Positions 1 through 32,336 of a DNA stretch of 32,336 bases are shown one piece after another. The number at the start of each line of letters is the position of its first letter. Position 1 is the stretch's first letter. A program made the position numbers and the translations under genes. This stretch comes from Candidatus Omnitrophota bacterium (GTDB lineage: Bacteria; Omnitrophota; Omnitrophia; Omnitrophales; Aquincolibacteriaceae): the NCBI GenBank assembly GCA_028713205.1, contig JAQTOZ010000010.1:1-32336 (forward strand), given 5' to 3'. The notes under the pieces were generated by a model. That model saw only the letters and a program-made list of their open reading frames with translations. It was not told the origin of the DNA and ran no database searches.

Positions 1-88
1 GACGGTTCAGTTCAAATTTCATTGTCTCGACCCAATGCATCCAGGCATACAGCAACGCCAATAAAACAGCGAAAACCAAATATCCCAT
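1..88 (-). CDS. Partial CDS, N-terminus of a small membrane or exported protein
   Basis: The minus strand has an ATG at 88 that stays open to the window edge. It encodes a short hydrophobic segment (MGYLVFAVLLALLYAWMHW) followed by a more polar stretch. A GAGGAG Shine-Dalgarno lies at 95-100, six bases before the ATG. The first about 18 residues look like a membrane anchor or uncleaved signal. It lies 75 bases downstream of the hydroxyacid dehydrogenase on the same strand and could be its operon partner. The 3' end is outside the window and the family cannot be told. Confidence 0.6.
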   Translation of the reverse strand, partial: MGYLVFAVLLALLYAWMHWVETMKFELNR

Positions 89-163
89 CTCAGACTCCTC
101 GGATAAAAATCTTCCGCTATCCGGCTCTGGGTACCGCCCCAGCGGATACGCCCACCTTGTTGT

Positions 164-1120
164 TTAGGCCACCCGATGACGCCAACGGCCTTTTTGAAAC
201 GCTTCGATATTCAGTGCTATCTCGTGAATCAGACGGCTCCTCGCCTCACGGCTCGCCCAAGCCACATGCGGCGTCAGCAATAAATTCGGCGCCTTCAAAA
301 GCACATGATTGGGGGGCGGCGGTTCGGTCGTCAAGACGTCCGTCGCGGCACCGGCCAAATGCCCCGATGCCAAAACTTTGCGGAGCGCTTTCTCCTCCAC
401 AATACCGCCGCGAGCCATATTCACGAGGAAAGAACCTCTTTTCATTTTACGGAGCACCTTGCCGTCAAACAACCCGTGTGTCAACGGCGTTAAGGGGGCA
501 TGAATGGAGATAAAATCGGACTGCCTGACCAGGTAATCAAAATTCACGCGCCTGATTTTCTCTCGCATCGGATAAGTTCGTCCGGGAACACGTCCGATTA
601 AAACTTTCATGCCGAAGGCCCTGGCAATGGCCGCGACTCTCTGACCGATCGCTCCGTATCCGACAATCCCCAGCGTCTTATTACGAATTTCGGTAATCCG
701 GCATGGTGTCAAAACAAAAAAAGGTGACCGGCTCCAGGTGCCATTCCGCGCCGCTTGGTCCAGTTTCCGGAGGTCTCCGGCCAGTCCCAACAGAAAAGCA
801 AATGTAAATTGAACCACCGTTTCCGTGGAATATCCCGAAACATTCGTCACCGCGATTTTTTTCTTCGCGGCCGCCGCCAAATCCACATTATTCGTCCCCG
901 TTGCTGCGATCGCCAGGCACCGGAGATCCGGCAACCTCGCAAGCATCGCGGCATCAAACCGGCATTTATTGGTAATGACGATTTGCGCTCCCCGCATTCT
1001 CGAAACCATCTGCCGCAAAGAAGTGTGATGATACGCTTTGAAAGATCCCAAACGCCTGATTTCGCCAAAAGACACGTCGCCAGAATCGACGGTCCCCGCA
1101 TCCAAAAAAACGATTTTCAT
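164..1120 (-). CDS. D-2-hydroxyacid dehydrogenase, glycerate dehydrogenase/hydroxypyruvate reductase-like
   Basis: A 318-residue NAD(P)-dependent 2-hydroxyacid dehydrogenase, probably cytoplasmic. The Rossmann motif GYGAIGQ is at about residues 154-160. The catalytic triad is visible as Arg237 (NMARGG), Glu266 (DVLTTEPPPP) and His285 (TPHVAWAS). The spacing around the TEPPP and TPHVAWAS blocks is typical of glycerate dehydrogenase (HprA type), which interconverts hydroxypyruvate and D-glycerate; the exact substrate is inferred. I chose the ATG at 1120, preceded by a purine-rich GAAGAAG. An in-frame TTG at 1132 would add four residues. It lies 69 bases downstream of fumarase on the same strand, so the two may be co-transcribed. 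Confidence 0.88.
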   Translation of the reverse strand: MKIVFLDAGTVDSGDVSFGEIRRLGSFKAYHHTSLRQMVSRMRGAQIVITNKCRFDAAMLARLPDLRCLAIAATGTNNVDLAAAAKKKIAVTNVSGYSTETVVQFTFAFLLGLAGDLRKLDQAARNGTWSRSPFFVLTPCRITEIRNKTLGIVGYGAIGQRVAAIARAFGMKVLIGRVPGRTYPMREKIRRVNFDYLVRQSDFISIHAPLTPLTHGLFDGKVLRKMKRGSFLVNMARGGIVEEKALRKVLASGHLAGAATDVLTTEPPPPNHVLLKAPNLLLTPHVAWASREARSRLIHEIALNIEAFQKGRWRHRVA

Positions 1121-1189
1121 TTTCTTCTTCAAGGGGTGTGATGAACTCCGTGTTTAAAAACAGGACACGTTAAATATTCCGGAAGAGAC

Positions 1190-2602
1190 TCAATGAGAAA
1201 TGAGCCGTTTGACGTCGAGAAGTTTCGAAAGCTGCTTCTCGGGGATCAGTTTTTTGATCCGGACCACCTCGCGGACCGTCAGGCCTTTTTGATAAGCCTC
1301 TTTGGCAACGGCCGCGGCCTTGTCATAACCGAGCACCGGCACCAATGCGGTCGCCAGCATGAGATTTCTTTCGATCAAGCCTTCGCAGACTTTATTATTC
1401 GCGCGAATACCGGCAATGCAACGCGTCCTAAAAACCAAAACCGCATGGGTCAAAATCCGGATCGATTCCAGCAAAAGGTAAGCCATCAGCGGCATCATGA
1501 CATTGAGCTCAAAATTACCGGATAATCCGGCCAGCGCGACCGCAGAATCATTGCCGATTACTTCCGCCGCAACTTGCATGACCGCTTCCGCAATCACGGG
1601 ATTCACCTTCCCCGGCATCATCGAAGAGCCGGGCTGAACGGCCGGCAGACGGATCTCGCCGAGGCCGGCCCGCGGACCGGAACCGAGCCAACGGATATCA
1701 TTGGCGATTTTCATCAATGCAACCGCCAATCCTCGTAATTGCGCGCTGGTTTCGACGCACGCATCTTTGGCAGCTTGCGCTTCAAAATGGTTGGGCGCTT
1801 CGCAAAAATTTTCTCCCAGCGTTTGGTTGAGATCCTGACATACCGTCTGTGCAAATTCCGGATGGGTATTGATCCCCGTTCCGACCGCCGTACCGCCGAT
1901 CGCAAGCTCCCGCAACCCCGGATAGCACCGTTCCAAACGTTCAATGGCTTTCCCGATTTGCATAGCATAGCCGCCGAATTCCTGGCCCAAGGTCACCGGC
2001 GTAGCGTCCTGCAGGTGCGTTCGTCCGATTTTTAAGATGGCTTTAAACGCGCGGGCTTTCTGATCAAGCGCTTTCCGGAGTTGACGAAGCTCGGGGACCA
2101 AAGCGCTTTTGATCTGCATCAAAACTGCGATATGCATAACACTGGGAATCACATCATTGCTGGATTGCCCCTTGTTGACGTGATCATTGGGATGAATGCG
2201 TCCCTTGGCTTGAGGCATCAGGCCCAAGCCTCGATTGGCGAGACTGGCAATAACCTCATTGGCATTCATGTTGGTCGATGTCCCCGAACCGGTCTGGAAA
2301 ACATCGACGACGAAATGTGCGTCATACTCGCCGTCGCGCACGTCCTGAGCTGCCCGGATCATGGCACCGGCTTGTTTGGTATCGAGAAGTCCCAACTTCA
2401 AATTCGCCTTGGCGGCTGACAATTTGACCTGCCCCAAAGCTTGGATAAAAGGACGGGGAAAACGACGGCCGCTGATCGGAAAATTCAAGACAGCCCTCTG
2501 GGTCGATGCCCCGTAAAGCATGTCCTTTGGGACCCGCACTGGTCCCATGGAATCCTTCTCCACGCGATAGCTTTCTTTGGCTGATGCCGTTTTTTTATTC
2601 AA
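1190..2602 (-). CDS. fumC: Fumarate hydratase, class II
   Basis: A 470-residue class II fumarase, which interconverts fumarate and malate in the TCA cycle. Superfamily blocks appear in order: KDSMGPVRVP near the N-terminus, TGSGTSTNMN at 104-113, HPNDHVNKGQSSND at 137-150, GRTHLQDATP at 193-202, and the signature GSSMMPGKVN at 325-334. These separate it from aspartate ammonia-lyase only moderately, but the length and N-terminal block favour fumarase. The start is TTG at 2602: a strong GGAGG lies at 2609-2613 with a six-base gap, and no ATG fits the conserved N-terminus as well. A TATAAT hexamer lies 24 bases further upstream beside a 17-bp palindrome. Confidence 0.93.
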   Translation of the reverse strand: MNKKTASAKESYRVEKDSMGPVRVPKDMLYGASTQRAVLNFPISGRRFPRPFIQALGQVKLSAAKANLKLGLLDTKQAGAMIRAAQDVRDGEYDAHFVVDVFQTGSGTSTNMNANEVIASLANRGLGLMPQAKGRIHPNDHVNKGQSSNDVIPSVMHIAVLMQIKSALVPELRQLRKALDQKARAFKAILKIGRTHLQDATPVTLGQEFGGYAMQIGKAIERLERCYPGLRELAIGGTAVGTGINTHPEFAQTVCQDLNQTLGENFCEAPNHFEAQAAKDACVETSAQLRGLAVALMKIANDIRWLGSGPRAGLGEIRLPAVQPGSSMMPGKVNPVIAEAVMQVAAEVIGNDSAVALAGLSGNFELNVMMPLMAYLLLESIRILTHAVLVFRTRCIAGIRANNKVCEGLIERNLMLATALVPVLGYDKAAAVAKEAYQKGLTVREVVRIKKLIPEKQLSKLLDVKRLISH

Positions 2603-2626
2603 AGGCGACCTCCTGAGTCAGGTTGG

Positions 2627-2652
2627 ATTATAGCCAAATCGGCTGCCGATTT
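2627..2652 (-). promoter_or_regulatory. Putative fumC promoter -10 with adjacent 17-bp palindrome
   Basis: On the minus strand a TATAAT hexamer (2627-2632) lies about 18 bases before the GGAGG of fumC once a start point is allowed for. Immediately upstream, at 2636-2652, is AAATCGGCAGCCGATTT, a hairpin-capable palindrome with 7-bp arms and a 3-base centre. No convincing -35 is seen, so an activator or the palindrome-binding factor may be needed. The palindrome could instead be part of the end of the DUF2339 transcript, but no T-tract follows it. Confidence 0.4.
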
Positions 2653-2702
2653 CTTCATTTTATTTGAGAGCGCGCTGGTCCGATACCGGCGGAAATCCGA
2701 AT

Positions 2703-5105
2703 TTATCGTTTGCTTCCGGGTTCGAGGAAGCGCTTCGAATAATAGCTGTAGAGAAAACTCGCGGTGATAAAAACGATGCCCAAACCGGTGAAAGAGATGA
2801 TCCGGTAAAGGGTTTCCAGTTTCGAAAAATCGTGCAGAAAAAGCCTTATCAGAACCAACGCAAACATGACCAAACCGCTGACACGGTAAACCTTCTCTTT
2901 CGATGAAAAGCCCGTGATGACAAACGTAAACGCAAAGGCGCCCCAAATCAGCGAAATCCAGGAACTGATGTCTTTATCGTAGAAAAACAGGAGTAGCAGC
3001 AACCCGCCGAGCGCGGACACGTACGGAAAAACCAAATAATCCGGACTGCCGGGTTTGACCTCCCGGCGCAACACATCCGATAAAACTAAAAAAGAAAGCA
3101 CACTCGCAGCCACAGCAGCCATCCGGAACGCCACATTGCGTTCCAAAAATATCCGGACAAGCTCGAATTGGAAATCCACCGTGATCAAACGGAACGCGGC
3201 CAATCCCAAAACGATAATCGCAGCGATGCGAATCGAAAGACGGCGGAAACGCATCCATAGGAACATCAGCAATAATCCTTCCAAGGTCCAAACGACCGAA
3301 GACGCCTGGCGGAATCCCCCCATCATAAAACCCAAACCGAAGACAAACGCAGAGGTGATCACAAACGCATTGCCGGCAATACGTTTTTCTTTTTCGTTCG
3401 TTAGCGCACTGACTTCATACATCCAGGCGATGGCCGCAAATGCGAGACCGGCAACGGCAAATATCAGTAAGGTATTCTCGACCGGCATCAGCAAGCTCAG
3501 GAGAACATCCTTTTCCAAGTAGTCGAAGTGGCTAAGACGCCACACAACAATCAACGCAAGCACCCAGGACAAACGCCGCAAGATCGTCCGTTCATGCCGG
3601 ATGCCCAGCGCCGTCAGAATAAAACAACCGGCCGCCCAGCCGTAGGTAATCAACGGGCCTTCGAAATACATGGGGATCGCAAGGGCAAACAATGTTACCG
3701 ACAATGCCAGATAAAGGTCGCTGATAAGCCGCCTCTGCATTTTTTCCTCGACGGCGAAAAGCGCGAGAAAAACTGCGCCCATCACCAGCGGAAAAACATA
3801 TTTCCACTGAGGATAGTACACGTGCAAATGATGGACAAAACTGGTGACAAAAATAAAACTGTTGAGCGCCAGCAGTGCCCCAATCTCATTTTCGCTTGCC
3901 TTGCCCTCGTTCTTTTTGAAAAACCCGATTGTTGTAAAAAGCATCCAATACAGCACGAGAAAACCCATGTGCAGGGACGATTTCTCGGCCCCCATCAACG
4001 GATAGAGCTTCCACGTCTCCCGGATCCACGGCAGGATCAACGCATCCGACAAGGTCTCCTGTCCGGCATATGCCGAAGCGCCCATATGAAACGCAGGCGC
4101 AAGCCATACGAAATGCGCAATGTACACCGCAAGGATCCCCAGGAGGGCAAGCCAGTTCCATCCGGTTTTGCGCATAACAATCACGAGAGAAAACGCAAGC
4201 AAGAAGGACGCGAACAAGCTGTAAAAGGAAACCTGGACCATGGTGATCGCGACAAAACCGAGAAAATAGGAAAAAAATGTCAGGACACCGGATTGGTAAC
4301 GAAGCGATTGGCTCACGGACCCGACAACGACCAAGATCAGACAGACAAACGCGACAAAAGGATTCTCGATGATCTTGGCAACGGGGAGATAGTATGCGGC
4401 ATAAACCGTGAAATAGATGACGGCCCAGCCACCGCCAATCATGGCCATGGCCCATCGCCTGTAGTTTTCACGCGGGGCCAGATAATTGCCGGCGCCGACT
4501 AGCGCAACTCCCACGGCAAGTCCGATCAGAATTTTTCCCCACGGACCGAGAGGCTGAAACGAATAACTGATAAAGAGAACAATACCCAAAACCAGCGTAA
4601 AAATACCGATTCGCGAGAGCCAATATTTTCCGATAGCATTTTCCGTCGTCCCCTTGGAAGAAACCTGCTTCATCCGGACAAAACGCGATTCCTGATCTGC
4701 GGGCTCTGCCCCGGCCGACACGGAGGCCAGTTTTTGATATACCTCCGATGCTTTGACGGATGGCACAGGGGCTGTGATTCCTTTCGATTCTTCCAGCGTC
4801 TTGATCCGGGATGAAAGCGCCCCGATTTCCTGACGCAAAAGTTCCAACTCTTTTTCATACGGCATGGCCACGGAAGCCGTAAGACCGTCACGTGTTTCTT
4901 GAAGCTGGACTTCAAACCCCATTCGTTCCAAGGCATCCAAAAGAGTCATAGCCGAAACGCGCTCGATCCGATTGAAGAAAACAAGTTCATTGCTCGAAAG
5001 GAATTTCTTAACTTTGGTTTCGTCCCAGCCGGTCCTTTCCCCGACAAGGGACACCAGCCCCGCATGAAACCAATATCGTTGCGTCCCTTTTAAAACAAGT
5101 CGCAT
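2703..5105 (-). CDS. DUF2339-like polytopic membrane protein
   Basis: An 800-residue protein with three parts. Residues 1 to about 75 form a soluble domain ending in an ALERMGFEVQLQE-type segment. Residues about 80-110 are a predicted short coiled coil (ELELLRQEIGALSSRIKTLEES). From about residue 165 onward there is a long series of hydrophobic helices, probably more than 20. The coiled coil followed by many helices matches the DUF2339 family of predicted membrane proteins, whose function is not established to my knowledge. The ATG at 5105 is three bases past the TAA of the protease gene (GCC AAA TAA ACC ATG), so the two are almost certainly one operon with coupled translation. The soluble N-terminal domain is unlike typical members. 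Confidence 0.75.
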   Translation of the reverse strand: MRLVLKGTQRYWFHAGLVSLVGERTGWDETKVKKFLSSNELVFFNRIERVSAMTLLDALERMGFEVQLQETRDGLTASVAMPYEKELELLRQEIGALSSRIKTLEESKGITAPVPSVKASEVYQKLASVSAGAEPADQESRFVRMKQVSSKGTTENAIGKYWLSRIGIFTLVLGIVLFISYSFQPLGPWGKILIGLAVGVALVGAGNYLAPRENYRRWAMAMIGGGWAVIYFTVYAAYYLPVAKIIENPFVAFVCLILVVVGSVSQSLRYQSGVLTFFSYFLGFVAITMVQVSFYSLFASFLLAFSLVIVMRKTGWNWLALLGILAVYIAHFVWLAPAFHMGASAYAGQETLSDALILPWIRETWKLYPLMGAEKSSLHMGFLVLYWMLFTTIGFFKKNEGKASENEIGALLALNSFIFVTSFVHHLHVYYPQWKYVFPLVMGAVFLALFAVEEKMQRRLISDLYLALSVTLFALAIPMYFEGPLITYGWAAGCFILTALGIRHERTILRRLSWVLALIVVWRLSHFDYLEKDVLLSLLMPVENTLLIFAVAGLAFAAIAWMYEVSALTNEKEKRIAGNAFVITSAFVFGLGFMMGGFRQASSVVWTLEGLLLMFLWMRFRRLSIRIAAIIVLGLAAFRLITVDFQFELVRIFLERNVAFRMAAVAASVLSFLVLSDVLRREVKPGSPDYLVFPYVSALGGLLLLLFFYDKDISSWISLIWGAFAFTFVITGFSSKEKVYRVSGLVMFALVLIRLFLHDFSKLETLYRIISFTGLGIVFITASFLYSYYSKRFLEPGSKR

Positions 5106-5108
5106 GGT

Positions 5109-6191
5109 TTATTTGGCCTTAAGATAGGTGAAGAAAAATTGTTTGCCTCTGCCGATTTCGAGATAAAGCCGTTCCCCCTCTTTGACTTTCGCGCCTTCTT
5201 CGATAAGATCCTCTACAAAACGGATTTTCGTCTTTTGGAATTGCGTAAGCGTATCCCCCGCCCTCAACCCCACGGCTCCGACATCCGAGTCGGGGTCCAC
5301 CTCCACCACAACTACTTTTTCCTGCCCGTCCGGGCCCTTGGCTTCCACCGGGAAAAAACCAAACCGTTTCATGAACGCTTCAAGCTTGGCATTTTTTTCG
5401 CGCCACGCCTTTAACTCCGGGATCCGGTTTTTTGCGCGATTGACCGGAATGGCAAACCCTATTCCCTGCGCCCGCCATATTTGCAAGTTGATCAAACCGA
5501 TCATTTCACCTTTCATATTGAGCAACGGCCCGCCGCTGTTACCCGGATTCACGGACGCGTCCGTCTGAATCAAGTCATCAAAAATCGCCTGTTTGCCTTC
5601 CGGATACTTGCGATGGAGTCCGCTCACAATGCCGCGGGTTACGGTCCAGGCATATTCATACGGCGTGCCGATGGCAAAAACATCCTCGCCGACCTGAAGC
5701 GCATCCGAATCGCCCAGGGCAATCGGCTGCAGAGGCTCCGTTGCCTCAATTTGGATCAGGGCCAAATCCTCTTTCCGGTTTTTGCCGATCAACTGGGCGG
5801 GATAAGTTTTGCCGCCATGCAATACGACTTGTATCGACGGGGCTCCGGCAATAACATGTTCATTCGTCAAAATAAGTCCGGAGGAATCCAAAATAACACC
5901 GGTTCCCGTTCCATGAAATTTGATTTCATAGGTGTTTTCCCGCTGCTCGAAAAAGTCCTGGAAAAACCGGACGATAAACCAGTTTCCGCCCTCATCGTGC
6001 CATTGCCAGCGATGATTCGTTTTTATGTTCACGACGCTCGGCTGAATTTTTGCAATAATCTCGGGCACGTTGACCGCTCCACGTCGCGCGGGAGGATGGA
6101 CCAGAACTTTTTGGGAATAGACCGGGTAGGCTGTCGACAAAACGAGAATCAGTCCCGTCAAGAAAAACAGAATGGATGTTGTTTTTTTCAT
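5109..6191 (-). CDS. Exported trypsin-like serine protease with PDZ domain (HtrA/DegP family)
   Basis: A 360-residue secreted protease. Residues 1-26 form a Sec signal peptide (two Lys, then a hydrophobic core, ending AYPVYSQ). The catalytic triad is His112 (TNEHV), Asp142 (KEDLALI) and Ser219 (NPGNSGGPL). Residues about 285-350 resemble one PDZ domain (GLRAGDTLTQFQ). The length with one PDZ is closer to DegS than to DegP, but the signal peptide looks cleavable. The likely role is envelope protein quality control. No Shine-Dalgarno precedes the ATG; the upstream bases TAAACC are the same as before the next gene. It is followed directly by the DUF2339 gene. Confidence 0.92.
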   Translation of the reverse strand: MKKTTSILFFLTGLILVLSTAYPVYSQKVLVHPPARRGAVNVPEIIAKIQPSVVNIKTNHRWQWHDEGGNWFIVRFFQDFFEQRENTYEIKFHGTGTGVILDSSGLILTNEHVIAGAPSIQVVLHGGKTYPAQLIGKNRKEDLALIQIEATEPLQPIALGDSDALQVGEDVFAIGTPYEYAWTVTRGIVSGLHRKYPEGKQAIFDDLIQTDASVNPGNSGGPLLNMKGEMIGLINLQIWRAQGIGFAIPVNRAKNRIPELKAWREKNAKLEAFMKRFGFFPVEAKGPDGQEKVVVVEVDPDSDVGAVGLRAGDTLTQFQKTKIRFVEDLIEEGAKVKEGERLYLEIGRGKQFFFTYLKAK

Positions 6192-6251
6192 GGTTTAGAA
6201 CCGTGTATCAATCTTCGGCATACCGTCCAAAAGCCTTAATGATCACGGCAT

Positions 6252-7430
6252 CTAGAAAAACCGGCTGTGTGTCACCCAATAACATAGTTGTGCGCATAAA
6301 AGCGCCGCATACGTTCCGATAATGGTACCGGATACGCCCAATAGAAGACCGACCGGAGCGAGCACCGGCTGATAAATGGCCGCCACGATCGGCGCCGAGA
6401 CCGCCCCGCCGATATTGGCCTGGCTCGCCGTTGCGGCCAAAGCAAGCGGCGCTCGAATGAGCCTGCCGACGGCAAGAAGAAACAGGAAGTGAAAGACCAC
6501 CCACACAAACCCGGCAGCAATCAAGAGGGGGGCCGTCGAAAGGCTGGACAGATTTGCCTTGGCACCGATCGACGCCAGTACGAAGTAAAGAAAAAGATAT
6601 CCTGCCTTCGACGATCCGTACGATTCAAGCCGCCTGGCCCTCGTAAAAGACAGAAGGATGCCTAAAACCGTAATGACAAGAATCGTCCATGTGAACGCGG
6701 TGATCCCTCTCATCTCCGGTAATTGTTTCGCAAATTGGGTTGACAGAACCGTCATAACCGCGGCCAACAGGAACATCAGCACGAGAACACCGGCATCATA
6801 TCCCTTGAAGGACACCGTCGACAGATCAGACACCCGTTCGTGAAGCTCATCGAGGAGGCGCCGGTCCGAACGGTTCCATCGATCGTAAACGTTTTGACAA
6901 GCCGCGAGCGCGATCAAGATCGCCATCCAGGAATAGGAAACAACAATATCGACCGCGATCATCGGAACAAAAATGGACTCGGGAGTCTTGAGGATTTCTT
7001 TGACCGCAATCATGTTGGCACTCCCGCCGATCCAGGACCCCGAAAGCGCGCTGAATCCCGACCACGCGTCCGGAGGGAGCACACGGCCGAAGAGCAGCAA
7101 GATGATCGGAGCGCCGATCATCACGCCGACACTGCCCGCAAGCATCATCAGCAAAGCGGACCGCCCGAGTTTAAGGATCGCCGGGACATCCACGGAAATT
7201 AAGAGCAGAAACAAACTCGCCGGCAGCAAATAAGCGGAGATTTTCTGATAAAGATCGCTTTGCGACGGGATCACCCCGAGCGTGGAGCAGACCATCGGCA
7301 AAAAATAAATCCAGAAAACGGCCGGGAGAAATTTGAAGAAAGGCTTGAACAGCTTGTCTTCGGAGAGATAAATCACCGCGATTTCGATCGCCAATAAAAC
7401 GCACGCAAGCGCCAAAGGATTTTGAATCAT
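6252..7430 (-). CDS. DUF819 family membrane protein (putative transporter)
   Basis: A 392-residue protein with about 10 to 12 hydrophobic helices. Characteristic DUF819 features are the PAVFWIYFLPMV segment near the N-terminus, a repeated inverted-type architecture with conserved GSWIGGSANM in the middle, and SQANIGGAVSAPIVA near the C-terminus. Members resemble sodium:glutamate-type symporters, but the substrate is unknown. The start is set at the ATG at 7430, since AAGGAG lies seven bases upstream; an in-frame ATG at 7514 lies inside the epimerase gene and lacks such a site. The gene follows the dipeptide epimerase with a 34-base gap. Such pairs could link peptide recycling to amino-acid transport, which is inference. 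Confidence 0.85.
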   Translation of the reverse strand: MIQNPLALACVLLAIEIAVIYLSEDKLFKPFFKFLPAVFWIYFLPMVCSTLGVIPSQSDLYQKISAYLLPASLFLLLISVDVPAILKLGRSALLMMLAGSVGVMIGAPIILLLFGRVLPPDAWSGFSALSGSWIGGSANMIAVKEILKTPESIFVPMIAVDIVVSYSWMAILIALAACQNVYDRWNRSDRRLLDELHERVSDLSTVSFKGYDAGVLVLMFLLAAVMTVLSTQFAKQLPEMRGITAFTWTILVITVLGILLSFTRARRLESYGSSKAGYLFLYFVLASIGAKANLSSLSTAPLLIAAGFVWVVFHFLFLLAVGRLIRAPLALAATASQANIGGAVSAPIVAAIYQPVLAPVGLLLGVSGTIIGTYAALLCAQLCYWVTHSRFF

Positions 7431-7464
7431 CGACAGACTCCTTACCGAGTTGAAAAACCTTACG

Positions 7465-8544
7465 TTACGCCGCCGGGACAATCCCGATCCCTGCCCTGAC
7501 GGGACGCAAATCATAAACCCCGTCGCGGCTCAGATAAGATTTTTTCATGATCCGATCACGGACAAACAAAGGCGTATCCAAATCCACATAATCAAAGCGT
7601 CCTAAAGACGAGGCCAGATGCGCAGCCGCCGTCGCGGCCAGCAAGGACTCCATCATACTGCCGATCATCAGCTTTACGCCCGATGCCTGGGCCAGGACGG
7701 CGATTTCGCGCGCACGGAAAACGCCAAACTTCATCAACTTGATATTGATTGCGTCTGCATATTGCCCACGGATTAACCTGACGGCATCGGCCAAAGACGA
7801 AACGCTTTCATCGGCCAAGACCGTCACCCGGGTTCCCCGCGTGACTTTTTTCAAACCTTCCCAGTCCTTTTTATGCACCGGCTGCTCGATGAGCACCGGA
7901 CGAATCCCTGCGCGCTCCAGCCGCCGCAAAAACCGCAGCGCTTCTTCAGCCGAAAAACTTTGATTGGCGTCCAAATAGACAGGACATTTCCCGATCTGTT
8001 TACGGACCCGCAACAAACGCTCAAAGTCCTCATCTTGATTTCTGCCGACTTTGACTTTAAAAGAACGGATCCCCCTCCGATAAATCGCCCGCGTGAGGGT
8101 TTCGGCTTCCGGGACATTGCCCAGCACAACGGTCATATCGGTTTTTAGCATGCGAAGCTTGGGACCGAAAAATCTCCAGAGCGGCATTTTCCACTGGCAC
8201 GTCAACGCATCCAGCAATGCCATTTCCAGAGCGGCCAACGCACACGGATTTCCGGCCAAACGCTCGCCGAATTCCCCTGAAATCCTAAGGTAATCGGCAC
8301 CGTCTCGACCGATGAAGCACTCGGCCGCTTTTTCAAGATTGTGGATCGTCCCCTCAACCGTTTCACCGGTGATGTGCGTCGCCACCGCGGCTTCGCCATA
8401 CCCGCGCGTCCCATCCGCCAACGTGATTTCGAATAAAACATTATCGAGGCTATCATGCTGTCCAAGCGCTATTCGGAAGGGTATTGTAAGCTTTGCCTGC
8501 AGTCGTTTGACTTTGGCACTTTGTATGATTGAAGGAATGATCAT
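7465..8544 (-). CDS. Dipeptide epimerase, L-Ala-D/L-Glu epimerase type (enolase superfamily)
   Basis: A 359-residue enolase-superfamily enzyme of the muconate-lactonizing subgroup. The acid-base lysines are at 163/165 (FKVKVG) and 269 (INIKLMKFG). Metal ligands are Asp192 (LDANQSF), Glu220 (LIEQP) and Asp245 (LADES). The DLDTP motif with Asp321/Asp323 is typical of Ala-Glu epimerases, where it binds the dipeptide amino group. The enzyme would convert L-Ala-D-Glu from murein tripeptide to L-Ala-L-Glu, so the cell recycles peptidoglycan. The gene sits between a tiny membrane-protein gene and the DUF819 gene, all on the same strand. The Shine-Dalgarno is weak (AGAGG about 12 bases upstream). Confidence 0.9.
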   Translation of the reverse strand: MIIPSIIQSAKVKRLQAKLTIPFRIALGQHDSLDNVLFEITLADGTRGYGEAAVATHITGETVEGTIHNLEKAAECFIGRDGADYLRISGEFGERLAGNPCALAALEMALLDALTCQWKMPLWRFFGPKLRMLKTDMTVVLGNVPEAETLTRAIYRRGIRSFKVKVGRNQDEDFERLLRVRKQIGKCPVYLDANQSFSAEEALRFLRRLERAGIRPVLIEQPVHKKDWEGLKKVTRGTRVTVLADESVSSLADAVRLIRGQYADAINIKLMKFGVFRAREIAVLAQASGVKLMIGSMMESLLAATAAAHLASSLGRFDYVDLDTPLFVRDRIMKKSYLSRDGVYDLRPVRAGIGIVPAA

Positions 8545-8579
8545 GAATTATGAAAACCTCTGTTTTGGATCCCGTCGTC

Positions 8580-8744
8580 TCACGCCGGGGCATCCTCATA
8601 AAGCCGCAGCACCCATTCCCGGAACCAGCGCGGCCGGGCGAGAATGACATAGACGAAGACAAAAGCCATGATCGGGAGCACAAACACCAAGAGGTCCAAA
8701 AGAATAATAATCGCGGCATAAACGATACGCTCTGACAATTTCAT
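8580..8744 (-). CDS. 54-residue single-pass or hairpin membrane protein, hypothetical
   Basis: This small ORF starts with ATG at 8744 and has a near-ideal AAAAGGAG seven bases upstream. It encodes 54 residues: a short charged start (MKLSERIV), about 30 strongly hydrophobic residues (YAAIIILLDLLVFVLPIMAF and on), then ARPRWFREW and an acidic tail ending EDAPA. The hydrophobic stretch has a central Pro and could form one long helix or a tight hairpin. It lies 40 bases after the DUF1570-like gene and 35 bases before the epimerase gene, filling what would otherwise be a 240-base gap. I do not recognise the family. Start signal, spacing and composition support a real gene. Confidence 0.72.
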   Translation of the reverse strand: MKLSERIVYAAIIILLDLLVFVLPIMAFVFVYVILARPRWFREWVLRLYEDAPA

Positions 8745-8784
8745 CGCAAACTCCTTTTCAGCAAAACCTTTTTAACGGACTGAA

Positions 8785-10032
8785 TTATTCGAAGTAAAAA
8801 AGCTTGGTGCCCGGCAAGGGGACATAATCCGTAAAAGTCGCATACCATTCTTTCCAAAACCCCGGCGAAGCATCTTCGATCAAATAGTCTCCAAGCTTCT
8901 CCGCAGGACGGCCGCCCCTCAATTCCATCACCAGGTCATCCACATAATTCCGGTAGTTTCTATTGCGCATCAAAAAAAAGACGAGCGACCCCGAAAGGCC
9001 ATAATAAGCCAGTTCGTTCGCGCCGCGAGCGTTCCACGCAAAAATAGCCTTGGGATCGCCGTCTTTGGCCAAGAAGTCCTTCATCGACTCCATATAAGGA
9101 TTGACAACAAACTTCGGTACATAGACTTCTTTCTTGTCAAAACGGACATTGCCGAAATAAACCGCCAATCCCTCCGTAAACCACCGGGGTATTTGTTTTT
9201 GGGTATGAATGCTCAAAAGCTGGTGCGTCACCTCGTGAAACAACACCCTGAAATAATTGTGCTCCCCTTTTTCGTCCCAGAAGAAAACAACCGTGTTCGT
9301 ATAAAAAACATCACGATGGCTGCGCTTGGCCAGCACACTTTGCATCGAAATCCCCATCGTATGGTCACATTCAAGCTGATTATCCTTGCAATAGTCCTTA
9401 TAGTGATTTTTCCCTTCAACAATTTTGACGCTGAGAAGGTCACTGTCTTCCGGCCGTTCCACGAGGCTGTTCATCTCTTTTCGAAACAAGGCATAAAACG
9501 CTTCCAGAAGTTGCGCGGTCTTTTGGCCCAAAATTTTATTGTTTTCGATCTCGATCACAAAGTTGTCGGAGGTAATCACATCCGTAAACGGTTTTTGATT
9601 GGACTCTGCGGAGCGATAGAGCGTTTTGGGAATTTTGACGGCATCAACACGCTCAATATGATTCAGTCTGGCCTTCTCGCGCGCCTCTTTTCTTTCCCGA
9701 TGGAGCGCGGCGTAATAATCATCCGATTTTTGTCCCGTAATTTTTAAAACGTCGTGGCCATCTTCCGATTTAAGGGTCTCAACCTTGTCCGGGATACCAT
9801 CCGTGACTTGCGGTTGTACGGCAACGGCCGCTTGCGGAACAGCGGGTTGCGGAGTTTCGGCCGTTCGGTCTTTTCCGCGGCCGCCTTCGATCACCTGCAC
9901 CTCATTTTTCCCGTCGTTGGATTCGACTCTCCCTGTCTCGACACCATTTTCTTTGAGCACATAGGTCGTCCCCAGGAGGATGAAGGTGCCTGTCAAAATC
10001 AAAACCGCCTGCCCAAATTTGTTCATCGTCAC
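8785..10032 (-). CDS. Membrane-anchored putative metallopeptidase, DUF1570/peptidase MA-like
   Basis: A 415-residue protein with an N-terminal membrane segment (about residues 8-26), a low-complexity linker with QPAVPQAAVAVQPQV, and a C-terminal gluzincin-like domain. The zinc motif HEVTH is at 266-270, followed by Glu287 in RWFTEGLAVYFGN, the typical third ligand arrangement of peptidase MA/DUF1570 proteins. The catalytic domain is probably outside the membrane. A GTG at 10032 overlaps the TGA of the cyclase gene as GTGA, implying coupled translation; an ATG two codons later (10026) is an alternative start. Substrate unknown. Confidence 0.82.
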   Translation of the reverse strand: MTMNKFGQAVLILTGTFILLGTTYVLKENGVETGRVESNDGKNEVQVIEGGRGKDRTAETPQPAVPQAAVAVQPQVTDGIPDKVETLKSEDGHDVLKITGQKSDDYYAALHRERKEAREKARLNHIERVDAVKIPKTLYRSAESNQKPFTDVITSDNFVIEIENNKILGQKTAQLLEAFYALFRKEMNSLVERPEDSDLLSVKIVEGKNHYKDYCKDNQLECDHTMGISMQSVLAKRSHRDVFYTNTVVFFWDEKGEHNYFRVLFHEVTHQLLSIHTQKQIPRWFTEGLAVYFGNVRFDKKEVYVPKFVVNPYMESMKDFLAKDGDPKAIFAWNARGANELAYYGLSGSLVFFLMRNRNYRNYVDDLVMELRGGRPAEKLGDYLIEDASPGFWKEWYATFTDYVPLPGTKLFYFE

Positions 10033-10859
10033 ACTTTCGGAAGGACAGCCACCGCGCGTAGCGGGGCACCGCTTCCGCCTTTGATTTTCATCGGCAGGGC
10101 GAAAAGTTGCGCACCCTTGGGAGGAAGCTTTTCAAGATTCGTCAGATTTTCAAAAATAGGGATATTGTGTTCCGTCAACAACCGGTGCGTTTTGAAAACA
10201 TCCGCCTGGCCATAGTCGATGCTGGCCGCATCAATCCCAACAGCTTTAATCTTTCTTTCATCCAAAAGCCAGCCGGCAGCCTCCGGAGAAAGTCCCGGGA
10301 AATGCAACAAGGCGATCGCATGATTCCCGCGTTTTGCTGTCCCGAGATATTTTTTGGGATTATCCCAGTACGCGTCAAAACCGGTTCGCAAAAGGACGAT
10401 CGAGTCCGGAGGAATCGGGCCATGGAGGGTTTCCCAATCCGTTAAATCCTTCACCGCAACCTGATAATCGCGGTGGCCCTTCACCTTCGCGGAAACATCG
10501 ACCACCACCGCGGCACCGATCATTTTTTCCAAAGGGACCTGTTCGGCCGTCTGCTTGTTTTCGGCAAAATGGATGGGTGCATCAAAATGGGTCCCGCCGT
10601 GTTCGGCACCGGAATAATTGTTGGCGGAGTAATAAAGCCCCCGGTCATTTTTTCCTTCATGAACTTTTTGGACATGAAAACGTTTTGCGGTGGGCCAATA
10701 AATCGTTTTCTCCGAATATTCATGCGTAAGGTCGACATAGACCTCAGACTCTGCGGCACGTCCGGAGATGGGGAGGGAAAGCAAAGCAAACAACGTCATC
10801 AGGATGAGCCGCGGAACATACGTGCGGCCGGATAAACTGCGTCTTAAAAAAATAGACAT
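10029..10859 (-). CDS. Exported cyclase/kynurenine formamidase-like metal-dependent hydrolase
   Basis: A 276-residue cyclase-family (Pfam Cyclase) protein. It has an N-terminal signal (Arg-rich start, then PRLILMTLFALLSLPISGRAA), so the enzyme is probably periplasmic. The family motif HGGTHFDAP is at 87-95, with VDLTHEYSE just after the signal. Family members hydrolyse amides or lactones such as N-formylkynurenine; export makes that role unlikely and the substrate is unknown. AGGAG lies nine bases before the ATG. The stop overlaps the start of the DUF1570-like gene by four bases. Pairing of an exported hydrolase with a membrane metallopeptidase suggests a shared envelope function, which is inference. 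Confidence 0.85.
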   Translation of the reverse strand: MSIFLRRSLSGRTYVPRLILMTLFALLSLPISGRAAESEVYVDLTHEYSEKTIYWPTAKRFHVQKVHEGKNDRGLYYSANNYSGAEHGGTHFDAPIHFAENKQTAEQVPLEKMIGAAVVVDVSAKVKGHRDYQVAVKDLTDWETLHGPIPPDSIVLLRTGFDAYWDNPKKYLGTAKRGNHAIALLHFPGLSPEAAGWLLDERKIKAVGIDAASIDYGQADVFKTHRLLTEHNIPIFENLTNLEKLPPKGAQLFALPMKIKGGSGAPLRAVAVLPKV

Positions 10860-10891
10860 AAGGTGTTTCTCCTGAAATAGGTTGATTCGTT

Positions 10892-11248
10892 TTATGTTTT
10901 TTTCTTGTCCGGCGCGTTCAGTGTTTCATTAAATTTCTGAACTTCCCGGTTCAAATTTTCCATCATACTCTGAAAAGCCTTCTGAAAATCTGCCATGGAT
11001 TTGGCCGTTTGTTCTTGAAAATTTTTCATCGCATCCTGGGCCACGACCTGCATTTTTTGGGTCGCCTGGGTCGCTTGTTCTGTACCGGCTTTATAGGTCT
11101 CGGCCGCAGAACCGCGCATGTCTTTTACCGCTTTGCCCGCCTGGACCCCGATGGATTCTTGTTCATCGCTCGCGTCGCACGAGACCGCTAAAAAAAACAT
11201 CATGCCCAAGATCAACACCGGGACAATCGCTTGACTCTTTTTTTTCAT
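10892..11248 (-). CDS. Small alanine/glutamine-rich lipoprotein, hypothetical
   Basis: A 118-residue protein with a lipoprotein signal: MKKK, a hydrophobic core, and lipobox LAVSC with Cys24. The mature part is helical and polar, rich in Ala, Gln, Lys and Glu (MQVVAQDAMKNFQEQTAKSM), predicted as extended coiled coil or an amphipathic helix like phasin or apolipoprotein repeats. I chose ATG 11248, with AGGGGGAA just upstream, over an in-frame ATG ten codons earlier, because the signal peptide then starts properly. The family is not recognised. It is followed after 32 bases by the cyclase gene. Confidence 0.75.
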   Translation of the reverse strand: MKKKSQAIVPVLILGMMFFLAVSCDASDEQESIGVQAGKAVKDMRGSAAETYKAGTEQATQATQKMQVVAQDAMKNFQEQTAKSMADFQKAFQSMMENLNREVQKFNETLNAPDKKKT

Positions 11249-11319
11249 AAGTTCCCCCTTCACACAAGATTCGAGCAATCCGACAATAAGACGATTTAAA
11301 ACGTACCCCGATTCAACGG

Positions 11320-11970
11320 TCAGCGCAACGCATCGATACGCTGAATAATAAAATTCGACTTTTCGGCAATCAACTCCTCGGTCACCTGTTCGGGCTCCGG
11401 CGGCTCAAATCGAAACGGCTCCCCTATCGTAATCGATAATTTGGCCGGTTTGGCAAAAAAACTGTAAGGCGGCATGGCCTCTTCCGTTCCCCGAATGCCG
11501 ATGGGAATCAAGGGGCACCCTGTTTTCAACGCCAGAATGGCGGCACTATGCCCGATCACTCTCGGCGGAGGCGGGGTCCCGTTACGGCGGGCCTTGTGCA
11601 TGCGCCAAGTATAAAACCCCTCCGGAAAGACAACGATGAAATATTTATTCATTAAAGCCCAACTGGCTTTTTTGACGGTACCATTGACGACAATGACCGG
11701 CGCTACGGTAAGAAAAGAGCGCAAATACGGATTCCGGATCGTGTCCTTCCCGATCACCCAATAGGTTTTAAAAATCAAACCGGCTTCATTGAGAGCGACC
11801 CCGATTGTGGGAATGTCCAAATAGCTCTGATGATTGGCAACAAAGATCGCGGGCCCCTCGGCAGGCAGATTCTCCATTCCCCGGACCGACACTTTTTCAT
11901 AAGTCCTCATGACAAAGAGGAGAAGCTTCACCCACAGGCGTAATTTTGGATTGTCAGGATGCGGAAGCAC
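11320..11970 (-). CDS. 1-acyl-sn-glycerol-3-phosphate acyltransferase (PlsC-like)
   Basis: A 216-residue PlsC-domain acyltransferase that probably adds the second acyl chain to lysophosphatidic acid at the inner membrane. The H-x4-D catalytic motif is NHQSYLD at 46-52. The second signature is VFPEGFYTW, with IPIGIRGTEEAMPPYS further on. A weakly hydrophobic N-terminal helix (LWVKLLLFVM) fits membrane attachment. The start at 11970 is GTG with no visible Shine-Dalgarno; an ATG at codon 21 (11910) would remove the helix. It follows the D-lactate dehydrogenase gene after 55 bases. Confidence 0.88.
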   Translation of the reverse strand: MLPHPDNPKLRLWVKLLLFVMRTYEKVSVRGMENLPAEGPAIFVANHQSYLDIPTIGVALNEAGLIFKTYWVIGKDTIRNPYLRSFLTVAPVIVVNGTVKKASWALMNKYFIVVFPEGFYTWRMHKARRNGTPPPPRVIGHSAAILALKTGCPLIPIGIRGTEEAMPPYSFFAKPAKLSITIGEPFRFEPPEPEQVTEELIAEKSNFIIQRIDALR

Positions 11971-12025
11971 GGATATTAAAATAGAATCCCGGTTTGTCGA
12001 TTACGTTTTTGATGGTTGAACCCGT

Positions 12026-13093
12026 TTAGAAGCATTTCCCTGTTTCTTTTTTGATGCAAGCATTCGTGCTGCACCGATAACATATTTCATTCTCGAGTTT
12101 GTTGCCGTCAAAAAAATCTTTGATATTATTCATCGTCGTCTTCGCAATATTATGTAGCCCCTCCTTCGTGAAAAAAGCCTGGTGGGATGTCACCAGGACA
12201 TTATTGAAGGACAGCAATCTGGCCAGGACATCGTCGGTCATGACCGTGCTCGAAAAATCCTCAAAGAAATAGTCGCTTTCTTCTTCATACACATCGAGCC
12301 CCGCCGCACCGATCTTCCCCGATTTCAAGCCATGGATCAAGGCCTTGGAATCGATCAACCCGCCGCGTCCCGTGTTGATCAGCATCACCCCGTCTTTCAT
12401 GCCCGCGATGCTCGTTTCATCGATGAGATGATACGTCGACTTATTGAGCGGGCAATGCAACGTCAGGATGTCCGATTCGCGGTAAATGGTGTTTAAGTCC
12501 GCATATTGAAAACCGATTTCGGAACGGTACTTTTCATCCGGATAAACGTCGTAAGCCAAAATCCTCGTGCCAAAACCGCTTAAGATTTTGATGGCGACCT
12601 TTCCGATCTGGCCGGTCCCGATCACGCCGACGGTCTTCCCGTGCATATCGAATCCCAGGAGACCGTTGATGCTGAAGTTCATGTCGCGGGTACGGTAATA
12701 AGCCTTGTGAATTTTCCGGTTGAGGCTCAGCATCAAGGCCACCGCGTGTTCGGCCACGCTATACGGCGAATAGGCCGGAACACGCACGACATGGATCTTT
12801 TGAAAAGCCGCCTTAAAATCGACGTTGTTATAACCGGCGGCGCGGATGGCAATCAGCCGAACGCCATTTTGAACAAGGCTATCGATGACCGCACTGTCGA
12901 CCGTATCATTGACAAAAGCACAAACGGCATCATAGCCCTTGGCCAGCGAAACGGTTTGCGGGCTCAAATGATTCGCGAAATAGACGATTTGAAAACCGAA
13001 TTCCCGATTGCTCCGGTCAAAGGATTCCCGGTCATAAGGTTTGGCATCAAAAAACGCAACTTTAACGATTTTGCCTTTGCTCTCACCATCCAT
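12026..13093 (-). CDS. ldhA: D-lactate dehydrogenase (2-hydroxyacid dehydrogenase) with a cysteine-rich tail
   Basis: A 355-residue NAD-dependent enzyme of the LdhA class that reduces pyruvate to D-lactate. Visible blocks are GVIGTGQIGK for NAD binding, NTGRGGLIDSKAL (catalytic Arg), GLDVYEEESDYFFED (Glu) and the LdhA-type TSHQAFFTKEGL (His). After the usual end the protein has an added tail with four cysteines in a C-x2-C-x4-C-x7-C pattern (Cys338, 341, 346, 354). I chose ATG 13093, since AAAGGG lies a few bases upstream and the conserved fold begins right after (VKVAFFDAKPYD); an in-frame start at 13243 would run into the polymerase gene. It lies 97 bases after the polymerase gene. Confidence 0.9.
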   Translation of the reverse strand: MDGESKGKIVKVAFFDAKPYDRESFDRSNREFGFQIVYFANHLSPQTVSLAKGYDAVCAFVNDTVDSAVIDSLVQNGVRLIAIRAAGYNNVDFKAAFQKIHVVRVPAYSPYSVAEHAVALMLSLNRKIHKAYYRTRDMNFSINGLLGFDMHGKTVGVIGTGQIGKVAIKILSGFGTRILAYDVYPDEKYRSEIGFQYADLNTIYRESDILTLHCPLNKSTYHLIDETSIAGMKDGVMLINTGRGGLIDSKALIHGLKSGKIGAAGLDVYEEESDYFFEDFSSTVMTDDVLARLLSFNNVLVTSHQAFFTKEGLHNIAKTTMNNIKDFFDGNKLENEICYRCSTNACIKKETGKCF

Positions 13094-13149
13094 AGCAATC
13101 ACCCTTTTAGCTTTTGCCGCACTATCAGCGACGGTTTTTATCGCTTTTA

Positions 13150-13179
13150 TTTTATCACACAACACGTCCGAAAGATCCA
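13150..13179 (-). promoter_or_regulatory. Possible ldhA promoter
   Basis: Between the polymerase stop and the ldhA start, the minus strand has TTGGAT (13174-13179) and GATAAA (13150-13155) separated by 18 bases, the latter preceded by TGT. It would give an untranslated leader of about 50 bases. The match is moderate and ldhA could also be read through from the lexA operon. Confidence 0.35.
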
Positions 13180-13190
13180 AACACCTTGTC

Positions 13191-14513
13191 CTAAACCTTG
13201 ACCTGCCACATGGGGATATTGAGCCTTTGTCGGAAAGTCTCACCGCGCAAGAGTTCGGCCTTCCTTGCCGGCAAATCTCCCCGCTCGGACAAATGCTGCC
13301 GGTGTTTACCCAGCCAAAGGCTCACGCCCAAATGCAGGCTATGTTTGCCGTAAATTTCATTCACGCCATCGATCACTTTATCCACGGCGCGGAAGGACCG
13401 GATCTGCGGGACATCATCAAAAAGCGAGTACTGCATCGCGACATCCGGCTCCAATTTGGACAATACGACACCGGTCAGCCGGTAAAATTTTGCGGGACAA
13501 AATACTTTTTCGAATAGCGCGCTGACAAGAGGGACCGCCTCCATGATCGAGGACGAACTGCGATCAAGCTCAGCCTCCAATCCGCAGGACCGGAACTCTT
13601 GGTCGCGGAGAAAGATTGCGATCCGTTTCACGCGAAGCCTGTGTCGCCTTAATTTAATGAAGGCGGATTCCACATTGCGCACAAGCTGCGCTTTCACAAA
13701 ATCTTTATCGGAGGACGGCGGCGTGAACGTTTTGGTCTTGCTGATCGTCGCATAATCATCTTTCTCCTGAGTCAGCACCGGATAAACCGGTTCTCCGCGG
13801 AGTTCATGCCACAATTCGACGCCGATCTTGCCGAGCCATTGTTTGGCCCATCCTTCCGGGCGGCCGACATAATCCCACACGGTCCGGATTCCCTTTTTCT
13901 GAAGCAAGGCCACGGTGTTCGGGCCAAATCCGCATACCCGTTCAAGCGGAATGCCAGGCAAATAATGCTGCAGCTCATTCGCTCTCACAACGGTAAAGCC
14001 ATCCGGCTTTTTCTCTTTCGAAGCTATCTTGGCCAGCGTCTTGGAAGCACTCAGCCCGACGGAAACCGTCAACCCCAGCTCTTTTTGAAGGCTTTGCTTG
14101 ATCTGCCATGCGATTTGCACGTAATCAGTACGGTAAATCCGCCTCAGTCCCGAAAGTTCGGCAAAGGCCTCATCGATGGAGTATTCCTCCACGATGGGCG
14201 TAAACCTGCGGATGATCCCGAATAGGCGCCGGGAATAAAGGCTGTAAGTTTCATAATCACTCGGAAGACAAATCAGGCCGGGACAAATTTTCCGTGCTTC
14301 AAAAATCCTCATCGGCCGTTGCACGCCGATGGCTTTGGCTTCATAGCTGGCACACGCGACAATCCCGCGTTCTTTGCCCGTCACAACGGGGTGCCCGCGA
14401 AGCTCCGGCTTTAAGGCCTGCTCCACTGAAGTGAAAAAGGCATCGCAATCGATGTGAACGATGGGACTGGCAAACGAACGGATACTGATGGGCCTAACGG
14501 TACTTCCTGACAT
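13191..14513 (-). CDS. Y-family translesion DNA polymerase (UmuC/DinB-like)
   Basis: A Y-family error-prone DNA polymerase of about 440 residues. The catalytic carboxylates are in HIDCDAFFTSVEQ near the N-terminus and in YSIDEAFAEL further on. Helix-hairpin-helix-like sequence (IPLERVCGFGPNTVALLQKKG) and a little-finger domain follow. A QYSLF motif about 80 residues from the C-terminus fits the beta-clamp-binding consensus. The C-terminal part after it resembles UmuC tails. The start is uncertain: ATG 14513 overlaps the end of lexA by 20 bases; in-frame TTG at 14519 has GGGGAG six bases upstream; TTG at 14537 is also possible. The overlap with lexA indicates a two-gene SOS mutagenesis operon comparable with umuDC. 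Confidence 0.92.
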   Translation of the reverse strand: MSGSTVRPISIRSFASPIVHIDCDAFFTSVEQALKPELRGHPVVTGKERGIVACASYEAKAIGVQRPMRIFEARKICPGLICLPSDYETYSLYSRRLFGIIRRFTPIVEEYSIDEAFAELSGLRRIYRTDYVQIAWQIKQSLQKELGLTVSVGLSASKTLAKIASKEKKPDGFTVVRANELQHYLPGIPLERVCGFGPNTVALLQKKGIRTVWDYVGRPEGWAKQWLGKIGVELWHELRGEPVYPVLTQEKDDYATISKTKTFTPPSSDKDFVKAQLVRNVESAFIKLRRHRLRVKRIAIFLRDQEFRSCGLEAELDRSSSSIMEAVPLVSALFEKVFCPAKFYRLTGVVLSKLEPDVAMQYSLFDDVPQIRSFRAVDKVIDGVNEIYGKHSLHLGVSLWLGKHRQHLSERGDLPARKAELLRGETFRQRLNIPMWQVKV

Positions 14514-15081
14514 TGGCAACCACAACTCCCCCGACAACCAATTCCGCCTGCGGATGAATCGGCGAATATTTTTTGTTGGCCGCCCTCAAAATAACTTTGC
14601 CGCCTTGTTTTTCAAAATATTTCATGGTCCAAGCTCCGTCCACCTGCGCGATCACGATGTCCCCGGATTTGGGTTCCCGGCCCCGCTCGACGATCACAAG
14701 ATCCCCCGCCATAATACCGGCCTCGATCATGGAATCGCCCGTCACTTTGACCAAATAGCTGGATTGTGGTTTTTGAATCAGGAACTCATCCAGGGAAAGC
14801 GTATCGATGAGTTCTTCCTCGGCCGGAGAAGGGAATCCTGCCTGCACAACCCCCAGGAGCTTGATCCCGCCCGACAGCGCCGGTGTCGGCAACAGTTTGC
14901 CGGCCGAATCCTTTTTGACAATTCCTTTTTTGATCAGATGACGGACCAGGACCGAGACCCCGCCTTTGGAGCTGTAACCGGCCAATGCTTGAATTTCTGA
15001 AAAGCTGGGCAGGCGTTTGCGCTTGGCATAAAAACCACGCAGTTTCGAGAGGATGGGGCCGAGATCGAGAGTACGAGCCAT
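14494..15081 (-). CDS. lexA: LexA-family SOS repressor with autocleavage domain
   Basis: A 195-residue LexA. Residues about 24-60 form a winged helix-turn-helix (LPSFSEIQALAGYSSKGGVS). The cleavage site is Ala81-Gly82 (VVQAGFPSP). The Ser-Lys dyad is Ser117 (TGDSMIEAG) and Lys154 (WTMKYF). The spacing matches E. coli LexA almost exactly (84-85, 119, 156), so this is a full repressor and not a UmuD. It would repress damage-inducible genes, including its own operon with the polymerase, until RecA filament triggers self-cleavage. The gene has no Shine-Dalgarno, and the predicted transcription start is the A of its ATG. Confidence 0.93.
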   Translation of the reverse strand: MARTLDLGPILSKLRGFYAKRKRLPSFSEIQALAGYSSKGGVSVLVRHLIKKGIVKKDSAGKLLPTPALSGGIKLLGVVQAGFPSPAEEELIDTLSLDEFLIQKPQSSYLVKVTGDSMIEAGIMAGDLVIVERGREPKSGDIVIAQVDGAWTMKYFEKQGGKVILRAANKKYSPIHPQAELVVGGVVVANVRKYR

Positions 15082-15087
15082 ATCGAA

Positions 15088-15116
15088 ATAATAAACGGAC
15101 GATCGTCCGTTGTCAA
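15088..15116 (-). promoter_or_regulatory. lexA promoter with palindromic operator (putative SOS box), leaderless
   Basis: Read on the minus strand: a perfect -35 TTGACA (15111-15116), a 17-base spacer, and a -10 TATTAT (15088-15093). The perfect 18-bp palindrome AACGGACGATCGTCCGTT (15094-15111) fills the spacer and touches the -35. A repressor bound there would block RNA polymerase. Since the gene downstream is lexA, autoregulation is the obvious reading. Six bases separate the -10 from the ATG, so the expected +1 is position 15081, the A of the start codon. Confidence 0.85.
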
Positions 15117-15165
15117 GTCATAGAAAATCCGGACGCGTTAGGACCGCAGACACGTTAACGAGGCC

Positions 15166-15936
15166 TTACTTTCTCGAAGGCCGGAAGGGAATACCTTGGG
15201 AAAAAAGGAGATTAAGTTTTGCCTCAAAAGCATTGATTTGGGAATCAATATCGCTTTGTAACAGCTTGATATCGTCGGTTTTCCCGGCGACAAAAAAATC
15301 GAAACGGTAATCCGGGCGATAATAGAAGAAATACCGTAAATGGGTTTGCGGCTCGCCTTGACTTGTAAAAGTCCCCGTAAATTTCAAAACAAGGAGGTTC
15401 CCGTTTCGATCGATTTGGAAAGAGGTCTTAGCGTCTTTGCGAAATTTATAATATTGCTCGGACAGTTGCCCCACCACTTTGAGCTCCAGAAGAAACCGTT
15501 CCCGGGTTTGAGCTTTGATTTTTTCCGAATCCATCGCGGCCTTAGCCGCCATCATCACCATCCCCCATTCGGGACTCCCCCAAACCGCCGTCGCATTCGG
15601 CAACAATCCATCGACAACATTTTTCGCTTCCGGCGAAAGCAAATGCGTATCACTCAAGCGGACAAAGGAAGGCGGCAACTCCAGTAAAACCATTTCCGGA
15701 GGAACTTCTTGTGACTCCGTCAACACCTTCTCATATTCGCCCCGTAAGCGCTTCTTTTCTTCTGCCGTAAGTGCTTCTTGCGCCGTTTCGGATTCCGCCG
15801 CCGTTTTTTTCTTTGCCTTGTAACTGGCGGCGGTTTCAAGCTCGAGCTTTCCTCCGGTTTGGCAGCCCTGAATGACCAGCAAACACGTCATCGCCAAAAA
15901 GAACAAGCCCCGTCCCTGCAATGACACGCGCAACAT
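15166..15936 (-). CDS. Lipoprotein, hypothetical
   Basis: A 256-residue lipoprotein. The signal has a Arg-containing start, a hydrophobic core (LFFLAMTCLL) and lipobox VIQGC with Cys25. Next comes a charged, Lys/Glu/Ala-rich helical segment (about 35-75), then a mixed domain with aromatic beta-like stretches (THLRYFFYYRPDYRFDFFVAG) and a final amphipathic helix (DIDSQINAFEAKLNLLF). GGGAG lies seven bases before the ATG. It has its own strong promoter and is the last gene before lexA, which has a separate promoter. I do not recognise the family. Confidence 0.75.
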   Translation of the reverse strand: MLRVSLQGRGLFFLAMTCLLVIQGCQTGGKLELETAASYKAKKKTAAESETAQEALTAEEKKRLRGEYEKVLTESQEVPPEMVLLELPPSFVRLSDTHLLSPEAKNVVDGLLPNATAVWGSPEWGMVMMAAKAAMDSEKIKAQTRERFLLELKVVGQLSEQYYKFRKDAKTSFQIDRNGNLLVLKFTGTFTSQGEPQTHLRYFFYYRPDYRFDFFVAGKTDDIKLLQSDIDSQINAFEAKLNLLFSQGIPFRPSRK

Positions 15937-15967
15937 CCTTTCTCTCCCTTTTTTTTAGATGATTTGG

Positions 15968-15984
15968 CCCTTAGCAAATAAGGG
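15968..15984 (-). promoter_or_regulatory. Hairpin in the 5' leader of the lipoprotein gene
   Basis: CCCTTA and TAAGGG (6-bp arms, 5-base loop) lie in the predicted 63-base untranslated leader between the promoter and the ribosome-binding site. Too short for a riboswitch; it may stabilise the message. Confidence 0.3.
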
Positions 15985-16005
15985 GCATCCAATGGAAGCA
16001 TCGCT

Positions 16006-16034
16006 ATTATAGATCGATCACGGCTAAAAGTTAA
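16006..16034 (-). promoter_or_regulatory. Promoter of the lipoprotein gene
   Basis: On the minus strand, TTAACT (16029-16034) and a consensus TATAAT (16006-16011) are separated by exactly 17 bases. The predicted start is about position 15999, giving a 63-base leader to the ATG at 15936. It also separates the lipoprotein gene from the sulfur operon upstream. Confidence 0.7.
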
Positions 16035-16089
16035 TTCGCATTTCGCCGGCAGAAACCGCCCCCGAGAATTCGATCTTTTGCTCCAGTTT

Positions 16090-16293
16090 TTAGATCCCGC
16101 CACCTCCTTCGAGGTCCCAAACCTCGTCAAATCGTTTTTTCTGGGTCACTTCCATCTGAACAATTCTTGACGCGTGGACCTTCACGGTAATGATACCGAA
16201 ATCCACACCCCTCACCGCATCAATGATTTCTTTCACGATCGAATCATTGAGAAAAATATTTTCATTCGCGCTGTTTTCATTTTTCTTTGCCAT
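16090..16293 (-). CDS. YezD-like small protein (DUF2292 family)
   Basis: A 67-residue protein containing the YezD/DUF2292 pattern: a short helix (SIVKEIIDAVRGVDFG) followed by strands (IITVKVHASRIVQMEVTQKKRF). Such proteins are commonly found beside cysteine and sulfate assimilation genes in many bacteria, as here behind cysK; their biochemical role is not established to my knowledge. ATG 16293 has AAGGTG seven bases upstream and gives the usual family length. An in-frame ATG at 16422 would add 43 residues of Cys-rich, low-plausibility sequence crossing a hairpin. The glycine tail (EGGGGI) is notable: an exposed C-terminal GG recalls sulfur-carrier proteins, but Ile follows the last Gly. Confidence 0.8.
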   Translation of the reverse strand: MAKKNENSANENIFLNDSIVKEIIDAVRGVDFGIITVKVHASRIVQMEVTQKKRFDEVWDLEGGGGI

Positions 16294-16396
16294 AACTTTG
16301 CACCTTGGTGATGCGGCCGCCTTGCAGCAAAAACTTTCACAAGTCAAAACCGCATCTCTCGAGACATTTGGAATTGAAAAAGTAAAGGACAGCCAC

Positions 16397-16420
16397 GAAA
16401 CGAATCGGCAGATTCGTTTC
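16397..16420 (-). promoter_or_regulatory. Strong hairpin between cysK and yezD
   Basis: GAAACGAATC and GATTCGTTTC form a perfect 10-bp stem around a 4-base loop. It lies between the end of the small ORF after cysK and the yezD start. On the minus strand there is no immediate T-run, so it looks more like an mRNA processing or stability element, or a weak attenuator, than a clean terminator. Confidence 0.55.
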
Positions 16421-16422
16421 AT

Positions 16423-16491
16423 TCACATGAGCTGCACATTCGACAACTCCTGAGGCAAGGGGTATAAGGGATAGGGCGTTCTCTTTTTCAT
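16423..16491 (-). CDS. Possible 22-residue peptide coupled to cysK
   Basis: The ATG at 16491 overlaps the TGA of cysK as ATGA, and AGGAG lies eight bases before it inside the cysK coding end. The peptide begins [18 protein letters not shown] and ends QLM. It is Pro- and Leu-rich with a basic start. It could be a real short peptide, a translational-coupling device, or chance. No family can be assigned. Confidence 0.3.
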
Positions 16492-17423
16492 GACAGGTAC
16501 TCCTGAAAAAGCCACGTAGACAAATACCGTTCTCCCGAAGAAGGAATGATGGCAACAATGGTTTGGCCTTTCGACTCTTCGCGCTGAGCCACCTGCAAAG
16601 CCGCCCACAATGCGGCACCGCTTGAGATACCGACCAAAATCCCGTCGAGCCGCGCCGTTTTGCGGGCAATATCACCGGCATCTTCCTGAGACACCTGAAT
16701 CACTTCATCGATGATGTCCGGATTTAAATTTTTTGGAATGAAACCCGCGCCGATCCCCTGAAGTTTATGGGGACCCGGCTTGCCGCCTGACAAAACCGGT
16801 GAATCTTTCGGTTCCACCGCAATCACCCGAACCGAAGGCTTGTGCTTCTTCAACACTTCGCCGACGCCTGTAATCGTGCCTCCCGTGCCGACCCCGGCAA
16901 TGAGAATATCCACCCGGCCATCGGTGTCCCGCCAAATTTCTTCGGCCGTTGTCTTGCGATGGATTTCCGGATTGGCAGGATTGTCAAACTGCTGCGGAAC
17001 AAAGCTGTGAGGGATGTCCCGCGCAAGCTCCTCTGCTTTTGCAATGGCACCGCGCATCCCCTTCGCACCTTCCGTCAAGACAAGATCGGCTCCGAAAATT
17101 TTCAAAAGCTGTCTGCGTTCCATACTCATGGTGTCCGGCATGGTCAAAATCAAGCGGTATCCCTTGGCCGCCGCCACAAAGGCGAGTGCGATCCCGGTAT
17201 TTCCGCTCGTCGGTTCGATAATCACCGAATCCTTGTGCAGTTTCCCGTCTTTCTCGGCAGCTTCAATCATGGCCGCGCCGATGCGGTCCTTCACGCTTGA
17301 GAGCGGATTAAAAAATTCCAGTTTTACCAAAATCTCGGCCTTGACCCCGTCGGCAAGCCGGTTGATTTTCACCAACGGCGTGTTGCCGATGGTCTTTGTG
17401 ATATCACTATAAATTTTTGCCAT
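16488..17423 (-). CDS. cysK: Cysteine synthase (O-acetylserine sulfhydrylase)
   Basis: A 311-residue fold-type II PLP enzyme that makes L-cysteine from O-acetyl-L-serine and sulfide. The PLP lysine is Lys45 (NPLSSVKDR), the substrate loop is TSGNTGIAL, the phosphate-binding loop is GVGTGGT, and SGERYLST is near the C-terminus. The length is typical. GGGAGGGG lies just before the ATG and the gene is 23 bases after metY. Together they give both Cys and homocysteine from sulfide. Confidence 0.96.
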
Positions 17424-17446
17424 AAATCCCCTCCCTTGACTCCATT

Positions 17447-19200
<1,754 letters not shown>

Positions 19201-19228
19201 TTTTTACTCCTTTTTCGAACGTGATTGA

Positions 19229-19257
19229 AATATAACTTAGTTAATCATGTAAGTCAA
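19229..19257 (-). promoter_or_regulatory. Promoter and putative operator of the rrf2-metY-cysK operon
   Basis: On the minus strand TTGACT (19252-19257) and TATATT (19229-19234) are 17 bases apart. The spacer and edge contain ACTTACATGATTAACTAAGT (19235-19254), an imperfect inverted repeat with 5-bp outer arms ACTTA/TAAGT. Predicted start is about 19222, giving a 21-base leader. An Rrf2 regulator is the likely binder, making the operon autoregulated. Confidence 0.7.
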
Positions 19258-19389
19258 GTATCAATTAAAAAATATTTCTCCATACATTCAAAACCATTAG
19301 AGAGTCTTATTTACATGAAGGCCGCAACAAGAAGAATATAAAAACAAAAAGTAGGCTCAACTTATTGTCTTATAATTATTTACGGAATT
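19258..19389. other. AT-rich intergenic region, no gene seen
   Basis: About 130 bases between the rrf2 promoter and the end of larC, much richer in A/T than either flank. On the minus strand, just after the larC stop, a weak AAGT/ACTT stem is followed by TTTTTGTTTTT and may end the lar transcript. All reading frames are closed, so no LarC2 domain or extra gene is encoded. Confidence 0.5.
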
Positions 19390-20142
19390 TTATTTCACCA
19401 CTTTCTTTTGCCTTAGGGAATCGCCCAAAGCAAAGACAGCACCGTTGGGGACATTGGGAAGGACACGGCTGCCATAAGCACGAATGATGTTTTTCAGTGA
19501 AACTTTCGGCCATGGACCGAATTTAGCGCCGAATGCTTTCAACAGCGATATCGCAGTCGGAGTTACCGTCTCCCCCTTTGAATCGATGCCGTAAACCGGG
19601 ACATCTTTCAAGAGATAAAGCGCGGCCGGCGCCGGGGAGGGCAGCACACCGTGCGCGCAAGGGATGTTTCCGTCGCAAAGCGGCAAAGGGCTGCAAAAAA
19701 ATCTAGCGGGCGAAAGCGCATCGAAGAGAGCCGCGGCGAGACAAACATCCAAAATGCTGTCGAGCCCGCCAATTTCATGGAACGTGACTTCATCCGGATG
19801 AACGCGATGGATCGCACCCTCGGCCTTGGCTAAAAGGCGGAACGCCGTCTGTGCGTATCGTTTTGCCCGCAAACTCAGACGGCTTCTCGCAATGATTTTT
19901 TGAATGTCTTTGAAACTTCTGTGATGGTGCTCCGGTTTTAATTTGACGGACGCGCGCCAGCCGGTAATACCGTTTACGAATGCTTTGCGAATTTTGATCG
20001 CGCCGCAAAGTTCCCGGACCCCGATTTGCGCGATCATTTCATTCAGACAGCGCTCCGAGAAATTACCGACCTTGGCAAGACCTGTCACCATCATATCCCC
20101 GCTCATCCCCGAGGGCGCACGCACAATCAAATCGCTTTTCAT
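19390..20142 (-). CDS. larC: LarC N-terminal domain only (LarC1), nickel insertion for the nickel-pincer cofactor
   Basis: A 250-residue protein matching the N-terminal LarC (DUF111) domain. Visible blocks are SGMSGDM at 11-17, a His-rich KPEHHHRSF segment, VTFHEIGGLDSILD, and the end block YGSRVLPNVPNGAVFALGD, equivalent to the GAGTRDLPDRPNVLR-type close of LarC1. Full LarC is over 400 residues, and its C-terminal half (LarC2) binds CTP and is needed for nickel insertion. Here the ORF stops at the domain boundary and no LarC2 sequence follows in any frame. It overlaps larB by ATGA. The missing half may be encoded elsewhere, or this form may work differently. Confidence 0.88.
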   Translation of the reverse strand: MKSDLIVRAPSGMSGDMMVTGLAKVGNFSERCLNEMIAQIGVRELCGAIKIRKAFVNGITGWRASVKLKPEHHHRSFKDIQKIIARSRLSLRAKRYAQTAFRLLAKAEGAIHRVHPDEVTFHEIGGLDSILDVCLAAALFDALSPARFFCSPLPLCDGNIPCAHGVLPSPAPAALYLLKDVPVYGIDSKGETVTPTAISLLKAFGAKFGPWPKVSLKNIIRAYGSRVLPNVPNGAVFALGDSLRQKKVVK

Positions 20143-20813
20143 TTTTTACGCGCCCCCTGCCGCACGAACGAATTGATCATCCGGAAGGCCGCACATGCCG
20201 CACCATACCCGTTGTCGATATTCACAACCGCGATTCCCGGGGCGCAACTCGCGAGCATGCTATGGAGCGCCGCGACGCCGCCTTGGGCCACGCCATAGCC
20301 CACAGAAGTCGGCACCGCGACAATCGGCCGGGGCGACAGGCCCCCTAGCACCGACACCATGGCAGCGTCCATCCCTGCGACAACGACAATCACGTCATGG
20401 CAATTGATGGCTTCGATATTCTTATCCAACCGCCACAGACCGGCAACCCCGATATCGGCAAACAAATGACTTTCGACCCCCAGATATTCCAGGGTGCGAC
20501 ACACTTCACACGCCACGGCGAGATCCGCGGAACCCGCTGTCACAACGGCGACAGAAACCGAATGGATTTTCGGCATCGTCCCGCAAATAAAAGCGGTCCG
20601 GGAAAGCGAATCATAGTTCAATTTCTTAATGTGGGCGGGTTTTAACGCCGCATAGCCCTCACGTGAAAGCCTTGTCAAAAGCACCGGGTGTTTCTTTTGA
20701 CCGATCACTTCGGTCAAAAGTTTATTGAGGACCGCGCGATCTTTTCCCTCGCACAAAATACACTCCGGCATCCCGATACGCTGATGGCGGAAGTAATCGA
20801 AGACGAAACTCAT
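20139..20813 (-). CDS. larB: LarB, pyridinium-3,5-biscarboxylic acid mononucleotide synthase
   Basis: A 224-residue PurE-like (AIR carboxylase-related) enzyme. LarB carboxylates the pyridinium ring of nicotinic acid adenine dinucleotide and cleaves off AMP, the first step to the nickel-pincer nucleotide. Blocks seen are VVTAGSADLAVACE, VVVAGMDAAMVSVLGGL, VPTSVGYG and VVNIDNGYGA. Cys190 (MLASCAPGI) is in the place where the LarB nucleophile is expected. The gene overlaps larE and larC by ATGA on both sides, so the three are one translationally coupled operon. Confidence 0.95.
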   Translation of the reverse strand: MSFVFDYFRHQRIGMPECILCEGKDRAVLNKLLTEVIGQKKHPVLLTRLSREGYAALKPAHIKKLNYDSLSRTAFICGTMPKIHSVSVAVVTAGSADLAVACEVCRTLEYLGVESHLFADIGVAGLWRLDKNIEAINCHDVIVVVAGMDAAMVSVLGGLSPRPIVAVPTSVGYGVAQGGVAALHSMLASCAPGIAVVNIDNGYGAACAAFRMINSFVRQGARKK

Positions 20814-21676
20814 GACGGATGCACGAATGCCCGTCCGGGCTGATAAGGTTCGGAATCCAGCGAAAGGCTTTCCATTTCCTTATGTTTCGAAAGGATTTCG
20901 TTTTCGAGATCGCGAATCAGATCTGGAGGGAACTTATCATAATCTTCGCGCAGCGTTTCGATAAACAGGTTTCTCTGTTTCATACGGCACCGTACCACCT
21001 TGACGCCCGTCATCCTTTTGAGCCTGGATTCGATGGAATCGATCAGAGTCAACCATTGGGCCTCGACACGCGTACCCGTATAAACCCGGCTCGAAAGACA
21101 GGGCGAAGCGGCCAATTCGGCAAACGGTAATTTTAAAAACCGGCAAAGCGCGCGAATGTCATCCTTGCCGATATGGGCTTCGATAAACGGGTGACGCACC
21201 CCGGCTTCCCTGGCAGCATCCAACCCTGGGCGATATTCACCGAGATCATCGACATTGGCCCCGCTTAACACCGGATATCGCTTAAGACCTCCGGTTTCGG
21301 CGTCAGCGCCATTCTCGGAGATTATTCCGTACCGGTCCGATTGAGGGTCGTAACCAAATCGCAGGAGCGTCTCATAAAGACGCCGCTTGCAATAGTAACA
21401 ACGGTTGACGGGATTGCGCACATAATCTTCGCATTCAAATTCACCCGCATTGACGAAAACAAGCCGCCAGCCCTCTTTTTCCGCATAGCCTTGAACCCGA
21501 ACGCTGGCTTCCGCCGGCACGGCCGGACCGGTCCCATGTACGATCAGCGTTCTTCGCGGGAAAAGCCGATGTGCCAAAGTCGAAAGGAGCAAGCTATCAA
21601 GTCCGCCACTACAGGCCACCAAGGCTGGGCCGGTTTCACTTAATACTTCATTGATATTTTCGAGTTTTTCATCCAA
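20810..21676 (-). CDS. larE: LarE, ATP-dependent sulfur transferase for the nickel-pincer cofactor
   Basis: A 288-residue PP-loop ATPase (SGGLDS at 23-28) that adenylates and thiolates pyridinium biscarboxylate. The conserved NRCYYCKRRLYE block is at about 91-102. Cys193 in SPCLSSR is the candidate sacrificial sulfur donor by position; assignment is inferred. Other cysteines (82, 93, 96) could instead support cluster-dependent transfer known for some LarE. The start is TTG 21676 with GGGGGAA eight bases upstream, and no in-frame ATG precedes SGG, so TTG is well supported. It is first in the operon; no larA lies in the window. Confidence 0.93.
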   Translation of the reverse strand: MDEKLENINEVLSETGPALVACSGGLDSLLLSTLAHRLFPRRTLIVHGTGPAVPAEASVRVQGYAEKEGWRLVFVNAGEFECEDYVRNPVNRCYYCKRRLYETLLRFGYDPQSDRYGIISENGADAETGGLKRYPVLSGANVDDLGEYRPGLDAAREAGVRHPFIEAHIGKDDIRALCRFLKLPFAELAASPCLSSRVYTGTRVEAQWLTLIDSIESRLKRMTGVKVVRCRMKQRNLFIETLREDYDKFPPDLIRDLENEILSKHKEMESLSLDSEPYQPGRAFVHPS

Positions 21677-21809
21677 GAGATCGTTCCCCCGCTTCTTAAA
21701 TCCGATGGACCTATTTTAAAGCGAAAAAACCATCGCGGTACAAATATTTTTTCATCGCTCCGCTCACCGCCTGCCATTCGACCGTGCCGGTCCGGCGATG
21801 ACAAACCGA

Positions 21810-23135
21810 CTATGAAGACTGCATCGCCTGCAGCAACACTTTTGCCACAGTCTCATGGCCAAGAACGTTGAGATGGTCATCCAAAAGATAAAAGTATTTT
21901 TCGTCTTTTAAGACCGGGGATAAATCCATGACTCGCAGGTCAAGGAAATACCGTGAGACGTCTTCCTTTTCAAGATGCATCCGGAGCGTTGATACAAATT
22001 GGTCATCGATGAAGAGATGGGGTGAAATTTCAATCACAATCACGCGCACCCGGCTCAAATCCACATGGCTCCCGTGAATCAATGCGTTGAGAAACATTTT
22101 CACTTCCGTTACCGGATCTGGCGCATGAGAAACGGGGAATGGCTCCACACTCCTAGGTCTATCGTACCAGCGCAAGAGAAGGTCCCGTTTAAGCATCCCC
22201 GCAAGCTTGACCGTATATTTCCCGGGATAGTATGAATGAGCCGTCAAATAGGCCCGCTGTCTTTCCGCATATCGTACGGGGTCCGCCCCAGGCCAACGGT
22301 TTCCTTTGATATAAAATTCTTCGTTTTCCCTGAAATCATTCGGATGATACTGAACAATAAGATATTTCAAACGGGATGTGTCGAGCCTGTCCAGCAGACG
22401 CATTTCTCTCGCAGTCCCGTAAGACGAAACCGCCGTGTTCAAGACCTTTAAATGGCTTTTTTGCTGAAGGATTTCCGCAAATGTTTGGTCTTGATCGACA
22501 CCCCATCCCATCGCAACCGAATCACCCAGGATAATAACGTCCGGAGCTTCGAGGGAGAAGTCATCGTCTCGCAAACCGAGACGATTCACCCTAAATTGAT
22601 TGTTGAACTCGCGGCAGGCAAAAGTGAAGGCCCCGGGCTTTAGCGTATAACCGAGTTCCGGATCATAAAGCGCAGATGCCGGCTCATACTGTATGGTCCT
22701 GCGGTCATAGTAGAAATAAATTTCTAAAATCAAATCGCGGATAGGCACCGGCAAATAGTTCAATACCACGGGTTTGGCGAGCACACTCCAAATCAAACTT
22801 TCAGAGATGGCCGCCCCCAACAGGGCCCAAATCAAAACAGGAAGGATTCCCCATCGGACCGTGGCCCAAGACATGGCCATCAACACGATACCAAGAACAA
22901 CCGAATTGAAGAAAAAGAACGTAAATCGGCTATCGGCAATACCAAAATAGAAATCGACCGGCAGTTCTTTCTGCCCTTGAATGACGCTGTTCAAAATACC
23001 GAGAGATTCCCCGCGATACATACAGGCAATGACGGTATGCCCCCACATCCCATAAACGAAATAAACCGCGGCAAAAAAAACGGCGCCGGCGATAGAAAAC
23101 AAGATACACGCCTTATCGGCATTTTTCATTTTCAT
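21810..23135 (-). CDS. Membrane-anchored SGNH/GDSL hydrolase
   Basis: A 441-residue protein with several N-terminal hydrophobic helices (about 10-130) and a C-terminal SGNH domain. Block I is LGDSVAMGWG with Ser206, block II has Gly in VSSYGTAREM, block III is HPNDF with Asn266, and block V is DDHLN with Asp419/His421. All four catalytic elements are present. Such envelope SGNH proteins often act as O-acyl transferases or esterases on glycans. The neighbouring gene is a paralogue-like SGNH protein. Start is ATG 23135 or 23129, with GCGGGA just upstream. Substrate unknown. Confidence 0.85.
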   Translation of the reverse strand: MKMKNADKACILFSIAGAVFFAAVYFVYGMWGHTVIACMYRGESLGILNSVIQGQKELPVDFYFGIADSRFTFFFFNSVVLGIVLMAMSWATVRWGILPVLIWALLGAAISESLIWSVLAKPVVLNYLPVPIRDLILEIYFYYDRRTIQYEPASALYDPELGYTLKPGAFTFACREFNNQFRVNRLGLRDDDFSLEAPDVIILGDSVAMGWGVDQDQTFAEILQQKSHLKVLNTAVSSYGTAREMRLLDRLDTSRLKYLIVQYHPNDFRENEEFYIKGNRWPGADPVRYAERQRAYLTAHSYYPGKYTVKLAGMLKRDLLLRWYDRPRSVEPFPVSHAPDPVTEVKMFLNALIHGSHVDLSRVRVIVIEISPHLFIDDQFVSTLRMHLEKEDVSRYFLDLRVMDLSPVLKDEKYFYLLDDHLNVLGHETVAKVLLQAMQSS

Positions 23136-23185
23136 TTTCCCGCTTTATGCCATTTCGCAAAGAAGTTGAGTCAACACGCCGAGTA

Positions 23186-24391
23186 TCAGTGCACGCTTGC
23201 GGCCGCCAAGGCCTCGAGAACCGCCGGTTGCCGGCTGAGAGATTGCGCCACAATCGCGTTGGCGGCAGGAGTAAAATGACCGTCGTAAGGGAAATATAAC
23301 ATCTGGCCGGCGTTCCGGCGTAAATCTTCCGTCAGGTTCACAAAAGGAATCCCGTTCTCCTTCGCGAACCCCGCGACAAGATCAAAGGAGAATGGGTCTG
23401 TATACGTCTTGCCTTCTTCAAACCCCCAGGAGACCCTGCCTTTCCCCCATTGTTCGGGGCCGACTTGGATCCCGTAAGGATACATCACAAGCACAAAAGG
23501 AATACGGTTTTGCTGTGCCAAGCGGGCGCTCATTAAAATATATTTCCCGGTCCGCTCAAAGTGTCTGCGAATTTCACCGGCTTTTTCTTCACCGCGTAAA
23601 AAAAGCCGGCCGTCATAGGCGATTACATCCTCCCGGGTCGTCGCGATCACCGCTTTGACTTTCTTCCCTTCCAGGACCGCCTGACAATACTTCCGCAAAC
23701 CCAGTTTTTGAATCTGCAAAAAAGTTCGAACGACTTTATTGTGCACATAAGAAGCGAAGACACTGTTGGCCCGCAAATAATTCCAAAGAAGGAAGTGGCC
23801 ATACTCGTAATAGGGGTTGAGCCCGGCCATCTCGCCGTTTTTATCATCGACCAAGTTCTTTTCGAAATTCCAATCTTCCCACAGGTCCGAGAAATCCAAC
23901 ATCATCACAATCATGTCCGGCTTGAATTTCGGGATTTCCTCGCGCAAGCGCAGATAATAAATCAAGGGAGAAGTACTGCCGCGGCCGACATTGACGACTT
24001 CGGTCGAAAGCCCCGCCGTTGCCAGTTGTTCTTGCAGTAAAACGGAAATCGTCTCGTCATCTTCCGCCCCGACTCCGAAAACAAAAGAGTCTCCCACCAA
24101 AAAGATCCGCGGGATGCCCGGTTTTTTTTCGACGGTCATTTCCGGACCGCGGAACCCCTCGCCGTTGATGTGGACCATCGTATCGTATTCGCCGGGTTCA
24201 TGAGAGGTCAGATGCATGACCGCATGCGGCATAAAGGTGTGATGGTATTTCGTGTCCACACGCCCCATGGAAAGTTTGAGCGCATCCTCTTTCCTTGCCA
24301 GGCGGAAAATCCCCTCAAGCGCCAGCAGCAAAAAGACGAGGGCAAGAAAAGACACAAAAAGGTTCCGGACAAATCGGGTGAACAAGTGCAT
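23186..24391 (-). CDS. SGNH hydrolase-like protein with N-terminal membrane anchor
   Basis: A 401-residue protein with one N-terminal helix (about 8-30) and an SGNH domain. Block I is LVGDSFVFGVG with Ser102, preceded by the INGEGFRG motif common in these proteins. Block II is VVNVGRGSTS, and the acid-base pair is in YDGHFTP (Asp370/His372). Block III lacks the usual Asn: the sequence is MMLDFSDLWED with Ser168-Asp169. Activity may be altered. ATG 24391 has AAAGGA close upstream; a TTG one codon earlier is less likely. It lies 51 bases before the other SGNH gene and 24 bases after the Er-VIT gene. Confidence 0.82.
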   Translation of the reverse strand: MHLFTRFVRNLFVSFLALVFLLLALEGIFRLARKEDALKLSMGRVDTKYHHTFMPHAVMHLTSHEPGEYDTMVHINGEGFRGPEMTVEKKPGIPRIFLVGDSFVFGVGAEDDETISVLLQEQLATAGLSTEVVNVGRGSTSPLIYYLRLREEIPKFKPDMIVMMLDFSDLWEDWNFEKNLVDDKNGEMAGLNPYYEYGHFLLWNYLRANSVFASYVHNKVVRTFLQIQKLGLRKYCQAVLEGKKVKAVIATTREDVIAYDGRLFLRGEEKAGEIRRHFERTGKYILMSARLAQQNRIPFVLVMYPYGIQVGPEQWGKGRVSWGFEEGKTYTDPFSFDLVAGFAKENGIPFVNLTEDLRRNAGQMLYFPYDGHFTPAANAIVAQSLSRQPAVLEALAAASVH

Positions 24392-24415
24392 CAATCCTTT
24401 GATATCTATTTCGGC

Positions 24416-25318
24416 TTAAGCATCGACATGCAGGAATTGCCGGATCACAAAACCGATCCCAAACGAAATCGCGGCGACCCCCAAACTGATCGTGAGCATT
24501 TCCGGAAAACGTTTTCGAAACTGCAAATCGCGAGCGACGGAAATATAAAACGTAAAAACGGCGATAATGACCACCGCAACGGCCAATGACATCGTCAAAC
24601 AAACATAAATGTTACTCCAAATAAAATACGGCAGAATCAAACACGTGACGGTCCCGACATAGGTCATCCCCGTATAGACCGAGGCCTTGACCGGATTTTT
24701 ATGCCCCTCCTCCTGACGGGTCGACAAATACTCGGATGCCGCCATGGAAAGCGACGCGGCAATCCCCGTGATCAACCCGGCAATGGCCACCAGCCGCGTG
24801 TTTTGAAGCGCAAGCGTCAGGCCGGCCAGCGTCCCGGTCAATTCCACGAGGGCATCGTTCAATCCCAAAACCGCCGAACTGATATAAAGCAACCGCTCCT
24901 CCTGGATCATATTCAGGATCGCTTTTTCGTGAGATTCTTCATCCTTCTCGATCCGTGCCACATCCGGAATAATCCGGGCGATCTCCGTGTACACGGCCTC
25001 GGCCTGCGTCTCCCCGCGTTCCATCAATTTAAGCCCAAAAGTCAATCCCAGGACCCGCGAGATAAAAACGTAAAACCAAATTTGCAAACGGTTTGGCGCG
25101 ACATCCCGCTGCGTATAGCGCTTAAAATATTGATAGTGCTTTAATTCTTCGCCGGAAATGCACTCCAGGATCCTCCGGTTTTCAGAGTCCTTGCTCGTAC
25201 GCGCAAGCTGTTTGTAGATTTCGTGCTCGGTGATCTCCGTTTTCTGGAAGATCAGAATCCTTTGCATGACGCCGGCATCAAGATTGTTTGTTTTCGCTTG
25301 AATCGGTTCCTCAGCCAT
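24416..25318 (-). CDS. Er-VIT protein: ferritin-like domain fused to VIT1/CCC1-type iron/manganese exporter (MbfA-like)
   Basis: A 300-residue fusion. Residues about 15-140 form a rubrerythrin-like four-helix domain with two metal-binding ExxH motifs (Glu58/His61 and Glu127/His130) plus further Glu in EITEHEIYKQL. Residues about 145-300 contain five hydrophobic helices with LGLNDALVELTGTLAGL and SMAASEYLSTRQE, hallmarks of VIT1/CCC1 transporters. Relatives such as MbfA export iron and protect against peroxide. GGGAGGGG precedes the ATG. It lies in a run of same-strand genes from the TPR protein to the SGNH pair; a link to them is not obvious. Confidence 0.92.
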   Translation of the reverse strand: MAEEPIQAKTNNLDAGVMQRILIFQKTEITEHEIYKQLARTSKDSENRRILECISGEELKHYQYFKRYTQRDVAPNRLQIWFYVFISRVLGLTFGLKLMERGETQAEAVYTEIARIIPDVARIEKDEESHEKAILNMIQEERLLYISSAVLGLNDALVELTGTLAGLTLALQNTRLVAIAGLITGIAASLSMAASEYLSTRQEEGHKNPVKASVYTGMTYVGTVTCLILPYFIWSNIYVCLTMSLAVAVVIIAVFTFYISVARDLQFRKRFPEMLTISLGVAAISFGIGFVIRQFLHVDA

Positions 25319-25365
25319 AAATCCCCTCCCGTTTCATCCTCCAACAAGGTTCGCGCGAAATGATT

Positions 25366-26001
25366 TCATTTTCGGTCCAATGCCGCGTAAGCCATGAGGT
25401 ATTCCCGGATCCGCGTTTTGATTTTGTCGTAGTCCCGCGCCCCGATCCATTCCAGATTAAATACGCTTGCCCCCATCGCAACGGCGCTGGCACCGTTTTC
25501 AAAATAATCCTTCAAATTATCCGGAGTCACTCCGGCACAGGCCAAAAGTTCGATTTCGGGAAAGGGCCCCTTGATTTCCCTGAAATAACCCGGCCCCAGC
25601 ATTTTCGCCGGGAAAACCTTGACCATCGTCGCACCGAAACACCAAGCGTTGTAAATTTCCTGAGGGCCAAAAGCCCCCGGAAAAACCGGAATTTTATTTC
25701 GGACGCAATACGCGATAACTTCTTGGACCGCCACCGGCATCACAACAAAAGAGGCCCCGGCCTCCAGAGCCGATTTGAGAATGGGCACCGTCAGCACGGT
25801 GCCGGCACCGATCGTCAAGCGTTTGGAAAAAAGTCTGGCGGCCTTCCGGATCAGGCCTGCGGCATTTTCCGTATTCATCGTTATTTCAACGGTACGAAGC
25901 CCGCTCTCCGTGATCGCCTCAAACAACGGCTCGACGGAATCCTCCGGAATCCCCCTTAAAATCCCCAAAAGCGGAAGTTTCCTGAATTGCTCCACATCCA
26001 T
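25366..26001 (-). CDS. KDPG/KHG aldolase family protein
   Basis: A 211-residue class I TIM-barrel aldolase. The Schiff-base lysine is Lys128 (MVKVFPAKMLGPG), the acid-base glutamate is Glu39 (VEITMNT), and Thr68 is in TIGAGTVL. Two substrate-binding motifs differ from Entner-Doudoroff Eda: the Arg normally after VTL is Asn43, and the PTGGV phosphate loop is ACAGV (154-158). The substrate is therefore probably a 2-keto acid other than KDPG. GAGGTGG lies eight bases before the ATG. It is three bases after the DRE-TIM aldolase gene. Confidence 0.85.
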   Translation of the reverse strand: MDVEQFRKLPLLGILRGIPEDSVEPLFEAITESGLRTVEITMNTENAAGLIRKAARLFSKRLTIGAGTVLTVPILKSALEAGASFVVMPVAVQEVIAYCVRNKIPVFPGAFGPQEIYNAWCFGATMVKVFPAKMLGPGYFREIKGPFPEIELLACAGVTPDNLKDYFENGASAVAMGASVFNLEWIGARDYDKIKTRIREYLMAYAALDRK

Positions 26002-26004
26002 GCG

Positions 26005-26958
26005 CTATTCCACCTCGTCGCTACCGATGAGGCTCTCGTAAAACTCCCGGTAATTTTCTTTTTTGTCACTGTCCCGTAACGCCATCGCGGCCCGAGGGTG
26101 TTCATCCAGCATTCCTGTAATCGCATACGGAATGATATATCCCCATTCGATCTTTTCCCTGAGCGGGATAAACTCCGTGGAAATCAAATCCAGGATGGGA
26201 CGAATATCAAACTTCGGATTTTTCAAAAACCCGAACAGGAGTTCCAGCGGGCAATTCCCGGCCGCGCGCCCCATTCCGAAAACCGTGCCGTCCAGATAAT
26301 TGGCGTTGTGAATAATCGCCTCAATCGTATTGCTGAAGGCGAGTTGCTGATTGTTGTGGGCATGGATTCCGATTTCCTTGCCCTTGCAAATGCTTTTGGC
26401 CTTTTTGATCAGATACTCCGTCGTCTCCTGATAAAGGGCCCCGTTGCTGTCCACGACATAAATCACATTGGCTTTGCACTCTTCAGCCAGCTGGTGAAAG
26501 CACTCGTTGAGTTCCGTTTCAAGGATACGCGAGATGGCCATCAAATTGACCGTCGTTTCATACCCCTTGTCGGCAAAGTGGTTGACCAAGCGAATAGCTT
26601 TGTCGACGTCTTTGACATAGCACGCCACCCGTATCATATCGACGACACTTTCTTTGCGCGGTTTGACATCGTCCACATCCACGCGATCCACGTCGACCAT
26701 CACGGAAATTTTGGTCTTGGACTCGATTCCGTCAATGACCTTTTTGATATCCTCGTCATCGCAAAACTTCCAAATGCCGTAATCTTTGGGGGAAAAGAGC
26801 CTTCTCGAGTTCTTATAACCGATCTCCATGTAATCCACATTGGCTGCCGAAAGCGCCTTGTAAACGGCCCGGACGAACCGATGATCAAAATCATGATTAT
26901 TGATAAGTCCGCCATCCCGGATGGTGCAATCCAGTATTTTAATTTGCTCTCTGTACAT
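26005..26958 (-). CDS. DRE-TIM metallolyase, HMG-CoA lyase/4-hydroxy-2-oxovalerate aldolase-like
   Basis: A 317-residue HMGL-like aldolase. The catalytic RDG motif is at 14-16 (LDCTIRDGG), Glu45 is in YMEIGYK, and the metal-binding HAHNN is at 199-203. FGMGRAAGNCPLELL near residue 230 matches the glycine-rich C-terminal motif of the family. Such enzymes cleave or form C-C bonds with pyruvate or acetyl groups. Related standalone proteins occur in surface-polysaccharide gene clusters. AAGGAG lies nine bases before the ATG. The short gap to the KDPG-type aldolase suggests a shared pathway in 2-keto acid or sugar-acid metabolism. Confidence 0.85.
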   Translation of the reverse strand: MYREQIKILDCTIRDGGLINNHDFDHRFVRAVYKALSAANVDYMEIGYKNSRRLFSPKDYGIWKFCDDEDIKKVIDGIESKTKISVMVDVDRVDVDDVKPRKESVVDMIRVACYVKDVDKAIRLVNHFADKGYETTVNLMAISRILETELNECFHQLAEECKANVIYVVDSNGALYQETTEYLIKKAKSICKGKEIGIHAHNNQQLAFSNTIEAIIHNANYLDGTVFGMGRAAGNCPLELLFGFLKNPKFDIRPILDLISTEFIPLREKIEWGYIIPYAITGMLDEHPRAAMALRDSDKKENYREFYESLIGSDEVE

Positions 26959-27016
26959 AGCTTTTGTCTCCTTCGATTGAATTTAATATTCCGAAAAATG
27001 CTTCACAACGCGCGGC

Positions 27017-28999
27017 TCACGTTCCCCGTGCGAAACGGCGAGCCTGTTCTTCATACACTTTGGCTTCATTCAAACGGCCGGTCGCCGTCAAACCCTGGAT
27101 CAAATTAAAATAGGCACGCGCATAACCCGGGTCGACCGCAATGGCCTTCCTGCAAAATTCGATCATGGTGTCCGGCCGTCCCTTCAGTCCGTATGCGACA
27201 CCGATATTATTATAAGCATCCGCAAAATCAGGCTTCAACCGCACCGCTTGCTGGCAATACTCGATGGTTTTATCAGGAATGCCTTTCTTGCCATAAGCAA
27301 TGCCGAGATGATTATAGGCCTCCGCGAAATCCGGATCGATCCGAATCGCTTGACGGTATTCCTCGATGGCCTTGTCGCCATTTCCCGTCTGATCATAAGC
27401 AAACCCCAAATTATTGTGAAGCGGCGGATAATCGGGGTTGATGCGTATTCCCTCCCGAAAATATTTGATCGCGTTTTCGAAGTCGCCTTTCTTGCCGTAA
27501 GCCGCGCCTAAATTGGTAAACACCTTGATCCGGTCCGGCGGATTCAGACGAAGCGCCTCATTGTAAAATGCGATGGCCTGATCGATCTGCCCTTTGGCAT
27601 CGCTGGCCACCCCCATCGTCACATAACAACCGGCGCTCTTGGGATCCAGCCGCAATGCTTCGCGGCAAACTTCGATGGCCCGATCATATTTTTTCTCTTC
27701 ATTATAGTGAAAAGCGAGATTGCGGTATGCCCTGGCCTTTTGCGGTGATTTTTTGACGGTATCTTGCCACAAAGTGACCGGATCTTTCCACAGTTCATTT
27801 CTGCGGTAAGCGGCCACGGACAAGACCACAACGAGCGCCCCCAGGATCCAATAGGATTTCCGTTCGTCTTTAAACAAGAGGCAAACCGCTGAGGGCAGTA
27901 ACATCGCAAACCCGGCCATCGGCAAATAGAGCCGATGCTCAAAAATCACATCGCGGATCGGAATCACACTGGATTCCGCGCTCAAGGTGAGAAAAAACCA
28001 AAAAATACCGAAGGCGATGAGCTTTTGTTTTTTATAGGCCCCTACCGCGGCGGCAAAAATCACCGAAAGAAAGATCAGCGACAAAAACGTCCGGCCTTCC
28101 AGCAAAGTATGCGCAATCGGATAATCATAATCCAGGTTTTGATAGACCGGCAGCACTAGCAACCGTACGTAAGTCCGGACCACATTCAGCTGGGTCAGCA
28201 AATAATCCGGTTGCACGATCGCGGCCGTTTCACCGCCCCGGTTGAGGACCGCCAGGCCGCCGGCCGGACCACCCGCGGAACGTAAAAACAATACCGGCAT
28301 CACAAGCCACATCAGCAGCAAGGGCGCCCAACCGCGCCACGACTGAAATAACTTTTTACCAAACCCGCTGAAAAAAACCGCTTCGAAGAGGATGACCGCC
28401 GCCGGAAGCGTTACCGTAATTTCCTTGGTAAACATTGCGGCAAACGCAGCGGCATACACTGCCGCATAACGCAAGACCGTCGGTTTGAGCCTTGCCCGGA
28501 CATAAAGGACAAGCACGCCCACATAGGCTAGCGTGGCCAAGACTGCGAGACGTTGCACAATATAAACCACGGCCTGCGTCTGTACCGGATGCGCAAGAAA
28601 AATCAGCCCCGAAAAAAAAGCCAGCGCGGGGGCATGCCGGCTCAAGGGATGGCGTTCCAGCTGGGGCGTTTGGAACGTCAACCGGGCCAGGGCCATGACA
28701 AGAAGGCTTGTGGCAAGATGAATGAACAAATTCACCAGATGGTATCCGAAAACATCCGTCCGGCTGAACTGATAATTGAGGGCAAAGGTAATATAGGTAA
28801 GAAACCGCGTATTGAGCTGCGCAAAAAGCGAGCCGATCGTCGAAAGCTGCCGTAGGCGGAAATTTTCCGCCAGCTGCTGCATATCGTCAAATTGAAACCC
28901 GGCCCGGAAGGTATTGCTGTAAATCGCAATCCCCAGCGCCATGATGACAAAAACCTGTATGAGAAGCCCTGTCTTCTTGTTCGAAACCGCCGAGTCCAT
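27017..28999 (-). CDS. TMTC-like membrane protein: GT-C-type helices plus C-terminal TPR repeats
   Basis: A 660-residue protein. Residues 1 to about 415 contain many hydrophobic helices, with FQFDDMQQL near residue 35, the acidic loop motif of GT-C glycosyltransferases, and VIPIRDVIFEHRLYLP late in the membrane part, as in TMTC proteins. Residues about 425-655 contain six to seven TPR repeats (for example AYNHLGIAYGKKGIPDKTIEYCQQAVRLKP broken into helix pairs). TMTC relatives are protein O-mannosyltransferases, and bacterial members are widespread but poorly studied. The start is ATG 28999 after GGGAG. It heads the minus-strand run and is divergent from the FAD oxidoreductase. Confidence 0.88.
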   Translation of the reverse strand: MDSAVSNKKTGLLIQVFVIMALGIAIYSNTFRAGFQFDDMQQLAENFRLRQLSTIGSLFAQLNTRFLTYITFALNYQFSRTDVFGYHLVNLFIHLATSLLVMALARLTFQTPQLERHPLSRHAPALAFFSGLIFLAHPVQTQAVVYIVQRLAVLATLAYVGVLVLYVRARLKPTVLRYAAVYAAAFAAMFTKEITVTLPAAVILFEAVFFSGFGKKLFQSWRGWAPLLLMWLVMPVLFLRSAGGPAGGLAVLNRGGETAAIVQPDYLLTQLNVVRTYVRLLVLPVYQNLDYDYPIAHTLLEGRTFLSLIFLSVIFAAAVGAYKKQKLIAFGIFWFFLTLSAESSVIPIRDVIFEHRLYLPMAGFAMLLPSAVCLLFKDERKSYWILGALVVVLSVAAYRRNELWKDPVTLWQDTVKKSPQKARAYRNLAFHYNEEKKYDRAIEVCREALRLDPKSAGCYVTMGVASDAKGQIDQAIAFYNEALRLNPPDRIKVFTNLGAAYGKKGDFENAIKYFREGIRINPDYPPLHNNLGFAYDQTGNGDKAIEEYRQAIRIDPDFAEAYNHLGIAYGKKGIPDKTIEYCQQAVRLKPDFADAYNNIGVAYGLKGRPDTMIEFCRKAIAVDPGYARAYFNLIQGLTATGRLNEAKVYEEQARRFARGT

Positions 29000-29159
29000 T
29001 TGCTCCCATCCAAACTGAAATCAATCCGAAAAAAGTTGTTCCCGTCTCCGGCAAATCCGCCGATTCTACTTTCCGATATCAATCTCCCTTCGGTCAGTTG
29101 CCGGGAACAGCCATTTTCCGATGTTCACACTCTATCCCCTAGCCTTATTTAGAGGCATT

Positions 29160-29183
29160 AGAGCGAATTTGCTCTGGTATAAT
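29160..29183 (+). promoter_or_regulatory. Extended -10 promoter of the FAD oxidoreductase gene with operator-like palindrome
   Basis: TATAAT (29178-29183) is preceded by TGG, an extended -10. No clear -35 is present, as is normal for such promoters. Just upstream, AGAGCGAATTTGCTCT (29160-29175) is a 16-bp palindrome with one mismatched pair, in the usual place for a repressor operator. Predicted start is 29190, two bases before the ATG. Confidence 0.65.
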
Positions 29184-29191
29184 ACGTGCAA

Positions 29192-30529
29192 ATGAAGAAA
29201 GATCACAAGCAGAAAAACGTCATTTTGGGTGCCGGGATGACCGGTCTTACGATTGCCATGTCAACCGGTTACCCCGTCTATGAAGCGAACAGCCGGCCCG
29301 GAGGGATTTGTTATTCTTACCGGGTCGACGCACGCACTCACAAGATTTTACAAAACCGGTCCAAACTCCAGGAAGCCTATCATTTTCACTTTGCGGGCGG
29401 CAAATGGGTCGGAAATATCGACGCAAAGGTCTTGAAATTTATTCGCCAATTCGTATCGCCTCAAAAATACGTGCGCCGTTCCGGCGTTTATTTTCCCCGC
29501 AAAAATCTCGTCGTCCCCTATCCGATTCAAAATAATTTACGCTGCTTGGATAAAGCCGTCACGGCCAAAGCCCTGCAAGAAATATCCGAAAAACGCGGAG
29601 AGGGCGATGGCACCTTGTCCTCATGGCTGATGGCTCATTTTGGCCCGACGTTATGTGAACTTTTTTTCTATCCGTTTCATAATCTCTACACCGCCGGTCT
29701 CTATGACAAAATCGTTCCCCAAGATGCCCATAAATCCCCCATCTCGCCCGGGTTGATGGTTCGAGGGGCCCACACCGCCACACCTTTAGTGGGTTATAAC
29801 ACAACTTTTATTTATCCGAAGGAAGGCTTGACCGCTTGGGTGAACCGGATTGCGGAGAAAGTCAACATCAACTACGGCAGATGGGTCCAAAAAATCGACC
29901 TCGCAAGAAAAGAAATTCATTTTACGGACAAAAGCGTTGTCACGTATCAAAAGATCATTTCGACCATCCCCTTAAATCAAATGGTCTCGCTGACAAATTT
30001 AAAAGTCGATGAGCCCCCCGATCCTTACACTTCCGCGTTGGTTCTCAATATCGCAGCCGGCCGCGGGGACAATCTCCCCGACGCTCACTGGCTCTATATT
30101 CCGCACAGCACGGCCGGATTTTACCGGGTCGGATGTTACAGCAACGTCGATAAGATCTTTCTTCCAAAATCGATGCGAAAATCCGATCAACACGTTATGC
30201 TCTATGTCGAAAAAGCTTATCTCGGAGGCGAGAAGCCCTCGCCGGCACAAATCCGCGCCTATATCCGCCAAGCAACGGACGAACTTCGTTCATGGGGATT
30301 TATCAAGAGCATTGAGTTTGTTGATCCGAACTGGATTGACACGGCCTATGCCTGGTCCTGGAAAAAATCAAATTGGAAAGAAAAGGCCATTCAAATATTG
30401 AAGGACAACCATATCCAGCAAGCAGGCCGATACGGCCGTTGGGGAAAAGCACAGATCATCGCTGATTGCATCCGAGAAGGCTTGCGGTTTAGAGGTCCGT
30501 CCAAGCGATGCGTAAAAGGTCAACCGTAA
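29192..30529 (+). CDS. FAD-dependent oxidoreductase, UDP-galactopyranose mutase/protoporphyrinogen oxidase-like
   Basis: A 445-residue flavoprotein. The dinucleotide-binding motif GAGMTG is at 13-18, followed by an acidic residue in VYEANSRPGG. VPYPIQNNL and the AWVNRIAEKVNI segment recall UDP-galactopyranose mutases and related polysaccharide-cluster flavoproteins. The precise substrate is unknown. The ATG at 29192 is taken as start because the promoter places the transcript start at about 29190; a GTG at 29186 would lie upstream of it. No Shine-Dalgarno is visible, so the mRNA is nearly leaderless. It is one of only two plus-strand genes here, convergent with the DUF3047 gene. Confidence 0.85.
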   Translation: MKKDHKQKNVILGAGMTGLTIAMSTGYPVYEANSRPGGICYSYRVDARTHKILQNRSKLQEAYHFHFAGGKWVGNIDAKVLKFIRQFVSPQKYVRRSGVYFPRKNLVVPYPIQNNLRCLDKAVTAKALQEISEKRGEGDGTLSSWLMAHFGPTLCELFFYPFHNLYTAGLYDKIVPQDAHKSPISPGLMVRGAHTATPLVGYNTTFIYPKEGLTAWVNRIAEKVNINYGRWVQKIDLARKEIHFTDKSVVTYQKIISTIPLNQMVSLTNLKVDEPPDPYTSALVLNIAAGRGDNLPDAHWLYIPHSTAGFYRVGCYSNVDKIFLPKSMRKSDQHVMLYVEKAYLGGEKPSPAQIRAYIRQATDELRSWGFIKSIEFVDPNWIDTAYAWSWKKSNWKEKAIQILKDNHIQQAGRYGRWGKAQIIADCIREGLRFRGPSKRCVKGQP

Positions 30530-30586
30530 AAAACCCGCCCTTTTGCGGATGAACCCCCCCCGCATTCTTCGCGAAGCCCCCCGGGT

Positions 30587-30614
30587 AAAAAAAGCACACG
30601 GTCTGTCTCCTGTG
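30587..30614 (-). terminator. Probable intrinsic terminator of the DUF3047 gene
   Basis: On the minus strand, right after the stop codon, CACAGG pairs with CCgTGTG (6 bp with one bulged base, 7-base loop) and is followed by C and seven T. The stem is weak, but its position between convergent genes supports termination. Confidence 0.45.
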
Positions 30615-31637
30615 TCAGAATGGGGCATCGTCGGATGGCCCGGAAGTCGACAGGTCGACCGAAGGAGAAGAAACATCGTGTTCCTTTTTGAGGAACGGCA
30701 CTTTCAAACGGACTTGTTTCAAGCGGATACGGTCCATACGCACATGTTTGAAAGGGGCCGTGATCGTCCGCCATATCTCCTTGGAATATTGGCGGACCTT
30801 GCGCCAGTTTTTGCGGACAGGCTTCGGCTGTGTGCTTTCGATCCAGATCCGTCGGACATAGGCCTCGGACATCGTTTTGGTATCGTCGGAATTGGTCGTG
30901 ATGCCGATCGACTTTAGGCTGCGGTAGCGCATTTTCCCGAACAGCATTTCATAATCCTTACGCAAATCACGTTTTTCAAGAAACCATTTTTCGGATGCCG
31001 GCGGCGTACCGCTGCGCACGACCAGCATCCTGACATTTTTTGAGTACGGACTCCGGGCATGTGTCCCCACCGGAAAATAGTCATCCCAAATATACTGGAT
31101 CACGTCCGTCATCAAAGGGTTGTTCCGGGCAAAAATCGCGCAAATACGGATGGCATAATCATTCTCGCCTTTCGCATCGAGGCTTAAATTCTTTTTCCCG
31201 GTCGGGAATTTGATTGCGCGCCATTCCCAGGCCAGAACCGGTTTTGTTTCGAGCGGGACATTGACAACTTTGAAAATGGTGGAATACGCATTTTGGCTTG
31301 TGGCATGCAGGGCCCATTCAGCTTCGGAATCCGCTTCAACGACATAGCGGGACTTATTGTTAAAAACATAGGTCTTCCACCCCTCCATCGCGGAAGGGCT
31401 ATCAAAGCGGAAGTCGATCACCTCCGCCGCTTTTGTGTCACGCGCCCCCCCCGAACCCGGAAGCGAAACGCGGGAAATGAATTCCTGCAAAAGGATAATG
31501 AGAATGAAACCGGCGGCGCTGACAAAAAGCAACCCCTTCAGCCATCGTTTCCAGGGAAAAGCGGACACCGGTTTTGGATCGATCCTTTTGAAAGGACTTC
31601 CCGAAATACCGGAAGGATCATGCCTGTTTTTGCTCAT
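30615..31637 (-). CDS. DUF3047 protein with N-terminal membrane anchor
   Basis: A protein of about 340 residues with one membrane helix (LLFVSAAGFILIILL) and an extracytoplasmic DUF3047 domain. Typical features are WEWRAIKFPTG, NDYAIRICAIFA, QYIWDDYFPVGT and IGITTNSDDTK. The family has a jelly-roll-like look and unknown function. The C-terminus is a Ser/Pro/Asp-rich tail. The start is uncertain: ATG 31637 or 31649, both inside the end of the next gene upstream and both with weak ribosome-binding sites, implying coupled translation. Confidence 0.82.
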   Translation of the reverse strand: MSKNRHDPSGISGSPFKRIDPKPVSAFPWKRWLKGLLFVSAAGFILIILLQEFISRVSLPGSGGARDTKAAEVIDFRFDSPSAMEGWKTYVFNNKSRYVVEADSEAEWALHATSQNAYSTIFKVVNVPLETKPVLAWEWRAIKFPTGKKNLSLDAKGENDYAIRICAIFARNNPLMTDVIQYIWDDYFPVGTHARSPYSKNVRMLVVRSGTPPASEKWFLEKRDLRKDYEMLFGKMRYRSLKSIGITTNSDDTKTMSEAYVRRIWIESTQPKPVRKNWRKVRQYSKEIWRTITAPFKHVRMDRIRLKQVRLKVPFLKKEHDVSSPSVDLSTSGPSDDAPF

Positions 31638-32085
31638 AGTCTCGCGCATAAATCCACAACTGTACCAATCCGATGAAACCAAGCCCCGCAAAAAGGGCGG
31701 CAAAACAAGGGACCGTCCCAAATATTTTTTCGTTTAACCCCAAACACACGGAATCACAGTTTTGCTGCTCCTTCAGAAGAAGCGCCACCGCCAAAGCCGC
31801 CAAGATCCACGCATCGGCAGAAACGGCAATCCAACGTACCGGCGGTTTGATCGCGCGGGTAGAGTAGTAAGTCAAACCGATCAGCAGTGACGAAAAAAAC
31901 GTATAAGCGCCCCAAGGCAAAGCCATCAAAGAGATGACGGCAAAAAATTCCCGTCCTGAATCCGGCAGGTTTTTTAAAGGCGTCATCCAGAAGTAAACTG
32001 CCGAAAAAACGAACAATCCGCTTCCGAAAGGAATCCAGAAGGCCCTCAGACCGCACCGGACAATTGCGAAATCCTTTTCGTCCAT
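31618..32085 (-). CDS. Small four-helix membrane protein, hypothetical
   Basis: A 155-residue protein with about four hydrophobic helices (WIPFGSGLFVFSAVYFW, FFAVISLMALPWGAYTFF, WILAALAVALLL and a last helix near GLGFIGLVQLWIYA). A loop between helices 3 and 4 has two Cys (NCDSVCLG), possibly a disulfide outside the membrane. AGGGAG lies close before the ATG. It overlaps the DUF3047 gene by 20-32 bases, so the two proteins probably act together. I do not recognise the family. Confidence 0.75.
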   Translation of the reverse strand: MDEKDFAIVRCGLRAFWIPFGSGLFVFSAVYFWMTPLKNLPDSGREFFAVISLMALPWGAYTFFSSLLIGLTYYSTRAIKPPVRWIAVSADAWILAALAVALLLKEQQNCDSVCLGLNEKIFGTVPCFAALFAGLGFIGLVQLWIYARDYEQKQA

Positions 32086-32263
32086 AGCACTCCCTCTTTT
32101 AGTCCTTTATTTCGTCATCTCCGCCCACAATCTGTTGCTTAAAATCATGCCTCAAACCCCGGGCGAGATTTGCCGATTAAAATCTATGGATTGAAAATAA
32201 CTTTAACGATATGATTTGACGTTGTTTTTCTCAATCATCCTTCAAACTCGCGGGGGTAACTTC

Positions 32264-32336
32264 ATGCGACGACGCTTGATGAGTTCCGAACGAATGCTGG
32301 CCATCTTTTCCATGGCTTTTTTTCTGCTAGGCGCCG
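32264..32336 (+). CDS. Partial CDS, N-terminus of an exported or membrane protein
   Basis: An ATG at 32264 with GGGGG about seven bases upstream is open to the window edge. The 24 residues read MRRRLMSSERMLAIFSMAFF then LLGA, a basic start followed by a hydrophobic core as in a signal peptide or first membrane helix. An internal Met at position 6 is an alternative start. It is divergent from the small membrane-protein gene. Confidence 0.55.
   Translation, partial: MRRRLMSSERMLAIFSMAFFLLGA

Follow-up and report, generated by a model that had tools for sequence, protein, structure and literature searches.

The 18-bp perfect palindrome AACGGACGATCGTCCGTT, located in the promoter of a LexA-like gene in a 32,336-nt stretch of Candidatus Omnitrophota DNA (contig JAQTOZ010000010.1; hereafter the window), is very probably the operator of a self-repressing, damage-inducible Pol V cassette made up of the repressor gene P0001 and the polymerase gene P0002 (Table 1). 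According to the proposed mechanism, a P0001 dimer would bind the GGAC-N4-GTCC core in the spacer between the -35 and -10 boxes and, once bound, would deny RNA polymerase access to the promoter of the operon that encodes it. Upon DNA damage, RecA-ssDNA filaments would trigger self-cleavage of P0001 between Ala81 and Gly82, in which case the DNA-binding part would be severed and the operon derepressed. The 114-residue UmuD'-like remainder would then probably pair with the UmuC-type polymerase made from the same operon and take part in translesion synthesis, which is the least certain step. Both the RecA-triggered self-cleavage of S24 repressors and the minimal regulons of UmuDAb and HdiR are established (PMC8565304, PMC11332147).

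Table 1. Features of the cassette and its promoter, with positions in the window
Feature	Position	Strand	Basis and remarks
P0001, 195 aa, winged helix and UmuD-type S24 peptidase	14494..15081	-	Domain, model and conservation evidence; expected to act as autorepressor and as accessory subunit of Pol V
Operator (predicted), 18-bp perfect palindrome AACGGACGATCGTCCGTT, core GGAC-N4-GTCC	15094..15111	-	Sequence; kept in 20/20 close orthologues
-35 box, TTGACA	15111..15116	-	Sequence; TTG conserved in orthologues
-10 box, TATTAT	15088..15093	-	Most orthologues have TATAAT; ATG follows after 6 nt
P0002, predicted UmuC-type Y-family polymerase	13191..14537	-	Clamp motif QYSLF, RecA-NT-like segment, conserved C-tail; overlaps P0001

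On the minus strand, the promoter reads TTGACA, a 17-bp spacer, TATTAT and 6 nt leading to the ATG at 15081. A sequence-only reading of the window had placed the palindrome exactly between the two boxes; its sequence and its position at 15094-15111 are as claimed and it does fill the spacer, but 'exactly' is off by 1 bp because the palindrome and the -35 box share one position, the final base of the latter. Perfect palindromes of at least 18 bp occurred in 17% of 300 simulated windows (first-order Markov, same length and dinucleotide make-up), and symmetry alone is therefore weak evidence, even if no palindrome in the window other than AACGGACGATCGTCCGTT exceeds 14 bp. The placement of the palindrome in the spacer and its conservation among orthologues, on the other hand, are far beyond chance. 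The comparison took in 58 genomes, that of the window and those of relatives. In 18 of them a close orthologue is encoded, with 20 gene copies in total at 63% protein identity or more, and every one of these genomes and copies has a box of the AACGGACGATCGTCCGTT type between the -35 and -10 boxes, some 15 nt ahead of the ATG. The conservation upstream of orthologues proposed as a check in the sequence-only reading thus turned out strongly positive. Aligned across these 20 promoters, the box has an information content of 1.4 bits per column, compared to 1.6 for the -10 box and 0.11 upstream of the -35 box. A promoter profile recovered the cassette promoter in all 18 genomes, a result that is partly built in as the profile was trained on 18 of these same promoters; an unsupervised listing of upstream regions agreed with it in finding the box in the orthologues. 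Independently of the training, the profile gave no match better than E = 0.01 outside the cassettes in the 58 genomes, the best one (E = 0.014) being within an ORF.

The spacing of the box to both promoter boxes is nearly fixed across orthologues. This bears on the idea that the palindrome acts as an RNA or DNA structure, i.e. a terminator hairpin or cruciform, instead of a protein operator. A perfect palindrome can indeed fold, and the paired changes seen among relatives preserve its symmetry. However, its place between the -35 and -10 boxes is ahead of the predicted transcription start, no T run stands behind it in the direction in which the upstream gene is transcribed (the sequence there is TATTATTTCG), and its variation goes with that of residues in the protein (see below), all of which together with the fixed spacing makes a structural role extremely improbable. 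In most Omnitrophota copies 6 nt separate the end of the -10 box from the repressor ATG, and because of this short distance the repressor mRNA is predicted to be leaderless or nearly leaderless. Elsewhere in the window, a 14-bp palindrome with the same half-sites and a spacer two bases shorter (ACGGACGCGTCCGT, positions 5551-5564) is located within a trypsin-like protease gene and is probably due to chance.

P0001 combines features of LexA and UmuD. It passes the NCBIfam lexA model TIGR00498 (116.6 bits; cut-off 110.95) and also the UmuD model NF007621 (113.5 bits; cut-off 110). As in LexA, an N-terminal winged helix is joined to an S24 domain with an Ala-Gly site and a Ser/Lys dyad: A81-G82 (the predicted cleavage site) as well as S117 and K154 (the predicted dyad) are invariant in 33 relatives. 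As in a UmuD/Pol V system, the S24 domain is of the UmuD type and the gene sits beside a umuC-type gene; the domain shares 45-55% identity with UmuD proteins versus 31-33% with LexA proteins, and the UmuD-like cleavage context AGFPSPAEEE is conserved. In a protein tree the P0001 family (96%) groups with UmuD, a branch with 98% SH-aLRT support dividing it from LexA; the tree was made by a quick method, and the grouping is good and not final because the reference branches are long. The whole-length fold matches of the P0001 model are LexA proteins, LexA-DNA complexes included, and UmuD in complex with a RecA filament also ranks with the nearest folds (TM 0.88 of the target). The gene had been called lexA but is not a plain one, since its peptidase lies closer to UmuD and the gene opens a Pol V-like operon. 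The closest named relatives are Omnitrophota proteins (66-76% identity). No homologue was found in a scan of viral contigs, and the phage and plasmid matches are distant UmuD or LexA proteins. One contig labelled 'uncultured proteobacterium' (L010) carries an Omnitrophota-like copy (76%), and that genome is probably mislabelled.

For P0002, the best generic scores were obtained with DinB models, none above cut-off. Its clamp motif, RecA-NT-like segment and C-terminal tail, however, align with UmuC, in which these features have been described (PMC6511836), and are absent from DinB. The true start is uncertain, either TTG at 14537 or ATG at 14513. Linkage of repressor and polymerase holds in homologues of Omnitrophota, Patescibacteria and Nitrospirota, whereas the homologues of Kiritimatiellota, Lentisphaerota and Verrucomicrobiota (L030, L031, L033, L034, L043, L044, L048) are mostly without an adjacent polymerase. 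Five of these seven retain a full GAAC-type box, and the regulon of the homologues in these phyla may be different. The repressor gene has a scattered distribution in the family, as an accessory cassette would, and three genomes (G006, G011, G014) have two copies each.

An ordinary LexA master repressor would control several unlinked repair genes, usually including recA, and the palindrome would then be one of many SOS boxes (at recA, uvr genes and polymerases). P0001 does score above the lexA cut-off and no second S24 protein was found in the genome, which would fit such a role; that it passes the UmuD model too fits it less well, and at the level of strong sites no control of this kind was seen. 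Searching the window's genome for the 18-mer with up to three mismatches returned 17 places versus 36 for a reversed control, with no other near-perfect site, and the off-target sites examined were in ORFs, save L104 (intergenic, no repair gene) and L102 (overlapping ORF uncertain). Likewise, CGGAC-N4-GTCCG occurred at 6 places versus 13 in the control, the other five being inside ORFs, and a search with the promoter pattern (its -35 one base off) returned cassette promoters only. The recA gene of the window's own genome is at a contig end, with its promoter cut off, and the recA scan thus covers eight relatives; no box was present upstream of recA in any of them (best score 6.9, versus 12.7-28.9 for true boxes), nor was there one around the second Y-family polymerase gene of the genome. 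The presence of copies ahead of repair genes, a test set in the sequence-only reading, came out negative: none is among the convincing sites of this genome scan. A genome-wide SOS regulon was rejected for strong sites, only the P0001 operon carrying the site in the genome, and the master-repressor explanation is improbable. That is, the proposal of a LexA operator stood in so far as the palindrome is almost certainly the operator of a LexA-like protein, while the broad SOS regulon gave way to a single operon. Because the box is conserved at orthologues with no convincing copies at other repair genes, we regard it as the SOS-type operator of a single-operon switch. A RecA match was absent in four of 12 cassette-bearing draft genomes (G006, G007, G010, G031), three of which are at least 90% complete; this is awkward for a RecA-triggered switch, although drafts can miss genes.

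The box had also been said not to resemble known ones. However, the window's CGGAC-N4-GTCCG differs from the Gram-positive box CGAAC-N4-GTTCG, itself among the boxes listed in the sequence-only reading, by one symmetric substitution, and GAAC versions exist in close relatives. Most Omnitrophota copies have GGAC-N4-GTCC and four close relatives GAAC-N4-GTTC, which is also the form in most homologues of Patescibacteria, Nitrospirota and the Kiritimatiellota/Lentisphaerota group, where it often reads GTGAAC-N4-GTTCAC or CGAAC-N4-GTTCG; the relatives L039, L041, L046 and L063 carry CGAAC/GTTCG half-sites where the window has CGGAC/GTCCG. Because relatives carry these forms, the window box, judged by its bases, is one symmetric substitution away from the known GAAC-N4-GTTC type and not a new kind. 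Compared to the Gram-positive (DinR/Cheo-type) LexA box, the geometry and the 4-bp spacer are shared and 8 of 10 defined bases are equal; the differences are that the second half-site base is here G (or T), tied to a Gly-Gly helix, and that P0001 is UmuD-like. The S24 SOS repressors of Bacteroidetes (boxes GGA-N5-TCC and CTAA-N5-TTAG) likewise stand outside canonical LexA and have a superficially similar GGA...TCC half-site, but they differ from the P0001 system by one base in the spacer, a phage-repressor-like N-terminal domain and a broad regulon (PMC8565304). Among the papers searched, none described a GGAC LexA box or named both Omnitrophota and LexA. Patescibacteria encode P0001 homologues with GAAC boxes, and it is possible that this GAAC branch has already been described in published work on the Patescibacteria DNA-damage network.

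The suggestion that the site is lineage-specific was borne out in detail, with the GGAC variant and a matching recognition helix in Omnitrophota. The winged helix had been called divergent, which is fair because the Pfam LexA DNA-binding model gave no match to P0001, and its recognition helix differs in line with the box. In the structure model (mean pLDDT 80, pTM 0.48, relative placement of the domains unsure) the N-terminal domain has helices at residues 7-21, 27-34 and 39-51 and a two-strand wing. The recognition helix is that at 39-51, which includes G40-G41, and in an alignment with Escherichia coli LexA, residues 38-41 (Ser-Lys-Gly-Gly) fall opposite Ser-Pro-Asn-Ala, where the recognition helix starts. 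A GGAC or GTAC box accompanies all 16 Gly-Gly proteins, while GAAC accompanies 25 of the 26 others, the exception being Pontiella sulfatireligans (L032), with an Asn-Ala helix and a GTAC box; in this named strain, too, a polymerase gene sits beside the homologue. Fisher's test on this association gives p = 1e-10, a value that kinship inflates; when the tree is built from the peptidase domain, with the helix left out, there are three independent helix/box switches, all in the same direction (sign test p = 0.25). Two paralogous cassettes in G014 differ accordingly, one combining Gly-Gly with GGAC...GTAC and the other Asn-Ala with GTGAAC-N4-GTTCAC. From these sequence correlations we infer that the beginning of the recognition helix may serve to read the second half-site base, with Gly40-Gly41 going with G or T, and Asn-Ala and others with A. 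These natural variants, with one half-site base and a pair of helix residues changing in step, could be useful for understanding how LexA-type winged helices read DNA.

The same correlation speaks to the question of whether an unrelated repressor, e.g. a TetR-like protein, controls the operon through the palindrome. Many repressors use palindromes in promoter spacers. Nevertheless, the site co-occurs with the P0001-type repressor gene and not with other genes, and it follows the recognition-helix changes, down to the two paralogous cassettes of a single genome, which makes control by an unrelated protein very unlikely.

Among known systems, Acinetobacter UmuDAb resembles P0001 in having a UmuD-type S24 domain with a DNA-binding domain, a minimal regulon and self-cleavage (PMC8565304, PMC11332147), the latter features being predicted here. 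UmuDAb represses error-prone polymerase operons including its own (PMC8565304, PMC11332147), and self-repression is likewise predicted for P0001, in which the extra N-terminal domain is present in the model and the operator is conserved. The operators differ: UmuDAb-type sites have TTGA/TCAA arms and a GTnAC core (PMC11332147), an arrangement not found in the P0001 box, whose GGAC-N4-GTCC is without the GTnAC core. In addition, the N-terminal domain of P0001 aligns directly with LexA, and one operon is served in cis, not several. HdiR of Streptococcaceae is also an S24 repressor of itself and of a UmuC homologue, but it clusters with phage repressors (PMC8565304), whereas P0001 joins a LexA-type winged helix to a UmuD-type peptidase. 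The results provide a predicted damage-response operator for Omnitrophota and suggest that a DNA-binding UmuD controls its own polymerase outside Acinetobacter.

A bolder reading, which we put forward tentatively and hold somewhat less probable than its opposite, is that one protein serves as both SOS repressor and Pol V subunit, a single RecA-triggered cut freeing the promoter and making the active accessory subunit of the polymerase. As a cassette, such a one-component switch would have reached several candidate phyla, with operator and helix diverging together, so that the two copies in G014 could stay insulated from each other.

Omnitrophota also encode more LexA-like proteins, with other candidate operators, namely CCGAACATATGTTCGG (L076) and ACCTAACATATGTTAGGT (L078). 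Moreover, a TATAATGCTGTAT-like stretch just before the start is common to L073 and L075, with a similar one in L077, and is a further candidate operator.
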